DNA of 64,000 nucleotides from Candidatus Hydrogenedentota bacterium (GCA_029552745.1 JAKPDK010000152.1:248001-312000); one strand, 5' to 3'; positions 1 through 64,000 are shown, numbered from the stretch's first letter. Notes: a model not told the origin generated them from the sequence alone. Numbers and translations are program-made.

Positions 1-430
1 TACCAAGGTCTTTGACTGTCACCACGAGTCGTTTTCCGGGTTTTTCGAATACCAGTTCTTTCCCTTCGACCTCGATGGTATGTTTCAACTCCCAGTCAGC
101 TGCGGGACACTCTTGAATATAGAAATTTGCTAATTCGTTCATCCCCGCTTTCGTGGTATATACCATGCGTCCAATAGCGAGTGAGGCATCTTGATATACA
201 AAACTCCTGTTGGGGTCTTCCTTAAGTCCTGCGGGAAGAGGTACATCTTTGAATCGTTGCTCTGGGGAGACAGCTAGACCCGATGCGACAGGTGTAGATG
301 TTGAACCAGACGCTCCCAGAAGATCAGAATCCGGCGGCACAGCAGGCGCCGAACGGCCAAAAGAGGGCATTGACTCACAACCAACAAAGGCTAGAACAAC
401 GATGGCCATAAAAATTGCACCGTTTCTCAT
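1..430 (-). CDS. Putative lipoprotein, C-terminus beyond window edge
   Basis: This gene runs off the left edge; 143 codons are visible. The ATG at 430 follows a GGAAAGGG ribosome-binding sequence. The protein opens with a short hydrophobic stretch ending in FVGC, which fits a lipobox with the acylated cysteine near residue 18. A Ser/Pro/Ala-rich linker of about 45 residues follows. The globular part has a conserved-looking pattern (RFKDVPLPAGL, then a Tyr-containing strand, then NFY..ECPAADW) that recalls small envelope lipoproteins of unknown role. I do not recognise a named family. The direction of the gene and the lipid anchor are clear; the function is unknown. Confidence 0.75.
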   Translation of the reverse strand, partial: MRNGAIFMAIVVLAFVGCESMPSFGRSAPAVPPDSDLLGASGSTSTPVASGLAVSPEQRFKDVPLPAGLKEDPNRSFVYQDASLAIGRMVYTTKAGMNELANFYIQECPAADWELKHTIEVEGKELVFEKPGKRLVVTVKDLG

Positions 431-618
431 CGTGTGACCCTTTCCAAGTTTTGAAAGAGAATCCTTCTTGAAAAACCTAAAGTATCACCCTACTTAAAAG
501 GGAATTGACCACATCAACCACAGCGGGCATCCAGTATTTCAATACCATACAACGACAGGAGAACATCATTCAAGTAATTGGCTCTATGCAGAAGACAAAT
601 TCCTTTATCTCTAAAGTG

Positions 619-647
619 TTGGAAGTGAAAGGCAAATGGGATAAAAT
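619..647 (+). promoter_or_regulatory. Sigma-70-type promoter for the Trm112-like gene
   Basis: A TTGGAA box at 619-624 is separated by 17 bases from TAAAAT at 642-647. It lies about 50 bases before the start codon at 695, with an AAGGAG ribosome-binding site at 679-684. A small hairpin (CCAGC/GCTGG) sits in the predicted leader near 650-666. The rest of 431-694 holds no gene that I can see. Confidence 0.5.
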
Positions 648-694
648 AACCAGCGAATAAGCTGGCAAAAACACAAACAAGGAGTTTAAGAAGC

Positions 695-952
695 ATGGTT
701 GACCCTGAATTATTGAAGATACTTGTTTGCCCTGAGAACAAAACTCCCGTATCGTTGGCTGAACCATCCTTGGTGGAAAAAATTAATGCAGCTATCGCGG
801 CTGGGACAGTTAAAAACCGCGCTGGGGAACTTGTCACCGAACCGATCGGGGATGGTCTCGTGCGAGAGGACAAGAAATATCTCTATCCCGTACGCGACGA
901 TATACCTATTATGCTAATTGACGAAGCAATTCCCCTTGACCAAATCAGTTGA
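695..952 (+). CDS. Trm112-like protein (UPF0434/YcaR-type)
   Basis: This 85-residue protein starts with the family signature (PELLKILVCPENKTP) and ends with a second strand motif (YPVRDDIPIML). Both are typical of the Trm112/UPF0434 family. In eukaryotes and archaea Trm112 is a small activating partner of methyltransferases; the bacterial relatives have no settled role. Zinc-binding members carry two Cys pairs. Here only one cysteine is present, so a zinc knuckle is unlikely. It stands alone between a divergent lipoprotein gene and a hydrolase, with its own promoter. The family call is firm; the function is not. Confidence 0.85.
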   Translation: MVDPELLKILVCPENKTPVSLAEPSLVEKINAAIAAGTVKNRAGELVTEPIGDGLVREDKKYLYPVRDDIPIMLIDEAIPLDQIS

Positions 953-1084
953 TGGCTAGTGTGTCGCCAAAACTTCTCCAGCGATACACACTTTCCAAAG
1001 GTGGAGACGTAATGGGTACAGACGACGGTTTCTTTTTACCGTGACTCATTTTTTCGCGAATATCTGGGGAGAAGGAAACATACT

Positions 1085-3070
1085 GTGACACCACGAGCGT
1101 TCGGAAAATGCCTCGATAGCTTGGGATACCCACATTTCCAGCTTTGGGAACATGTTCTAAGCCAAACCCTTGCCGCATTAAAGGAACACGATCATCATAA
1201 ACAGATGTGGACTACTGCGGACGAAGTGATTCGTCGTGGCGAGGAAGTCCGCAACTGGTTTTTGGATGCCATCGGCGGAATACCTAGATGCGACGAACCA
1301 GTGCGCGCGACCTTGAGAGGAGTTTGCGAGCGCGAGAAGTATAAAATCGAAAAACTGATCTTGGAAACGATGCCCGCCGTCTATGTACCCGCACTTCTAT
1401 ATGTCCCAAACGATGATACAAGCGCGCATCCTGCTGTTTTATTTGTCTCGGGACATCACTTGGATGCAAAAGCCGCACCCGAGTATCAGCGCGTGTGCCA
1501 CGACCTAGTAATGAACAATTTTGTGGTTCTCGCTTTCGATCCAACCGGACAAGGCGAACGGGTCTCTTGGTATGATCCCGACGCAGAACAAACACCGTCC
1601 TTTTGGGGTGTATGGGAACACGCTTATCAGGGGTTACAGTGCGTTTTGACTGGAACGAGCATCGCTCGCTATTTTCTTTTTGACGCGTTGCGTGCCATTG
1701 ACTACATTCAGAGTCGTCCCGAGGTGAACTCTGATCTTATCGGCATCACTGGTAATTCAGGCGGGGGCACTCAAACCACGCTCGTTTGCATGTCAGGAGA
1801 TCCACGTATTAAAGCCGCTGTGCCTTGCACCTATGTAACCTCCCGAGAGCACTACGTGCAGACCGGTCAGCCTCAAGATGCAGAGCAAATCCAATATGGT
1901 ATGACGAAACATTTTGTTGACTATGACGATATGTTCCTACCCTATGCGCCCAGACCTCTGTTGATCGGTGCGGTGGAAGATGACTTCTTCAACCCCGAAG
2001 GCACAGCCTATACGTTCGAGCGACTCAGGCACCACTACACATTATTGGGTGCTTCTAAAAATGTCGATTGTGTTTTGGCACCAGGTCAACACAAATACTG
2101 CCGCGAATTGCGACAAGCCGCTGTGAATTGGTTTCGGGTGCACCTAGCAAATGAAGAGCCGTGTTTTGTGTCATTGGACGATAAAGAAATTCCAACGTTA
2201 CCGGTTGCCGAGCTCTGGTGTACCTCGAGAGGCAGTATCAAAAAGGAATACCCATCGGTACGCACTCCCTATCACTTGACTCTCGAGACGATTCCTAAAC
2301 GGCGGCATAAAGCCCCGGTGAACATTCGAGAAACGGTCATTGATACCCTGAAGATTCAGAGACGACTAGAAAAACGCACAAACCTTTTCCCTCGCGTAAC
2401 GAATGAGCAAAAATATCTTGATCACACCATTTTTTCCGTAGTGTTCATCAGCGAACCTGGAATATGGGTAAGTGGTTGCCTGGTAAAACCGGGGAAAACG
2501 TCAGAGAGGGTGACGGTTTATCTGGTGGAAGGGGGCACAACCAAGATTGAAGAGATTCTAGCCGCCATAAACTCGGAATTGGATTCTGGAGAGTCTGCTT
2601 TCATCTTTGACCCCAGAGGCACGGGCGCAGTGAAATGCGAAGAAATGTCGGTATATAGCGGCCCGTTCCCGAATTGCCTCCTAGATACCACCGCGTGGAT
2701 ATCTTGGTTAGCATACTGCGTAGGTGACTGCTTATTAGGCATGCGGGTTTTTGATGTACTTCGCGCTTTTGAGTACTTGAGGACGAAAGAACGCTATAAG
2801 CACATCGGCCTGCGTGCGGTGGGCACGGAACCGGCTTTAGTGGGGTACCTGGCCGCGGCACTCGACAACCAGATTAATCCCGTCAGAATCGAGGGGTTGA
2901 TCTCTTCGTTCGAAGGTATTGTTCGAACGGAACGCTATCGCACAGATTTTCTTCCGCCCCTGATGGTTCACGGCGTCTTACATCATTTTGATCTACCTGA
3001 ACTCAGAGACTTATTCCTGCATAGGCAATGTGAAATAAGTACTTCAACGGTCAGCAGGTGTGACCTATAA
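1085..3070 (+). CDS. Alpha/beta hydrolase, tandem architecture (acetylxylan esterase-like)
   Basis: The protein has 661 residues and begins at GTG 1085, after a GGGAGAAGGA ribosome-binding sequence. Residues about 90-370 form an alpha/beta hydrolase. The nucleophile elbow is GNSGGG with Ser near residue 225, an acidic residue follows in EDDFFNPEG near 300, and the base is probably His336 in GQHKYC. This resembles the acetylxylan esterase/prolyl-oligopeptidase group. Residues about 400-660 look like a second hydrolase copy (IFDPRGTG, and a helix pattern like the first half), but the elbow reads GTEPA, so this half should be inactive. No signal peptide is seen, so the protein is probably cytoplasmic. 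The end overlaps the region before the next gene. The substrate is unknown; deacetylation of an imported glycan is plausible. Confidence 0.75.
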   Translation: MTPRAFGKCLDSLGYPHFQLWEHVLSQTLAALKEHDHHKQMWTTADEVIRRGEEVRNWFLDAIGGIPRCDEPVRATLRGVCEREKYKIEKLILETMPAVYVPALLYVPNDDTSAHPAVLFVSGHHLDAKAAPEYQRVCHDLVMNNFVVLAFDPTGQGERVSWYDPDAEQTPSFWGVWEHAYQGLQCVLTGTSIARYFLFDALRAIDYIQSRPEVNSDLIGITGNSGGGTQTTLVCMSGDPRIKAAVPCTYVTSREHYVQTGQPQDAEQIQYGMTKHFVDYDDMFLPYAPRPLLIGAVEDDFFNPEGTAYTFERLRHHYTLLGASKNVDCVLAPGQHKYCRELRQAAVNWFRVHLANEEPCFVSLDDKEIPTLPVAELWCTSRGSIKKEYPSVRTPYHLTLETIPKRRHKAPVNIRETVIDTLKIQRRLEKRTNLFPRVTNEQKYLDHTIFSVVFISEPGIWVSGCLVKPGKTSERVTVYLVEGGTTKIEEILAAINSELDSGESAFIFDPRGTGAVKCEEMSVYSGPFPNCLLDTTAWISWLAYCVGDCLLGMRVFDVLRAFEYLRTKERYKHIGLRAVGTEPALVGYLAAALDNQINPVRIEGLISSFEGIVRTERYRTDFLPPLMVHGVLHHFDLPELRDLFLHRQCEISTSTVSRCDL

Positions 3071-3101
3071 TGAACGCAGTGCACTAAGCGTGGGATTACA
3101 T

Positions 3102-3812
3102 ATGGGTCCAGACACGGCGGTACTTCTACCTGCTTATAATGAAGCAGACCACATCGGTAATCTGTTAAGGAGAATTCGTGAAATCGCGCCCGAGTCCCCG
3201 TGTGTGGTTGTTGACGATGGGTCTACCGACCATACCGCCGAATTAGCAAGAGAAGCCGGTGCCTTCGTCATATCGCATCCTTTTAATATGGGGTATGGCG
3301 TTGCGTTACAAACAGGCTATAAATTTGTTGTACGTAGGGGGTACTCCTATCTTGTCCAGCTGGATGCAGATGGACAACATGATCCTCGTTTCATTCCTGT
3401 CCTTTGGGAACGCGTCGCTTCAGGACATTGTGACCTTTGCATCGGGTCACGGTTCCTCGAAGGCGAAACCTACAGCATCCCCTTCGCACGACGTGCGGGA
3501 ATGTTCTTATTTAGACGCATAGCTTCTGCATTGGTTCGAACGACCATTACGGACCCCACAAGCGGGTATCAAGCAATGAACCGACGCGTACTCGACTTTT
3601 TCATTAAAGATATCTATCCAACCGATTATCCCGATACAGATGTCTTAGTAATGCTGTACAGGAATCAATTCCGCATTGCAGAAGCGCCCGTAATTATGCA
3701 TGCCGCACAACCAGGCAAATCGATTCATTCGGGTTTGAAACCTGTTTATTATCTTTTCAAGATGGCATTGGATATCCCCCTAAATTTAATCCGACGTGAG
3801 GAGAAACAATGA
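3102..3812 (+). CDS. GT2 glycosyltransferase (dolichol-phosphate-mannose-synthase-like)
   Basis: This is a GT-A fold family 2 transferase of about 236 residues. Visible motifs are LLPAYNEA at the N-terminus, VVVDDGSTD for nucleotide binding, and QLDADGQHDP carrying the metal-binding DxD. Such enzymes move a sugar from a nucleotide donor to a polyprenyl phosphate or a glycan. An in-frame GTG at 3060 would add 14 residues and overlap the hydrolase gene. I prefer ATG 3102 because the family motif begins just after it, although neither start has a strong ribosome-binding site. The stop overlaps the DUF2304 gene by 4 bases, a pairing seen often for this GT2 group. Confidence 0.85.
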   Translation: MGPDTAVLLPAYNEADHIGNLLRRIREIAPESPCVVVDDGSTDHTAELAREAGAFVISHPFNMGYGVALQTGYKFVVRRGYSYLVQLDADGQHDPRFIPVLWERVASGHCDLCIGSRFLEGETYSIPFARRAGMFLFRRIASALVRTTITDPTSGYQAMNRRVLDFFIKDIYPTDYPDTDVLVMLYRNQFRIAEAPVIMHAAQPGKSIHSGLKPVYYLFKMALDIPLNLIRREEKQ

Positions 3813-4171
3813 GCACCCACCAACGTGTTGTAGCCGCTATTTTCGCGCTTACCCTCCTGGTGACCATCATTGAGTTGGTGCGGCGTAGAAAACTGAAAGA
3901 AGAATATTCATGGCTTTGGATTATGGCAGGAGTTGGAGCATTGGTTATTGGCCTGAATTACAGCCTGCTAGAGACAATTACGCGCTTGATTGGAGCTGGT
4001 TTCACCTCGTCCGCCCTGTTTTTCTTGGGTATATTTTTCGTCCTTGCCTTATGCCTTCAATTCAGCGTAAAGATTTCCAAACTGGAAACGCAAGTCAAGA
4101 ATCTCGTGCAACATATCTCTCTCCTTGAAGCGGAGAAATCTGTGGCTCAACAAGAACCACACAATAAATAA
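3809..4171 (+). CDS. DUF2304 small membrane protein
   Basis: This 120-residue protein has three hydrophobic segments (about residues 5-22, 35-55 and 68-88) followed by a short amphipathic, coiled-coil-like tail (LETQVKNLVQHISLLEAEK). The charged turn LVRRRKLKEEYSWLW after the first helix is typical of DUF2304. Family members are nearly always next to a GT2 transferase and are thought to anchor or assist it at the membrane. Here it overlaps the transferase by ATGA, so the two are translationally coupled. Confidence 0.85.
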   Translation: MSTHQRVVAAIFALTLLVTIIELVRRRKLKEEYSWLWIMAGVGALVIGLNYSLLETITRLIGAGFTSSALFFLGIFFVLALCLQFSVKISKLETQVKNLVQHISLLEAEKSVAQQEPHNK

Positions 4172-4181
4172 CCAACTTCGT

Positions 4182-6743
4182 TTAACTTTTCTGGGCACCG
4201 TCTACCAGTCGGTGGGCGAGTCTTCTTACAAACTCCGACCAAGCCAAGATCGAAAAAGCAACAACCAGTACGACCGTCATGTCAAACGGATGCAACGAAG
4301 AAAGGTGGAAGAAATGCCGTAGCGGCGTATACACAACGAGGCAAAGGAAAAAAGTGCCGCATCCAACGACCCACCACATTGCGGGATTGGGTGTTCTGAA
4401 GATATCAACAAGCGGTTTTGACCATGACCGATTCACGATAATCAGCGCAAAGTTTGAAAACACAAGCGTCACAAAGACTAGCGTGCGCGCATCGGCTTCT
4501 GTCAAGTGGTTCAGTCCCCAATGAAAAACGCCTAACGCCATCAAAAGCACCCCAAAACCCTGCAGCAGACTGAAGGTAAGTCGGGACCGGCTAATTAAGG
4601 GAGCATTGGGATTTCGGGGAGGTCGTGCCATCACATCCGCTTCTTCCGGTTCGTTTTCAAAAACAATCGAACACGCCGGGTCAATAAGGAGCTCAACAAA
4701 AACGATGTGCACAGGGAATAAGGCAAGCGGCCAACGCAGCAATACGGGCACGAGAGACAGTCCGGCAACCGGCACATGAATGGCAATGATATATGCAAAT
4801 GCCTTTTGAATATTGTCAAATATGCGACGTCCTAACCGGATAGCCCGTACAATAGATGAAAAATCATCGTCCAAAAGAACCAGGTCGGCGCTTTCACGCG
4901 CCACGTCAGAGCCCCGGTTCCCCATGGCAATTCCAATGTGAGCTTCGCGTAAAGCTGGCGCGTCGTTGACGCCATCTCCGGTCATGGCGACCACTTTTCC
5001 CATCGATTTTAAGGCTTTAACGAGATGAAATTTTTGTTCCGGCATCATCCGCGCGAAAATATTTGTCCGGGCGATGCGATCCGTGAGCGTTTCTTGGGAA
5101 AAGGCATCCAAGTCTGCACCGCTCATGACCACGTCGGGGTTATCCAGACCGATCTCTTTGGCTACATGAGACGCCGTAGCTGGATAGTCTCCTGTAATCA
5201 TTACCACTTGGACGCCCGCAGAAGTACATTCCTGCAACGAGTCTTTGACCAACGGGCGAATCGGATCGGTCAAGCCGATCAAACCCAGAAACTGAAAATT
5301 AAAATCGTGTTGTTGAGTGGGCATTTCGGACTCACGGAAAACGGCTCTTGCCACACCTAACACACGAAGTCCTTCGGACGCCAGTGCGTCAACACACTTT
5401 GCTATCTGGTTAAGTCGTGAAGGTTCCAAATGACATAGGTCGGCAACGGCTTCGGGCGCCCCTTTCGCCGCGATAACATATTCCTTTCTATCTGGTGATC
5501 TCCAAACATGAGACATCGCCAATAGTCGATCTGAAAGAGGGTACTCACGCTCGAGAATCCAGTCTTGGTGGAGATGTTCTGTGTTAACCAGATAGTGCTG
5601 TCCAAGTCGATGGAATGCCTTTTCCATAGGGTCAAACGGGTCAACTCGGCTTGCCAAAATACTGAACTCAACTAACTCATGGAAAATTTCCGGAAGACTT
5701 TGTATAGGTTGGTGAGAAATATCCAAAACCTGGCCATTTACAGCAATTTTGCTCACTGTCATCTGGTTTTGCGTCAGGGTTCCGGTCTTGTCCACACAAA
5801 GTACAGAAGCAGCCCCCAGTGCTTCCACGGCGGATGAATTGCGTGTCAGAACATTCCGTTTTGCAATACGCCATGCCCCCAGGGTCAAAAAGACAGACAA
5901 AACAACCGGGAATTCCTCCGGCATAATAGCCATAGCCAAGGTAATCCCTGCAAGAATCCCTTGGAGCCAGCCGTCACGAGTCAAGCCATACACAACGGCA
6001 ACAGCCAAGCATAACAGTATCCCCAAAAAGAAGAAGAATTTCACTAAGAAAGCGGTTGCTCGTTTCAAAGGTGTGTCTTCGGGAACGATGGTATTCAGTG
6101 CCTTACCAATGCGACCCAGATAGGTACTGGAACCTGTTTCCAAGACCCGAGCAATGCCTTTCCCCTTAACAACCAGCGTTCCAGAATATACCGAGGAATG
6201 CCCCCCGCTTCCCGGTAACTCGATTTCGTGAAGGTCTCGTCGGGGCGTTTTCCGAACTGGCAAAGACTCGCCTGTTAGCAGAGACTCATCCACCTCCAAG
6301 ACGCCGCCGTCGACAAGAACCGCATCCGCAGGAACACGGTCGCCTTCAGCCAAAACAAGAAGATCACCCCTTACAACTTCTCTGCCCATGATCCGCATTT
6401 GTTGCCCGTCGCGGATAACCAGCGCCCGCGGGCTTGACATTCTGCGGAGTGCATCAAGTGCGCGCTCGGTCTTTCTATTCTGATACACGGTAAGCCCGGC
6501 TATAAACACCACAAAACCAAACAACATGAGTGCTTCGCCGCGGTCTCCAAGCACAAGGTAGACGGTGGCACAGGAGATCAACAGCAAAAACATGGGCTCA
6601 AAAAAGACTTCCAGAACAATTTGAAAAGTCGTTCGTCGAGCTGCCTCGGGCAAATCGTTATAACCATCGCGCAATAAGATATTTCTTGCTTCGTCTTGCG
6701 ACAATCCCTGAAGGGACGAATTTTCAAACAGGCTCGTGTTCAT
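4182..6743 (-). CDS. Cation-transporting P-type ATPase (P2-like)
   Basis: The protein has 853 residues. I chose ATG 6743 because AAAGGA precedes it at proper spacing; a TTG at 6791 would add 16 residues but has no such site. The order is typical of P2 pumps: N-terminal cation-ATPase domain with membrane pair, actuator with TGES near 158, phosphorylation motif DKTGTLT with Asp near 317, nucleotide-binding domain, TGDGVNDAPA hinge near 590, then C-terminal membrane helices. Ion-site helices differ from calcium pumps: helix 4 reads MPEEFPVVL instead of PEGLP, and helix 6 reads ELLIDPACS. The cation is therefore uncertain; calcium or manganese is the default guess. The gene converges with DUF2304. 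A TATAAT box on the minus strand at 6791-6796 may be its -10 element. Confidence 0.9.
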   Translation of the reverse strand: MNTSLFENSSLQGLSQDEARNILLRDGYNDLPEAARRTTFQIVLEVFFEPMFLLLISCATVYLVLGDRGEALMLFGFVVFIAGLTVYQNRKTERALDALRRMSSPRALVIRDGQQMRIMGREVVRGDLLVLAEGDRVPADAVLVDGGVLEVDESLLTGESLPVRKTPRRDLHEIELPGSGGHSSVYSGTLVVKGKGIARVLETGSSTYLGRIGKALNTIVPEDTPLKRATAFLVKFFFFLGILLCLAVAVVYGLTRDGWLQGILAGITLAMAIMPEEFPVVLSVFLTLGAWRIAKRNVLTRNSSAVEALGAASVLCVDKTGTLTQNQMTVSKIAVNGQVLDISHQPIQSLPEIFHELVEFSILASRVDPFDPMEKAFHRLGQHYLVNTEHLHQDWILEREYPLSDRLLAMSHVWRSPDRKEYVIAAKGAPEAVADLCHLEPSRLNQIAKCVDALASEGLRVLGVARAVFRESEMPTQQHDFNFQFLGLIGLTDPIRPLVKDSLQECTSAGVQVVMITGDYPATASHVAKEIGLDNPDVVMSGADLDAFSQETLTDRIARTNIFARMMPEQKFHLVKALKSMGKVVAMTGDGVNDAPALREAHIGIAMGNRGSDVARESADLVLLDDDFSSIVRAIRLGRRIFDNIQKAFAYIIAIHVPVAGLSLVPVLLRWPLALFPVHIVFVELLIDPACSIVFENEPEEADVMARPPRNPNAPLISRSRLTFSLLQGFGVLLMALGVFHWGLNHLTEADARTLVFVTLVFSNFALIIVNRSWSKPLVDIFRTPNPAMWWVVGCGTFFLCLVVYTPLRHFFHLSSLHPFDMTVVLVVAFSILAWSEFVRRLAHRLVDGAQKS

Positions 6744-6826
6744 CAAACGTCCTTTGAATATTGTCAGGAATTTAGAACCGGAAGAAACCAATTATACGGG
6801 AACGATCAGGATCGGGAATTCGAAAA

Positions 6827-9800
6827 TCACCGTGTGGAAATGTGCCACAGAAGCTCGTCGCCCGCATCAAGAATTACTTCGTCAAAACTCACCTTCAGAC
6901 GGGCGCCCTCTTGTATGCAATTGACGCGCACAGGAGAACCATTTACCCTTAAATTCACTTTAACCTGTTTCCAACACTCAGGAATAGAAACCCCAAAAGA
7001 AGACAACCTCAACTTTCCCCACTTCAATGTCAATTTACAACTCTGATTGAGATCACTTCTCTTCAGATCAAATGTTCCCCAACCTTCCGCAGCAGTAAAT
7101 GCCGTACGATGATACCCGTCGTCCGTTAAGAGTCGTGGGGAAAAAGCAATATATCCTTTGGGTCCATGATATTCAAAGCCTGATAGGGCTAAATAAACAC
7201 CCCAAGATGCCATAGCACGTGCATAGTGATCACTACATTCTACCTCATTGTATGGGTTGCGTTTGCTCGGATGATAACGCTCATGAACTGCGCGGCAAAT
7301 AGCCAGACCCTCGTTTATCATTCCTTCGTAGATCATTTCGGCGGCAACTTGATACTCAATACCTGTCCACACCTCGTCTCGATAGGGAATTCCCTGAGGC
7401 AAATAATCACCTTTCGGCCAGGTACATACAAAAAGCCCAGCTTCGCCAGGATCAGCAAAACGACGCCAAGGAGCATGCGTCGCCATATGAGGTCCAACAT
7501 CCGACGCCCAATTGTATTTCCAAATGGCTTCAAGCGCACCAAGCACATATTGTTTTGGATATAGGTAGCCCAGCGCCAATTGATGCGCCCAGTTTTGGCC
7601 TATAAGTTGGTCTGAAAGGCATCCTTGGGCATACTGATGCTGAGGATGAGCATTCAGATCAACTTCTTGAATAAAATACTCGCCGTTCCACAAGCGGGCA
7701 ATGGTTTGCGCACGTCCCTTTTCAAATACATTGTGAAGGCGATCTGCAAAAGACGTATCTTCCATTTCACGCGCCATCTCCTCGCAAGCACGTAAGGCGG
7801 ACAAGTAAAGAGAACCGACGAAGGTGTTTGGGCCAAAAAACGAACAATCATAGGTGTTTGGCTGCTCTCCTTCAATTAATCCATCGTCATTACCGTCCTC
7901 TTTTAATAGAAACTCCATAGCTTTACGAATGCGCACCCAATACTTCCTGAGAAAACGGTCATCCGAGGAAGTTAGGTGCTCCCGATAGGCATTTAGAATC
8001 GTGGCACACTGTCCGTCAGTCGCTAGCATATTATCACTGCGAAATCCCACCAGACCCGTTTCATCATGAAAACCACCGCCCGCCGAGACAGGACAAAAAT
8101 CCTGGCGTTCGCGAATGCTACGGGCCAATTCAGGAAAAAGACGAGCATGAGCGTGGGCGTAATTCCACACATGTGTGCACGTGCCATGACAACAGACCAC
8201 GCCCTCATAGGCATAAAATCGGCCGTTTTTCCACCACTGACAAGTCCCTGTCGCCAACGTTGATACGGGAGCGTGCAATCTGTCGAGTAACCAATACGGC
8301 AACGTGCTGTCGTAGTAGGTGTCACGCCATAAAAATGTGTCTCTTGCCAACCGTTGAAAGTCGCGTGCCACATAGTCCACCACGGCGTCTGCATCGGCAA
8401 ACCGTGTTTCGTACTCGTGCCCATGCTCGGTGTTTGGGAAATGCCAAGCCAAGAGAAAAATGAACTCCCGCTCTCTACCGGGGGCAATAGGGACCTGTTC
8501 CGTCAGCAAACCACAAATCTGCTCTTGCCCCAGCGGTACAGTAAGGATCTCTTCGTCGCACTTGGTATAGGTGACTGGAGAAGTCAAATTAGTGATCCGC
8601 ACTGGAGAGACGTTTTTGTTCAAGCCTGCCAGGGTCAGCGTCCCGTAGTCCTCAGCCTCGATAAGTCGTATGGGGCAAGGTTCCACGGGTTGGTCGCTAA
8701 AACAGATATGGTCAACGTTGATGTGTCCCCAGCCACCTGTTTCACGATCAACAATCTGAATCTGCGCCTGTTTGCCCTCGAACTCCGCTACTGACCAGGT
8801 CTTGGGCATGAGGTTTTCCTGATTCCTGCCCGTTGCGGTTCGAACAACTCGTCCATCAATCAGAAGATTGACGCAGGTCTTTTCGGGATAAGCTCCTCCA
8901 CCGATAAGAAAGGTAATATAATTCCTCGAAACGGTAAATGGGGGAGAGGTGAGGATACCCGTTGCAGCGTCTGTGGCGGGGAAAGAATTGACCAAACCCT
9001 GCCCGAGGAAGCCTGTGACCAATTGCTGATTGGGCTGGGTTCCCCGCGACGGACCTTTCCCAAAGGCATCTCCTTCTATCGTCCAGTTCCCATATTCGTT
9101 TCCTTCAAAATCTGCGAACACGATGGTTTCACGTAATGGTTTTTGTACCTCTGGGAAAAGTTCATAGACGGAAAACGTCATGCGGCTGGTACCCTTATCA
9201 AAGCTATAGCGTGCTTCCTTCCGACCGAAATAAGAGGAGCCATATTCATTTAAGGTACCGCGACACACAACGTTTTCTAAATACCCAAGCAAACCGACCC
9301 GGACGCCTTCTTTGGACTTATTGGATATTGTGTAACGCATCACCACGACAGGGAGTGCCGAATCTTTTGCATTCAGCGGGATAAAAGGAGAAAAGGCTTG
9401 AAGTGTGACCTGAACAGGTGATGTATCGTCTCGGTAGGTAATGGTGCCAACCGGATATTCGCCTCGGAAAGTCACATCCCGGAAACCGGATGAATCAATG
9501 GGACGGGTTGACGTCTTACCATTTTGCTGACAGACAAGAACAAAACCTTGTTTTACAGGTCGCGTTGGTATCCGTTTTTCGTAATTTTTTTCGCCGTAAC
9601 CCAGAAAAGTATATTTGTTGAATATCTCCCAGTTTCCTAAAGTCCCGTCGCCACAAAGATACAGTTGTCCCGTACCAATGCCGCCACAGGGCATACCGAT
9701 TGTCTCGAGCTCTTTTCCAGAAAAAAACTCCTTGACTCCTCTACGGGTATAGCTTTCGTGAAGACCCCGCTGAAATGTTCCATCTTGCTGACAAGATACA

Positions 9801-9943
9801 CAAAGTGGATCTGCATACAGACCGGACATGACATGAGTGAGGACAAATACAACACCAAGAAACGTGGCTTTGACAACGTGCTGGAAAAAGTAACCGCTAC
9901 AATAACCCTTTTTTAAGAGAAATCTATAAGATTTCTTAGACAT
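6827..9943 (-). CDS. Secreted GH116 glycosidase (DUF608) with inserted lectin-like domain
   Basis: The start is ATG 9943 after GAAAGGGA, giving 1038 residues. A long signal peptide ends near GLYA/DP. The GH116 N-terminal domain is marked by GMPCGGIGTGQLYLCGDGTLGNWE. The catalytic (alpha/alpha)6 domain (DUF608) carries EGVVCCHGTCTHVWNYA and NTYDCSFFGPNTFVGSLYL; the Asp of NTYD matches the acid/base of the family. Between these lies a beta-sandwich insert of about 130 residues (from FADFEGNEYGNW to GGWGHINVDHI) like the one found in levanases and fructofuranosidases of GH32. GH116 includes beta-glucosidases and glucosylceramidases. The usual nucleophile Glu region is diverged here, so the substrate is open. 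The gene is probably transcribed alone. Confidence 0.85.
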   Translation of the reverse strand: MSKKSYRFLLKKGYCSGYFFQHVVKATFLGVVFVLTHVMSGLYADPLCVSCQQDGTFQRGLHESYTRRGVKEFFSGKELETIGMPCGGIGTGQLYLCGDGTLGNWEIFNKYTFLGYGEKNYEKRIPTRPVKQGFVLVCQQNGKTSTRPIDSSGFRDVTFRGEYPVGTITYRDDTSPVQVTLQAFSPFIPLNAKDSALPVVVMRYTISNKSKEGVRVGLLGYLENVVCRGTLNEYGSSYFGRKEARYSFDKGTSRMTFSVYELFPEVQKPLRETIVFADFEGNEYGNWTIEGDAFGKGPSRGTQPNQQLVTGFLGQGLVNSFPATDAATGILTSPPFTVSRNYITFLIGGGAYPEKTCVNLLIDGRVVRTATGRNQENLMPKTWSVAEFEGKQAQIQIVDRETGGWGHINVDHICFSDQPVEPCPIRLIEAEDYGTLTLAGLNKNVSPVRITNLTSPVTYTKCDEEILTVPLGQEQICGLLTEQVPIAPGREREFIFLLAWHFPNTEHGHEYETRFADADAVVDYVARDFQRLARDTFLWRDTYYDSTLPYWLLDRLHAPVSTLATGTCQWWKNGRFYAYEGVVCCHGTCTHVWNYAHAHARLFPELARSIRERQDFCPVSAGGGFHDETGLVGFRSDNMLATDGQCATILNAYREHLTSSDDRFLRKYWVRIRKAMEFLLKEDGNDDGLIEGEQPNTYDCSFFGPNTFVGSLYLSALRACEEMAREMEDTSFADRLHNVFEKGRAQTIARLWNGEYFIQEVDLNAHPQHQYAQGCLSDQLIGQNWAHQLALGYLYPKQYVLGALEAIWKYNWASDVGPHMATHAPWRRFADPGEAGLFVCTWPKGDYLPQGIPYRDEVWTGIEYQVAAEMIYEGMINEGLAICRAVHERYHPSKRNPYNEVECSDHYARAMASWGVYLALSGFEYHGPKGYIAFSPRLLTDDGYHRTAFTAAEGWGTFDLKRSDLNQSCKLTLKWGKLRLSSFGVSIPECWKQVKVNLRVNGSPVRVNCIQEGARLKVSFDEVILDAGDELLWHISTR

Positions 9944-10245
9944 CGACAATCCCTTTCTCAATTCAACAAGAGGCACCAATGCTCTAGACAACTTCTTCGA
10001 GGTGTCAATAAGTTCGTCAGTCGTGTTATTGTAAGTCTAGGTGATACGAACTGAAGTCATCAAACCACTGTCCATCCACAAAGAAGTATACGCTTGAAAC
10101 AAAAAAGTAAAGTTTGATGATCTGGCATGAGAGAAGGCACTATAATACACGCTTTAGGAGATTGCACATCGAAAAGAAGAGATGCGCATAGGTTGTGTTT
10201 GAATAGCAAAAAGTATGTTCAAGTTAGAAAAGGAGAGGAAGAGTT
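9944..10245. other. Divergent intergenic region before ilvC and the GH116 gene
   Basis: There is no gene in these 302 bases. A TATAAT box lies at 10141-10146 on the plus strand, without a clear -35 element, about 100 bases before ilvC. An imperfect hairpin (GCACATC with GATGCGC) sits in the predicted ilvC leader near 10165-10190, with no T-run, so it does not look like an attenuator. A ribosome-binding sequence AGGAG precedes the ATG at 10246. A promoter for the GH116 gene must also be here but I could not locate it convincingly. Confidence 0.4.
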
Positions 10246-11346
10246 ATGGCAACGATTGATTTTGGGGGCGTAAAAGAAGAAGTCATTACACGGAAAGAGT
10301 TCCCTCTTTCGAAGGCAAAAAAAGTACTCAAAGATGAAACGATTGCAGTCATTGGTTATGGCGTACAAGGGCCTGCCCAGTCATTGAACATGAGAGACAA
10401 TGGGTTTTCGGTCATCATCGGTCAGTCCCCAGCCTTTAAGAAAGATTGGGATAGAGCCGTTCAAGATGGGTGGAAACCGGGCAAGACGTTGTTTGATATT
10501 GAGGAGGCAGTTCAGCGGGGCACGATCATTCAGTACCTTGTTTCTGATGCAGCGCAAAAAGCCCTTTGGCCTATCGTTAAGAAGAATCTAAACCCTGGGG
10601 ATGCCCTGTATTTCTCACACGGATTTTCGATCGTATATAAAAATCAGACCGGGGTAATTCCTCCGAAAGACATCGACGTGATCATGGTCGCTCCAAAAGG
10701 CTCAGGCACCTCGGTGCGAAGGAATTTCCTATCAGGAGCGGGGATTAACTCGAGCTTCGCCGTATACCAAGATGCGACGGGACGTGCACGTGAACGTTGC
10801 ATCGCCATCGGGATTGCTATTGGTTCTGGGTATTTGTTCCCCACGACGTTTGAACACGAGGTCTACAGCGACCTGACGGGAGAGCGTGGCGTCTTAATGG
10901 GTGCCTTGGCGGGAATCATGGAGGCACAGTACGAGGTGCTTCGCAAAAATGGTCATACGCCCAGCGAAGCATTCAATGAAACGGTGGAAGAGTTGACCCA
11001 AAGTCTTATCCGTTTGGTCGACGAAAACGGTATGGACTGGATGTATGCGAATTGTTCCGCAACGGCACAACGAGGCGCGTTGGACTGGAAGCCACGGTTC
11101 AAGAAAGCCGTTCTACCCCTTTTCAAAGAGCTTTATAAGCGCGTGAAAACCGGCGTAGAAACGAAACGCGTCCTTGAATCTTGCGGGAAAAAAGACTATC
11201 AGGAACAACTGGCAAAAGAGTTGGCCGAGATTCGAGACAGCGAAATGTGGCGTGCCGGTGCGGCATGTCGTGCTTTGCGTCCTAAAGAAAAAGCGAAAAA
11301 GATAACTCGAAGCACAAAAGGCATTGCGGGCAGACGCGCAAGCTAG
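10246..11346 (+). CDS. ilvC: Ketol-acid reductoisomerase, Ilv5-like
   Basis: This enzyme rearranges and reduces acetolactate or acetohydroxybutyrate in branched-chain amino acid synthesis, with NADPH and magnesium. The 366 residues include the nucleotide-binding turn GYGVQG, the segment DNGFSVIIG, LYFSHGFS, MVAPKGSGTSVR and the metal-site region ERGVLMG, then NGHTPSEAFNETVEE. Wording and spacing are much closer to the mitochondrial/fungal Ilv5 type, shared with Bacteroidota, than to the short class I enzymes of most bacteria. The basic C-terminal tail (KKITRSTKGIAGRRAS) is an extra. No other branched-chain gene is in the window; ilvB, ilvN and ilvD must be elsewhere. Confidence 0.95.
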   Translation: MATIDFGGVKEEVITRKEFPLSKAKKVLKDETIAVIGYGVQGPAQSLNMRDNGFSVIIGQSPAFKKDWDRAVQDGWKPGKTLFDIEEAVQRGTIIQYLVSDAAQKALWPIVKKNLNPGDALYFSHGFSIVYKNQTGVIPPKDIDVIMVAPKGSGTSVRRNFLSGAGINSSFAVYQDATGRARERCIAIGIAIGSGYLFPTTFEHEVYSDLTGERGVLMGALAGIMEAQYEVLRKNGHTPSEAFNETVEELTQSLIRLVDENGMDWMYANCSATAQRGALDWKPRFKKAVLPLFKELYKRVKTGVETKRVLESCGKKDYQEQLAKELAEIRDSEMWRAGAACRALRPKEKAKKITRSTKGIAGRRAS

Positions 11347-11360
11347 TGCGGGTAAGACTA

Positions 11361-13127
11361 CTACTTGAACTTGCGAAGGGCTTTATCGATCTTATCCTGT
11401 ACGCCCTCTAGTTTGGGATCAAGACGTAAAGCCCTTCGCCATTCCGCAACAGCCTTATCGTAAGCTCCCCGCAACGCATAGGCATCGCCCAGATGGTCTC
11501 GCAGGACAGCATCGTCATTATCCATTTTGACGATAGCCCGTCGAATATATTCGATGGCACGTTCTGCGTCCCCTTTACGAAAATAAACCCATCCTAAACT
11601 GTCCAAGTAGTACCCATTATCGGGATCTATTTCTAAAGCGCGCTTGATAAGGGCCTCCGCTTCATCAAGATTCAAATTCTTGTCAGCATAAAAATACCCA
11701 AGAAAGTTCATCACTTCGGGGTCGTCAGGGTCGATTTCCAGGCTCTTCTTGAGATGTTCTATTGTTTCCTCAGGTTTGTCTTGCTTCTCATAAATCGTCG
11801 CTAAATAGAGATGCAGCCATTTGTCCGACCCGAATTGGCTGAGTCCGCCTAGCAATACCTTTTCTGCCTCGCTGTCGTTTTCAGCTAACATTAGCAGCCG
11901 TGCCAAGATTGTAGCTACCCTCTTTGACTTCAACGAGGTGCTGTGATTTAACTGTTCTAATTTTTGTGTCAGAAACGAAGAAGTACTCTCCTTTCCGAAA
12001 AGAAACGTTATCTTTTCCAAGTACTCCTTACACTCGGTATCTATGTCACCTTCGAGACTATCCAGTGATGCCAGGATGTCCTCGTAACTATTCCCTGTCT
12101 CGTGTCGGGCGATAATTTGAAACAATGCACTGAAAATCGGCGCCTCGCTTAAGGAAGGACTTTCCACTATCTCGCGAAACATACCGAGCTTCATAAGTAT
12201 GTACCAACGGGCAATTTGGGCAAGTGTGAGATTGGGCTGTTGTTCCACAAGACTATTTATTACGGCGAGGGCTTTGTCGAACTGTCCCAGACGGCCATAA
12301 ACACCAGCGAGGTTCTCTTTAGCGGAAAAGTCCTCGGGAACCTGGTCACAGTGGACTTGTAACAGGCGGGCAGCCTCTTCGTTCCGGTTAAGATCTAGAT
12401 AGAGTAAACCTAATACATTCCGCGCACCGGCAATATTAGGGTCTAGTGCAAGCGCTTCTTCAATGAGAGTACAAGCCCGTTCAGTATTTCCCACCCGTAC
12501 AAGGTAATACCCAAGTTGAAAGCGCATTTGTCCTGAATCAGGCAACATCTGCACAAGTTTCTCGAAAACGTCCAGCAAAGTAACAAGGTCATTTGCTTGT
12601 TCTGCAGCCCGGATTAATCGGTCATACCAGAATGGATCACCAGGCTGTAATTCGATGAGACGCTGATACGCGCTGACCGCATCGTCATAACGTTCCAATC
12701 GCTGGCATATCCCCCCAAGCCAGATCCAGAGCATCGGGTTACTTGGATCCTTTTTTATACCTTCTTTGCAGGCGCGTAACGCGCTGTCTAAGTCAGCCAT
12801 TTGGGCATACGTTCTCACGAGAGCAATCTGCAAGTTGATATCGTTCGGCGCAATGCTGATGGCTTTCCGAAGCTCCTCTGCTGCTTGCTCAAACTGGCCA
12901 CGGCGCTCGTAGATGGATGCGGCGAGATAATGCGCGTATAGTTTCGACTGAGCTGTTTGACCGGCATACCCCGCGGAGGTCCCCGCCTGCAAAGTGGTCG
13001 CACAACCTGCCAATGCCACAAGAAGAATTGTCATGGGTTTCAAGTAAACAGAAAAGCCATGCAAGCAGCGGGAAGTCTTTTCATGTAGTGAATCGTTCTG
13101 ACCGCCTAGTGCGTAATTTTGGCTCAC
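11361..13127 (-). CDS. TPR-repeat lipoprotein
   Basis: The protein has 588 residues. A hydrophobic segment MTILLVALAGC gives a good lipobox with the lipidated Cys near residue 42 when counted from GTG 13127. An internal ATG at 13034 would start right at the hydrophobic core, which leaves no charged n-region, so the GTG is preferred. The rest is a solenoid of about fourteen TPR units with W-L-G-Y-A-P spacing, for example DPDDPEVMNFLGYFYADKN and DPDNGYYLDSLGWVYFRKGD. The role is probably a scaffold in envelope assembly or complexes, facing the periplasm. It overlaps rnhB by 4 bases and so ends the translation-gene operon. Confidence 0.85.
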   Translation of the reverse strand: MSQNYALGGQNDSLHEKTSRCLHGFSVYLKPMTILLVALAGCATTLQAGTSAGYAGQTAQSKLYAHYLAASIYERRGQFEQAAEELRKAISIAPNDINLQIALVRTYAQMADLDSALRACKEGIKKDPSNPMLWIWLGGICQRLERYDDAVSAYQRLIELQPGDPFWYDRLIRAAEQANDLVTLLDVFEKLVQMLPDSGQMRFQLGYYLVRVGNTERACTLIEEALALDPNIAGARNVLGLLYLDLNRNEEAARLLQVHCDQVPEDFSAKENLAGVYGRLGQFDKALAVINSLVEQQPNLTLAQIARWYILMKLGMFREIVESPSLSEAPIFSALFQIIARHETGNSYEDILASLDSLEGDIDTECKEYLEKITFLFGKESTSSFLTQKLEQLNHSTSLKSKRVATILARLLMLAENDSEAEKVLLGGLSQFGSDKWLHLYLATIYEKQDKPEETIEHLKKSLEIDPDDPEVMNFLGYFYADKNLNLDEAEALIKRALEIDPDNGYYLDSLGWVYFRKGDAERAIEYIRRAIVKMDNDDAVLRDHLGDAYALRGAYDKAVAEWRRALRLDPKLEGVQDKIDKALRKFK

Positions 13128-13792
13128 GAAGGGAACTCCAGTTGAGGACTTTGACTCAGGGGGGCGAAACTTTTCCTGTGAATAGGAGAAGGGCCAAATC
13201 GCCGTAACGCCGCGAGGTGTTCTTTTGTGGCATAGCCCTTGTGTTTGGCGAAACCGTACTGGGGATATCTGCGGTCGAGTTCGTTCATCATTCGGTCTCG
13301 CACCACTTTAGCCACAATACTAGCTGCCGCGATGGAAAGCGAGAGTTGGTCGCCCTTTACAATCGCCTTATGGGGAAACCGACACCCAGGGATGGCAAAT
13401 CCATCGACCAACAAGAAATCGGGTGCGGGGTCGAGTTTTGCGGCAGCCTGAATCATGACCATGTAGTTCGCGGATTGTATCCCGACCCGATCAATAAAAT
13501 CGGCATCAAGGCTCGACACACCAATCGCGTTGCCCTCGCGATGCAACAAGTAAAATAATCGCTCGCGCTGGGTCGGTGTGAGTTTCTTAGAATCGTTCAA
13601 ACCCGGGAGAGGCGCCACGAGAATCACCGCCGCAGCCACAATCGGTCCAGCAATGGGACCCCGTCCCGCTTCGTCCACCCCTGCCACCCTTTCATAGCCC
13701 AGCGCAAACGTTTCGGACTCGTAACTCAAAAGGCTATTAATCCGAGTTAGTTCTTCCTCGGAACATGAGTCAAATTTCTTCGATATCCTCAA
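13124..13792 (-). CDS. rnhB: Ribonuclease HII
   Basis: RNase HII cuts RNA in RNA-DNA hybrids and removes misincorporated ribonucleotides. Motifs are VAGVDEAGRGPIAGP with the first catalytic acids, LNDSKKLT, LVDGF and the basic KGDQLSLSIAAASIVAKVVRD; all acidic ligands are present. The 222-residue length is normal. The start is unclear: the frame opens at TTG 13792, while the strong AAGGAGG at about 13813-13819 lies 22 bases upstream. The only codon at good spacing from it is ACG. The gene follows rplS, its classical neighbour, and overlaps the TPR gene. Confidence 0.95.
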   Translation of the reverse strand: MRISKKFDSCSEEELTRINSLLSYESETFALGYERVAGVDEAGRGPIAGPIVAAAVILVAPLPGLNDSKKLTPTQRERLFYLLHREGNAIGVSSLDADFIDRVGIQSANYMVMIQAAAKLDPAPDFLLVDGFAIPGCRFPHKAIVKGDQLSLSIAAASIVAKVVRDRMMNELDRRYPQYGFAKHKGYATKEHLAALRRFGPSPIHRKSFAPLSQSPQLEFPS

Positions 13793-13887
13793 AACCCGCG
13801 ATGTCGTGGAAAGGCCTCCTTATGAGCCGGATAGGTCACACAATGCAAACGGTTCAACTATACACAAGCCCGCGATTAAATTATGGG

Positions 13888-14274
13888 CTACGCTTCCTCA
13901 GACTTTTCAGTTGACTTTTCGCTGCGCCCTTTTGCCTTAAGACGGGCAGCCTTGCCTGACCTTTCTCGAAGGAAATAGAGTTTAGCGCGGCGGACACGGC
14001 CTTCTCGGACAACCTGCACCTTTTCTACACGCGGGGAATGCAATGGGAATACGCGTTCCACGCCCTCTCCAAATGCTACGCGCCTGACGGTGAATTGAGC
14101 TGCTGGACCCTCGCCGCCTTTTCTGCCGATCACAACACCTTCGAAAACTTGAATTCGCTCTTTCTCACCTTCGACAATGCGAAAATGCACTCGCACCGTA
14201 TCCCCGACATGGAACGTCGGAATATCTTTTGCCGCTTTCTTTTGAGTCTCATTAACTTCTTTTAAGAGTTTCAC
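13888..14274 (-). CDS. rplS: 50S ribosomal protein L19
   Basis: L19 sits at the interface of the 30S and 50S subunits. The 128 residues hold the family core [31 protein letters not shown] and the basic [21 protein letters not shown] charged tail of about 15 residues (KSTEKSEEA) extends the usual 115-residue form. The start is GTG 14274 with AAGGAG eight bases upstream. The order trmD-rplS-rnhB is the standard bacterial one. Confidence 0.97.
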
Positions 14275-14323
14275 GGTTCTATCTCCTTACAGGTTCACAT
14301 AACCGATCTGATTTTACGACCTT

Positions 14324-15037
14324 TTAAGATTTTTCCAGCTCTCGCTGTTGTTCCTCAGATAAGGCTTCCAGAAGGTCAGGGCGCCTTTCCCGAGTTATCT
14401 TCATTGCTTGTTCTTGCCTCCACTTCGCAATGGCCTCATGGTTGCCTTCGCGTAATACCGACGGCACCTCCATACCCCTAAAGACCGCTGGTCTGGTGTA
14501 TTGCGGTGGGCCTAGGATACCTCTATAAAACGAATCACTTTCTACGGATTCCCATTTACCCACCACGCCCGGCACCATACGACTCAATGCCTCAATCAAA
14601 ACTAGGGCGGGCAATTCACCGCCACTCAATACATAATCGCCAATGGAAAGCTCATCGGCACATAACGCTTGGCTCACGCGTTCATCCACGCCGCCGTATC
14701 GTCCACAAATTATCACGATACTCGAAGCCGTGGCGACTTCTTTAACTATGTTCTGCGTCAACCGACGACCACGAGGTGACATCAAGATCACCCGTTGCGG
14801 TTCCGAAATCGCTCGAACTTTGTCGAACGCGTTGAAAATCGGCTCACACTTCATAATCATGCCGGGACCCCCGCCAAAGGGCGCATCGTCCACCGTCTTG
14901 TGGGTGTCGGTTGCAAACTCGCGTATATTCCACACGCAGACGTTAATCAGGCCTTCACTGCACGCTTTTCCTAGCAAACCTGTTTGAAGAGGTTCTCGAA
15001 AGAGTTCCGGGAACAGCGTTAGGACGTCAATTCTCAT
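14324..15037 (-). CDS. trmD: tRNA (guanine37-N1)-methyltransferase
   Basis: TrmD methylates G37 next to the anticodon with S-adenosylmethionine, preventing frameshifts. The protein starts MRIDVLTLFPELF at ATG 15037, the family consensus, giving 237 residues. An upstream GTG at 15064 would add nine odd residues. The SPOUT knot is visible in IVIICGRYGGVDERV and SIGDYVLSGGELPALVLIEAL. The gene overlaps rimM by 11 bases, so its translation is probably coupled to rimM. Confidence 0.97.
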   Translation of the reverse strand: MRIDVLTLFPELFREPLQTGLLGKACSEGLINVCVWNIREFATDTHKTVDDAPFGGGPGMIMKCEPIFNAFDKVRAISEPQRVILMSPRGRRLTQNIVKEVATASSIVIICGRYGGVDERVSQALCADELSIGDYVLSGGELPALVLIEALSRMVPGVVGKWESVESDSFYRGILGPPQYTRPAVFRGMEVPSVLREGNHEAIAKWRQEQAMKITRERRPDLLEALSEEQQRELEKS

Positions 15038-15566
15038 GCTCCACTGTATAAGGTGAAAAATCACCCAATTTTATTATGCCCCGTTCCCAGTCCACTCCCC
15101 AAAAAGTAATGTCTTGGAGCAGGGGCACGAGTATTCGTTTCCCATAAGTTGATTCAAATTCAATTGTGTCCTGTCCCGACGATCGGTAGATACAACTGAC
15201 GCGTCCCAGACACTCACCGTTAGACGACTCAACAACAAAGCCAATCAGGTTTTCCAAAGGTATTGCCCGAAACTGATTGAAGAACCCGTTTGTCGGCTCC
15301 ACCAGAACTTCGGCGCCTTTCCAGTCCGCAACCACGTCACGGGGTACACCTGAAGTCAGCTTGATTATCCATGTCTCTTTGTGTTTTCGGACTTGATCAA
15401 TTTTTGCAGTACAAATTTCCCCGCTTGTTAGCCGAAGATGCAAGCGATTTATCTTTTTTACAAAAGCTTCGCAGTCACAATAGGTTTGAACCCGCAACGT
15501 GCGGTGCGCGGGGTCAACTGAAAAAACCCGACCCACACTGACCCATTGCAACGACGAGGCTAACAT
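15027..15566 (-). CDS. rimM: Ribosome maturation factor RimM
   Basis: RimM binds S19 during late 30S assembly. The 179 residues show the N-terminal barrel (WVSVGRVFSVDPAHRTLRV) and the PRC-barrel half (LENLIGFVV, then GECLGRV, IEFESTYGKRILVPLL). Sequence conservation is low, as usual for RimM, and the position between khpA and trmD supports the call. The ribosome-binding site is weak (AGAGA). Confidence 0.93.
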   Translation of the reverse strand: MLASSLQWVSVGRVFSVDPAHRTLRVQTYCDCEAFVKKINRLHLRLTSGEICTAKIDQVRKHKETWIIKLTSGVPRDVVADWKGAEVLVEPTNGFFNQFRAIPLENLIGFVVESSNGECLGRVSCIYRSSGQDTIEFESTYGKRILVPLLQDITFWGVDWERGIIKLGDFSPYTVEHEN

Positions 15567-15572
15567 GTTTCT

Positions 15573-15803
15573 CTAACCCGAAATCTGTAGCGAAACATTT
15601 GCATTTGCTTTTGTGGCCGCTGCCCCAAGAACGGTTCGAATAGCTTTTGCCGTTCGGCCATTTTTGCCAATTACCCTGCCGATGTCTTCAGGGTGAACGG
15701 AGAGTTGCAGAGATTGCCCTTTGTCACTTTCGATAACTCGAACCGTGACATCTTCCGGATGACGTACTAATTTTTTGGTAATTAGTTCCACAAGGGCTTT
15801 CAC
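15573..15803 (-). CDS. khpA: KH-domain RNA-binding protein KhpA
   Basis: This is a small RNA-binding protein of 76 residues. I chose GTG 15803, which follows AAGGAGG seven bases upstream; reading further up adds residues without similarity. The KH core is clear in DIGRVIGKNGRTAKAIRTVLGAAA, with the GKNG loop. KhpA forms a complex with KhpB and affects cell division and small RNAs in Gram-positives. It follows rpsP after 56 bases, the common bacterial order. Confidence 0.95.
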   Translation of the reverse strand: MKALVELITKKLVRHPEDVTVRVIESDKGQSLQLSVHPEDIGRVIGKNGRTAKAIRTVLGAAATKANANVSLQISG

Positions 15804-15859
15804 GCCACAACCTCCTTCTTGTTTTGCTTGAACCAAGACGAGAAGTAAATAGTATATAC

Positions 15860-16153
15860 TCAAACGGCAGAGGAGGCCTTAGGATTGTTGGCACGAGCAG
15901 CGTGTTCCGCCAAAATACCTTGTTTGGAAAACAGGGAACGGGCGGTATCACTCAGCTGTGCCCCTTTTGCCAACCAATCCAGTGCCTTCTCTTTGTTCAG
16001 CTCAATACGCGGATTTGGCTTGGCGCATGGATGATAAACGCCAATCTGGTCTAAAACGCTTCCTTGGCCACGAGTACGCGAATCAACTACGACAACGCGG
16101 TAGTAAGCGTCGTGGGTTCGGCCACCTCGTTGCATTCTAATAACTGTCGCCAT
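15860..16153 (-). CDS. rpsP: 30S ribosomal protein S16
   Basis: S16 stabilises the 5' domain of 16S rRNA. The 97 residues begin with the invariant pattern VIRMQRGGRTHDAYYRVVVVDSR and continue with GQGSVLDQIGVYHP and ALDWLAKGAQLSDTARSLF. ATG 16153 has AAAGGAG upstream. The gene lies 67 bases behind ffh in the same direction. Confidence 0.97.
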   Translation of the reverse strand: MATVIRMQRGGRTHDAYYRVVVVDSRTRGQGSVLDQIGVYHPCAKPNPRIELNKEKALDWLAKGAQLSDTARSLFSKQGILAEHAARANNPKASSAV

Positions 16154-16220
16154 AAATCTCCTTTCTTAGTATTATCCTCATCTATATTGCACACCGAGTT
16201 CTTTTTTTATGCTGCTCGGG

Positions 16221-17582
16221 TTATTTACCAGCCATGGGGCCCGCAAAACGTCCCTTTTTCCCTTTAGGACTCCACATTCCAAAAGGTCCCTTGCCTCGCA
16301 TCGCGTCCTTCATCATCTTCTTTGTGTGCTCAAATTCTTTGAGAAGCTGATTAACCTCTGTGACAGAAGTTCCACTTCCATCCGCTATGCGACGACGGCG
16401 GCTCCCGTTAATAATCTTGGGATTACGACGCTCTTTGATTGTCATAGAGTAAATGATCGCCTCCATGCGTTTGAATTCTTTTTCGTCAAAATCCATGCCG
16501 CTGTCCATCAGTTTTGCCATGCCCGGAATCTTGCGCATTAGGTCACCTAGCGAGCCCATCTTCTTGACCTGTTGCATCTGTTCGAGAAAGTCTTCCAAAT
16601 CCCAGGATGCCTTTCGGGCTTTTTCCTGAAATTCAAGCGCTTTTTCTTTATCAACGACTTCCTGTGCCTTTTCGACGAGCGATACGACGTCGCCCATGCC
16701 CAAGATTTGGTCTGCCATACGCTTGGGGTGGAAGACGTCCAGAGCGTCGAGCTTTTCGCCTGTCCCAATGAACTTTATAGGACAACCGGTCACCGAGATC
16801 AGGCTTATCGCAGCGCCACCGCGCGCATCACCATCCATCTGCGTCAAAACCACTCCAGTCAACGGGAGTGCGTCATGGAACTGCTTGGCAGACGTGACGG
16901 CGTCCTGTCCGGTCATAGCGCTTGCTACAAAAAGAATCTCATGGGGTTTCAGCTGGGTATAAATCCTACGAACCTCAGCCATCATCACTTCGTCCACATG
17001 CAAGCGTCCGGCCGTATCCAAGATAATGACATCACAGTTCCGAATCTGGGCCTCACCACGTGCCATAACACATGTGTCTACAGGGTCAGCGTTTTCGCCC
17101 AAACTGAAAAACTCGACGCCTGCCTGCGTAGCAACTACCTCGAGCTGCTTGACGGCAGCAGGACGATATACATCCGCCCCCACCAGAATGGGACGGTGCC
17201 CGCGCTTTTTCAGGTGAAGCGCTAACTTACCTGCGGTGGTCGTCTTGCCCTGCCCCTGCAGTCCGACCATCATAATGATAGTGGGAGGGGGATCCGCCAT
17301 CTTGAGGGGTTGGCTGGAACCACCCATGATCTTAACCAGCTCGTCATAAACAATCTTGACGATCTGTTGGCCAGGCTGGATACTGTCCAGTACTTCCTTG
17401 CCTACCGCGGCAGCTCGAATGTCCGCAATAAACTGCTTGACAACTTTATAGTTGACATCAGCTTCCAAAAGAGCCACACGAATTTCTTGCAAGCTGTCCT
17501 GTATGTTTTTCTCGGTTAGCTTGCCTAAACCGCGGATATTCTTGAAAGCCCGCTCAAGTTTTTTGCTTAATGACTCGAACAC
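16221..17582 (-). CDS. ffh: Signal recognition particle protein
   Basis: Ffh is the GTPase that binds signal sequences with the SRP RNA and delivers ribosomes to FtsY. The 453 residues comprise the N domain, the G domain with GLQGQGKTTTAGKLA and DTAGRLHVDEVMM, TQMDGDARGGAA, and a C-terminal methionine-rich M domain with the RNA-binding RRRRIADGSGTSV. The gene starts at GTG 17582 and leads the translation operon. No SRP RNA gene was identified in the window. Confidence 0.97.
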   Translation of the reverse strand: MFESLSKKLERAFKNIRGLGKLTEKNIQDSLQEIRVALLEADVNYKVVKQFIADIRAAAVGKEVLDSIQPGQQIVKIVYDELVKIMGGSSQPLKMADPPPTIIMMVGLQGQGKTTTAGKLALHLKKRGHRPILVGADVYRPAAVKQLEVVATQAGVEFFSLGENADPVDTCVMARGEAQIRNCDVIILDTAGRLHVDEVMMAEVRRIYTQLKPHEILFVASAMTGQDAVTSAKQFHDALPLTGVVLTQMDGDARGGAAISLISVTGCPIKFIGTGEKLDALDVFHPKRMADQILGMGDVVSLVEKAQEVVDKEKALEFQEKARKASWDLEDFLEQMQQVKKMGSLGDLMRKIPGMAKLMDSGMDFDEKEFKRMEAIIYSMTIKERRNPKIINGSRRRRIADGSGTSVTEVNQLLKEFEHTKKMMKDAMRGKGPFGMWSPKGKKGRFAGPMAGK

Positions 17583-17641
17583 GATGAAAACCCAGTCACC
17601 ACTACACGTATAGACAGATCAACCCTCTGGCTGGGAAAGAT

Positions 17642-17671
17642 AGTTTAGCATAGAAAAAGAGAACTAATCAA
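17642..17671 (-). promoter_or_regulatory. Possible promoter of the ffh-rpsP operon
   Basis: On the minus strand TTGATT (17666-17671) is followed after 18 bases by TAAACT (17642-17647). It lies about 60 bases upstream of the ffh start and nothing better is present in the gap to the DUF6599 gene. The spacing is one base longer than optimal. Confidence 0.4.
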
Positions 17672-17760
17672 TTAGCAGAAAACTGCACCACGCAAATGGA
17701 AAACTTCTTTCGCTGCGCGAAACACACGGAGCGGTCAGAAAACTGGTTTGGCTTGAAGTT

Positions 17761-18669
17761 CTACCCCGCTTTTTCGAAAACTTGCGCGGCGCGCTGCCCA
17801 ATAGGCTTAACAGCCAAAACGCCCAATTCCTTGTCCGACAAATTGATAGCTCCGACCACCACATTACTGAAACGCTCAAAATAGACGGATTTGTACATCG
17901 GGTCTATGGCAGTGAGCTTATCGGAAACATACTCAAAAGAAGCGCCGGCTTTTTTCAAAAAATCAGCGTACGCCCGCAAAACGGCTTCCGCATTTTCTTC
18001 GGAAGGCTGCGGAATAACTACCACACGGACAGAGCCATTGTTTACCATCCGTTCTGCCGCGAAACCTCGATTGAAAAAAGGATAACCAATGACGCTCCGA
18101 GCAACATAACGGATGCTTTGAGGATTGATGCCTTCCACAGCAAGTGCGTCCAGTTCCGAAGGTGCTTTGCTCTCGAATTTTAGGTTCTGGTCAATTTGTT
18201 GCGCGCAAGACTGCAACGCCTCTGCACAGTCGTTTGGAGTTCCTACCGCTGTAATTCGGACAAAGCAGGGTCCCTTGTAGAACATGATCTGGTAATCATC
18301 GGCAAATCCTTCAGCGCCTGCTTGATACGGTCTCGCTGTCGACGATCGATAGTTCGAGAAAATGCCAAAGGCATCCAGGAAAGAACCCATTTCGTAGACA
18401 TCAGCAACAACCACGTTCTTCCCATCCGAATAGGTCTGGGAAGAGGCCCGTTTCAACCCATAGGGGAAATAAATCTCCGCTTCACCGTCTATGTACTCAA
18501 ATATGGTTTCCGGCGTATAGGTTGCGGACTTTCCTGAGGTCTTCCAATTAGGACCGAGATGGTCAGGAAAGCGAATGAGCGACTCTACCCGGCCGGACTG
18601 TGTTGTGGAACAACTTGCCAATACAGCTGCCAGAGTTAGACCCATCGAAAGGAATCTGACCTTATTCAT
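17761..18669 (-). CDS. DUF6599 lipoprotein
   Basis: The protein has 302 residues starting at ATG 18669. This start shares one base with the stop of the upstream reductase (TGATG) and has AGGAG ten bases before it. The signal peptide ends in LASC, a lipobox, so the protein is an envelope lipoprotein. The body matches the DUF6599 pattern: YIDGEAEIYFPYGLKRA near the N-terminus, DVYEMGSFLDAFGIFSNYR, and a C-terminal strand set ending in GVLAVKP. The biochemical function of the family is unknown. Coupling to a Tat-exported aldo/keto reductase suggests that both act in the periplasm. Confidence 0.85.
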   Translation of the reverse strand: MNKVRFLSMGLTLAAVLASCSTTQSGRVESLIRFPDHLGPNWKTSGKSATYTPETIFEYIDGEAEIYFPYGLKRASSQTYSDGKNVVVADVYEMGSFLDAFGIFSNYRSSTARPYQAGAEGFADDYQIMFYKGPCFVRITAVGTPNDCAEALQSCAQQIDQNLKFESKAPSELDALAVEGINPQSIRYVARSVIGYPFFNRGFAAERMVNNGSVRVVVIPQPSEENAEAVLRAYADFLKKAGASFEYVSDKLTAIDPMYKSVYFERFSNVVVGAINLSDKELGVLAVKPIGQRAAQVFEKAG

Positions 18670-19817
18670 CACGCAAATAACTCCTGTGCGCGTCTCATCC
18701 GCGCGGCAATATCTAGCCCTCGCACACATTTCGCAGAACATCGTTGACAGGACGTGCACCTCTCAACAGAAAATGCCGCGGGAATCTCGCGAAAAGTCTG
18801 CTTTGCCAGATGAATATCACGATAACCTTCGGCATACATCAAGCATCGGTTGACCTCTTGTATGTCCACACCATTGGGACACGTCGAGTTACACTCCCCG
18901 CACAGGCGGCAACTTCGGGCCTCCAAATAGGCCCCATATCTTTCCAACAACCGCTTTTCTTCCGAGGTCAATAGAGGGGCACGCATGACGGCGGTGTCTT
19001 CCATTACCTCCGCTAGGTCGTTCATCCCTGGTACTGCCAAGGCAACATTCTTGTCCTGCAACACCCACTTCAGTGCCGCCTGGTGGGGGCTGACATCCGC
19101 CCATTCTTTGCCCTGGTATCCTCCGTTCTGAGTTTTCATCGCCACAATGCCGATATTTTTCTCTGCGGCTTTCTGGATAACCTGCTTAATTTCTGGTGGC
19201 GATTGAAAGTTGTATTTGATTAATAAAACGTCATAGAAATTATCGGGGTCATCTATTAGGGCTTGGGCAACCTCAACTTCATTCGAGTGAGTTGTAACCC
19301 CTGCGTAGCGCACTTTTCCTTCTTTTTTCAACTGGGTAATCACTTCTTTAGCGACAGGGTCCATCGCTTCTCCCTTGGACTTGAGATTATGCACCTGTAT
19401 GACATCCACATAGTCTGTTTCCAAACAACGAAGGCTTTCTTCAAACTGTCCAAGCATGTGCTCTTTCGTACCCAGCTTAAATTTGGTCGCAACATACACC
19501 TTATCGCGATATCCCTTCAGCGCCTGTCCCACGACTTTTTCGCTATTGCCATTTAAGTATCCCCGCGCGGTATCCACATAATTCACGCCCCGTTCGAAAG
19601 CAGCTTGAAAAATGGCGGGTTCCGTAATCTTTAGAGCGCCAATCCCGACAATAGCCACTTTCATCTCTGTTCTGCCCAGAGTACGAAACTCTAGGCTTTT
19701 CGCGGCATCCTCCGCCATCCCTTTACGGGGGATCGCCAGCGTCATCGCCGCCGCACCACCCACCGTGGTAATTTTCAAAAACGCTCGTCTGTCAAATTTT
19801 CCATCTCGGTGCTTCAT
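18669..19817 (-). CDS. Tat-exported aldo/keto reductase with two [4Fe-4S] clusters
   Basis: The 382 residues open with a twin-arginine signal (DRRAFLKITTVGGAAAMT). The aldo/keto reductase barrel follows, with Tyr in NYVDTARGYLNG, Lys in YVATKFKLG and His in VDVIQVHNLKS. The C-terminal 90 residues hold two cysteine groups, CRLCGECNSTCP and CTSCQRCSAKC, which fit two [4Fe-4S] clusters. Such proteins are common in anaerobes and poorly characterised; the clusters suggest electron exchange with a redox partner rather than simple NADPH use. ATG 19817 has a TAAGGAGAG ribosome-binding site. Confidence 0.9.
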   Translation of the reverse strand: MKHRDGKFDRRAFLKITTVGGAAAMTLAIPRKGMAEDAAKSLEFRTLGRTEMKVAIVGIGALKITEPAIFQAAFERGVNYVDTARGYLNGNSEKVVGQALKGYRDKVYVATKFKLGTKEHMLGQFEESLRCLETDYVDVIQVHNLKSKGEAMDPVAKEVITQLKKEGKVRYAGVTTHSNEVEVAQALIDDPDNFYDVLLIKYNFQSPPEIKQVIQKAAEKNIGIVAMKTQNGGYQGKEWADVSPHQAALKWVLQDKNVALAVPGMNDLAEVMEDTAVMRAPLLTSEEKRLLERYGAYLEARSCRLCGECNSTCPNGVDIQEVNRCLMYAEGYRDIHLAKQTFREIPAAFSVERCTSCQRCSAKCVRGLDIAARMRRAQELFA

Positions 19818-19863
19818 ACGTCTCTCTCCTTAGGATGTAAAAACTCTTATCTTCTTGTGACGA

Positions 19864-20976
19864 TTAAAATCGGCCATTTCGCGTCTCAAAGTGGGTGGGC
19901 TTTTCCCAAACCTCGCCGCCGTGACGCAACCAATGGGCTACCCATTCCACAACGCGGTCTAGGGCAACATCCGGATAACCAAACAGACGATGACATTCGG
20001 CGGCGTTTGACAATAAGGCAAGAGACGCCTCTTCTCCGACGAAAACGGGCTTCTTATCAAGCAACCCTCCCAGTCGCTCAGCCAACCAGCGCACGGACAC
20101 AGTCTCAGGACCGGTGACATTGAGAATGCGTGCAGGAGATGAAGTCAGATCAAAACATTGCAGCGCTACCAAGTTTACATACCTTTGCCATACGGCATTG
20201 AAATGTCCCATAGTCAAGTCGATGGGCTCACCCTTCAAAATCCGCTGAGCAACGTCCACCAGTACACCGTAACGAAGTTCCACGGCGTAGTTCAGGCGGA
20301 AATGTAATACCCGTGTTCCTTCAAGTTGGGAAATATAGTCGAACATCCTTTCTCTGCCGATGCATGACATGCCATATTCACCGACAGGATTGGGAAGGGT
20401 GGTCTCTGTAGCACCACCGGAGGTTACAGGAACAAAGGGATAAACATTGCCTGAAGAAAAAACAACCAGCTTTGACCGTCGAAAACGTTGCGCCGCTAGT
20501 CCCGCGACAAAAACATTCGTCGCCCACGTCTTCCCTTCAGCGCCAAATGTCCCAAATTTCCGCCCGACCATATAGAGGACGTTTTCTACATCGGGCAGAC
20601 TTTCAAATGCCCCGGGTTCCAGGAGATCCCGCTTTATCGTTTCTACGCCAGCCGCTGCAAGCTTCTCGCGTAGTCCAGGTGTGCTGAACGAAGAAACGCC
20701 GATAATTCTTTTTGAAACTCCGGCACGCTCGCACGCACGCCGTGCCATGACAGCCAAAGAAGGTCCCACTTTTCCGCCCACTCCCAATAGTAAAATGTCA
20801 CCCGTGAGCTTTTTCATCGCTTCACAGAGAATAGGGGTGGGTTCGGAAAGTCTGTTTTCGAGTTCTTCCGTTGTCGTTATGGGAGAATTCTTTAGTTCTG
20901 ACACGCAGATTGTCTCATTTCTTTCAAGTTTGCCTGTTTTTACTTCAACCTGCGGAAGTATTTTCCCACAAGGCAT
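19864..20976 (-). CDS. NAD-dependent epimerase/dehydratase (extended SDR)
   Basis: The protein has 370 residues. The dinucleotide fold is marked by LLLGVGGKVGPSL, near residue 65, and the substrate pocket by SSGNVYPF and the Tyr of VGEYGMSCIGRE. About 60 residues precede the Rossmann fold, longer than usual, so a start further in (MKKLTGDILLLG, ATG near 20817) is possible. With ATG 20976 a TATAAT at 20990-20995 lies only 13 bases upstream, which would give an almost leaderless transcript. The substrate is unknown; a nucleotide sugar or related metabolite is likely. Confidence 0.8.
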   Translation of the reverse strand: MPCGKILPQVEVKTGKLERNETICVSELKNSPITTTEELENRLSEPTPILCEAMKKLTGDILLLGVGGKVGPSLAVMARRACERAGVSKRIIGVSSFSTPGLREKLAAAGVETIKRDLLEPGAFESLPDVENVLYMVGRKFGTFGAEGKTWATNVFVAGLAAQRFRRSKLVVFSSGNVYPFVPVTSGGATETTLPNPVGEYGMSCIGRERMFDYISQLEGTRVLHFRLNYAVELRYGVLVDVAQRILKGEPIDLTMGHFNAVWQRYVNLVALQCFDLTSSPARILNVTGPETVSVRWLAERLGGLLDKKPVFVGEEASLALLSNAAECHRLFGYPDVALDRVVEWVAHWLRHGGEVWEKPTHFETRNGRF

Positions 20977-21049
20977 TGTCTAAAGCAATATTATACCCGG
21001 CACATTCCGCTCCTCAGAGTGGTTTTGATACGAAAGGTAATGCCAAGAG

Positions 21050-21077
21050 TTGTGGAATTCCTGCCATAGTGTATAAT
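21050..21077 (+). promoter_or_regulatory. Promoter of the secreted subtilase gene
   Basis: TTGTGG (21050-21055) and TATAAT (21072-21077) are separated by 16 bases. The start codon at 21179 follows after about 100 bases, leaving a leader without further clear signals. It faces away from the epimerase promoter in the same gap. Confidence 0.6.
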
Positions 21078-21178
21078 CAAAGTAAAGACTCTCGTAAATG
21101 ATTGGGAGGGCTGTTGTGCTAGCGTAATAGGAGGTCAACCAAAAACCCCTACGTAAGCCTACCCACAGGAGCACAAAA

Positions 21179-23917
21179 ATGAACGCTTCTTTTCTTCACG
21201 GTGTTTTGGTTACGTGTTCGCTATGCCTATTGCTTTTCTCTTCTGGAGTATACGCGGACGATATGCAAGGCAGTGTGCCTCAGGGTACACCTTCTGATGA
21301 CACCGGAGTATCGGTACATTATTACAACGGAGACTCCGAGGTGAATTTATTCGTAGTTTACGACCAGATTGGAATCCGATTACCCCAAAAAAGTCAAAAA
21401 GAAGCGGTGATCAACAAGCTTCGAGCGTCGTTACCAACCGCATTTTCGATTATTGAAGAAACGGATTCCTTCGTAGTCGTGGAATTAGATCAACAAAAAG
21501 ACAAGACATCACCCAGGGAGAGGTTTAATCAGACTGTCTATTCTTTGCAGGCACTGGGATATGCACCGGAGGCTATTGCCTATCCGTCTCATGTTAAAGA
21601 ACGTAGTAAAGAATATCGCAAATTCATAACGAACCAGCTTTCCGTAAAACTCAAAGAAAAGGTCTCAATTGAACAAGTAACATCCCAATACGGTTTGACC
21701 ATAGTGGAACAGGTTTCCTATAGCCCACGAACGTACATTATGGAAAGTTGTGCCGGCATATTGAGTGCTCTTGAAACGGCGAACGCCTTGTATGAGAGCG
21801 GATACGTCGAGTTCGCGACCCCGTTAATTCGCTCCTACATGGTTCCTCGCTCTGTGCCAAACGACCCTTTGTTTCAAAACCAATGGCACCTGCTCAATCT
21901 GGGTCCTCCACAAGTTTCAGGAGGAACGGCAGGAAATGATGTTAACATCTCGACCGCTTGGGATACTGTTACAGGTGCAGGAGTAAACATCGGAATAACA
22001 GACGATGGGCTTCAGGAAAACCATCCAGACCTGGCTGCGAATGTTCGGCAAGAGTTGAGTCACGACTATTTCGATGGCGACGATGATCCTTCGCCTGGTT
22101 CTAGTGATTTTCACGGCACCTCGGTGGCGGGTGTCGCCGCAGCAAAAGGCAACAATAGTTTGGGGGTGACCGGGGCTGCATTCGATGCCTGTCTTGTGGG
22201 AATCCGTTTGACCTCGGGTTACGCGACAGACAATCAAATAGCCAGTGCTATGAACCATCTGGTTTCAGGAAGTCCAGAGAATCGTGTTTCCATCAATAGC
22301 AATTCCTGGGGTCCCGCCGACAGCGGCGATGTCCTCGAAACTTTTGGACCTTTGACCCTCGCAGCGATACAAAATGGAATCACGAATGGCAGAGGAGGCT
22401 TGGGGACAATCTACGTTTGGGCAGCAGGGAACGGACGGCAAAATGGTGACAATACAAACTTCGATGGGTACGCCTCCAGCCGATATACCATTGCCATAGG
22501 AGCAAGCGGCGCAAATGGCGTGTTCTCATACTACAGCGAACCGGGGGCTTCGATGCTCGTCAATTGTCCCTCGAGTGACGGCAGCAACGGCATCACCACC
22601 ACCGACATTACGGGCAGTAACGGATACTCTTCTAATGACTACACCAATTCGTTCGGGGGAACTTCATCCGCCACGCCGTTGGCATCCGGAATTATTGCGC
22701 TCATGTTGGAAGCAAACCCAAATCTGACATGGCGTGACGTGCAGCACATCCTCGTCGATACGGCTACCAAAAATAATCCTTCAGACCCTGGATGGAAGAC
22801 CAATGGTTCAAGCCGCTTGTTTCATCATGCCTATGGATTTGGGAGGATCAATGCTGCAGCCGCAGTGCAAACCGCATCCACGTGGACGAATGTCCCAGCA
22901 GCAATTACAAGCCCCTTGCAAGCGACAGTAACTACCCCCCTGGCTATTCCAGACAATAACCCCACAGGTATTAGCCAAACAGCCGTGATTTCCCATTCCA
23001 AAGCACTTTTTACGGAGCACGTCGAAGTCACCGTAAATATCAACCACACGTACCGGGGTGATCTCGAGATCGTCCTGACAGCGCCTAGTGGCATGCAAAG
23101 TGTGTTAGCCACGTCTCGTGACTCAGATAGCGGCGATGACTTCAGCAATTGGACATTCACTTCGGTAGCTCACTGGGGAGAAGATCCACGGGGCACCTGG
23201 ACACTGCAAGTGGCAGATTTGGCAAACCAAGACACAGGGACCCTCAATAACTGGACACTCAAGGTATATGGGTATGAAATTGGGGGTACCCCCAGCAATC
23301 AGCCGCCGGTGCTTAACCCCATCGGTAATAAAACGGTATCACAAGGAGAAGTCTTAACCATTCCGTTATCCGCAACTGACCCCGACGGAGACCCGCTTAT
23401 CTTCTCCTCAGTGATTGCTGGTATAACCGCCGGCTATTCTATCTATCAGAACGTTTTCACATGGGACACCACGGGCGTGAACCCAGGTAATTATGCTGCA
23501 ACATTCACAGTACGCGAAGACAAGCCAACCCCTCTTGAAGATTCTGAAACCATAACCATCATCGTGACACCGGGCTGTACCCAACCGGATCCGCCCGCAT
23601 CCATCACGGCAAGTCAGGGGACCTTTGCCGACCGTATCCGGATAACGTATGCGCCGGTTGACGGTGCGGTTTCTTACTGGGTTTATAGGAACACAACACC
23701 AGATCCAGAATCGGCAGATTTGATCGCGGTATGGAATGAAACGACGCTTGACGATTTTTCCGTAGAGACAGGAACACCGCCCTTCTCCTGTGCCGGACTA
23801 GCCCCGTTCGTACGTGGCCCAAATTACTACTACTGGGTGAGCGCTTATAACGGTTGTGACTGGAGCGAAAAGTCGGGACCTGCACTCGGCTATGCGGGTG
23901 GGTTAAATAGCCGCTGA
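21179..23917 (+). CDS. Secreted S8 (subtilisin/kexin-like) protease with P domain
   Basis: The 912 residues start with a signal peptide (cleavage near YADDM). A propeptide of about 200 residues follows. The S8 domain runs from about 215 to 560 with the triad Asp275 (GITDDG), His312 (DFHGTSVAG) and Ser496 (GGTSSATPLASG). The DDG wording and the P/Homo-B domain at about 590-695 (VNINHTYRGDLEIVL, then GTWTLQVAD) point to the kexin-like branch. After it come an Ig-like repeat (QPPVLNPIGNKTVSQGE...DPDGD) and a fibronectin-like tail. No anchor or sorting signal is visible. It probably degrades or processes external protein. It may feed the peptide-type transporters further on, which is inference. 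Confidence 0.93.
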   Translation: MNASFLHGVLVTCSLCLLLFSSGVYADDMQGSVPQGTPSDDTGVSVHYYNGDSEVNLFVVYDQIGIRLPQKSQKEAVINKLRASLPTAFSIIEETDSFVVVELDQQKDKTSPRERFNQTVYSLQALGYAPEAIAYPSHVKERSKEYRKFITNQLSVKLKEKVSIEQVTSQYGLTIVEQVSYSPRTYIMESCAGILSALETANALYESGYVEFATPLIRSYMVPRSVPNDPLFQNQWHLLNLGPPQVSGGTAGNDVNISTAWDTVTGAGVNIGITDDGLQENHPDLAANVRQELSHDYFDGDDDPSPGSSDFHGTSVAGVAAAKGNNSLGVTGAAFDACLVGIRLTSGYATDNQIASAMNHLVSGSPENRVSINSNSWGPADSGDVLETFGPLTLAAIQNGITNGRGGLGTIYVWAAGNGRQNGDNTNFDGYASSRYTIAIGASGANGVFSYYSEPGASMLVNCPSSDGSNGITTTDITGSNGYSSNDYTNSFGGTSSATPLASGIIALMLEANPNLTWRDVQHILVDTATKNNPSDPGWKTNGSSRLFHHAYGFGRINAAAAVQTASTWTNVPAAITSPLQATVTTPLAIPDNNPTGISQTAVISHSKALFTEHVEVTVNINHTYRGDLEIVLTAPSGMQSVLATSRDSDSGDDFSNWTFTSVAHWGEDPRGTWTLQVADLANQDTGTLNNWTLKVYGYEIGGTPSNQPPVLNPIGNKTVSQGEVLTIPLSATDPDGDPLIFSSVIAGITAGYSIYQNVFTWDTTGVNPGNYAATFTVREDKPTPLEDSETITIIVTPGCTQPDPPASITASQGTFADRIRITYAPVDGAVSYWVYRNTTPDPESADLIAVWNETTLDDFSVETGTPPFSCAGLAPFVRGPNYYYWVSAYNGCDWSEKSGPALGYAGGLNSR

Positions 23918-23948
23918 AAACCAAACGGCGGAAAAGCCGAACTACAAA

Positions 23949-24791
23949 TTAGTGCGTGTTCCGATAACGTCGGCCTAGGTAGAGGAGCACGAATCCCACG
24001 AGACCTATAACCCCAGCATCGCTTTTGCCCTCGGAGATATCTTTAGAAACGGCTGATGTAGGCGAACATAGAAACAGAGGGCTTTCTCGTTCTATCTCAT
24101 AGCCAGCGTCTTTCCATGCTGCGAAGCCCCCACGGAAAATGTACACCTGTGTGAATCCGTGTGCTACCAGAATTGCCGCCGCGCGGGCGCTGCTCGAACA
24201 TGAGATATCCGTGCAATATACGAGAATAGGGTCATTTTCCCTGCCGGCGAGTTCGCCTATTCTATTCGCAATTTCGTAAACCGGAATATTCACTGCTCCT
24301 GGGATGTGACCCACTACGTAACCAAACGGGCTACGCGCATCCAAAACAAATACGCCCGCTTGCCACATGGAACGTGCCTCGTCCAGACCGATAACATGAT
24401 AGCCGCCATCACCCCCTACAGTAGGGTAACCTGCATCCGCCCATGCCTGTATGCCTCCGAGCATATTATAGACATGATCAAACCCATGGTCGGCAAGTAT
24501 GCCGGACGCGCGGGCACTTCGCCCGCCCACGCCACAATAAACTAGGATATCAACGTGCTCGTACCCCGCCAGTTCTCCCAGGCGGCTTTCTAACTCTTCC
24601 ACCCAGATGTTTACAGCGCCAGCTATCCGTTCCGCATTAAACTCATCGGGGGTCCGAACATCCAAGAGAAATATGCCACCAACCCATAGGGCATGGGCTT
24701 GTTCCACCGTCACGTCCGTGTAGGGTTGACCATGAGCACACACAGGAAGTGCACAAATCATGACAAGGGGAAGTAACATGAAACGTTTCAT
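23949..24791 (-). CDS. Exported double rhodanese with C-terminal membrane tail
   Basis: The 280 residues start at ATG 24791, after GGAGGAAAA. A signal peptide (MKRFMLLPLVMICALPVCAHG) is followed by two rhodanese domains. The first has the active-site loop CGVGGRSA and the second CTDISCSSSA; both keep the cysteine. The end is a hydrophobic helix (GVIGLVGFVLLYLG) and a basic tail RRYRNTH, a tripartite layout like exosortase-type or simple tail anchors. Sulfur transfer outside the cytoplasm is likely. A -10-like TATAAT lies at 24829-24834, and the repeat copy that begins at 24872 stands just upstream. Confidence 0.85.
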   Translation of the reverse strand: MKRFMLLPLVMICALPVCAHGQPYTDVTVEQAHALWVGGIFLLDVRTPDEFNAERIAGAVNIWVEELESRLGELAGYEHVDILVYCGVGGRSARASGILADHGFDHVYNMLGGIQAWADAGYPTVGGDGGYHVIGLDEARSMWQAGVFVLDARSPFGYVVGHIPGAVNIPVYEIANRIGELAGRENDPILVYCTDISCSSSARAAAILVAHGFTQVYIFRGGFAAWKDAGYEIERESPLFLCSPTSAVSKDISEGKSDAGVIGLVGFVLLYLGRRYRNTH

Positions 24792-24871
24792 CGTGTTTTC
24801 CTCCAATTCTCCACTCAAACAGACGTTTATTATACAGCCCGGGGACTTTCGCGTCACAAATCTGTATTCGG

Positions 24872-25212
24872 CCAGTAACTTTGGCACTTTTTGTTATGTT
24901 GGATAAGGAATTGAAGAGAAAGTTTTCCACGACGGTCATTGAGAGAAAAGTACCGACGCGTGGCACGCTGAAGTACGCCTGAGCCATTTACGAACCCCTT
25001 GAACATTTGGGATTATTCGTTTTTACGTAGTACGTTCTATTACGCCGCGCCCCCGCCATGTCATTGCGAGGAGTGCCGTCAGGCACGACGTGGCAATCCC
25101 CTTAGGTGTTGGGTGGATAACCCCGGGGCGAAATTGGGCGCAACCTGTTGCGCCCCTACAGAAGATGAAGGGATTGCTTCGTCGCTTCGGGGACTCCGTT
25201 CCTGGCAATGAC
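24872..25212 (+). repeat. Long repeat family, copy A (about 340 bp)
   Basis: This element consists of a flank of about 190 bases and a palindromic core at 25060-25212. The core is bounded by GTCATTGCGAGGAG and its imperfect inverse. The whole unit recurs inverted at 30762-31097. In 24879-24913, 3 of 35 bases differ between copies. The core contains GCGCAAC/GTTGCGC. The flank end points to the rhodanese gene. No protein is encoded. Confidence 0.85.
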
Positions 25213-25234
25213 AAAAGTCCTAGGCAAGCACGGT

Positions 25235-25262
25235 GTAGGGGCGAAGCATCCTTCGCCCCTAC
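25235..25262. repeat. Perfect 12-bp stem hairpin
   Basis: GTAGGGGCGAAG and CTTCGCCCCTAC form a perfect stem with a 4-base loop. It lies between two copies of the repeat core. A related 20-base perfect palindrome is at 25466-25485. Neither is followed by a T-run, so they are parts of the repeat mosaic rather than terminators. Confidence 0.7.
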
Positions 25263-25319
25263 AGGGGACGGAAGGGAGGGGTTTTACCTGAGCCCGTTGG
25301 GATTTGTGCCCCCGCCGTT

Positions 25320-25456
25320 GTCATTGCGAGGAGTGCCGTTAGGCACGACGTGGCAATCCCCTGAGGATTTCGGGGATCACCATGCCCTGGCTTCTCTTGC
25401 GCTGCGCGGTTGAGGGGATTGCTTCGTCGCTTCGGGGACTCCGCTCCTCGCAATGA
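25320..25456 (+). repeat. Repeat core, copy C
   Basis: The left arm (GTCATTGCGAGGAGTGCCG) and right arm (ending CTCCTCGCAATGAC) match copy A, but the centre is unrelated to it. The flank is missing. The orientation is the same as copy A. Confidence 0.8.
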
Positions 25457-25622
25457 CAACGGGAAGGGCGAGGCATGCCTCGCCCATACGGGGAAAGCCG
25501 TGGGATACACCGAGAGGGAAGTTCTGCCAGGGACATAGGAGGGCGACCACGGGGACTCGCCCCTACAAGGGATAACAGGGAGGGGTTTCAACCAATCTTG
25601 TTAAGTTCAGTGTCCCGCGACT

Positions 25623-25754
25623 GTCATTGCGAGGAGCAATCCCCTTGGGTGTTGGGTGAATAACCCCCGGGCGAAATTGGGCGCAACATGTTGCGCCCCT
25701 ACAGAAGATGAAGGGATTGCTTCGTCGCTTCGGGGGACTCCGCTCCTCGCAATG
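25623..25754 (+). repeat. Repeat core, copy D with shortened left arm
   Basis: The centre matches copy A closely, including the GCGCAACATGTTGCGC palindrome, but the left arm has lost about 25 bases so that GCGAGGAG joins GCAATCCC directly. Between the repeats, 25213-25858 holds no supported gene; the open frames there follow the repeats. Confidence 0.8.
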
Positions 25755-25858
25755 TCAACCAAGGGCCTAAACCCCTGTCTTACCTCTTCGATACATCCCG
25801 AACGTTTGTGAGCTCATGCAACCGTATTAGGTTTCAACGCGGAATGGCAGGAGACCTC

Positions 25859-28800
25859 TTACGACATTCGATCTTTCGCTGCGTCCAAAATCCGCCGCAC
25901 GGTTTGGAGCAATTGTTGTGCCCCATACGGTTTTTGAAGCAGTTCAATGCCCTCTTTGACGACAAAGTTGGTATGCACAGCGTTCTCTGTATACCCGCTC
26001 GTGAAAAGAACGGGGATATCGGGTTTAATGGCAGCGATTTGTTCGTAAGCCTGTTTCCCACCCATACGAGGCATAACCACATCTAAGAGAAGCATATCCA
26101 CGCGATCAGAGTTTTCCTTCATCATTTCGACTGCTTCCACTCCGTCCTGGGCGGTCAACACCGTGTAACCAGCCGTCTCAAGGACTTTTTGAGCGACCGT
26201 TCGCACCATGTCTTCATCTTCTGCAACAAGAATGGTTTCCGTTCCACCGGCAGCCAGTCCCTCGATCTTATTCTCAACATGTGCCGCAGGTCTTTCGCAA
26301 ATGGGCAAGTAAATTTTGAAAGTCGTCCCTTTTCCCACTTCGCTGTAGCAATGGATAAGTCCATTATGTTGTTTCACAATGCCATAGACCGTTGCCAACC
26401 CCATACCGGTACCTTTTCCCTCGGGTTTGGTCGTAAAAAAGGGTTCAAAAACTTTTTCCAAGATTTCAGGCGGCATACCGCAACCGGTGTCGGTCACACT
26501 AATAAGGACATAACGTCCAGGAGCCGCCCAGGGGTGGGTGGCGCAATACTCTCCGTTTATGAACACGTTCTCCGTTTCAATCGTCAAGATACCGCCATCC
26601 GGCATCGCATCCCGGGCATTCAAGCAAAGGTTCAGCATGATTTGTTCCATCATGCTATGGTCCGCATATACCGTGCCCAAATGCCTGCCCTGTATGAAAT
26701 CAATACGAATATGTTCGCCCAAAAGCCTGTCCAACATTTTTAGAAGACTGGATATGACCAGGTTCAAATCAAGGGGTTCCGGATGCATTAATTGCCGACG
26801 GCTGAATGCCAACAGCTGGCTCACCAAGAGACGCGCGCGCTCCGTTGCCCGCGCCACTTCCTCCAAATAACCATACACCGTGTGACCTTTTTCTATCTTT
26901 TCAAGCGCGAGTTCGGTAAAGCCCCGCACGGCTTGCAAATAATTGTTAAAATCGTGCGCTACGCCGCCGGCTAACTGGCCCACGGCTTGCATCTTATGTG
27001 CCTGCCGTAGCGCGGCTTCCATAACCCGGTGACTTGTAATATCTCGAACCAACACGAGGACTTTACTCTCCCCAAAGGGCACCATGCGCGCCTCAAATAC
27101 CCGCATCTGCCCTTTTATAGTCACCTGGTAGTCATATGTTTGCAGCGTCTTGGTACTGAGCGTAAGGTGCACGTAACGCATTGTAAGATTCGCTAGATAT
27201 TCGGGCAATACTTCGCCAACTCGTTTCCCCAAGAACTTTTCAGGCGGGACCAAGAACAGTGTCGGATCGGGGGCATACGCATCCAGAAAAGTACCATCGG
27301 CAGCAATCACGAAAAAGAGATCGGGCAGCGCTTCGAGAATAGCGCGTTGCCGTTCCTCACTGACACGAAGTCGCTGAATGAAATCCAAGCGATCACGATT
27401 AACAATGGTTAACGCAAGTTGATCCGCAAGCTGGTTGGCAAAGGCGATTTCATCGTCCTCCCAATGGTGCGGTATATCCACTTGCTCAAGGCATAGAGCC
27501 CCTAATTGTTCGTCACCGATGTGAATCAAGACGTCCAGCATGGAAGTGATATGCAGGGGTTTGATGTACCCTTCCACATAACCCGCTAATCGGGGATCCG
27601 ACAGGGCATCATCTGCGGCAACATAGGATGCCTTGCGCAACGCCTCAAATTCGGGAAGGTACTGGCTGACATCTAAAACCTCCCCAGAAACGTGCCTTTT
27701 TTTCGAAGCTAAAAAAGTGTCCTGGTTAACAAGGTTTCCCGTAGATTTATCAAACAACCACACGCCTACCCGTTCGATTCCTAAAGTCTCCGATATGCCT
27801 TCCGTTACACGACGCATCGCCTTTTTGAGATCGCCATTGGAAACGTCTGATGTCAAAGCAAGGTCTGCCAAAAACTGAGTCTCTCGAATTAATCGGAGGT
27901 ATCGGCGCTGATTTCTTTCCTCGGCCTCGACCTGGTTGGTCACATCGAGAAAACTCCAGACTCGACCAATGATTTCATCACCAAGACGATGGGGTTGCGA
28001 ATACCGATCATAGACTCTACCGTCTTTGAAACGAATGCGGTCAAAGGACACACCTTCGGGGTCGGCATACAAGGCACGTACTCGGGTCAAAAAAGCGTCT
28101 GGCTGTTCGAGTTGTTCAAGGACACATGCCAAAAGGGCATCATCGTCACGCGTGTCAACTATCTCCTGCGGAATCCGCCACATTTCGAGAAAGCGTTTAT
28201 TATAGGTTGTCACCTTTCCAGCACAGTCTACGACCAAAATGCCATCGGCAATCGAGTCCAATGCTGCAGCAAGCAGTGAATAGGAATGTTGGGCAGCGGC
28301 TTCGGCTTCTTTTTGTGCCGTAATGTCAACTGCCAGACCAATAAGATAGCGGCGCATTCCCTCTGCTTGCTTTATGGGGAACGATCGAACGGCAAGCCAG
28401 TGGGTAGCCCCATCCGGACGAATAACACGAAGCTGTGCGTCCACCGCCTCACCCCGTTCCAGCCCAGCATAAAGGATTTCTCCCAACTGCCGGTCTTCAG
28501 GGTGTAAAAAGTCCAAAACCCGTTTCGGCTTTGGAGCCACTTCAGACAATTTCCGCCCGAAAATGCGCTCGAAACCTGGACTGAGGTAAAGAAGCTCTTT
28601 CGTATTGACATCCGCAATCCAGAAGATTTCGTGGATATTCTCGGTGATTAGATGAAACCGCTCTTGAATCTCACGAAGTTCCCGCGTGCGTTGTTCCAGA
28701 ATGTCCACCGTGCGCAGAAGGCTCCTTTCTCGCAACAAATTGGAACAAACAGCCGCCAAATAGGTCGCGCGCACGGGCTTTCGGACATGTGCGGCGGCGC

Positions 28801-29494
28801 CACATTGAAGCCACGTTACAGCAAGGTCGGGGTCTGTCGCATCTGTCACAATGACGCTGATCGGTTTCGGAACTCGGCGCTCCAATTCGCCCAACACATC
28901 TTCCACCTTGGCGTCGCGCAGGGGATGACAAAGGATGACAATATCCGGAGAGGTGTCACTGAACCTTTTTAATCCAGATGCAGCATCACTACATAGGACC
29001 AGCTCATAACCGTGGGTTCGGAGCCCGGAAGCCAGCGCAGCGGCATCGGCTTGATTTTGTTCAATGAGCATCACACGGGCTGGCGTGTACTGAGGCTTTC
29101 CTGCGATTAGATTTCTCACCGTTTCCAAAAATGTCTCAAGGGCTACTGGAGCAGCCAAAAACGCGTCTGCGCCGGCATCATGACAAAGTTGTCGGGCGTC
29201 CTGACCGGCAAAGGTAGCCGAAACAATGAGAATCGGCACCTTGTTTAGTCTAGTATGCTCGGGAGAACGCAATAAACGACAAAACTGCCAACCATCCATA
29301 AGGGGCATACGCAGATCAGTTACAACAAGTTGGGGGGGATTGGGCATTCTGGAAAGCGCCTTCAATGCCTGTATGGCATCAGGGAAACCTTCGCCGATGA
29401 AACCGCCCTTTTTGAGTATCCCCAGTAATAATTCCCGCTGAACCCTGTCGTCGTTCACCACAACGACCTTTTGCTGGTTGGAATCTGTGATCAT
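25859..29494 (-). CDS. Giant hybrid histidine kinase (REC-REC-PAS-PAS-GAF-PAS-HisKA-HATPase-REC)
   Basis: This is a cytoplasmic sensor kinase of 1211 residues with no membrane helix. In order: receiver 1 (about 8-125, acceptor Asp in [10 protein letters not shown]); receiver 2 (about 138-258), whose acceptor position reads ILCHPL, so no Asp; two PAS domains (about 285-400 and 410-525); GAF (about 545-705); PAS (about 715-830); HisKA with His near 846 ([12 protein letters not shown]); HATPase with [13 protein letters not shown] and GTGMGLATV; and a final receiver with [12 protein letters not shown]. The layout suggests phosphorelay integration of several intracellular signals. It overlaps the GGDEF regulator by ATGA, and the regulator is translated first. 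Confidence 0.93.
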
Positions 29495-30408
29495 ATCGTT
29501 TGTCCCGTTTCTGCTACCACAACGCAGTTCCGGCCCTCTTTCTTGGCTTGATAAAGGGCAGCATCTGCAGCGCCCAGAAGAGCCTCTGACTTCGCGCCTG
29601 CCTTATAGACGGCAACCCCGATACTGACGGTGACATTTACCTCGCCTGACCGAGTCGGAAGAGGAGTAGAGGCGATTGCGTTCCGCACCCGCTCACAACA
29701 AGTTTTTGCGTTTTCGTCTGAACACCCCGGAGAGACTACAAGAAACTCCTCGCCTCCATATCGTCCCACGCTGTCATAAGCCCGGCAACATTCGCTCATA
29801 ACACGAGTCAACGCGACAAGCACGTCATCGCCGCACTGATGACCCAACGTGTCGTTAATCTTTTTGAAATGGTCAATATCCACAATAGCTACACTAAAAG
29901 GCACACCCGTGCGGTTGGCTCGCGAAGTCTCTTTTTCAAGAATCTCCAATATCGCGCGACGATTCAATACCCCTGTTAAGGGGTCATGCATAGCCTCGTA
30001 GGCAAGGGCATCTCGGGCTTTGTTCAAACTCTCCTGCAGATCTAAGACCCGTTGTCCCACACGTATTCTGGCATGCAGTTCGTCATGGTTAAACGGTTTT
30101 GTGAGATAGTCATTGGCTCCTGCTTCCAAGCCACGGACAATACTTTCCTTTTCTTCTCTTGCCGTCAGAAGAATTAGATAAGGCGGATCGGACGTCTCTC
30201 GGGAACGAATACGGGCACAGACCTCTGTGCCATCCAAACCGGGCATGTTCCAGTCCAAAATTGCTAAGCGGGGACTCTCTTGGTCTTGAAGGGCATCCAA
30301 CGCCTTTTTCCCGTCTTCTACACTAACTACCTCATACCCCCATTTCTTTAATAAAGCTGTCAACATAGTTCGGGAGGTAGCATCGTCTTCAGCTATCAAG
30401 ATTTTCAT
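29491..30408 (-). CDS. Response regulator with GGDEF domain (PleD-like diguanylate cyclase)
   Basis: The 305 residues start at ATG 30408 (MKILIAEDD) after GAGGAC; a longer reading to 30480 adds residues without similarity. The receiver (1-120) has the acceptor Asp in LAILDWNMPGLDG and Lys in YLTKPF. The cyclase domain (about 140-300) has DHFKKINDTLGH and the active-site loop GGEEF, so it should make cyclic di-GMP from GTP. The upstream inhibitory RxxD site (RCCERVR region) is not clear. Coupled to the hybrid kinase, it is the likely output of that relay. Confidence 0.93.
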   Translation of the reverse strand: MKILIAEDDATSRTMLTALLKKWGYEVVSVEDGKKALDALQDQESPRLAILDWNMPGLDGTEVCARIRSRETSDPPYLILLTAREEKESIVRGLEAGANDYLTKPFNHDELHARIRVGQRVLDLQESLNKARDALAYEAMHDPLTGVLNRRAILEILEKETSRANRTGVPFSVAIVDIDHFKKINDTLGHQCGDDVLVALTRVMSECCRAYDSVGRYGGEEFLVVSPGCSDENAKTCCERVRNAIASTPLPTRSGEVNVTVSIGVAVYKAGAKSEALLGAADAALYQAKKEGRNCVVVAETGQTI

Positions 30409-30761
30409 GATGTCCTCGCTATCCTCACAAAACAAACTCGGACACCTGTGATCCCCGGAACCTGGAAAGAGTCTATCCAATCAGCCATCTGAACTACCTT
30501 GTCGTGTATTGTCGGTGTTTTTGCCAAAAAGTTCAACTTCATGTATGAGTTCAATAATCTTGGCACGTTCTGCTAGTTCTTGTGATCAATACCTGTGAGT
30601 ACTCTCCGTTAAGGTCATTAAGAAAAGACCTCTGGGAGAGCACTGCCACAGGTCTGTCTCCATTATTTATGCATGCGTTAGCATACATGCAAATTCCTTC
30701 ATCGTTTCATTGCGCCACCGAGAGTTGCGTACCACACTCTATTTGGCTACATCCCCACGTT
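30409..30761. other. Gap upstream of the GGDEF gene
   Basis: Apart from the GGDEF leader I see no gene, RNA or convincing promoter in these roughly 350 bases. The repeat copy B begins at 30762. Confidence 0.4.
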
Positions 30762-31097
30762 GTCATTGCGAGGAGCGAGTCCCCCGAAGCGACGAAGCAA
30801 TCCCTTCATCCTCTGTAGGGGCGCAACATGTTGCGCCCTATTTCGCCCTGGGGTTATCCACCTAACACCTAAGGGGATTGCCACGTCGCCCCTTCGGCAC
30901 TCCTCGCAATGACAGGGGGCGGGCCATAGCGTAATAGGACGGTAAAACAAGTAATCTTAAGTGGTCAAAGGGGTTCGTAAATAGTTCCAGCGTACCTCGG
31001 AAATGCCCTGCGTCGGTGCCTTTCTTTTAATGACCTTTATGCAACGTCCTCTATTCCATTCCTCATCCAACATAACAAAAGGTGCCAAAGGTACTGG
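30762..31097 (-). repeat. Long repeat family, copy B (inverted)
   Basis: This is the reverse complement counterpart of 24872-25212: core at 30762-30913, flank at 30914-31097. The flank end (CTTTGGCAC when read on the minus strand) points to the OPT-like transporter gene, 35 bases away. The homology covers the whole unit with scattered substitutions and small indels. Confidence 0.85.
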
Positions 31098-31131
31098 ACT
31101 TATACACCAAGTTGAATTCTAATGAGAAAGC

Positions 31132-33105
31132 ATGATAAAAGAGACGCGTCTCCTCTTGCTCCAAGAAAGGACACGTTTGGGCGTATCACTTCGAAGTATA
31201 GTCATAGGTGTAATTTTGATACCTGTGACAACCATGTGGGTGTGTCTTGCCGAAATCATGTGGTATTCTGGGCAGCCCACGACCATCAGCGTTTTTTGCC
31301 ACGTCATTTTCATATTAGTCCTTCTCGTCCTCCTAAACTTAGTGATTAAAAAGTTCCGCCCGAGTTGGGCTCTTCAGCCGACAGAGTTCATGGTCATCTA
31401 CACCATGTTGTGCTTGGCAAGCTGCATCAGCGGACATGACATGGGGGAGATCCTAATCTCCATTCTTGGACATTTGGCTTTTTTTGCTCCGGTAGAAGGT
31501 CGTTATGGAGAGTTTAAGGATCTCGTCCCCGATTGGCTCGTGGTGAATGACCCGCAGGCAGTCCAAAGCGCATATATTGGGCAAGAGTCCGTGTTCAATC
31601 CGACGAACTTATTGCCGTGGTTGCGCCCTCTTGGATGGTGGTTCCTCTTTATCATCGCGTTGTGTGCAGTCATGTGGGGGCTTAATCTATTGTTCCGTCG
31701 TCAATGGGTGGAGAACGAGAAACTCGCTTACCCTGTGATACAGTTACCGATGTTGTTGACGACCGAAACAACGTCTCTCTTGAAGAACCGCTTGTTTTGG
31801 TCTGCTTTTGCTCTTGCAGGGACGATTGATTTGATCAACGGTCTGAACGTGCTCTACCCGATGTTGCCCAAAATCCCCATTGTTCAAATTGTGAATATTC
31901 AAAGTTTCTTTCCGGAAAGACCTTGGATAGATATGGGCTTTACATGGGTATCCTTCTATCCTTTTGCTATCGGGTTGTGCTTTTTCATGCCGTTAGATTT
32001 GGCTTTTTCATGTTGGTTCTTTTACTGGTTTTGGAAATTTCAGCGTGTTGCCGCCAGCTACATTGGTGTCCATGGCATGCCCGGTTTTCCGTTTGTTGAA
32101 GAACAGACCGCCGGCGGATATTACGCGATCGCCCTCATTGCCATCTGGATCACGCGCCATCATTTTGTTCGATGTGCCAAGTTGTTAATGGGCGATTCCA
32201 GTATCGATGCCACACCTTGGGAACGTGTTGAGGTTCGTCTTGCTGTGATTCTTATGGCGGTGGGTCTTACGTTCCTCGTGTGGTTCTTTCACACTGCAGG
32301 TATGCCCATCGGCATAATCTTGGTAGGCTTCACTTTGTATTTTCTCATTTCCATTGCCGTTACTCGCATGCGCGCCGAACTGGGACCTCCGGCCCACGAC
32401 TTGCATAACATAGGTCCTCAGAAACAAATCGTCCGCTTTATCGGTGCCGCCAATATGAACCGTCCCGTGCTGAATCCCAAATACCCCACTACGCTGGCTT
32501 TGTTTGGCTTTTGGAACTTTTTCAACCGTGCCTATCGGGGACACCCCATGCCCCACGGGATGGAGGCATTTCGGATAGCGGAACGTATGAAAATGGACAA
32601 TCTTCGCTATCTGATCGCCATGGGAGTTGCCATCGTTGTGGGCACCATCAGCGGGTTTTTCTCCATGTTGTGGATCTTCAACAAGTACGGCGCCTCTGCC
32701 CAAGTGATCGGCCCCAGTGAGTGGTTCGGTAGAGAAACATGGGACATGGTAAATATTTGGTTTACGGCGCCCGAAATTCATCAGATGCAACCGACTTATG
32801 CAATTGTCATTGGATTATTGACGGGCTTGGGACTCGCAGCCCTGAGAATGAACTTGAACTGGTGGCCCTTTCATCCTGTCGGGTATGCGGTAAGTGGGTC
32901 CTGGTCGATGGACCAACTCTGGATGTGCGTTTTCACCGCGTGGCTCATAAAAGCGTTACTTTTGCGTTATGGCGGCGCCAAAGCGTATAAACCTGCAATA
33001 CCGTTTTTTGTTGGACTCATGGTGGGCGACTTTGTGGTGGGAGGTTTTTGGCAACTCTATGGTATTGTAATGGAGACGACTGTGTACCATTTTTGGCCCT
33101 ACTAG
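31132..33105 (+). CDS. OPT-like membrane transporter (DUF6785 type), first
   Basis: This is a polytopic membrane protein of 657 residues with about 14 hydrophobic segments. It has the look of the DUF6785/DUF6784 group, distant relatives of oligopeptide transporters: an early LQPTEFMVIYTMLCLASCISGHDM segment, NEKLAYPVIQLP in a loop, and MRAELGPPAHDLH after a mid-protein helix. Substrates of this group are not known; peptides or metal chelates are guesses from the OPT superfamily. ATG 31132 has GAGAAAG upstream. It is the first gene of a three-gene unit; the next gene starts about 50-60 bases downstream. Confidence 0.8.
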   Translation: MIKETRLLLLQERTRLGVSLRSIVIGVILIPVTTMWVCLAEIMWYSGQPTTISVFCHVIFILVLLVLLNLVIKKFRPSWALQPTEFMVIYTMLCLASCISGHDMGEILISILGHLAFFAPVEGRYGEFKDLVPDWLVVNDPQAVQSAYIGQESVFNPTNLLPWLRPLGWWFLFIIALCAVMWGLNLLFRRQWVENEKLAYPVIQLPMLLTTETTSLLKNRLFWSAFALAGTIDLINGLNVLYPMLPKIPIVQIVNIQSFFPERPWIDMGFTWVSFYPFAIGLCFFMPLDLAFSCWFFYWFWKFQRVAASYIGVHGMPGFPFVEEQTAGGYYAIALIAIWITRHHFVRCAKLLMGDSSIDATPWERVEVRLAVILMAVGLTFLVWFFHTAGMPIGIILVGFTLYFLISIAVTRMRAELGPPAHDLHNIGPQKQIVRFIGAANMNRPVLNPKYPTTLALFGFWNFFNRAYRGHPMPHGMEAFRIAERMKMDNLRYLIAMGVAIVVGTISGFFSMLWIFNKYGASAQVIGPSEWFGRETWDMVNIWFTAPEIHQMQPTYAIVIGLLTGLGLAALRMNLNWWPFHPVGYAVSGSWSMDQLWMCVFTAWLIKALLLRYGGAKAYKPAIPFFVGLMVGDFVVGGFWQLYGIVMETTVYHFWPY

Positions 33106-33165
33106 CCAAAAAGAAATAATGTGTTGGGGTAGATTGAAATCGAAAACGATCAGAACGTGGGGAAA

Positions 33166-36100
33166 ATGAAAAAAGGTCTCTACATATTTCGGTGGTTAGC
33201 CATACTGGTTGTGGGAATTGCCCTGCAGCTGTATATTGCAAAATGGGCGACAGAGACAGAAAAGGACCCGGACCTCGCTGAAACCGCTCAATTTTCAAAA
33301 GAAATGTACCCCAAAATCGCCGCCCGTGTTACAGAAGAGGGTTTGCTGACCCATATCAAATCACTTTCCAGCATCCCCTCTCGGGTCACAGGTACAGAAG
33401 GTGCCGAACAAGCTGCCGCGTATATCATTAATCAGTTCCGAGGATTGGGAGTAGGGGAGCCCACCGTAGAAGAATTTCCCGTGCTGGTTCCAATCTTCTC
33501 GAAGGCAGAAGTTCGTACCCCGGGCGCCGTTTACCGACTACATCCCCTGTTTCCCAATGGTGTGTGTCCATCCGCCTTACCTCCCGAAGGACTGCCGACC
33601 CGTTTGGTGTATGCAAAGTTCGGTACCCTGTCCGACGTACAGGGGAAAGACCTTACCAATGCGACGGTTGTAGTTGAAACGGGCGCCCGAGAGCAGTGGC
33701 TCTATTTGGTCGACCTCGGCGCGCATGCCGTCATTTTTGTTGAAAGACAAAAACCGACGCGTTCGATGGAAATTACCACGCAGACCGGTTCTCATCAGAG
33801 CGTGCCTCGCTTTTGGATGAAAGCCGACGAAGCGAAACCGCTTCTCGAAAGGCTACAAAAAGGAGATATTCCAGGAACCCTGTTTTCCGACGCGCGTTGG
33901 GAAGAGCGCAAAGGCAAAAATATATGGGTAGAGATTCCGGGCACCAGCTCCGCACCCCATAATCGTGACGAATTCATCGTGTTGAGCGCTTATTATGACA
34001 GTACTTCCTTTGTTCCCGATTTGGCGCCCGGCGCAGAACAGGCGTGCAGCATCGCAGCATTACTAGAACTCGCCAAGATCATTCGGGATCACCCGTTTGA
34101 AAAGCGTGTGCGCCTATTGGCTTTAAGTGGGCATTTCCAAGGCTTGGAAGGCGCGAGAAGGTATGTTTGGGAACATGTGGGCCAGTATGAAGCTCCATTA
34201 CGCGATGTTTCACCGCAGAATCATGCCGCGTTTTTCTCGCTCGACCTTTCCTCGCGTTCCCGACGTGTTGGGTTGTTTTACGGCGGACACTTTTTCCAAC
34301 AACTTGCAAATAACCTCAAGCCACGTCTTTCGGATTTAGGAAGACGAGCAACTCAGTACGTGGCAGAAATTAGCGATTCGCTGGGACTACAAAAAGATTC
34401 GGTTTTTGTAGACACTATCAACCCTACTGTAGGGAAAGAATGGATCAATTATTTACCCACGCTTATGGCGCTCGACCACGAAGTGGCTTTACTGGCGGGT
34501 ATTCCAGCGCTTGCCTTCGTGACAACCGATGATACCCGAATCGACGCGGGCACCCCGAACGATACCGAGGTCGACATCAAATCGTTGGCAGACCAGACCC
34601 GATTGCTCGCTTGTTTGCTACCCAATGCCTTCAATGTCGAAGGGCGATACCTAAAACGCTCTTTACCCCGAAGCATATGCACAATAAAAGGGCGCGCCGT
34701 GTCATTCGACCCGAGAGAAGGCTATCTTCCCAACAAACCGCTAGCCGGAGGTATTGTCACTGCCAAAAGGCCGGGTGATGTGGTGCCGTTCTTTACGAGC
34801 GTCAACGTCCGCCTGCTTGCCCCTGTGAATGATAAAGGGGAGTTCGAATTCGTGGGGCTGGGTTACAAAGCGGAAGTGCCCTACCACATGTGTACCTTGG
34901 CTTTCGAACCATACAAAGTGGAGGACGGACGAATTACATGGGCTCCGGACTTTGGCGGTATGGGAAAGGAAAGCTATCCGTTAACCTTATTACCAGTCCA
35001 AAAGCAAATGGAGTTGATGTGTGTTGCCTTTGAATGTAAACCGCTCGAGATTTATAACTTGTTTGATCCCAGAAACTACAACTTTCTCATAAACCTCCAA
35101 CTCCTGGAAGCGGCAAGCAACTCGACACCCTCTGTCTACGGTACAACGATCGTGGACCGGACCTGGTTTTCTTACTTTGCTCCGACGGCAACTGTATTTG
35201 CCCCCGCAGAAACACGCCTCAAAATAATGGCAAGCGCGGGGCCTCTGAATAAAAGACTTATCTTCTTGAATACCTCTGAAACTCCACCCCAGGGAGAACG
35301 CTTTAATACGGGCACGGGTTTCTCAGTAGACGAGACGTCGGCGATACGACTTGCTTATTACCAAAGCGCTCAGGACATGTGGCGCCTGAACGATTCTCGG
35401 ATCCGCTTCTTCGGCGAGCATGGCATTAAGAATGACCGAGTAGACGAACTGCATAGCATGTCCCAAGAAGCTTTGAAAGAGGCAAAGGAACATCTTGAAA
35501 AGAAAGATTATCTCAATTTTTACGCGGCTGCCCGGCGTGCGCTAAGCCTGGAATCTTGGGCTTATCCCGATGTCATCGGCATGGCAAATGACACTGTCCG
35601 CGGTTTGATCTTCTATCTGGCTCTCTTACTGCCCTTCGCGTTCATTATGGAGCGATTGTTTCTGGCAGGACGACGCATCGAAACTCGGATTCTGGGAATC
35701 ATTCTGTTTTTTGTCCTGATGTTCTTCATTTTGAGATTTTCTCATCCGGGATTCCTTATCGTTTTGAGCCCCATGGTCGTGTTGCTAGGTTTTGTTGTGT
35801 CTGTGCTCTCCTTCACGATCATCATGATCGTCACGGGGAAACTCGAGAACCTTGTATCCAAACGAAAGACCGAACAACAGGGAGAGCATGAGACAGGGGT
35901 GCACAAGGTCAGCGGTTTTGCTGTCGCACTTGAAATGGGCATTGCCAACATGCGCAGACGCCGTGCGCGTACCGTACTCACGAGCATAACCCTGATTATA
36001 TTGACCTTCTCGGTACTGTCGTTTGTAAGTGTCCGTTCCCAAGTGAGACTACAACGTTACGTGTACAAAGAAGGGGCGACCCCCTATCCAGGGATATTGT

Positions 36101-37731
36101 TGCGCACGATGCGGTGGGAGCCGTTGCCCTTCGAAACGTATGCTTCGTTGCGCAATGAATTAAAGGATGTCGCTTGGGTGACTCCACGCCGCTGGTATTA
36201 CGGAGCCCTCGTGTTGAATCAAAGCGCCATTGATGTTCGCTGCGGCGACACTATCCGCACCCTCAAAGCCGTGGTAGGGCTCACCTCTCAAGAACAGCAG
36301 TTTTTGGACGTAAAGTCAGGACTTTTGGGGAACAGTCGTTGGCTCAGCGAGGAGAAACCCGGCGAAGACCCACCTCCCGAAATCTTGATACCTCTTAACA
36401 TGGCGGCGGATTTTTTAGGCATCAAGGCAAGCTCGGCTGAATCGAGCCAAGACACCGCTATTGAGTGGACTTCAGAGCAAAAAACGGACATCGCCAATGC
36501 CATTATAGGCAAAAAAGTGGAACTCTTGGGCAGGGCGTTCGAAGTCGTGGGCGTGTTCGACTGGGAACGAATGAACAAAGTGGTCGATATCGACGGCGAA
36601 GGCTTGACCCCTTACGACCCGTTCCAAATGGAAAAGAAGAATCAAGAAGAAGGCGTTCCTGACCCCGAAGAGATACAACGGTACATCCACCACTCGTTCA
36701 AAGACGTGGCTATCTTGCCCGAGCACGTGTTAGGTCAACTTGCCGGGGAAATACGGTCGCTGGCAATCCGTCCCTTCAACCCTGCAGACGTTGAGAATTT
36801 AGCCAAGAATCTTGTTAAACGCATGGATTACATTCTCTTTGCCAACGTAAACGGCCTACCTACGCTGCTCAGTAGTCGTCGAGCGACCAGTATTGCGGAA
36901 TACTGGAACCTTGCCATTCTCATGATCATCGCCGCGTTGATTGTGTTTAATACCATGTTGGGGTCTGTTTACGAGAGGACCAAAGAAATTGGTACGTATA
37001 CGGCTTTGGGTATCGCACCGTCTCATATTGCGTGGCTGTTCCTGGTAGAAGCCGCGGTGTTCTCGGTAATTGGAGTAATGGCTGGCTATGTTCTGGGGCA
37101 AACCATTTCGCGCGCCGTGCATGTTTTTGGATGGACGGCATTGAGCGCTCTGAACTTGAACTACAGCTCTCTGGCTGCCGTGGGCGCCTGTCTGGTGGTG
37201 ATGGCAATCGTGATGCTCTCTGCCGCATATCCTGCCCGTAAAGCCAGCGAGATCGGAGTACCCGACATTGATCGCCGATGGAAACTCCCCAAAACAAGAG
37301 AAGCCGTGATCACTCTTGATTTGCCCTTTACGGTTGCGCCGGAGGAAGCGCCAGGACTTGTGGCATTCCTGAAAGAATACCTAGATTCCCACGTAGATGT
37401 CTCGGTAGGAAGTTTTTATGTAGAAGAAATCTCCGCGGGTCCTCAGGTGGCAGAGAACGCGGGGACAGGCGTCAAGGGCCGTTTCTGGTTGACGCCTTTC
37501 GACCTCGGTGTGAGTCAATACACGACCTTCACATTACGAAAACTGCGCGACATGGACGTCTACGGCGTATGCGCCCGAATCGAGCGCCTGAGCGGCGATG
37601 CCAGTTCGTGGCGTCGCGCGAACAGTCATTTTATGACGGATATGCGCACGCAATTCCTCATTTGGCGTAATCTCACGCCCTCCGTGCGGGCTTCATATGT
37701 GGAGAGAGGAAAGGAATACGCACCGGCATGA
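33166..37731 (+). CDS. Pseudo-M28 peptidase fused to FtsX-type permease
   Basis: The protein has about 1521 residues; a GTG at 33157 would add three. After one N-terminal helix comes a PA-type and M28 aminopeptidase-like domain (about 40-480). Its zinc and catalytic positions are replaced: YYDS for HxD, GAEQA for GADDN, and SGHFQG for GAEE. It is thus probably inactive as a peptidase. A beta-rich region (480-800) follows, then three helices (about 812-895). An FtsX/MacB-like permease follows: first helix near 930, large extracytoplasmic domain to about 1240, three helices to about 1370 ending in AAYPARKASEI. The last 150 residues are soluble. No matching ATPase gene adjoins. It overlaps the next transporter by ATGA. 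Confidence 0.8.
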   Translation: MKKGLYIFRWLAILVVGIALQLYIAKWATETEKDPDLAETAQFSKEMYPKIAARVTEEGLLTHIKSLSSIPSRVTGTEGAEQAAAYIINQFRGLGVGEPTVEEFPVLVPIFSKAEVRTPGAVYRLHPLFPNGVCPSALPPEGLPTRLVYAKFGTLSDVQGKDLTNATVVVETGAREQWLYLVDLGAHAVIFVERQKPTRSMEITTQTGSHQSVPRFWMKADEAKPLLERLQKGDIPGTLFSDARWEERKGKNIWVEIPGTSSAPHNRDEFIVLSAYYDSTSFVPDLAPGAEQACSIAALLELAKIIRDHPFEKRVRLLALSGHFQGLEGARRYVWEHVGQYEAPLRDVSPQNHAAFFSLDLSSRSRRVGLFYGGHFFQQLANNLKPRLSDLGRRATQYVAEISDSLGLQKDSVFVDTINPTVGKEWINYLPTLMALDHEVALLAGIPALAFVTTDDTRIDAGTPNDTEVDIKSLADQTRLLACLLPNAFNVEGRYLKRSLPRSICTIKGRAVSFDPREGYLPNKPLAGGIVTAKRPGDVVPFFTSVNVRLLAPVNDKGEFEFVGLGYKAEVPYHMCTLAFEPYKVEDGRITWAPDFGGMGKESYPLTLLPVQKQMELMCVAFECKPLEIYNLFDPRNYNFLINLQLLEAASNSTPSVYGTTIVDRTWFSYFAPTATVFAPAETRLKIMASAGPLNKRLIFLNTSETPPQGERFNTGTGFSVDETSAIRLAYYQSAQDMWRLNDSRIRFFGEHGIKNDRVDELHSMSQEALKEAKEHLEKKDYLNFYAAARRALSLESWAYPDVIGMANDTVRGLIFYLALLLPFAFIMERLFLAGRRIETRILGIILFFVLMFFILRFSHPGFLIVLSPMVVLLGFVVSVLSFTIIMIVTGKLENLVSKRKTEQQGEHETGVHKVSGFAVALEMGIANMRRRRARTVLTSITLIILTFSVLSFVSVRSQVRLQRYVYKEGATPYPGILLRTMRWEPLPFETYASLRNELKDVAWVTPRRWYYGALVLNQSAIDVRCGDTIRTLKAVVGLTSQEQQFLDVKSGLLGNSRWLSEEKPGEDPPPEILIPLNMAADFLGIKASSAESSQDTAIEWTSEQKTDIANAIIGKKVELLGRAFEVVGVFDWERMNKVVDIDGEGLTPYDPFQMEKKNQEEGVPDPEEIQRYIHHSFKDVAILPEHVLGQLAGEIRSLAIRPFNPADVENLAKNLVKRMDYILFANVNGLPTLLSSRRATSIAEYWNLAILMIIAALIVFNTMLGSVYERTKEIGTYTALGIAPSHIAWLFLVEAAVFSVIGVMAGYVLGQTISRAVHVFGWTALSALNLNYSSLAAVGACLVVMAIVMLSAAYPARKASEIGVPDIDRRWKLPKTREAVITLDLPFTVAPEEAPGLVAFLKEYLDSHVDVSVGSFYVEEISAGPQVAENAGTGVKGRFWLTPFDLGVSQYTTFTLRKLRDMDVYGVCARIERLSGDASSWRRANSHFMTDMRTQFLIWRNLTPSVRASYVERGKEYAPA

Positions 37732-39806
37732 GCAACGAACCATTTGTTTTAGATCCCTCCGATCTTCGAGCGGAACCCTACGAAGAAGGGTTTTCCATCC
37801 GAACGATGATCGGTGCCGTCTTTGTGGCATTTGTGATGATGCCGGGAACTATCTTCCTGAGTTTGATTGCGGGCGCCGGTTTAGGACCAGCCGCCCAATG
37901 GGTAACGATTATTCTATTTACGGAAATCGCACGGCGTTCCTTCACCACGTTAAAACGCCAAGAGGTGTACATCCTATATTACATGGCTGCGGCATTGGCA
38001 ATGACCGGTGGGCCCTTCGGCGCGATGATCTTCAATCAATTCTTCGTTCAAAGCCAACAGGCAATTCAGCTGGGCATCGCTGATATGCTTCCTTCCTGGG
38101 TCGTTCCGTCCAGAACATCCGAAGCCATTGTGGCAAGAAATCTGTTTCATCCCGACTGGTACACCCCCATCATGCTGACTACTTTTCTATGGATCATGGG
38201 ACGCGCCTGTGCGCTTACAGTCGGCTACGGGCTTTTCCGCATCACGGTGGATGTGGAACGATTGCCTTTCCCGCTTGCTCCCATTGCAGCAGAAGGTGCC
38301 ACCGCCTTGGCGGAAACTACTGCCAAAAAAGAGACGTGGCGTTGGAACGTTTTCAGTGTGGGCGCTGCTATCGGTCTGATCTTCGGAGCCATTTACGTGG
38401 GAATTCCCGGATTTACGGGTGTTCTTTTTTCTCGACCACTCCAAATTATCCCTATCCCGTTTGTTGATTTAACCCAAACCACAGAGCAGCTCCTACCGGC
38501 TGCTCTAGCAGGAATCAGCATTGACGTAGGAGCATTTATCACGGGAATGGTTTTGCCCTTCCCGATGGTCGCTGGCGCGTTCTTGGCAGCAGTATTGAGT
38601 GCCCTTTTACTCAACCCCATTCTTCATCATTGGAACTTCTTCCCAACGTGGCATCGTGGGATGTCGCTGATTCCCACAAAAATCGCCGTTGACTTTGACT
38701 TCTGGATGAGCATCGGTATTGGCGCCTCATTGTGTGTCGCCTTTATCGGTTTTTATAACGTCTTTCAAAGCTTCACCCGTAAACGGGACAAGAATGGAGT
38801 CTTGCTCCCGCGCGGTAGCGCATTGACGGCTCCTCCGAAGGGAAGAGGCGATATGAAATTATACTGGTGTATCATCGTTTACTTTATTGCCAGCGTCAGT
38901 TATATTTCCCTTTGCAAGGCGTTGTTGAAGCAGGATTCGTTCCCTTGGGTAATGGTGCTTGTTTACGCTCTTTTTATTACCCCGGTCATCTCGTATGTCT
39001 CCGCTCGTATGATTGGCTTAACAGGCTCTCCTCTGGCGTTTCCATTTCTCCGCGAAGGCAGTATTATTCTATCAGGCTACAAAGGCGTGGATATCTGGTA
39101 TGCACCTCTGCCGCTGGCTGATTATGGTCTTTCCGCCCAGATGTTTCGCGAGCTGACTCTAACTCGCACGAAATTCTCCAGCCTGGTGAAGATCGAGCTT
39201 TTCATGTTGCCACTTGCGCTTGTTTGTAGCCTCTTATTTTGGGCTTTCTTTTGGCACATCGAGGCAATCCCTTCCGCTACGTATCCTTTCACAGCCAAAA
39301 TGTGGCCCCTTCAAGCGACTTACCAGTGCCTGTTCATGACCGCGACGCTCGGCGACAACACGACGCAAGGCAGCACGTCCACTACCGCGGACAAAAAGCC
39401 CGAAGAAATCGATTTGTTTTCCAAAGACAATAGCACCAAGAACCAATCTTCTTTAACAGAACCCGTGCGCAAAAATTTCCTGGCTCAAGCGATCAAACCC
39501 AAGCTTATTCTCGTCGGTATCACTATCGGGTTTGTGTTACGGTTTTTTACAAACTACTTGGGACTCTCACACTTCTTTTTCTATGGAATGATTGGAGGGC
39601 TAGGAGCTATTCCGAACGCTATTATCCCGATGTTTTTCGGTGCTTTGATTGGGAAAAGAGTTCTAGCAAAACGCTTCGGCGAAGAAACTTGGCGGAAATA
39701 TACTCCCGTTTTGGCAGCCGGGTACGCTTGCGGGGTAGGACTTATCGGCATGCTTGCTGTGGCGTTTGCCATGATCGCAAAGACGATTTCCTCGTTGCCC
39801 TACTGA
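37728..39806 (+). CDS. OPT-like membrane transporter, second
   Basis: This 692-residue polytopic protein has about 15 hydrophobic segments. It is related in plan to the first transporter but not a recent duplicate. Recognisable stretches include the N-terminal GAVFVAFVMMPGTIFLSLIAGAGLGPAAQWVTI, VERLPFPLAPIAAEGATALAE, and the repeated GGLGAIPNAIIPMFFG near the end. OPT family members use such Pro/Gly-rich reentrant parts. A charged cytoplasmic insert (KKPEEIDLFSKDNSTKNQ) interrupts the C-terminal half. Start at ATG 37728 within the permease stop makes coupled translation very likely. Confidence 0.8.
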   Translation: MSNEPFVLDPSDLRAEPYEEGFSIRTMIGAVFVAFVMMPGTIFLSLIAGAGLGPAAQWVTIILFTEIARRSFTTLKRQEVYILYYMAAALAMTGGPFGAMIFNQFFVQSQQAIQLGIADMLPSWVVPSRTSEAIVARNLFHPDWYTPIMLTTFLWIMGRACALTVGYGLFRITVDVERLPFPLAPIAAEGATALAETTAKKETWRWNVFSVGAAIGLIFGAIYVGIPGFTGVLFSRPLQIIPIPFVDLTQTTEQLLPAALAGISIDVGAFITGMVLPFPMVAGAFLAAVLSALLLNPILHHWNFFPTWHRGMSLIPTKIAVDFDFWMSIGIGASLCVAFIGFYNVFQSFTRKRDKNGVLLPRGSALTAPPKGRGDMKLYWCIIVYFIASVSYISLCKALLKQDSFPWVMVLVYALFITPVISYVSARMIGLTGSPLAFPFLREGSIILSGYKGVDIWYAPLPLADYGLSAQMFRELTLTRTKFSSLVKIELFMLPLALVCSLLFWAFFWHIEAIPSATYPFTAKMWPLQATYQCLFMTATLGDNTTQGSTSTTADKKPEEIDLFSKDNSTKNQSSLTEPVRKNFLAQAIKPKLILVGITIGFVLRFFTNYLGLSHFFFYGMIGGLGAIPNAIIPMFFGALIGKRVLAKRFGEETWRKYTPVLAAGYACGVGLIGMLAVAFAMIAKTISSLPY

Positions 39807-39818
39807 AAAATCGTGTTC

Positions 39819-40658
39819 CTATCTTAACTGTATTTCCATACCTTCTTGGGCAACCAAACAACCCGGGAACAGCCGTAAAGCCTGCCGGTGCACTGCTTCA
39901 AGAAAGGCATCCGTATGTGATGGATCATGGTGAAAAAGTGCAACACGTTTGACTTGAGCAGCAGAGGCTACCCTCAAAGCCTCTTGCCAAGTGGAATGCC
40001 CCCAACCCTTCTTACCTTCTACGTACTCTTCGTCCGTATACATTGCATCGTAAACAAGTAGGTCGGCGCCTCGTGCCAACTCTAGGACATTTTCATTTAT
40101 ATCGTCACCGAACCGTTCGGTGTCCGTTGCGTAAGAAAAAACCAAACCGTCATACTCAACCCGATATCCCAAACACTGCCCGGGATGATTCAACGAAAAC
40201 GTTCTAATAACAACGTCCTCAATAGAGAAATGAGAATTGGGGTTCAACTCTTGAAACTGTAGAGTGGCGCTCATGTGCGTCATGGGCACAGGGAAATGCG
40301 GGTCGCGCATTTGCCCCATTAGGTATTCTCCAAGAGAAACGGAATTGGGTCCTCTCGCGCCATAAAAAAACAATTGATTCCCAGCTACAAAAGCGGGTTC
40401 AAAAAAGGGCAATCCTTGGATGTGGTCCCAATGCAGATGTGAAAAAAATATGTGGGCAGTAAAAGGAGAGAAACCCATCAAGGCTTTCCCTAAATTACGA
40501 ATTCCGGTTCCGGCATCGAAAATGAATAATTGCCGTCCCACGCGCACCTCGACACAAGAAGTATTTCCCCCATATTTAAGGGTATCGGGTCCCGGGCACG
40601 GGATACTGCCTCGCACTCCCCAAAACCTAACAAAGAAATCACATTGAGTATGATTCAT
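39819..40658 (-). CDS. MBL-fold metallohydrolase
   Basis: The 279 residues carry the family opening RFWGVRGSIPCPGPDTLKYGGNTSC, the metal motif SHLHWDHIQG, His in LNHPGQCLGYR, Asp in YATDTERFGDD and a C-terminal FHHDPSHTD. It is a cytoplasmic metallo-beta-lactamase-fold hydrolase in the group related to tRNase Z and class II cyclic-nucleotide phosphodiesterases. The substrate cannot be told from sequence. It lies 12 bases after mltG and is probably cotranscribed. Confidence 0.9.
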   Translation of the reverse strand: MNHTQCDFFVRFWGVRGSIPCPGPDTLKYGGNTSCVEVRVGRQLFIFDAGTGIRNLGKALMGFSPFTAHIFFSHLHWDHIQGLPFFEPAFVAGNQLFFYGARGPNSVSLGEYLMGQMRDPHFPVPMTHMSATLQFQELNPNSHFSIEDVVIRTFSLNHPGQCLGYRVEYDGLVFSYATDTERFGDDINENVLELARGADLLVYDAMYTDEEYVEGKKGWGHSTWQEALRVASAAQVKRVALFHHDPSHTDAFLEAVHRQALRLFPGCLVAQEGMEIQLR

Positions 40659-40670
40659 AAGAGCCTGTGC

Positions 40671-41798
40671 TCACTGAACTTCAGGGGGATCCCCCGAGGT
40701 TTGTCTCTCAGCTTCTAGACGCTGTGGCGCTATGAGACGTCTGAACCGCGCCACTGCACGGTTGTGTTCTGCAAGGGTCTTGGAAAAGGTATGAGTCCGA
40801 CCGTCCGCATTTGAAACGAAATAAAGATATTCCACATCTGCTGGTGAAAAAGCCGCCCGCAATGAAGCCAAACCAGGATTACAAATGGGTGTGGGGGGGA
40901 GCCCCTGGCGGCGATAGGTGTTGTACTCCGAGTCTATTTGTTTGTCGGCGTCTAGCAATCGTTGACCATACTTTTTTAAGGCATATTGTAACGTGCTATC
41001 AAGATCCAATGTCATTTTTTGTTTCAATCGGTTGTAAATCACCGCCGCTACCAAAGGCCTTTCCGAATCAACTTTCGTCTCTTCTTCAATCAACGAGGCA
41101 ATCGTTACAAGCTTCAACTTGTCAAAACCTTCTGGGGTAACAAGCTCAGCGGTCAAACTTAAATATCTTCTTTCAAATTCTTCCACCATTTTCTCAACGG
41201 CATCTCGCGGAGTCGGTTTTTTGTCAAAAAAATAGGTGCTGGGGAAGAGAAATCCCTCCAAAGTCTTGGCATCAATGCCCAATTTCTGAATCAAGTTTTG
41301 GTCAGATACCACTTCCAGAAAGGCTTGAGGCTCATCAAAAAGCGTTGCCATCTGGGCAATTGTCAACCCCTCTGGTACACGGAGCTTCAATTCTTCTGGA
41401 ATCTCATCAGAAGTTAACGGCACGTTAGGGCCCTCTTTCAACAAGGTCAAGATATCTGAAAGAGAAGCGTTTTTAGATATGTCATACCGACCGTATTTGA
41501 TTACTCCACCAGACTGGTCCCATTTCAGTGCAAGACGAAACATGAATTCGTGTTTTATGAGGCCTTTTTCAACCAAGATTCGCGCGACATCCTTGCCTTT
41601 GCTACCTTTTGGGATCTCCACACGCACGCTGTCGGCCGTAGAGACGGACTCGGGCGATGATTTGGTTGCCAAATAAGCCAGAACCCCTGCCCAAAATGCT
41701 GAAACTAGGCCTAAAACTAACAAAGACCACAGCGTCCCAATAATAATCCGGCCACGCCTTGTACCTTGTAGTCTTTTCAAGTCATCACATTCAACCAT
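40671..41798 (-). CDS. mltG: Endolytic murein transglycosylase MltG
   Basis: MltG cuts nascent peptidoglycan strands at the membrane. The 375 residues have one N-terminal transmembrane helix (about 20-42), a LysM-like part (RVEIPKGSKGKDVARILVEKGLI) and the YceG domain with the catalytic Glu in TIASLIEEET and the signature AAVIYNRL. The conserved LPPTPICNPGLASLRAAFSP segment near the C-terminus is present. The last 25 residues after the domain are extra. ruvX ends 5 bases upstream. Confidence 0.95.
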   Translation of the reverse strand: MVECDDLKRLQGTRRGRIIIGTLWSLLVLGLVSAFWAGVLAYLATKSSPESVSTADSVRVEIPKGSKGKDVARILVEKGLIKHEFMFRLALKWDQSGGVIKYGRYDISKNASLSDILTLLKEGPNVPLTSDEIPEELKLRVPEGLTIAQMATLFDEPQAFLEVVSDQNLIQKLGIDAKTLEGFLFPSTYFFDKKPTPRDAVEKMVEEFERRYLSLTAELVTPEGFDKLKLVTIASLIEEETKVDSERPLVAAVIYNRLKQKMTLDLDSTLQYALKKYGQRLLDADKQIDSEYNTYRRQGLPPTPICNPGLASLRAAFSPADVEYLYFVSNADGRTHTFSKTLAEHNRAVARFRRLIAPQRLEAERQTSGDPPEVQ

Positions 41799-41803
41799 GT
41801 TGG

Positions 41804-42259
41804 TTATTCTTGGGGAAATTCGTTCCGACGTAATTTTGACAAGTATGTTTCCAATATTTGCTGCGCCGCGAGGGAATCCACCGTTTCTTTGCGGCGAGCC
41901 CGGGAGGTTTTGAGTAATGAAAACGTGCGTTCCACCACAGCCGTGCTATAGCGTTCATCCTCAAAGACGATTTTTATGTCGGTGTTTTCTTGGAGCTGTT
42001 CCACGAATTCGAGTACTTTTTCGGCTTGATGCCCTTTCTCTCCGCGGTTATTCACCGGCAGACCGACAACAACACACGTGACATTCAGTTCTTTAAGCAA
42101 GCGACAGATCACGCGGATTTCTTCCCCCGTATTCCCCAAACGTTGAATCACAGAGTGAGGTTGTGCCGTAATACGAAGCGGATCCGTGACGGCAACTCCT
42201 ATCCGTTTGTCACCTACATCCAACGACAATATTCTGCCGGTTGTGGTCATGGGTTTCAT
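41804..42259 (-). CDS. ruvX: Putative Holliday junction resolvase RuvX/YqgF
   Basis: This 151-residue RNase H-like protein begins ILSLDVGDKRIGVAVTDP and continues with VVVGLPVNNRGE and FEDERYSTAVVER; all are family hallmarks. YqgF is implicated in 16S rRNA 5' processing and possibly Holliday-junction cleavage. ATG 42259 overlaps the alaS stop by ATGA; a second ATG at 42250 is also possible. The order alaS-ruvX-mltG is widespread. Confidence 0.95.
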   Translation of the reverse strand: MKPMTTTGRILSLDVGDKRIGVAVTDPLRITAQPHSVIQRLGNTGEEIRVICRLLKELNVTCVVVGLPVNNRGEKGHQAEKVLEFVEQLQENTDIKIVFEDERYSTAVVERTFSLLKTSRARRKETVDSLAAQQILETYLSKLRRNEFPQE

Positions 42260-44880
42260 TTCAGTAGCTTGCGTACAACTTCTGGAGCACATGCGATCGC
42301 GTCGGGCAGTTTTTCGGGGTTCTTGCCACCCGCCTGAGCGAAGTCAGGACGCCCACCACCGCCGCCCCCCACAATCGGAGCCAGCTCCTTAACAATGGCG
42401 CCAGCTGAAATGCGAGTCGACAAGTCCTTCGTTACCGCCACGCAAAGAGAGACTTTATTTGAATCGGAACTTCCTAAGACAACGACGCCCGTACCCAGTT
42501 TGTCTCGAAAACGATCCGCAGCCATTCGCAATGCTTCCATGTCTTGTCCGTCCAGCTGAAGAGCCAAAACTTTCACACCAGCCACTTCAACTGCATTTTG
42601 CATGTGATTCGTAGAAGCGCCGAGAACGGCAGATTGTTTCCATTTCGCTACCTCTCGAGCTAACTTACGGTTTTCCTCTTGTAATGCCTTCAGGCGGACT
42701 TCCAGTTCGTCCACAGGACTGTTTAATGCCCTGGCACATGCCACGAGTTCTTTTTCTCTGGATTGGAGAAATTCGATGGCGGGCTCTCCGCACACCGCCT
42801 CGATACGACGTACGCCGGCAGAAATCGCAGATTCGCCCGTAATGAGGAAACAACCAATAACCCCAGTGCGCGAAACGTGGGTACCGCCGCACAATTCCAT
42901 GCTGATGTCGTCAATCTTGACAACACGCACGAGTGATTCATATTTCTCGTCAAAAAGCGCCATGGCGCCCGCGGCACGCGCCTCTTCGATAGGGAGGATC
43001 CGGGTTTCCACTACCGAATCCGTGCGAATGTATTGATTTACCATACGTTCAATGTCGCGAAGTCGCTCCCAGGGAATCGCCTCAAAATGGGTGAAGTCAA
43101 AACGTAACCGTTCCGGAGAAACCAAAGAGCCCGCTTGGTGAACATGGTCTCCTAATACGGTTCGCAAGGCAGCATGTAGCAAGTGAGTCGCCGTGTGGTG
43201 ATTTTGCGTGCACTCACGGGCATCTTTGTCCACCACCGCAGTGACTTCAGCACCTTTTCTAAGCCGCCCCGAAACGACACGTGCTACATGCAACGTCATT
43301 TTGCCGCATTTTCGTCTGGTGGTGGAAACCTTTGCATCCCCCTCCGGCGTTTCCAAAACACCGACGTCACCTACTTGTCCACCTGACTCCGCGTAAAAGG
43401 GTGTTCTGTCTAAAATAACTTCACCTTCCTGTCCCTCGTCAAGACAGTCTACCTGTTTGTCTTCCCGTATAATGGCGAGAACTTTACCCTTCGATTCTGT
43501 GACCTGATATCCAACGAACTCCGTATCTCCCAATTGAGAATGCAAAACCCTGTAGATGGGATTAATCGTTTCTTCACCAGAACCCGCCCAGGCACGCCTT
43601 GCCTGTTCGCGCTGCCGTTCCATTGCAGCTTCAAAACCTTCTTTGTCCACCAAAAGCCCCCGGTCTGTAGCGATATCCGTAGCCAAATCCAACGGGAAAC
43701 CATACGTATCATGCAAGCGGAATAGCTCCTCACCCGGCACTTTCTTTTCATCGCCCAAGCGCTGAAAAAGATTGAAGAGAAATTCCATCCCGCGCGCCAA
43801 GGTGCTCTGAAAACGCTGTTCTTCCACAAGGATCACCCGTTCGATCTGCTTTTCCCGTTCTTTCAGTTCAGGGTACTGATGATTCATTCGGTCCACGACA
43901 GCGTGACAGACCCGAAACAGAAAAGGTTCTTCCAGTCCGATTTCTCTTCCAAAACGTGCGGCACGTCGCAAAAGACGACGGAAAACATAGCCGCGCCCCT
44001 CATTGGAAGGCATAATGCCGTCTGCAATCATGAACGACAACGCGCGGACATGATCCGCAATCACACGATAAGGAACGCGGTTTTCTTCATACGGAGTTTT
44101 CGTGAGCGACTCCGTCGCACGGATGATCGGCAGCAGACCATCAGTGTCGAAAACGGTCTCCACACCTTGTAGAAGCGCCGCCATTCTTTCGAGACCCATT
44201 CCCGTGTCAATTCCGCGGTTTTTCAGCGGGGGTCTTGAACCATCGGGTTGTTGATCATATTGCGGAAAAACAAGGTTCCAAAACTCGATAAAACGTTCTT
44301 TGGGATCACGTTCGGGTGTAGCTGTAGGGTCAATATCCTTGCCCCGGTCCAAAAGAAGTTCTGAACAAGGCCCACAGGCGCCCGTGTCACCCGCAGGACC
44401 CCAAAAATTGTCTTTTGCTCCCAACCGGACCACGCGGTCCTCCGGTATCCCAATCTGGTTTACCCAAATGTCCCGGGCTTCGTCATCCTCTTCGTACACA
44501 GAGACCCAGATTCTCTCCGGGGAAATTCCCAATTCTCTTGTGGTGAAATCCCACGCCCACTCGATCGCTTCCCGTTTGAAGTAATCTCCAAAAGAAAAAT
44601 TACCCAACATCTCGAAAAACGTGAGGTGTCTAGAAGTTTTGCCGACTTCGTCGAGGTCATTGGCTTTTCCGCCGGCTCTCAGACATTTCTGCGCTGTTGT
44701 TGCACGACGATAGGGCACAGGCACTTCCCCTGTATAATAAGGCTTAAACTGAACCATACCCGCACTGGTAAAAAGAAGGGTGGGATCGTTACTCGGAACC
44801 AAGCGATCGCTTTTCTCGACAACGTGATCGCGCTGGCGAAAATACTCTAAAAACCGCGCACGAATTTCATCGGTTTTCAC
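42256..44880 (-). CDS. alaS: Alanyl-tRNA synthetase
   Basis: This class II synthetase charges tRNA-Ala. From GTG 44880, which follows GGAGAG, it has 874 residues. The catalytic core begins RFLEYFRQRDHVVEKSDRLVPSNDPTLLF. The editing domain has HTATHLLHAAL and CGGTHVSRTG with the zinc ligands. The C-terminal C-Ala part ends with the glycine-rich GGGGGGRPDFAQAGG. Length and domain order are normal. Confidence 0.98.
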   Translation of the reverse strand: MKTDEIRARFLEYFRQRDHVVEKSDRLVPSNDPTLLFTSAGMVQFKPYYTGEVPVPYRRATTAQKCLRAGGKANDLDEVGKTSRHLTFFEMLGNFSFGDYFKREAIEWAWDFTTRELGISPERIWVSVYEEDDEARDIWVNQIGIPEDRVVRLGAKDNFWGPAGDTGACGPCSELLLDRGKDIDPTATPERDPKERFIEFWNLVFPQYDQQPDGSRPPLKNRGIDTGMGLERMAALLQGVETVFDTDGLLPIIRATESLTKTPYEENRVPYRVIADHVRALSFMIADGIMPSNEGRGYVFRRLLRRAARFGREIGLEEPFLFRVCHAVVDRMNHQYPELKEREKQIERVILVEEQRFQSTLARGMEFLFNLFQRLGDEKKVPGEELFRLHDTYGFPLDLATDIATDRGLLVDKEGFEAAMERQREQARRAWAGSGEETINPIYRVLHSQLGDTEFVGYQVTESKGKVLAIIREDKQVDCLDEGQEGEVILDRTPFYAESGGQVGDVGVLETPEGDAKVSTTRRKCGKMTLHVARVVSGRLRKGAEVTAVVDKDARECTQNHHTATHLLHAALRTVLGDHVHQAGSLVSPERLRFDFTHFEAIPWERLRDIERMVNQYIRTDSVVETRILPIEEARAAGAMALFDEKYESLVRVVKIDDISMELCGGTHVSRTGVIGCFLITGESAISAGVRRIEAVCGEPAIEFLQSREKELVACARALNSPVDELEVRLKALQEENRKLAREVAKWKQSAVLGASTNHMQNAVEVAGVKVLALQLDGQDMEALRMAADRFRDKLGTGVVVLGSSDSNKVSLCVAVTKDLSTRISAGAIVKELAPIVGGGGGGRPDFAQAGGKNPEKLPDAIACAPEVVRKLLK

Positions 44881-45048
44881 TTGTTCTCTCCGTTTCTTTT
44901 GGTGCAAAACCTGCTCGACAGTAAGAATAGACCATGTTACATTTTCCCAATATAATACACGTAAAACACATGCCTATTCATATCGGAAGATACCCCCAGC
45001 AATCGCTTCTGTCCCTTTCCGTAATACGTGCCGCCAAATCGAGTAATC

Positions 45049-45092
45049 AAAAAAGCCGCATGTGGGAGAAAGAGTTTTCCAAATGCGGCTTC
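45049..45092 (-). terminator. Intrinsic terminator after the GH4 gene
   Basis: On the minus strand a 9-bp stem (AAGCCGCAT with ATGCGGCTT, plus positions 45083-45091 and 45053-45061) is followed directly by six T (45049-45054). It lies about 40 bases after the stop codon of the GH4 gene, which fits rho-independent termination before alaS. Confidence 0.75.
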
Positions 45093-45128
45093 AAAAAAAA
45101 CACCAAAGATTCGTTGGGAAGGCGGCGC

Positions 45129-46430
45129 TTAAGAATACTCCGGAAGATACGCGGCATGAGCCTCTAAAAGGTCATTACATAACGAAACAATTTCATCTAT
45201 CGTCAATTCCGCCGCTGTATGTGGGTCCAGCAAGGCAGCTTGATAGATGTGTTCTTTTCGGCGTGTAAGGGCGGCCTCAATAGTAAGCTCCTGAACATTG
45301 ATATTTGTGCGGTTAAGAGCGGCACACTGAGGGGGAAGTGCTCCGACATAAGTAGGTGTAATTCCATTCCTATCCGCTAAGCACATAACCTCTACGCAAG
45401 CATCTGTCGGCAGATTTGTTATGAGACCGCTGTTCAAAACATTACCGCCAAATACGTATGGACGACCCGTTTCGATGGCGTCAAAGATGTACGAGGCGTA
45501 TTCCTCCGTGCGTTGGTGCGTCAATGACTCGTTTGAAAGCAACTTCGTTTTTAGCGCTTCCCATCCTTTGATCTGGGCAATACACCGTCTGGGATATTCA
45601 TCCAATGGAATCCCAAACCGTTGGATCAATTCGGGTGCGCGCTGTTTAATAAACCACGGAACGTATTCGCTGCTGTGTTCGCTCGATTCGGTGACGTAAA
45701 AGCCAAACCACTTCATGATCTCAAACCGAACCGCATCTTTGTGCTTATATTCGGGCAATTCGGCGCGTCTTTTGATTTCGGGATAAAGGTCTTGACCATG
45801 GCGAGAAATCTCCAAAAGCCAACCTTGGTGGTTTATCCCCGCAATACGCCATTGGAGATCATCGTGAGGCATGTCAAGCTCCGCACATAGATGTCTTGCG
45901 CATGATTGCACACTATGACACAACCCCACGGCGCGCACAGAGGTACCCTTCAAAATGGCTCCGGTTACAATCGCCATAGGATTGGTATAGTTAAGAAGTA
46001 AAGCGTCGGGCGCATGCTTTTCAATCAACTGGCAATACTTCAACATGACCGGTATGGTTCGAAGGCCGCGGAATATCCCGCCAATTCCAAGTGTATCCCC
46101 AATAGTCTGTCGTAACCCGTATTTTTTCGGGATTTCGAAATCCAGCACAGTGGAAGGCTCATATCCCCCAACTTGTATTGCATTTACAACATAATCGGCA
46201 TTTTCCAATGCTTTCGAGGCATCTTCCGCAAGATAGGATTCAATACGAGCGCCTCCCTTCACCGTCCTGTTCAGATTCTCGATAGCAGATCGCGAAACCT
46301 CAAGTCGGTCAGGATCAATATCGACTAATGTGATGTGCGATCCTTTTAGGCTGTCCACCAACAAACAGTCGCCCAGAACATTTATTGCAAATACGGTGCT
46401 GCCCGCTCCCAAAAAACAGATCTTAGGCAT
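45129..46430 (-). CDS. GH4 glycosidase (alpha-galactosidase/glucosidase type)
   Basis: GH4 enzymes hydrolyse glycosides by an NAD+ and metal dependent oxidation-elimination route. The 433 residues show the NAD fold FLGAGSTVFA, VVNAIQVGG, the metal-site Asn in LLNYTNPMA, and the GLCHSVQ motif with the metal-binding Cys and His. CHSV favours the alpha-galactosidase (MelA-like) or related alpha-glucosidase branch. There is no signal peptide, so it acts on imported oligosaccharides. No transporter is adjacent. It is followed by a strong terminator and may share a transcript with the tRNA upstream. Confidence 0.92.
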   Translation of the reverse strand: MPKICFLGAGSTVFAINVLGDCLLVDSLKGSHITLVDIDPDRLEVSRSAIENLNRTVKGGARIESYLAEDASKALENADYVVNAIQVGGYEPSTVLDFEIPKKYGLRQTIGDTLGIGGIFRGLRTIPVMLKYCQLIEKHAPDALLLNYTNPMAIVTGAILKGTSVRAVGLCHSVQSCARHLCAELDMPHDDLQWRIAGINHQGWLLEISRHGQDLYPEIKRRAELPEYKHKDAVRFEIMKWFGFYVTESSEHSSEYVPWFIKQRAPELIQRFGIPLDEYPRRCIAQIKGWEALKTKLLSNESLTHQRTEEYASYIFDAIETGRPYVFGGNVLNSGLITNLPTDACVEVMCLADRNGITPTYVGALPPQCAALNRTNINVQELTIEAALTRRKEHIYQAALLDPHTAAELTIDEIVSLCNDLLEAHAAYLPEYS

Positions 46431-46459
46431 TGGTCAATTTTCCTTTCTTTCGTTATTTA

Positions 46460-46481
46460 ATCGATCCTTTTCAGATCGATA
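46460..46481. other. Small hairpin before the GH4 gene
   Basis: ATCGATC and GATCGAT form a 7-bp stem about 30 bases upstream of the GH4 start. No T-run follows on either strand. It could be an operator or a leader hairpin. Confidence 0.35.
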
Positions 46482-46482
46482 A

Positions 46483-46628
46483 CACTCATAGCTTAACTAA
46501 CTTAAGAGATGCACCGGGTAGGGAAGGAAGCAAGAAAACCACACGAAGCATGGGGCCTAAGGGAATGGACTGAAACCCCGCCCTTAAACTTGTCCGGAGC
46601 AGGCACCCACTACCTGGTATTATGAGTG
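46483..46628. ncRNA. Possible structured RNA of unknown class
   Basis: This stretch has nested complementarity that no gene explains. The ends pair perfectly over 8 bp (46483-46490 with 46621-46628). Inside, 46513-46521 pairs with 46610-46618 over 9 bp with one G-U. A small hairpin is at 46492-46506. The centre offers TAAGGG/CCCTTA (46558-46563, 46581-46586) crossing GGAC/GTCC (46567-46570, 46592-46595), a possible pseudoknot. It lies just downstream of the tRNA and upstream of the GH4 gene on the minus strand, so it may be a leader or processed RNA. It lacks SRP RNA and RNase P signatures. Confidence 0.35.
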
Positions 46629-46635
46629 GGTATCG

Positions 46636-46722
46636 TGGTGCCCGGAGGGAGACTTGAACTCCCACAGCCTTTCGGCCACAAGGTCCTTAGCCTTGCGTGT
46701 CTGCCACTTCCACCATCCGGGC
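46636..46722 (-). tRNA. tRNA-Leu with anticodon AAG
   Basis: The 87-base cloverleaf has acceptor GCCCGGA/TCCGGGC, a leucine-type D arm (GTGGAAGTGGCAGACAC), anticodon stem CAAGG/CCTTG with loop CTAAGGA, a long variable arm GGCCGAAAGGC, T arm GGAGTTCAAGTCTCC, and encoded CCA. The loop gives anticodon AAG, which reads CUU and, after conversion of A34 to inosine, CUC. The long variable arm supports Leu. A34 is rare in bacteria outside tRNA-Arg(ACG). Confidence 0.95.
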
Positions 46723-46739
46723 CTCACAAATACAACTAT

Positions 46740-46768
46740 ATCATAAGCAATTGCCGCATCTTGATCAA
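46740..46768 (-). promoter_or_regulatory. Promoter of tRNA-Leu
   Basis: On the minus strand TTGATC (46763-46768), a 17-base spacer and TATGAT (46740-46745) precede the tRNA 5' end by 17 bases. The promoter lies between the tRNA and the stop of the FG-GAP gene at 46815, so the tRNA is transcribed independently of that operon. Confidence 0.65.
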
Positions 46769-46814
46769 ATCTCTTGCGAAAGATGAACGTGCTTCCTTAG
46801 GCTGACTAAAAAAG

Positions 46815-48191
46815 TTACTGAGAAACGCGCAATATATACAAAATAGAATTTGTTCTGAAGACAATACTTAGAAATCCATCACCAGTCATGTCTGCGCAGT
46901 GTTCTATGCGTATAATATCGTCTGCAAACTTGGCTACGTATTCGGGTTTTTCGGAAAAACCATCGGTCTTCCAAAGCCAAATCTGGTATTCATTATCTTT
47001 TATCGCCCATCCACAATCGGTATGACCATCGCCGTCAAAGTCTCTAAATAGAACGTGTTTCAAATATCCTTCACTTTGATACATTAGAAAACGTGCCAAG
47101 GGCAGCTTGAGCGAAATTACGGACGCAGGTATAGGGCTGAACCGTTTTTTCTCAGGCAAAAAAAGGTGTACAGATACGCGCAAAGGCCAGCAGCCGTCAA
47201 CGAGAAAACGTCCCCAAAAATCAGTGGACGTCAGTGGATCAGGACTGGAGAAAAGCAAAATATCCGCGTACCCATCTCCGTTAAAATCCGGTACCATTTC
47301 TCCCGCAGGGAAAAGACGTCCAGGATACTTGAAAGCACTCCAGCGCTCTTGATAAAGAGGTTTGTCGGGCTTCTGCAGAGCTTCTGCATCGTCCACTACA
47401 ACCTCTGTTTCCCGAAAGCCGGGGCCAATCAACCTGTAGAAAACCCGTCCGGACGGGCTCTGTTTCGTGTGAAGTCGAAACCAGGGCCACTTCTTGTAGT
47501 CGACGTCTTCCAGCAGGGTGTGTTGCGAGAACGAGATTTTTTTGTAAAGCGCGGGAATGTCGTCACCATGGACTAGAGAATCGGGCAAATCGTACGATGG
47601 TCCCCTGGAGTGGTAAACGCGCATAGCGATTGAGTTAGGTGTTGACGAACCTCGAAAATCAAGAGAAAAGGCTTGTCCGAAGGGGCTCTCTTGGTGCACA
47701 GCCTCTTTCTTGGGAAAAGAAAAAGCACACGTACCATCAAATCGGTAGAGCTGATAGGCGTTTTCTGTGGGTAATCCAACAAATTTCTCGCCTCGCACAC
47801 AAATTACGAGAGGAACGGGCTTAGCCTGGAAACAAGAGACGCTCCACATAGAAGAGGCGACAAACAGGGTTTCAGGAGGTATGGAGGTCTCATCCGAAGG
47901 AATCGTATACCGCATGATTCGTTCGCCACAGACGGCAACAACCTCACTATTTCCATCACCATCCAAATCACAGACGTCAATTGCAGCAGTGCCTCTTTCC
48001 AGAATTATTCTGTGGTTTGCCAAAGGACGCAGCGTTTGGATAATCAAACTATCATTATCCACCACAAACAACGCAATGGGGCTATGGGACGAAATGGGCG
48101 CCAAGAAACTCACAGCCTCCTCGTTCTGGAGAGGAATAGACGAGAGATCGAAAAAAGCACCCAAGTAAAAAAATAACGCCAAAACACTCAT
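46815..48191 (-). CDS. Exported FG-GAP/VCBS-repeat protein, second
   Basis: The 458 residues begin with a hydrophobic export signal (MSVLALFFYLGAFF). Calcium-type loops are scattered along the chain: DLDGDGN near 70, DFNGDGY, DFDGDGH and DMTGDGF, as in beta-propeller FG-GAP repeats. Function is unknown; such propellers bind ligands or partners outside the cell. It overlaps the preceding FG-GAP gene by 4 bases and is last in a four-gene ABC operon. Confidence 0.8.
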   Translation of the reverse strand: MSVLALFFYLGAFFDLSSIPLQNEEAVSFLAPISSHSPIALFVVDNDSLIIQTLRPLANHRIILERGTAAIDVCDLDGDGNSEVVAVCGERIMRYTIPSDETSIPPETLFVASSMWSVSCFQAKPVPLVICVRGEKFVGLPTENAYQLYRFDGTCAFSFPKKEAVHQESPFGQAFSLDFRGSSTPNSIAMRVYHSRGPSYDLPDSLVHGDDIPALYKKISFSQHTLLEDVDYKKWPWFRLHTKQSPSGRVFYRLIGPGFRETEVVVDDAEALQKPDKPLYQERWSAFKYPGRLFPAGEMVPDFNGDGYADILLFSSPDPLTSTDFWGRFLVDGCWPLRVSVHLFLPEKKRFSPIPASVISLKLPLARFLMYQSEGYLKHVLFRDFDGDGHTDCGWAIKDNEYQIWLWKTDGFSEKPEYVAKFADDIIRIEHCADMTGDGFLSIVFRTNSILYILRVSQ

Positions 48192-49690
48192 GGTGAACTG
48201 TCCCGAGTGACAAATACTTGCGTTTTTTCTCCTCCTGGCTCATCTGATAATGCCGGCCAGCACAACATTAAATCAGAACGACCGTCGCCATCGACATCGT
48301 CGACTGCAAAAGTAAAACCCGGCTCAAATTCTTGTTCAAGAACCGGGACGTTTGGGAAGCCCGATTTCTCAAACGGATAAAGACTTAGACGAGATTCCGA
48401 GGTCTTCACCAGCACGTCGCAGCGCCCATCCCCTGTAAAATCGCCCGTCACCTTTATGAGTTCCGCCCGTTGATATTGTCGGAACATCTCGCTGTCTTGG
48501 ATAGGGGGGACGCCCATATTCACACTGAAGTCTTTTGAAAAGTCGGGCAGACGGTCGAACGAACCGTCATCTCGCTGCAAATGAATGTTGACTCTGTGCT
48601 CCAAGACACGCTGCGTTGCGACACGAAGGGCAATTTCTTTCACGTCTCCCTCGAAAAGCAGCATACGCTCCGTAATCAAGTCCATACGCCCATCATGGTT
48701 CATATCGACCATCAGAGAATGCGGAGCCAAACCTGTATTCCGGACACGCACGATAGGCGTTGCATCGCCACTGTACATAATGACTTCGTGAATAGGTACC
48801 GGAATGGGGGACAGAGAACGCCAGACAAGAGATTCACCAACAAAAGCCAAATTGCCCTCTGAACTCTTTTGACAAGGTTGTACAAAGTCTGGAAACGGAC
48901 CTGCCGTTTGAGGTACGCCTGTCTTCACACTCATTTTTCCCGATTCTGCTTTCTCCAGTTCGAAAGATTGGATACGGTACTGGACACCCGCATTCACTTT
49001 TTCCCTCTTGCAAAGGACTATTTTTGTGCCTTGAGCGAAAAAATTATATGAGTAATCCAAGGTAGGAAAGATGATTTTCCGCTCATTATCAGGCCATATA
49101 GTCCCGGGCTCTGTCGCTACTAGTTGGGGAGGCAGATCGAGGGGAATTGAGGCCTTCTGCGAAACTGCATGTGACTCAGGATTACAATGAAGAAATACGA
49201 TGGAACTCTCATCCAGAACAACAATCTCCGGATCGCCATCTTCGTCGGGATCCAACAAAAAATCGTTTACTTGCGAAATTTCAACGCCTTTAAGAAACGC
49301 GTTAACACTTGTCTGAACCCCTCCGTCAAATTGGTACGCATGAAACGTTAAGGTGTTTTGTTCCTGGTAATTTCCCACAAGAACTCCATTGGGGTGTAGA
49401 ATGTAGACGTTCTCGGAGAAAACACCGACTAACCTTGGCAAAGGAGTTGCCGGGAGTTCGGCACGGTCATATTTTGCTTCGCCACCGTTGTTCGAAAAAA
49501 GAACGCAATCTTGAAATACCAGGTCGGGGTGCCCATCTTGGTTCAAATCAGCATGACGATAATTCGTTTTCACCTTTCCTGTTAAGCGATCTACTCCGCC
49601 AAGACGAACTCCCGGCAGATCCACGGGTTCCCAATGGAGTGGGCCAAGCTGGCTAAAAAGCAAAAATATAACAATATAGGAAGAAATCAT
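48188..49690 (-). CDS. Exported FG-GAP/VCBS-repeat protein, first
   Basis: From ATG 49690 the protein has 500 residues. This start shares a base with the stop of the ABC permease (TGATG). It starts with a hydrophobic signal (MISSYIVIFLLFSQLG). Propeller loops include DLNQDGHPD, DPDEDGDPE, DMNHDGRMD, DFTGDGRCD and DVDGDGRSD. A longer reading upstream lacks a signal peptide and is less likely. It is similar in plan to the next gene, perhaps an old duplication. Nothing shows an enzymatic site. Confidence 0.8.
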   Translation of the reverse strand: MISSYIVIFLLFSQLGPLHWEPVDLPGVRLGGVDRLTGKVKTNYRHADLNQDGHPDLVFQDCVLFSNNGGEAKYDRAELPATPLPRLVGVFSENVYILHPNGVLVGNYQEQNTLTFHAYQFDGGVQTSVNAFLKGVEISQVNDFLLDPDEDGDPEIVVLDESSIVFLHCNPESHAVSQKASIPLDLPPQLVATEPGTIWPDNERKIIFPTLDYSYNFFAQGTKIVLCKREKVNAGVQYRIQSFELEKAESGKMSVKTGVPQTAGPFPDFVQPCQKSSEGNLAFVGESLVWRSLSPIPVPIHEVIMYSGDATPIVRVRNTGLAPHSLMVDMNHDGRMDLITERMLLFEGDVKEIALRVATQRVLEHRVNIHLQRDDGSFDRLPDFSKDFSVNMGVPPIQDSEMFRQYQRAELIKVTGDFTGDGRCDVLVKTSESRLSLYPFEKSGFPNVPVLEQEFEPGFTFAVDDVDGDGRSDLMLCWPALSDEPGGEKTQVFVTRDSSP

Positions 49691-50478
49691 CAGGGTATGT
49701 CTTGACGCCGAAAGATCAAGGAAGCCGCAGACAAAAAAACGAGTACTGCAGCGAGACATGAACCAACACAATAGAATATTCCCGGACGCCAGTAAGAGTC
49801 TATCCCTTGACAGTGCTGGACGAACACGCGCCAGGGAAATTCGGTATAACTTGTGAACATAAATTGTTCCAGGCGTAACGGGTATTTAAGCGCATCGAAT
49901 ACAACCCACAAACCGATAGCCGACCCGACGGCAGTGCCCGTATTCCTAACTACAGTGGACAAAAAAACCGCATAAGTTGCCGCAGCCGAAAGAGGAAGGA
50001 GGTATGTCAAACAACCCAGCGCATAGTCACGAACAATTTCCATGTTCGTGAACAAGACTTCGCCACCGTAATAGACGCCTGCAAGATCTCCTTTAAGGAC
50101 GATGACTACCCATGCCGCGGTGACAGCCAGAGTAGTTAACGTAACCGCATAAAACACCGTGACCAGGATTTTGGCATAAAGATACTCAACACGACGGAGA
50201 GGACGCACCAGCATAAATCGTAGGGCACCGCTGGTGTATTCCGCAGACAGAGTGAGTGCGCCAAAAATAATCGTCATGAGTGGAATTAGCCAATTCATGG
50301 TCAACGACGTAGCTCGGACAACATAATCGTAGTCGCTTGACTGATCTTTGTGGACTGCAGAGATGCCGAGGGTTGACAACGAAGCAAGCAAAACAAACGC
50401 GCCGGAAATATAGATGAATCTCTGCTTCAAGACCTTTTTCAGTTCAATCCGAAAGGCAATCCAGATCCTAGATATCAT
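49690..50478 (-). CDS. ABC-2 type permease
   Basis: The 262 residues form six hydrophobic helices. The layout matches ABC-2/NosY-like permeases: first helix after a basic start (RIELKKVLKQRFIYISG), then a loop with LSAEYTSGALRFMLVRPLRRVEYLYAKI, the typical coupling segment. It is the membrane half of an exporter whose ATPase gene overlaps by 4 bases upstream. The cargo is unknown. Confidence 0.88.
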   Translation of the reverse strand: MISRIWIAFRIELKKVLKQRFIYISGAFVLLASLSTLGISAVHKDQSSDYDYVVRATSLTMNWLIPLMTIIFGALTLSAEYTSGALRFMLVRPLRRVEYLYAKILVTVFYAVTLTTLAVTAAWVVIVLKGDLAGVYYGGEVLFTNMEIVRDYALGCLTYLLPLSAAATYAVFLSTVVRNTGTAVGSAIGLWVVFDALKYPLRLEQFMFTSYTEFPWRVFVQHCQGIDSYWRPGIFYCVGSCLAAVLVFLSAASLIFRRQDIP

Positions 50479-51386
50479 AAGGTCATCGTCCTCAGCAGAT
50501 ATTCTTCCAATGTTCTCCGTCGCGGAACTACTCCGTTCAAAACGAATCCTTGCCCAACAAGAAAGGTTATCAGATGGTGCACCGTCTCATTTTGTAGTCT
50601 CACTCTCAATTTTCGCGGAGAGATTTCAGTGCAATGAGCCCAGCCCAGTGACTCCAGTCGTTTTGCCGCTGCTTGCGGTGCATCTAAAAACACCTCCACA
50701 TCTGATTCATCATATGACAGAACGGAATCAATTCTCTCAACAGCAAGCAAGCGCCCGCGGTTCAGAATCGCCACTCGGTCCGCAAGTACTTCCACTTCCG
50801 AAAGCATATGACTGGAAAAGACAATGGTCACTTGCGCGGAATCAACCAGACTTCGCAAAAGCTGCAAAATTTCTCTTCCGCCTTCGGGGTCTAATCCGCT
50901 CAATGGCTCGTCCAAAATCAAAAGTTCCGGCTCGGTTAAAATGGCTTGGGCTAAACCAAGCCGTTGTCGCATACCTAAAGAGAACGTCTTTACCTTCTTG
51001 TCAGCAACGGAAAGTAAACCAACACGATCCAACGCCTTTTCAATGGGGACTTCTTTTTGTGCCAATTCCGCGGCTATCGACAGATTTTCCCGTGCTGTCA
51101 AATAGTCAAAAAAAGATGGACGTTCCACCAAAACGCCCATCCGCGGTGCGACATTCAAGAAATCCTTTTCAAGATCTTTCCCAAAAACAAGAACCTTGCC
51201 TGCGGTAAGGCGCACCAAGCCGCAAATAGCATACAGCGTTGTGGTTTTCCCTGCGCCATTCGCCCCAAGCAGACAGAGGGCCTCCCCGCGTCCTACTTCT
51301 AAAGATAGGCCGCTCACGGCCACCACAGAACCATAACATTTGGTCAAGTTTTTTATTTCAATGCAAACCGACATAGGAGGATTCAC
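50475..51386 (-). CDS. ABC transporter ATP-binding protein
   Basis: The 303 residues contain Walker A GANGAGKTT, the signature FSLGMRQRLGLAQ, Walker B LLILDEPLSGLDP and the switch His in VFSSHMLSEVE. The C-terminal 80 residues are the accessory part usual in CcmA/NosF-type exporters. GTG 51386 and ATG 51374 are both possible starts, and neither has a clear ribosome-binding site. It leads the four-gene operon ATPase, permease, FG-GAP, FG-GAP. Confidence 0.93.
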   Translation of the reverse strand: MNPPMSVCIEIKNLTKCYGSVVAVSGLSLEVGRGEALCLLGANGAGKTTTLYAICGLVRLTAGKVLVFGKDLEKDFLNVAPRMGVLVERPSFFDYLTARENLSIAAELAQKEVPIEKALDRVGLLSVADKKVKTFSLGMRQRLGLAQAILTEPELLILDEPLSGLDPEGGREILQLLRSLVDSAQVTIVFSSHMLSEVEVLADRVAILNRGRLLAVERIDSVLSYDESDVEVFLDAPQAAAKRLESLGWAHCTEISPRKLRVRLQNETVHHLITFLVGQGFVLNGVVPRRRTLEEYLLRTMTL

Positions 51387-51442
51387 CGAAACGGAGGGAA
51401 ACGATTGCCATTACACAATTCACCCCTCAGGTTCTTACAGTC

Positions 51443-53125
51443 TCATGGGAGTACTCGAAAATCACGGATCCGCAACTGAACCGTCGATTCCCCACGCCAA
51501 GAATCAATTTGAAGCGAAAACGCCACATCAATTTTGTCTGCGGATGCAATCTCCCGGGCTCGATCACCTAACCGAAATCCCACGGCGGGGAAAAGACGGG
51601 GGCCATCTTGAACGACAAATCGAATACTGTCATTACGCAGTTCCTTTAGAGAGTTCTTAAGAACGCGCACCCCTTGACACAAAAAGACCGGCATGGGATT
51701 TCCATGTCCAAACGGCGCAAGTTTTTCGATGGCGCGAATAAGTTTCCCTTCGATTTCACTCAAAGAAATTACGGCATCTATTGATAAGGGTGCCGGCGAA
51801 GGTTTCCCGGGCATTGCAACGGCAACAGCTTCTTCAAAACGATCCCGGAATTTGTCAAGCGCCTCTTCACGGATAGTGACCCCCGCAGCCGCTTTGTGGC
51901 CGCCGTACGTTACAAGGTACTCTTCGCATTGGGCAAGTACTTCAGCCAAATTAATACCATCCACACCTCTGGCAGAACCCCTTCCAAGTCCATCTTCTCC
52001 AAATACAACAATTATTGCAGGGACTCCATAGCGAGTCTGAATCCTCGCCGCCACAATGCCTGCCACACCAGGATGCCAAGAACGACTTCCCAAGACTACC
52101 GCCTTTTTGCCCTGTTCCAATTCCTTGACGAGCATTTCGCTCGCTTCTTCTAAGATCGCCGTCTCTAGTCTCTTTCTCTCTTCGTTCGCCTCATCCAGTT
52201 CGCGTGCTAACCTCAAAGCGTCACTCGGCGAATCAGTCAAAAGGAGGTCAAGAGCTTTATGTGCACTGGAGAGTCGGCCGGCAGCATTGATGCGCGGTGC
52301 TAAATGATAAGCAATGTCCTCAGACCTAAGCTTCTCCAAAGCGAGGCCCGATACTCTTGCCAGGGCGTCTATACCAGGTTTGGCTTCACGGGCAGCCCAT
52401 TGAAGACCTACTGCAACAAAATCGCGGTTTTCCCCTTGCAACGGCACGACATCCGCTACGGTACCTAAAGCCACCAAATCGAGGTCTGCTGGTTCGCCCG
52501 TCAACGCCCATGCCAATTTATAGGCAATCCCGACACCACAGGCGTTGGCGGAAACATGGCTTGATGGTTCACAAGCTGAATTCAAAAAGGCTGTCACATT
52601 CGACAGAGGTTCTTTTGTCGGATGATGGTCGGTTACGATGAGGTCAATGCCCAGTTTTTTCGCTTCGTCTGCCGCATCCTGCGCTGAACTTCCATTGTCC
52701 ACCGTGATTATCAACGTGACACCTTCTTGATGTGCCCGGCGAACACGCGAAGGGCTTAACCCAAAACCCTCCGTGAACCGATTCGGTACATCATACTGAC
52801 AACGCTGAAGCCCGAGACGCCTGAACGCTTTGACTAAAAGTGCCGTACCGGAAACACCGTCTACATCATAATCGCCAAATATCAAAACATTCTCATTTCG
52901 CTGTATGGCGATGTTGACCCGTTCTACGGCCTTTTCCATTTCATTAAATAAGAAAGGATCGCCAATATGTTCTATTGCAGGATTGAGAAAACGCTTTGCG
53001 GTCTCAATCGTGTTTATTCCCCTTGCCAAAAGCACATGAGCAATTAGCGGAGGAACATTTAAGGCACGTGCCAGAGACAAAGCCTTTGCACGGTCAACCT
53101 TTGCAATTTGCCATTCACGTTTCAT
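51443..53125 (-). CDS. recJ: Single-stranded-DNA exonuclease RecJ
   Basis: RecJ degrades single-stranded DNA 5' to 3' in recombination and repair. The 560 residues (ATG 53125, with AAAGGGA upstream) carry LIFGDYDVDGVSG, TVDNGSSAQD, VTDHHPTKE, the DHHA1 part with SRSWHPGVAGIVAARI, and GGHKAAAG. Domain order and length are normal for the family. The motif Asp and His residues are all present. Confidence 0.96.
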   Translation of the reverse strand: MKREWQIAKVDRAKALSLARALNVPPLIAHVLLARGINTIETAKRFLNPAIEHIGDPFLFNEMEKAVERVNIAIQRNENVLIFGDYDVDGVSGTALLVKAFRRLGLQRCQYDVPNRFTEGFGLSPSRVRRAHQEGVTLIITVDNGSSAQDAADEAKKLGIDLIVTDHHPTKEPLSNVTAFLNSACEPSSHVSANACGVGIAYKLAWALTGEPADLDLVALGTVADVVPLQGENRDFVAVGLQWAAREAKPGIDALARVSGLALEKLRSEDIAYHLAPRINAAGRLSSAHKALDLLLTDSPSDALRLARELDEANEERKRLETAILEEASEMLVKELEQGKKAVVLGSRSWHPGVAGIVAARIQTRYGVPAIIVVFGEDGLGRGSARGVDGINLAEVLAQCEEYLVTYGGHKAAAGVTIREEALDKFRDRFEEAVAVAMPGKPSPAPLSIDAVISLSEIEGKLIRAIEKLAPFGHGNPMPVFLCQGVRVLKNSLKELRNDSIRFVVQDGPRLFPAVGFRLGDRAREIASADKIDVAFSLQIDSWRGESTVQLRIRDFRVLP

Positions 53126-53170
53126 CGATTCCCTTTCTGTCGGGACTTCATGAAGAGAAATTTCCAATAA

Positions 53171-53893
53171 TCACATAACAGAATGCGACGTGTTTGACGG
53201 TGGATGGGCAATGGACAGCCCCGCCTTTCGAGCAAGAGCGAGGATTGAGCTTACCACTTCATCGACTGTCAGACTGGAACTATCCAAATATACAGCGTCC
53301 TCAGCAGGTTTAAGCGGTGAGGCAGCGCGATTGCGGTTTTTCTCGTCTCGCTCTTGAATTTCTTTCCGTAACTGTTTAAAGTCCACTTCCACGCCCTTCG
53401 CCGCAAGCTCCTTAGCACGCCTTTTAGTCCTTTCATCAAGACTTGCGTCAAGAAAAATCTTACATTTTGCTCTGGGAAACACAATGGTACCCATGTCGCG
53501 ACCCTCTGCAACGGTTGGATATCGTTTCCCAAAATCGCGCTGCAACTCAACCAAATGCGCGCGCACCTCGGGGATCTCGTCCACACGGTAAATGTTTTTG
53601 GTTACGTCGGGAGTGCGAATGGCTTCTGTCACATCCTCACCATCAAGCCATACCCGCATACCCTTTTCCCCAGGTTCCAATCGAAGATCCATTGTACGTG
53701 CACAATCCACGATTGCTTGACGGTTGTTCCAGTCAATACCCTTCTTCATCACGCGTAACGTTACAGCACGATACATAGCTCCGGTGTCAAGATAGGCATA
53801 TCCCAAACGCTGTGCGACTATCCTGGCTACCGTGCTTTTCCCTGCACCTGCAGGACCATCAATTGCCACAATATCCGAAGTCTCAACATCCAT
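53171..53893 (-). CDS. cmk: Cytidylate kinase
   Basis: Cmk phosphorylates CMP and dCMP. The 240 residues have the P-loop IDGPAGAGKSTVA, the nucleotide-binding YLDTGAMYRA, VAEGRDMGTIVFP and KIFLDASLDERTKRR. ATG 53893 is the family start. The C-terminal tail of about 15 residues is unremarkable. It is followed by recJ in the same direction. Confidence 0.97.
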   Translation of the reverse strand: MDVETSDIVAIDGPAGAGKSTVARIVAQRLGYAYLDTGAMYRAVTLRVMKKGIDWNNRQAIVDCARTMDLRLEPGEKGMRVWLDGEDVTEAIRTPDVTKNIYRVDEIPEVRAHLVELQRDFGKRYPTVAEGRDMGTIVFPRAKCKIFLDASLDERTKRRAKELAAKGVEVDFKQLRKEIQERDEKNRNRAASPLKPAEDAVYLDSSSLTVDEVVSSILALARKAGLSIAHPPSNTSHSVM

Positions 53894-53956
53894 AGTTGCT
53901 CACCAAACGGAGTTAGAGAGAAAAGTTGGCACCACGGGACAAAATCCTACCATGCT

Positions 53957-56041
53957 TCAGGTCTGTTCCACAATGGTCCCCGAGATCGTTCTCGTAAAGG
54001 TCCTGATGCGGTCTCCTAAATCGGGCACATGAAAGACTGTTCCCTCTGAAGTGTCCGACTCGTCAAAAAGAAACGGGTCCGCCGAAATAAGCACATTACG
54101 CTCAAAAATACCTGTTACCGTCGGCAGACTCTCCTGACCCTTCTCAGCATCCATAGAAACCAATTGATAATTTTTGCGCAACTCCTCATCGATTCGGGTC
54201 AGTTCCGCCTCTGCACTATCCATAGTCTCCTTGTATTGTTTTCCCAACCGTATGTGTTGTTCAATCTTACGCCACATCATCTGAACAAAGTTGGTTTCCA
54301 TTCGGGCGTTCAATTGGGGATTCTTCTCCGCACACCGAGGATCATTCCTTAGGCGCTGCAGTGTGGCTAACATGCTCTTAGGACGGTCCCCATTGGGTGC
54401 CTCTGGAAAAAACTGTAGCGCCGCCGTGCATTCCTTCCGATACGCATTGACAACGGCTCGCAGTTTCTGAATTTCCTCCAAATACCCGTCCACGCGTGAA
54501 CGCACTCGCTTTAACAAGAGGGACGTCAGCTTCTTGTCTTGTATCTGCTGATCTAGTTTGTCCCGAATCTGCCGCATCTCTTCTACCGCAGATTCCAAAT
54601 CGCGGTCTTGTTCCTCCTGATCTGCAAACAGCCGAATTTCGTTGCTGATATCTTTATATGAGGACACCGACCCAACACCCTCTTCCTGCAATATATTGTC
54701 CTGAGGGGATACCAGGTTCGGTCTTGAAACCTTACCGGAAGGGACGAGCTTCTCTTCTGCAGCAAATGCCAACACCTGCAGACCTTGCATCAACCGCATC
54801 AACACGGCAAGTCTTCTCTCGGCCGCCTGGTGTTTTTCAACGGTTTTCTGGACGTCTCCCGGCGTCATGAGATAAAAAATAGTACTGGCTGCCAGCGATT
54901 CCGCCTCCTCCATGTTTTGCCGCAAAAGTCTCGAGAGGTCCTTAATGCGGTATTTTAGAAGCCTCTGTCGCTTTATAAGACGCACCGCATCGTCGGAAAG
55001 CGCTTCTCCGTAATCTATACAAGACAACTCCCGACGTAAAACAATGCGGGCTTGGGCGGATGCCGTATTACAAAACCGTTGCGCCGCGATAGTACGGGTG
55101 CCATGATAGGTCCCTCCACGGGCGTCACCATCTATTCGAATACGAGGCGACATCAAGGTGCCTAACAACGCATGATCTTTAACGCGGATTTCCACACCGG
55201 CGAAGATAAGGTTCGGATTCTGCACGCGGCGGCATATAACCCTTCCCTGTTTGGATACGACATAGGCTTTATCAATGATATTCCGTGCTCGAATATTGCC
55301 TTGACGAACAATGATCACACCAGAAATGTTTTCCCGAACGTCACAGTGGCGCGTAGCAGCCACCTTTCCCAATATGTATCCCTCGACACAGCACGAGCCG
55401 CCGTCAACGACCACAGTGCAATTTTCAGGTACACTGCCGAAGATCTTAAGATGTCCCTGGGCGGTGAAAACAGGACCCAGACTTGGCATGTCAATGCCGC
55501 AAAAAATCCTAATCTCTCGCGGGCGACTTTTTTCCAGATCCTCTTGATTGGCAAATACAATCCGACGGGAAACTGAAGGCAGATCATTTGGAATCAGCAC
55601 ATTTTTCAAACAAGTCTGGATGGCTTCAACAAAGGGCTGCAGCAAACCGCATACCCTTTGAAACCGTTGAGAAGCCGCAGAATGCGTTGCCAAATCGTAT
55701 ACTTGGTATATAAACAGCAGTTCATCTGGCTGCAAACTCGCAGCACCAGATTGCTTAAGCTGGTCAATGAGGTCACGTAAAAGCCATTGCGTTCGTCTTG
55801 CCTCGGTAGAAGACTGTTCACCTTGTTGAGACCCGACAGGAAGCAGTTGAGATGCGCCCCAAGCGGCAACTGCCTTGGGCAGAAAGGCATATTGTTCTGC
55901 TACACCGGATGTCGTTATATTTGCCCGATACCATGTTCTGCCAAGCGCAATATCCTGGAGAGAAATCGTGGCGACTTTTTCCGGAGTCAGAGAGGCAATG
56001 AATTCTAACAGCCTACTGATCATGTTAACATCTGATAACAC
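53957..56041 (-). CDS. FapA-like (DUF342) polymer-like protein
   Basis: The 694 residues have a central beta-helix-like stretch (about 195-330: HLKIFGSVPENCTVVVDGGSCCVEG, then NIRARNIIDKAYVVSKQG) resembling FapA/DUF342 proteins. The second half (about 360-660) is mostly charged helices, probably coiled coil. The N-terminal 190 residues are unmatched. Bacterial FapA proteins are of unclear role and often linked to flagella, but no flagellar gene is in the window. GTG 56041 overlaps the mtnA stop by one base; ATG 56023 is an alternative. The assignment is moderate and rests on the repeat pattern. Confidence 0.5.
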   Translation of the reverse strand: MLSDVNMISRLLEFIASLTPEKVATISLQDIALGRTWYRANITTSGVAEQYAFLPKAVAAWGASQLLPVGSQQGEQSSTEARRTQWLLRDLIDQLKQSGAASLQPDELLFIYQVYDLATHSAASQRFQRVCGLLQPFVEAIQTCLKNVLIPNDLPSVSRRIVFANQEDLEKSRPREIRIFCGIDMPSLGPVFTAQGHLKIFGSVPENCTVVVDGGSCCVEGYILGKVAATRHCDVRENISGVIIVRQGNIRARNIIDKAYVVSKQGRVICRRVQNPNLIFAGVEIRVKDHALLGTLMSPRIRIDGDARGGTYHGTRTIAAQRFCNTASAQARIVLRRELSCIDYGEALSDDAVRLIKRQRLLKYRIKDLSRLLRQNMEEAESLAASTIFYLMTPGDVQKTVEKHQAAERRLAVLMRLMQGLQVLAFAAEEKLVPSGKVSRPNLVSPQDNILQEEGVGSVSSYKDISNEIRLFADQEEQDRDLESAVEEMRQIRDKLDQQIQDKKLTSLLLKRVRSRVDGYLEEIQKLRAVVNAYRKECTAALQFFPEAPNGDRPKSMLATLQRLRNDPRCAEKNPQLNARMETNFVQMMWRKIEQHIRLGKQYKETMDSAEAELTRIDEELRKNYQLVSMDAEKGQESLPTVTGIFERNVLISADPFLFDESDTSEGTVFHVPDLGDRIRTFTRTISGTIVEQT

Positions 56042-57105
56042 TAGTGTTTAATGCAATTCACCTGCGTTTGCAGCGCACTGCGTATACTCTCTTCGAATGG
56101 TGGATACAGAACCCCACACTCCGTGATAATCCCTGTTATTAAATCGTGAGGCGTCACGTCGAAAGCAGGGTTATAGACTTTAGCATCTTTGGCAACCACT
56201 GGACGGTCGAATCCCTGACCAAGCTCGGCTCCCGAACGTTCCTCGATGGGAATCAACCCGCCGTGCAAAAGGCTCCTATCGATTGTTGAAAACGGCGCGG
56301 CAACGTAAAACGGAATATGGTGGTAATGTGCATTTACCGCAACACTGTACGTGCCTATTTTGTTTGCCGTGTCTCCATTTGCAGCGATACGGTCGGCACC
56401 CACTATAACCATGTTCACCCAACCTTTGCTCATCACATACGCGGCGGCACTATCGCAAATCACGGTCACATCGATTTGGGCACTCGCCAACTCCCAAGCC
56501 GTCAGACGGGCACCTTGCATAAGGGGCCTTGTTTCATCTGCAAAAACACGGAATTCTTTCCCTTGGTTTTTGGCAGCGTACAAAACCGACAATGCAGTGC
56601 CATATGATGAAGTGGCCAATGCTCCTGCGTTGCAATGGGTAAGTACACCTCCACCGTCCGGTACCAAATCGGCACCATATTCTCCTATTTTCCGGCATCT
56701 TTCTACGTCTTCGAAATATATCCGATTTGCTGCGTTCTCCAATGCTTGCCAGAAATCAAAAACATCTTGAAAACGCCCCACACCGACTTCCTTCATCCGA
56801 GCCAATGCCCAAAAAAGATTGTAGGCAGTAGGTCTTGTCGCCGCTAGTACTTCTAACGCATGAAAAAAGCACTGCCTGGCATTATCCAGAGAACTCCGGC
56901 TTTCTTTCAGTTCTTTTAAGGGAACAAGAACTCCGTACGCAGCGCACACACCTATAGCTGGGGCCCCGCGGACCCGCAACGTACAGATGGCATCTACTAC
57001 CGCTTCCAGCGTGTCGAGAGGAATAATCTTATATTCGGCAGGCAGCAATGTCTGGTCGATTATCCAAAGACGTTCGTTTTCCCACTTTACCGGTGCGATT
57101 TCCAA
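56041..57105 (-). CDS. mtnA: Methylthioribose-1-phosphate isomerase
   Basis: MtnA converts methylthioribose-1-phosphate to methylthioribulose-1-phosphate in methionine salvage. The 354 residues show LRVRGAPAIGVCAAYG, the active Cys in LTHCNAGALAT, and the catalytic Asp in VIVGADRIAANGDTANKIGTY. TTG 57105 is the only in-frame start before the core, with GGGGTGAT upstream. No other salvage gene is nearby. Its function in the present operon with a FapA-like gene is unclear. Confidence 0.95.
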   Translation of the reverse strand: MEIAPVKWENERLWIIDQTLLPAEYKIIPLDTLEAVVDAICTLRVRGAPAIGVCAAYGVLVPLKELKESRSSLDNARQCFFHALEVLAATRPTAYNLFWALARMKEVGVGRFQDVFDFWQALENAANRIYFEDVERCRKIGEYGADLVPDGGGVLTHCNAGALATSSYGTALSVLYAAKNQGKEFRVFADETRPLMQGARLTAWELASAQIDVTVICDSAAAYVMSKGWVNMVIVGADRIAANGDTANKIGTYSVAVNAHYHHIPFYVAAPFSTIDRSLLHGGLIPIEERSGAELGQGFDRPVVAKDAKVYNPAFDVTPHDLITGIITECGVLYPPFEESIRSALQTQVNCIKH

Positions 57106-57290
57106 AGTCTATCACCCCATTTACCGCGCTTTCCCAATACCATTTCATACTATCTTATCGAGAGTGTTTCAGGCAAACTGCACTTTTTCCGCTTTGTCCC
57201 ATGACAATCTGGACGGAAAATTTATTGAGGTCGGACTAAAAAACCTCTAAAAACTGTTAATTTACTAAGGATGAAAGTGAGTATTTCACA

Positions 57291-58313
57291 ATGATCGAAC
57301 TGTCAACATCTGCTGTGTTACCATATGCAGAAATGACTGCTACTGACATTCTTTCAGACATTTACGAGCCGATACAGACTCAAGTGCTAGACGTCCGTGA
57401 GAATCTTCGTCGGATTCAAAAGGACTTTTTACGCCTTCTGGACGGCCACGATAACAATGAAGAAGTGTATTCAGGAGGAAAACTTCTTCGCCCCGCCCTA
57501 TGCCTGTTGTCGGCTGGTGCCTGCGGAGCCCACGATCTGTCCGATTTTGTTCCTATGGCAACCGCGATGGAGACGTTCCATCTCGGCGCGCTTGCTCATG
57601 ATGATGTGATCGACGGTGCTAACATACGCAGAGGCATGTCCTCCCTGAATGCGAGATGGAGCGATCATGCCGCTGTGCTTATTGGGGATTACCTGATTGC
57701 AAGAGGTCTCAGTCTTCTAACTCCGTACAATTGTCCTGCCGTTTGGGAATTATTGGCTGAATGTCTCTGTGGCATGGCGGAGGGCGAACTCCATGACCTG
57801 GCAAATGGGAAAAATCGGTCTACCTTTGAGCAGTGTATTGATTTAGCCCGGGCAAAGACGGCGGGGCTATTCGGGTTCGCTTGCTGTACACCAGCCCGCG
57901 TTCTCAATCATGCATCCTGGGAACACTTCTACAAGTTCGGTCTGAAACTGGGAACGGCTTTTCAGCTGATAGATGATTTGCTCGATCTAACAAAACCCCA
58001 AGAGACGCTAGGTAAAGCACCGTGCAACGACCTGATTAGAAAGAAAAAAACGTTGCCCATCCTCTTGTTGAAGGAGGCTTTGTCCGCAACTGACCAGTTG
58101 CGTCTTGAAAGCCTCAGTGGTAACACGCTAACCAAACAAGAGCAGGTCTGGGTAGCCGCGTTAGTTGTGGAAACCGGCGTAAAACAACGCACGGAAGACA
58201 TCGCAAAGAAACTCGTACAGGAAGCACTGGACCAAATGAACGCTCTACCGAAAACCGTCTTTTCCGAACGCATGGCACGACTCGCTGAATTTGTTGTCTA
58301 CCGAGCTTTCTGA
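57291..58313 (+). CDS. Polyprenyl diphosphate synthase
   Basis: The protein has 340 residues. The first Asp-rich motif is HDDVIDGANIRRG and the second QLIDDLLDLT, so both metal sites are intact. It chains isopentenyl diphosphate units into quinone side chains or the polyprenyl carrier for cell wall glycans; chain length cannot be read here. The gene diverges from mtnA with about 180 bases between. Confidence 0.9.
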   Translation: MIELSTSAVLPYAEMTATDILSDIYEPIQTQVLDVRENLRRIQKDFLRLLDGHDNNEEVYSGGKLLRPALCLLSAGACGAHDLSDFVPMATAMETFHLGALAHDDVIDGANIRRGMSSLNARWSDHAAVLIGDYLIARGLSLLTPYNCPAVWELLAECLCGMAEGELHDLANGKNRSTFEQCIDLARAKTAGLFGFACCTPARVLNHASWEHFYKFGLKLGTAFQLIDDLLDLTKPQETLGKAPCNDLIRKKKTLPILLLKEALSATDQLRLESLSGNTLTKQEQVWVAALVVETGVKQRTEDIAKKLVQEALDQMNALPKTVFSERMARLAEFVVYRAF

Positions 58314-58642
58314 AAAGACGTTCTTCTTGTAGAGCACACAAAAATTACCCATGCCGTAACATCTTCAGCGCCACCTTCTCAGAAAGATGTAACCCTATAA
58401 CTACCAATAACTTCCAAACACTATGGCCTTCAATAATTTCCCGAGAATAAAAGAAGAGAAAATTGTACTTCTCGATAGAACCCCCCAAATAATGTCCGAT
58501 TTGTACTTATCAGCGCAATCAAGTAAATTCATTTCTAGTCGTTAAAAAAGAATGATGGGCAAGGCAAGCGCACCGGTTTCTGTTATGAATAATTCGTACT
58601 CCCAATCGTCTAACTCAATGTGGAACAGAGGAGTAGTGTTTT
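58314..58642. other. AT-rich gap before the sigma factor
   Basis: I see no gene here in 329 bases. The right end has AGGAG ten bases before the sigma start. I could not identify an ECF-type autoregulatory promoter or a terminator. Confidence 0.4.
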
Positions 58643-59284
58643 ATGGGCGTCATGCCAGCTTGCGGCCTCTTAACAGAGAACCGTAAAGAGGTTTCGGAGG
58701 TTCCATCTACGGAAACGCGGGCTAGGCAAGAAAAGACGGATATGGAACTGGTGCGGCTCGCACAGAGTGGAGAAATTGCTCCTTTCGAAGAACTCGTGCG
58801 GCGATACCGAAACGAGGTATTCGCTTTATCTTTTCACTATGTTCGAAATCGAGAAGACGCATGGGATATCTCCCAAGAAGTGTTTATAAAGGTGCATCGG
58901 TCCTTGCGGCAATTTCGAGGGGACTCAAGTTTCAAAACATGGCTAATGCGCATTACCAGCAACCAGTGCAAGGATTTTTTGAAGGCAACTCGTCTGAAAA
59001 CAGTCCCTTTAGAAAGCGAAAGATTGTCCACCGTCATAGGTTCAAAAGAGAGTCCCCGAGAAGACCTAGTCCACAAGGAAATGGAACAAGTAATTCTTGA
59101 AGCGCTTGATGAAATGCCCTTTAAACATCGTACGGCTTTTATACTGCGGGAAATGGAACAACTTTCTTACAAGGATATGGCAGAAATTATGAAATGCAAT
59201 ATCGGGACTGTGATGAGTCGACTTCATCATGCCAGAAAAAAAATTAAGCAAAAACTCTTGAAGAAAGGCATCGTCCTGGAGTAG
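58643..59284 (+). CDS. RNA polymerase ECF sigma factor
   Basis: The 213 residues have region 2 (FEELVRRYRNEVFALSFHYVRNREDAWDISQEVFIKVHRSLRQFRGDSSFKTWL, about 48-105) and region 4 (ALDEMPFKHRTAFILREMEQLSYKDMAEIMKCNIGTVMSRLHHARKKIK). This is an RpoE-like extracytoplasmic-function sigma. An N-terminal extension of about 35 residues precedes region 2. It is followed after 5 bases by the gene for a small membrane protein. Confidence 0.93.
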   Translation: MGVMPACGLLTENRKEVSEVPSTETRARQEKTDMELVRLAQSGEIAPFEELVRRYRNEVFALSFHYVRNREDAWDISQEVFIKVHRSLRQFRGDSSFKTWLMRITSNQCKDFLKATRLKTVPLESERLSTVIGSKESPREDLVHKEMEQVILEALDEMPFKHRTAFILREMEQLSYKDMAEIMKCNIGTVMSRLHHARKKIKQKLLKKGIVLE

Positions 59285-59289
59285 TGACC

Positions 59290-59748
59290 ATGTGGAAAGA
59301 TAAAAACCTGTGGAAAGCGGAAAGAGCACTGGACGCTGAGGATTTTGGAACGACTAAACCAAGTAAATCCGAAGGTCAATTGGCATCTGTTGACACGGAG
59401 GACCTTGTTCTGCTTGGTCAAATATCAAGGTCGGCCCAAAATCTCAGAGCTCGTGAAGTCGTCAGCGATGTCCAGTTCCCGGCATTTTGGAAAGGCATAG
59501 AAGATCGCCTAAAAACGCCCCCGGTGCGGAGCTCGCAACGTTTTTGGGCTATTCTCTCGTTTACGACCGCGGCGTTAATAGTGGCGTTGTCCATCTTTTT
59601 GGTATTTTTCGGAAAGACCCAGCCTGTAGTTGCCCAAACAATAGTCGAAGAAGTGACAACCGATATCGAAGGTGCAAGTGTCAGCTGGTCGCCTTCTGAA
59701 GACGGAGCGATGGTCTTCGTCAGAGTTGCGGAACGAGATATCTGGTAG
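59290..59748 (+). CDS. Putative anti-sigma membrane protein
   Basis: The 152 residues (ATG 59290, GGAG eight bases upstream) have a cytoplasmic N-terminal half and one central helix (FWAILSFTTAALIVALSIFLVFF, about 88-112) with a short outer tail. Its position directly after the ECF sigma is that of an anti-sigma factor. It lacks the zinc-binding HxxxCxxC motif common in that family, so binding must use another fold. No homologue was recognised. Confidence 0.6.
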   Translation: MWKDKNLWKAERALDAEDFGTTKPSKSEGQLASVDTEDLVLLGQISRSAQNLRAREVVSDVQFPAFWKGIEDRLKTPPVRSSQRFWAILSFTTAALIVALSIFLVFFGKTQPVVAQTIVEEVTTDIEGASVSWSPSEDGAMVFVRVAERDIW

Positions 59749-59753
59749 TACTT

Positions 59754-60398
59754 ATGATCGCTCTTTATGTGACATTGGTATTTTGCTTAGGCGCTGCTAG
59801 CCCCGATATGAAGATGAGCGAGCAGGGAGGAAACCCTTCTGTTCTCCGCCCTTCTAACCCCCAGGCTCCATCTTTCACAGGCTATCAAGGACAAACCGGC
59901 GAGACAAATTCCCAACAACTGCCCGTCAAACAAACCCTAGCCTTCCAGGTATATGTGGTAAAAGCAACCAAGGAAAACAAAGAAAAACAAACAACAAATG
60001 CGATACCCGCAGAGGTATCAAAAACCCTCGAAAATCTTAACTATCGCCACGTAACACTCATCAAGTCTCCCCGATTCACAACGGCATTCGGTGAGGCATT
60101 CCAATTTAACATAGAGAACCGCTATGACGTCAGTATAACCCCTCTGGAGAAGGCGGATGCGACACGTTTCCGCATCAGGGTATTGATTGAAGAAAACATG
60201 CCTATGCCCGACGGCACGATACAGAAACGCAAAGCGCTGGAAAGTGTCGGTGCGCTTGTCCCGGAGAAATTCCTAAGTTTTTGCGGTCTGAAGCTCGAAG
60301 AAGGCGAGCTTGTTCTCGTGGTTTCTATCCAAGAGGACTTCCAGAAACCCAACCTCAAAACCCCGGGTGTTCCATTTTGGCAAAAAGCGTTTCGCTAA
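59754..60398 (+). CDS. Hypothetical exported protein of the sigma operon
   Basis: The 214 residues start with a short hydrophobic stretch (MIALYVTLVFCLGAA) suggesting export. The outer part has beta-rich repeats (FRIRVLIEENM, ELVLVVSIQED). Proteins of similar plan occur after ECF sigma genes in Planctomycete-like genomes, but I do not know a named family. It lies 5 bases behind the anti-sigma-like gene, in one operon. Confidence 0.6.
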   Translation: MIALYVTLVFCLGAASPDMKMSEQGGNPSVLRPSNPQAPSFTGYQGQTGETNSQQLPVKQTLAFQVYVVKATKENKEKQTTNAIPAEVSKTLENLNYRHVTLIKSPRFTTAFGEAFQFNIENRYDVSITPLEKADATRFRIRVLIEENMPMPDGTIQKRKALESVGALVPEKFLSFCGLKLEEGELVLVVSIQEDFQKPNLKTPGVPFWQKAFR

Positions 60399-60418
60399 AC
60401 CCAAAAAGAACCTCCAAA

Positions 60419-61297
60419 TCAAAACATGAGGGGGATATCGATAATTCGATCTGCCTCTTCCCCTTTGGGGGTCTCTTGGGAAAGCAAGGAGCTTTTTGCA
60501 AAAGTTTCATTAGTCAGCCCACGAGTGGAAATACTCAGGTGGTCGTTGAACACGTCCACGACTCGGTACTCGATAGGAAATTCTGACAAGCTCGCAGTCA
60601 CAATATGAACCAAATTCCTTTCCGACACAATGTAATTCATATGCGCATGGCCAGAAAATAGTACGCGTACTTGCCGATGGCGCCTTACCACCTCCATGAG
60701 GAGGTCCCTGTTTTCTAAGACTGCCTTGTCTGGAAAACGCAATGTCTTAAACCGCTTTGGTGGTTCGATAGCCGGACAATGCATGGCAAGGATAGTGGGG
60801 AGATGAGAAAAACGGTTTAGATCATTTTCCAACCATTCTAGTTGATGAGGGGGTAATTGCCAGGAATAGTCACCTTTCAGGCCGTCGAGCGATGGACAAA
60901 GAGTACCGTCTGGCCATCGCCACCATGGGTCAAGAATTACGAAATGAAGGCCTTTATGTGTGAAGGAATAAACCGTATCACGAATAGGTAAACGAGCGTG
61001 AAATGCGTCAACAAACCACTCCCTACCTTTTTCTCTGGCAAAATCTGCATCACCGCCGACAGGATAATAAGCAATTCCCAGGGAATCCAATAAATCTCTG
61101 GCGGCAAACATGGCGTCTCGAGAAGTCTCGGCCGAAATATCACCTGTCGCGAGAATAAAATCTGGAGTTATAGACTGAAGGTCTTTAGCCAAGCAACGAA
61201 TGACGTCGGGCATCATGGACGAAATAATGAGATTATTCCGTTGCCCATCTCGAGTTGCGCCGATATGCGTGTCGGTAACTTGAACGAATCGCCACAT
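60419..61297 (-). CDS. Metallophosphoesterase
   Basis: The 292 residues belong to the calcineurin-like group. Present motifs are DTHIG, TGDISAE, the metal His in AMHCPAI and SGHAHMN. The usual GNHD motif reads GGDAD, so the bridging Asn and active-site His are replaced. The fold is certain. Activity may be weak or altered. Convergent with the preceding gene, 20 bases apart. Confidence 0.85.
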   Translation of the reverse strand: MWRFVQVTDTHIGATRDGQRNNLIISSMMPDVIRCLAKDLQSITPDFILATGDISAETSRDAMFAARDLLDSLGIAYYPVGGDADFAREKGREWFVDAFHARLPIRDTVYSFTHKGLHFVILDPWWRWPDGTLCPSLDGLKGDYSWQLPPHQLEWLENDLNRFSHLPTILAMHCPAIEPPKRFKTLRFPDKAVLENRDLLMEVVRRHRQVRVLFSGHAHMNYIVSERNLVHIVTASLSEFPIEYRVVDVFNDHLSISTRGLTNETFAKSSLLSQETPKGEEADRIIDIPLMF

Positions 61298-61372
61298 GAT
61301 AATTTAAGTCCCTAAGTACGTTACCACAGGATCTCGAAAAAAGCAAAAACAAAGAAAGATTGCACGAAAAGG

Positions 61373-62080
61373 CTAAAGCATCAATAGAGCAAGATTACGT
61401 GCCGTTGTTTTTTCTCTTCGGTACGAGAACCATTGTGTATCGGCAATTGTACATATACATGCAACCTCGATGTGGTTCCTCTGTATCCCTTTCTCTTCAA
61501 GTTGCTTGACGTTCGCTCCCCATAAGTCCAAATAACGGCCACGCAAGGGCATGCCCTCTCTTTCCCAATCTTCAGCAATGGCCTCAGATACCTCGTAGCA
61601 GTCGGGACATGCGCTAGGACCTATTACCGCCAAAATATCCTCCGGGGAAGAACTCCATGTTTTTTCCATGACTTCAACCGCACGTTGGGCGATGCGTGCT
61701 AAGGTACCTTGTCTGCCTGCGTGGATGATTCCGACCACCCTTTTTCTTGGGTCAAATAAGAACAGCGGGACACAATCGGCAGTAAGTATTCCAATAGGCA
61801 CTCCGGATACGTTCGTGAGCAAGCCATCGACACCGTTCAATTCGGGATGCCCGGCACCCGCACCAAAACCTTGATGGCGTTTGTCGACAACACGAACAAC
61901 TGCCCCGTGCACTTGACTCGGAAGCACAATATCGGATGAAGCAACGCCGCACAGTCGACTTACTACATCCCGCCCCCAGGGAGGAGTAGTAATACCGCGA
62001 AGGGAACAGTCACCCTCCGGTTTTCCGGAAAAAGCCGCTACGCTTACGCCCTGATCTTCCAAAAAACTGAACCGAAGCAT
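61373..62080 (-). CDS. pgeF: Multicopper oxidase-fold protein YfiH/PgeF (laccase domain)
   Basis: The 235 residues carry the three zinc or copper ligand motifs QVHG, TADCVP and IHAG, plus the GPSACPDCYEVS turn. The family acts as a purine nucleoside phosphorylase/deaminase and edits peptidoglycan precursors in E. coli. It follows hslU after 17 bases. Confidence 0.95.
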   Translation of the reverse strand: MLRFSFLEDQGVSVAAFSGKPEGDCSLRGITTPPWGRDVVSRLCGVASSDIVLPSQVHGAVVRVVDKRHQGFGAGAGHPELNGVDGLLTNVSGVPIGILTADCVPLFLFDPRKRVVGIIHAGRQGTLARIAQRAVEVMEKTWSSSPEDILAVIGPSACPDCYEVSEAIAEDWEREGMPLRGRYLDLWGANVKQLEEKGIQRNHIEVACICTIADTQWFSYRREKTTARNLALLML

Positions 62081-62097
62081 TCTGAGAAGAATCTTCG

Positions 62098-63486
62098 CTA
62101 AAGGATGTACCTACCGATGTCTTGTTTTTCCAGAATGCCGCTGAGCTTTTCGCGAACATGTTGAGCATCAATCTGGACATTTTTAGGACAGTCGGGGGCT
62201 TTATACAAGTACTCCTCTAGAAGACACTCCATAATGGTGTGAAGTCGCCGGGCCCCAATGTTTTCGGATTGTTCGTTGACCTGCTGACAGATACGAGCAA
62301 TTTCCTTAATCGCATCTTCTGTAAAGGTAATTTCCACCCCTTCCGTTGCAAGCAAAGCTTGATATTGCTTGATCAAGGAATTTTCCGGTTCGCGTAGAAT
62401 CCGCACAAAGTCTTCTTCTTTCAGACTGTGAAGTTCCACTCTGATAGGAAAACGTCCCTGCAATTCGGGAATCAGGTCGGATACCTTTGTCATATGAAAA
62501 GCACCTGCGGCAATAAATAAGATATGGTCTGTTTTCACGGTGCCGTATTTTGTAACCACATTGCTACCTTCTACGATGGGAAGGATGTCCCGCTGTACCC
62601 CTTCTCGAGATACATCAGGACCCGATCCCCCAGTCGAACCGCGAGACGCAATCTTGTCAATTTCATCCAAAAAAATGATCCCGGACGACTCGGTCCGCGC
62701 AAGGGCTTCGCGAACTACTTCATCCATATCAATCAGATTACGGAGTTCCTCTTCCTGCAAAATCTTGCGAGCCTCCGCAATACGCATCTTGCGGCGGCGG
62801 GTTCTGGGAGGAATGATTTTGCCAAACATCTCTTGAAGATTGAACCCCATTTCTTCCAAACCGCTGCTAGAAAAAACCTGCATCATGGGAGTAGTCACGG
62901 TTTCACGCGTTTCCACCTCGACCTCTCTGTCTTCCAATTTCCCTTCCCGCAGTTTTTTGAGCAGGATTTCCCGTGTATGCTTTTCTGCGTCCGTATCTTC
63001 TGCTTCTACCGGGGCTTCGTCTCCCGCATTCGGATCATACGGACGAAAAGCGCGTTGGTGCCGTGCTCCCTGAGGCGGTAACAAAAGGTCAAGCAAACGC
63101 CGTTCTGCGAGTTCGTGGGCACGAGGTTCGAGTTCCCTTTCTTTTTCCGCCTTCACCATATGAACAGCAGTCTCGACCAACTCGCGCACCATCGACTCGC
63201 AGTCCCTGCCCACATAACCGACCTCAGTAAACTTCGACGCTTCCACTTTAATAAACGGTGCATCCGCCAAACGAGATAACCTGCGGGCGATTTCGGTTTT
63301 TCCAACCCCCGTGGGCCCTATCATGATGATATTTTTGGGCGCCACTTCATCACGTATTTCCTCGGGAAGACGCTGTCTACGCCAACGATTCCGCAAAGCG
63401 ATTGCCACCTTACGTTTCGCCTCTTCCTGGCCAATAATGTATTTGTCAAGTTCCGCAACGATTTCGCGTGGTGTTATGTCTTTCAT
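62098..63486 (-). CDS. hslU: HslU ATPase subunit
   Basis: HslU unfolds substrates for the HslV peptidase. The 462 residues contain Walker [14 protein letters not shown], the pore loop GYVGRD, the intermediate I domain (about 110-240), Walker [12 protein letters not shown] and the C-terminal sensor residues [17 protein letters not shown]. The gene lies directly after rpiB; hslV is not seen in the window. ATG 63486 follows AAAGGG. Confidence 0.97.
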
Positions 63487-63512
63487 GGCTACCCTTTGCT
63501 GGAGAAAACACG

Positions 63513-63956
63513 CTACCCCAATTTTTTGATTCGACGAATGTGACGCTCACCCTCACTAAAAGATGTACTTAGCCAAACATCTAAAATCTCGAGACATTCT
63601 TCTAGAGTCAGAAGCCGCCGACCAAGACAAAGCACATTAGCATCGTTGTGTTCCCGGGAAAGGCGGGCCGCCTCCGGCATTGTGCAAGGTGCCGCTCGAA
63701 TACCTTTGTGTCGGTTAGCTGCAATGCCCACTCCTATCCCCGTGCCGCATATTAGAACCCCGCGGTCGGCTTGACCTGTCAACAGTGCCTGGCACACTTT
63801 TTCTGCATAATCCGGATAATCTACCGAATCAGGTCCATCCGTTCCGCAGTCGATAACTTCGTGTCCTAAACGCTCCAGGTGAGCTATGACCGAAGGTTTG
63901 TAAAGTGGGGGAGGGGGCTCAAAACCAGCATGATCACTTCCTACCGCTATTCGCAT
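63513..63956 (-). CDS. rpiB: Ribose-5-phosphate isomerase B
   Basis: The 147 residues begin with VGSDHAGFE and carry the active-site Cys in [23 protein letters not shown] proline run EPPPP replaces the usual helix start at residue 14. ATG 63956 has AGGAGG upstream. It interconverts ribose-5-phosphate and ribulose-5-phosphate. Confidence 0.96.
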
Positions 63957-64000
63957 GTTCGCCTCCTGAATTCATATGTAACCCTGCATTTATCGAATAA

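Follow-up and report, generated by a model that had tools for sequence, protein, structure and literature searches.

OPT transporters are elsewhere secondary, ion-coupled carriers that need no ATPase, and members of the family carry peptides and metal chelates; we know of no described system that combines OPT-fold proteins with an ABC ATPase. Sharing of one module by many membrane partners is familiar from other machineries, in that one TonB-ExbBD serves many receptors and one group II ECF module serves many S components. Among type VII ABC transporters, YbbAP-TesA is a case in which the transporter is joined to a hydrolase (PMC12646458). Here, we analyzed a stretch of 64,000 nucleotides from a Candidatus Hydrogenedentota genome (the window), which holds a cassette of three genes, all on the + strand, in the order OPT1, FUS, and OPT3. 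An earlier note on this DNA had proposed that two OPT-like proteins stand on either side of a fusion of a dead peptidase with an FtsX permease, all in one direction, and that this is not a known system; the open reading frames, the Pfam matches, and the fold of OPT3 bear out the first point, and a literature search, which gave no prior description, agrees with the second.

RESULTS

A cassette with conserved gene order

The cassette consists of the following features, the last of which is the ATGA overlap that had been noticed before.

31132..33105, + strand: OPT1, a DUF6785 + DUF6784 membrane protein of 657 aa
33157..37731, + strand: FUS, a pseudo-M28/FtsX fusion of 1524 aa (from the ORF, Pfam, and models)
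37728..39806, + strand: OPT3, a divergent OPT-fold transporter-like protein of 692 aa (from an OPT search and a fold match)
37728..37731, + strand: ATGA overlap of the FUS stop and the OPT3 start (from ORF coordinates)

The earlier note had suggested looking for the same gene order in other genomes, and the order OPT1-FUS-OPT3 is indeed kept in related Hydrogenedentota. Within the same family, it is complete in genera G010, G017, G008, and G005, whereas the contigs of G007 and G014 are broken; members of three other families (G030, G032, and G058) have a five-gene operon, OPT1-FUS-OPT3-FXS-ATPase. Because gene order is conserved, the cassette is not a chance arrangement. The cassette on L067 (JAACEL010000080.1) has a FUS that is 66% identical to that of the window. 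Scans for promoters and terminators gave matches no commoner than chance.

Downstream of the cassette, at 39819-41798, the window carries convergent MBL-fold and YceG/MltG-like genes, and genes of both families also follow the cassette of G005 (L036), so that the neighborhood looks syntenic across genera. Palindromic repeat elements with the ends GTCATTGCGAGGAG lie at 25060-25756 and 30762-30913 (7 matches to the ends compared to 0.03 expected); they are MITE- or REP-like, and one of them is located between divergent genes upstream of OPT1.

FUS joins a pseudo-peptidase to an FtsX-type half-permease

FUS is laid out as an N-terminal TM helix, a pseudo-M28 domain with a PA-type insert, a beta-rich region, TM helices, a MacB/FtsX-type half-permease, and a C-terminal domain. 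Its start is a GTG at 33157, but translation may in fact begin at the ATG at 33166, the position at which most relatives start. The main parts are as follows.

33316..34611, + strand: pseudo-M28 domain with PA-type insert, residues ~54-485 (model pLDDT 89, fold matches)
33991..34044, + strand: degenerate M28 metal-site motif, residues 279-296 (YYDS...APGAEQA), from 79 homologues
34132..34134, + strand: His326, which occupies the catalytic Glu position of M28 and is the same in 79/79 homologues
35971..36567, + strand: FtsX TM1 and MacB_PCD-like extracytoplasmic region (PF12704, E 0.0057, below cutoff)
36913..37251, + strand: FtsX permease C-terminal domain with three TM helices (PF02687; relatives YtrF, MacB, and LolC)

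Pfam matches Peptidase_M28 over residues 255-400 (7.1e-10) and FtsX (PF02687) over residues 1253-1365 (2.6e-15; 57 bits compared to a cutoff of 25.5). A model of residues 40-960 (pLDDT 89) contains an M28 fold, the PA-type insert, beta-rich domains, TM helices, and the beginning of FtsX. The best PDB folds for the pseudo-M28 domain are the M28 aminopeptidases 2ek8 and 6hc6 and the transferrin receptor, the insert being of the kind found in bacterial aminopeptidases, the transferrin receptor, and GCPII, and the nearest PDB relatives of the FtsX part are YtrF, MacB, and LolC, with LolF also among its FtsX relatives. Across 79 homologues, the window's FUS included, the zinc ligands and catalytic Glu of M28 are not preserved, in line with the previous description of a dead peptidase: the catalytic Glu is replaced by His (H326) in all 79, the first ligand His by Tyr in 61, and the last ligand His is kept in 9, with D281, G292, A293, and H326 invariant throughout (79/79). 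Judged by these residues, FUS is a pseudo-peptidase, and its pocket has been kept for a purpose that is not cleavage; by its domain content, FUS makes up half of an ABC transporter of type VII (MacB/LolCDE/FtsEX-like). In the FUS of G005 (L036:9985-14922; 1645 aa), the region of the FtsX ectodomain is enlarged by a sizeable insert or duplication.

The ATPase lies at a second locus

FXS, which stands beside the ATPase in the five-gene operon, is a minimal FtsX half-permease of ~212 aa that is almost without a periplasmic domain. In the window's own family, the pair is not linked to the cassette; in the window's genome (G000, with the window at C23:248001-312000), both genes are found ~267 kb from the cassette.

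G000 C23:10644-11282: FXS, second locus
G000 C23:9840-10610 (= L045:3841-4611): LolD-like ATPase, second locus (ABC_tran 1.2e-33)

Walker A, signature, Walker B, and H-loop are intact in this ATPase (GPSGSGKST / LSGGQQQR / ILADEP), which shares 66-71% identity with its counterpart in the G032 operon, the corresponding value for an unrelated ATPase of G007 being 48%. The cassette had been described as an ABC permease without an ATPase; that view does not hold for the genome as a whole, as other families and phyla encode FXS and an intact LolD-like ATPase in the same operon and this genome encodes them at a second locus. Linkage in other genomes suggests that this ATPase be assigned to FUS. Upstream of the FXS and ATPase genes at the second locus are genes for PqqD-like and X310 proteins, and downstream are those for a membrane protein and an HlyD adaptor. 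Loci L053 and L056 (from G012 and G040) carry FXS followed by two ATPase genes, which suggests a divergent subtype.

OPT1 and OPT3

OPT1 is a full-length member of the DUF6785 and DUF6784 families, both domains scoring above the Pfam cutoff (PF20581, 5.5e-139, 464 bits; PF20580, 9.6e-33, 113 bits). OPT3 alone gave no Pfam match; it is the only match to OPT (PF03169) in the window's genome, at 24.5 bits and thus below the cutoff of 25.8, and 7 of 43 OPT3 relatives match OPT (best 1.3e-6). Searched against the PDB, its predicted structure (pLDDT 84) returned the OPT transporter YS1 from barley (7wsr and 7wst) as the only significant match (E 2.1e-9 and 3.1e-9; next 0.066), with TM scores of 0.59/0.67. 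The profile comparison of OPT1 and OPT3 scored 27% or 95% depending on direction, with profiles built from relatives and the window's own sequences apparently left out, and 40% in another run, compared to <0.2% for controls; the alignment is collinear from end to end despite the direction-dependent score. Because of this end-to-end alignment, with controls near zero, we conclude that OPT1 and OPT3 are probably both OPT-superfamily proteins. No NCBIfam model covers OPT1 or OPT3, and the literature search found no mention of DUF6785 or DUF6784.

Distribution, co-occurrence, and copy number

A search of genome contigs with the single FUS sequence found no relatives; an alignment-based search gave 360, the best 80 of which come from Hydrogenedentota, Armatimonadota, Latescibacterota, Omnitrophota, Gemmatimonadota, Zixibacteria, Lentisphaerae, and others. 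The system spans about a dozen little-cultured bacterial phyla. Locus scans, for which the profiles used in other phyla were built from relatives (the window's own sequences apparently left out), placed OPT3 directly 3' of FUS in 47 of the 66 loci, from many phyla, that extend 1.5 kb or more beyond it, FXS and the ATPase within the FUS locus in 18 of the 57 with enough flank, and OPT1 within it in 15 of 46. Armatimonadota and some other lineages have the order FUS-OPT3-X325-PqqD-FXS-ATPase, and in other lineages X325-PqqD-FXS-ATPase stands apart from FUS. FUS-OPT3-FXS-ATPase is also present in a Chthonomonas genome (L100), a member of the Armatimonadota.

The PqqD-like protein (PF05402, 8.8e-12) adjoins FXS in many phyla and at the second locus of the window's genome; no RiPP enzymes were recognized alongside examples of this PqqD/RRE-like protein (L074:17592-18008 and L045:5286-5666). 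Directly upstream of its gene lies that of X325/X310, a conserved protein of ~310-370 aa with no Pfam match (for example, L074:16613-17590 and L049:3083-4276). PqqD occurs in 5 of the 9 FUS-bearing genomes of the phylum, and PqqD and X325 were rejected as core parts since they are absent from several FUS genomes.

Among the 48 genomes of the phylum that are at least 85% complete, 9 contain FUS. FXS scores above 270 bits in exactly these 9 (next score, at most 92), DUF6785 is present in exactly the same 9, and OPT3 is present in 8, the locus of the remaining one (G007) being cut off by the end of its contig. The nominal odds of this 9-of-48 match, 6e-10, ignore relatedness and are overstated because co-occurrence is partly shared ancestry, so that they should be read only as "not chance." Of 17 less complete genomes, all but two fit this pattern: these are G013 (80% complete), where FXS and DUF6785 are present and FUS was not detected, and G040, which has FXS-like and ATPase genes and neither FUS nor DUF6785. 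In other phyla, exactly one FXS was found in 27/27 FUS genomes. The earlier note had named a fusion gene without either transporter as evidence against the cassette, and this was essentially not encountered there: DUF6785 is present in 41/41 FUS genomes, and OPT3 is encoded elsewhere in 15 of the 16 genomes that lack it beside FUS.

Copy numbers differ widely. FUS occurs once or twice per genome where counted, and those with two (G008, G078, and G087) still have one FXS; OPT3 gives 1 to 6 matches per genome. DUF6785 is present in four copies in the window's genome, OPT1 among them, in 1 to 6 copies in the nine FUS-bearing genomes of the phylum, and in 1 to at least 28 copies in other phyla. 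These copies are mostly away from FUS, and no recurring neighbor of the other copies was found, their partners being diverse (no family in more than 4/70; 20 regions). What stands of the cassette as first described is a conserved gene set, but not OPT1 as its fixed partner, which belongs to a multicopy family.

DISCUSSION

We propose that a single-copy type VII ABC core of FUS, FXS, and the ATPase, coupled to OPT3, is common to the multicopy DUF6785 proteins, a proposal whose chances of being right or wrong we judge to be evenly balanced. The cassette would then supply the inner-membrane portion of a larger system that has no published description, with FUS, FXS, and the ATPase forming an asymmetric type VII ABC core. 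ATP hydrolysis under FUS and FXS would move or gate the large periplasmic pseudo-peptidase domain by mechanotransmission; OPT3 would be the constant partner and the DUF6785 proteins exchangeable clients, both docking on the core, such that one energized hub could serve many OPT-fold membrane proteins. The dead M28 pocket, with its invariant Asp and His, would most likely bind a peptide or protein terminus of a substrate or partner and leave it uncut; the ancestry of OPT and M28 proteins points, as a guess, to peptides or similar ligands. These genomes establish co-occurrence and architecture, whereas the coupling of the core to the OPT-fold proteins, and a complex between them, are what we infer. 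The ladder of copy numbers, from one FXS through one or two FUS and few OPT3 to as many as dozens of DUF6785 proteins, is what a shared hub would give. Weighing against the proposal are the ATPase-independent, secondary mode of OPT transporters elsewhere, the part of the co-occurrence that is due to shared ancestry, and the two genomes G040 and G013, in which FXS was found but FUS was not. More tentatively, and with somewhat more doubt than belief, we suggest that such an ATP-driven type VII hub with a pseudo-peptidase ectodomain might power or load the OPT-fold family, making OPT-fold transport ATP-coupled.

The same core could also be a LolCDE/YbbAP-type extraction machine that pulls a lipid- or peptide-linked molecule from the inner membrane, with the OPT-fold proteins as flippases or clients. 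Such a role would suit the FtsX relatives of FUS, which include LolC, LolF, MacB, and YtrF, the HlyD-type adaptor gene at the second locus of the window's genome, and the precedent of YbbAP-TesA (PMC12646458). Yet that HlyD gene is seen only in the second locus of the window's own family, and the loci have no recurring LolA- or lipoprotein-like partner. We also know of no case of the OPT fold acting as a flippase, and we regard extraction as unlikely.

A peptide uptake and sensing cassette, with OPT1 and OPT3 acting as ordinary secondary importers and FUS as a passive receptor that has no need of an ATPase, would be along the lines of the earlier note, which suggested that the cassette may bind or route peptides. 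In its favor, OPT3 has an OPT fold, OPT relatives carry peptides and metal chelates, and a pseudo-M28 domain could plausibly act as a receptor for peptides or proteins, as the same-fold transferrin receptor 1 illustrates. However, FXS and the ATPase track FUS in all genomes tested except two of low completeness, which indicates that energy input is part of the system, and the DUF6785 proteins are multicopy and mostly distant from FUS; this explanation thus appears quite unlikely to us. That the genes are fellow travelers, co-occurring as an inherited common gene set with no joint function, we hold to be improbable. Related genomes are not independent, and X325 and PqqD are missing from some lineages, as such inheritance would allow, but the presence of the genes is patchy inside one family and order and always joint, and they are co-retained whether linked, as in some phyla, or unlinked, as in others. 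RiPP-like export or maturation, with the PqqD/RRE-like protein bringing a precursor, the ABC core exporting it, and the pseudo-M28 domain binding it, draws on the PqqD-like gene directly beside FXS in many phyla and at the window genome's own second locus, but is highly improbable given that 4 of the 9 FUS-bearing genomes of the phylum lack this gene and that a non-systematic look recognized no radical SAM, cyclodehydratase, or precursor gene.

With the shared core as the preferred reading, the apparent oddity of a permease without an ATPase becomes a testable multigene system, and the DUF6785 and DUF6784 families, which reach dozens of copies in certain genomes, receive a first functional context. 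OPT1 is a full-length member of these families, whose function is without description and which are here multicopy and tied to FUS, FXS, and OPT3. OPT3 resembles the OPT/YSL transporters, such as barley YS1, in its predicted fold, and differs from them in falling under the Pfam OPT cutoff and in its obligate association with an ABC core. FUS has an M28 fold and a PA-type insert, as do the M28 peptidases and transferrin receptor 1, and like the latter, itself a pseudo-peptidase, it is noncatalytic; unlike both, it is fused to an ABC half-permease and carries an invariant His in place of the catalytic Glu. With the type VII ABC transporters (MacB, LolCDE, FtsEX, YtrF, and YbbAP), it shares the FtsX permease domain, a LolD-like ATPase partner, and the split layout of TM1, extracytoplasmic domain, and TM2-4, whereas the pseudo-M28/PA ectodomain and extra TM helices of the FUS half, the minimal FXS half, the often unlinked ATPase, and the tie to OPT-fold proteins set the system apart. 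To TonB-ExbBD and the group II ECF modules there is no homology, and the coupling proposed here is putative; the analogy lies in a single energizing core with many client membrane proteins.
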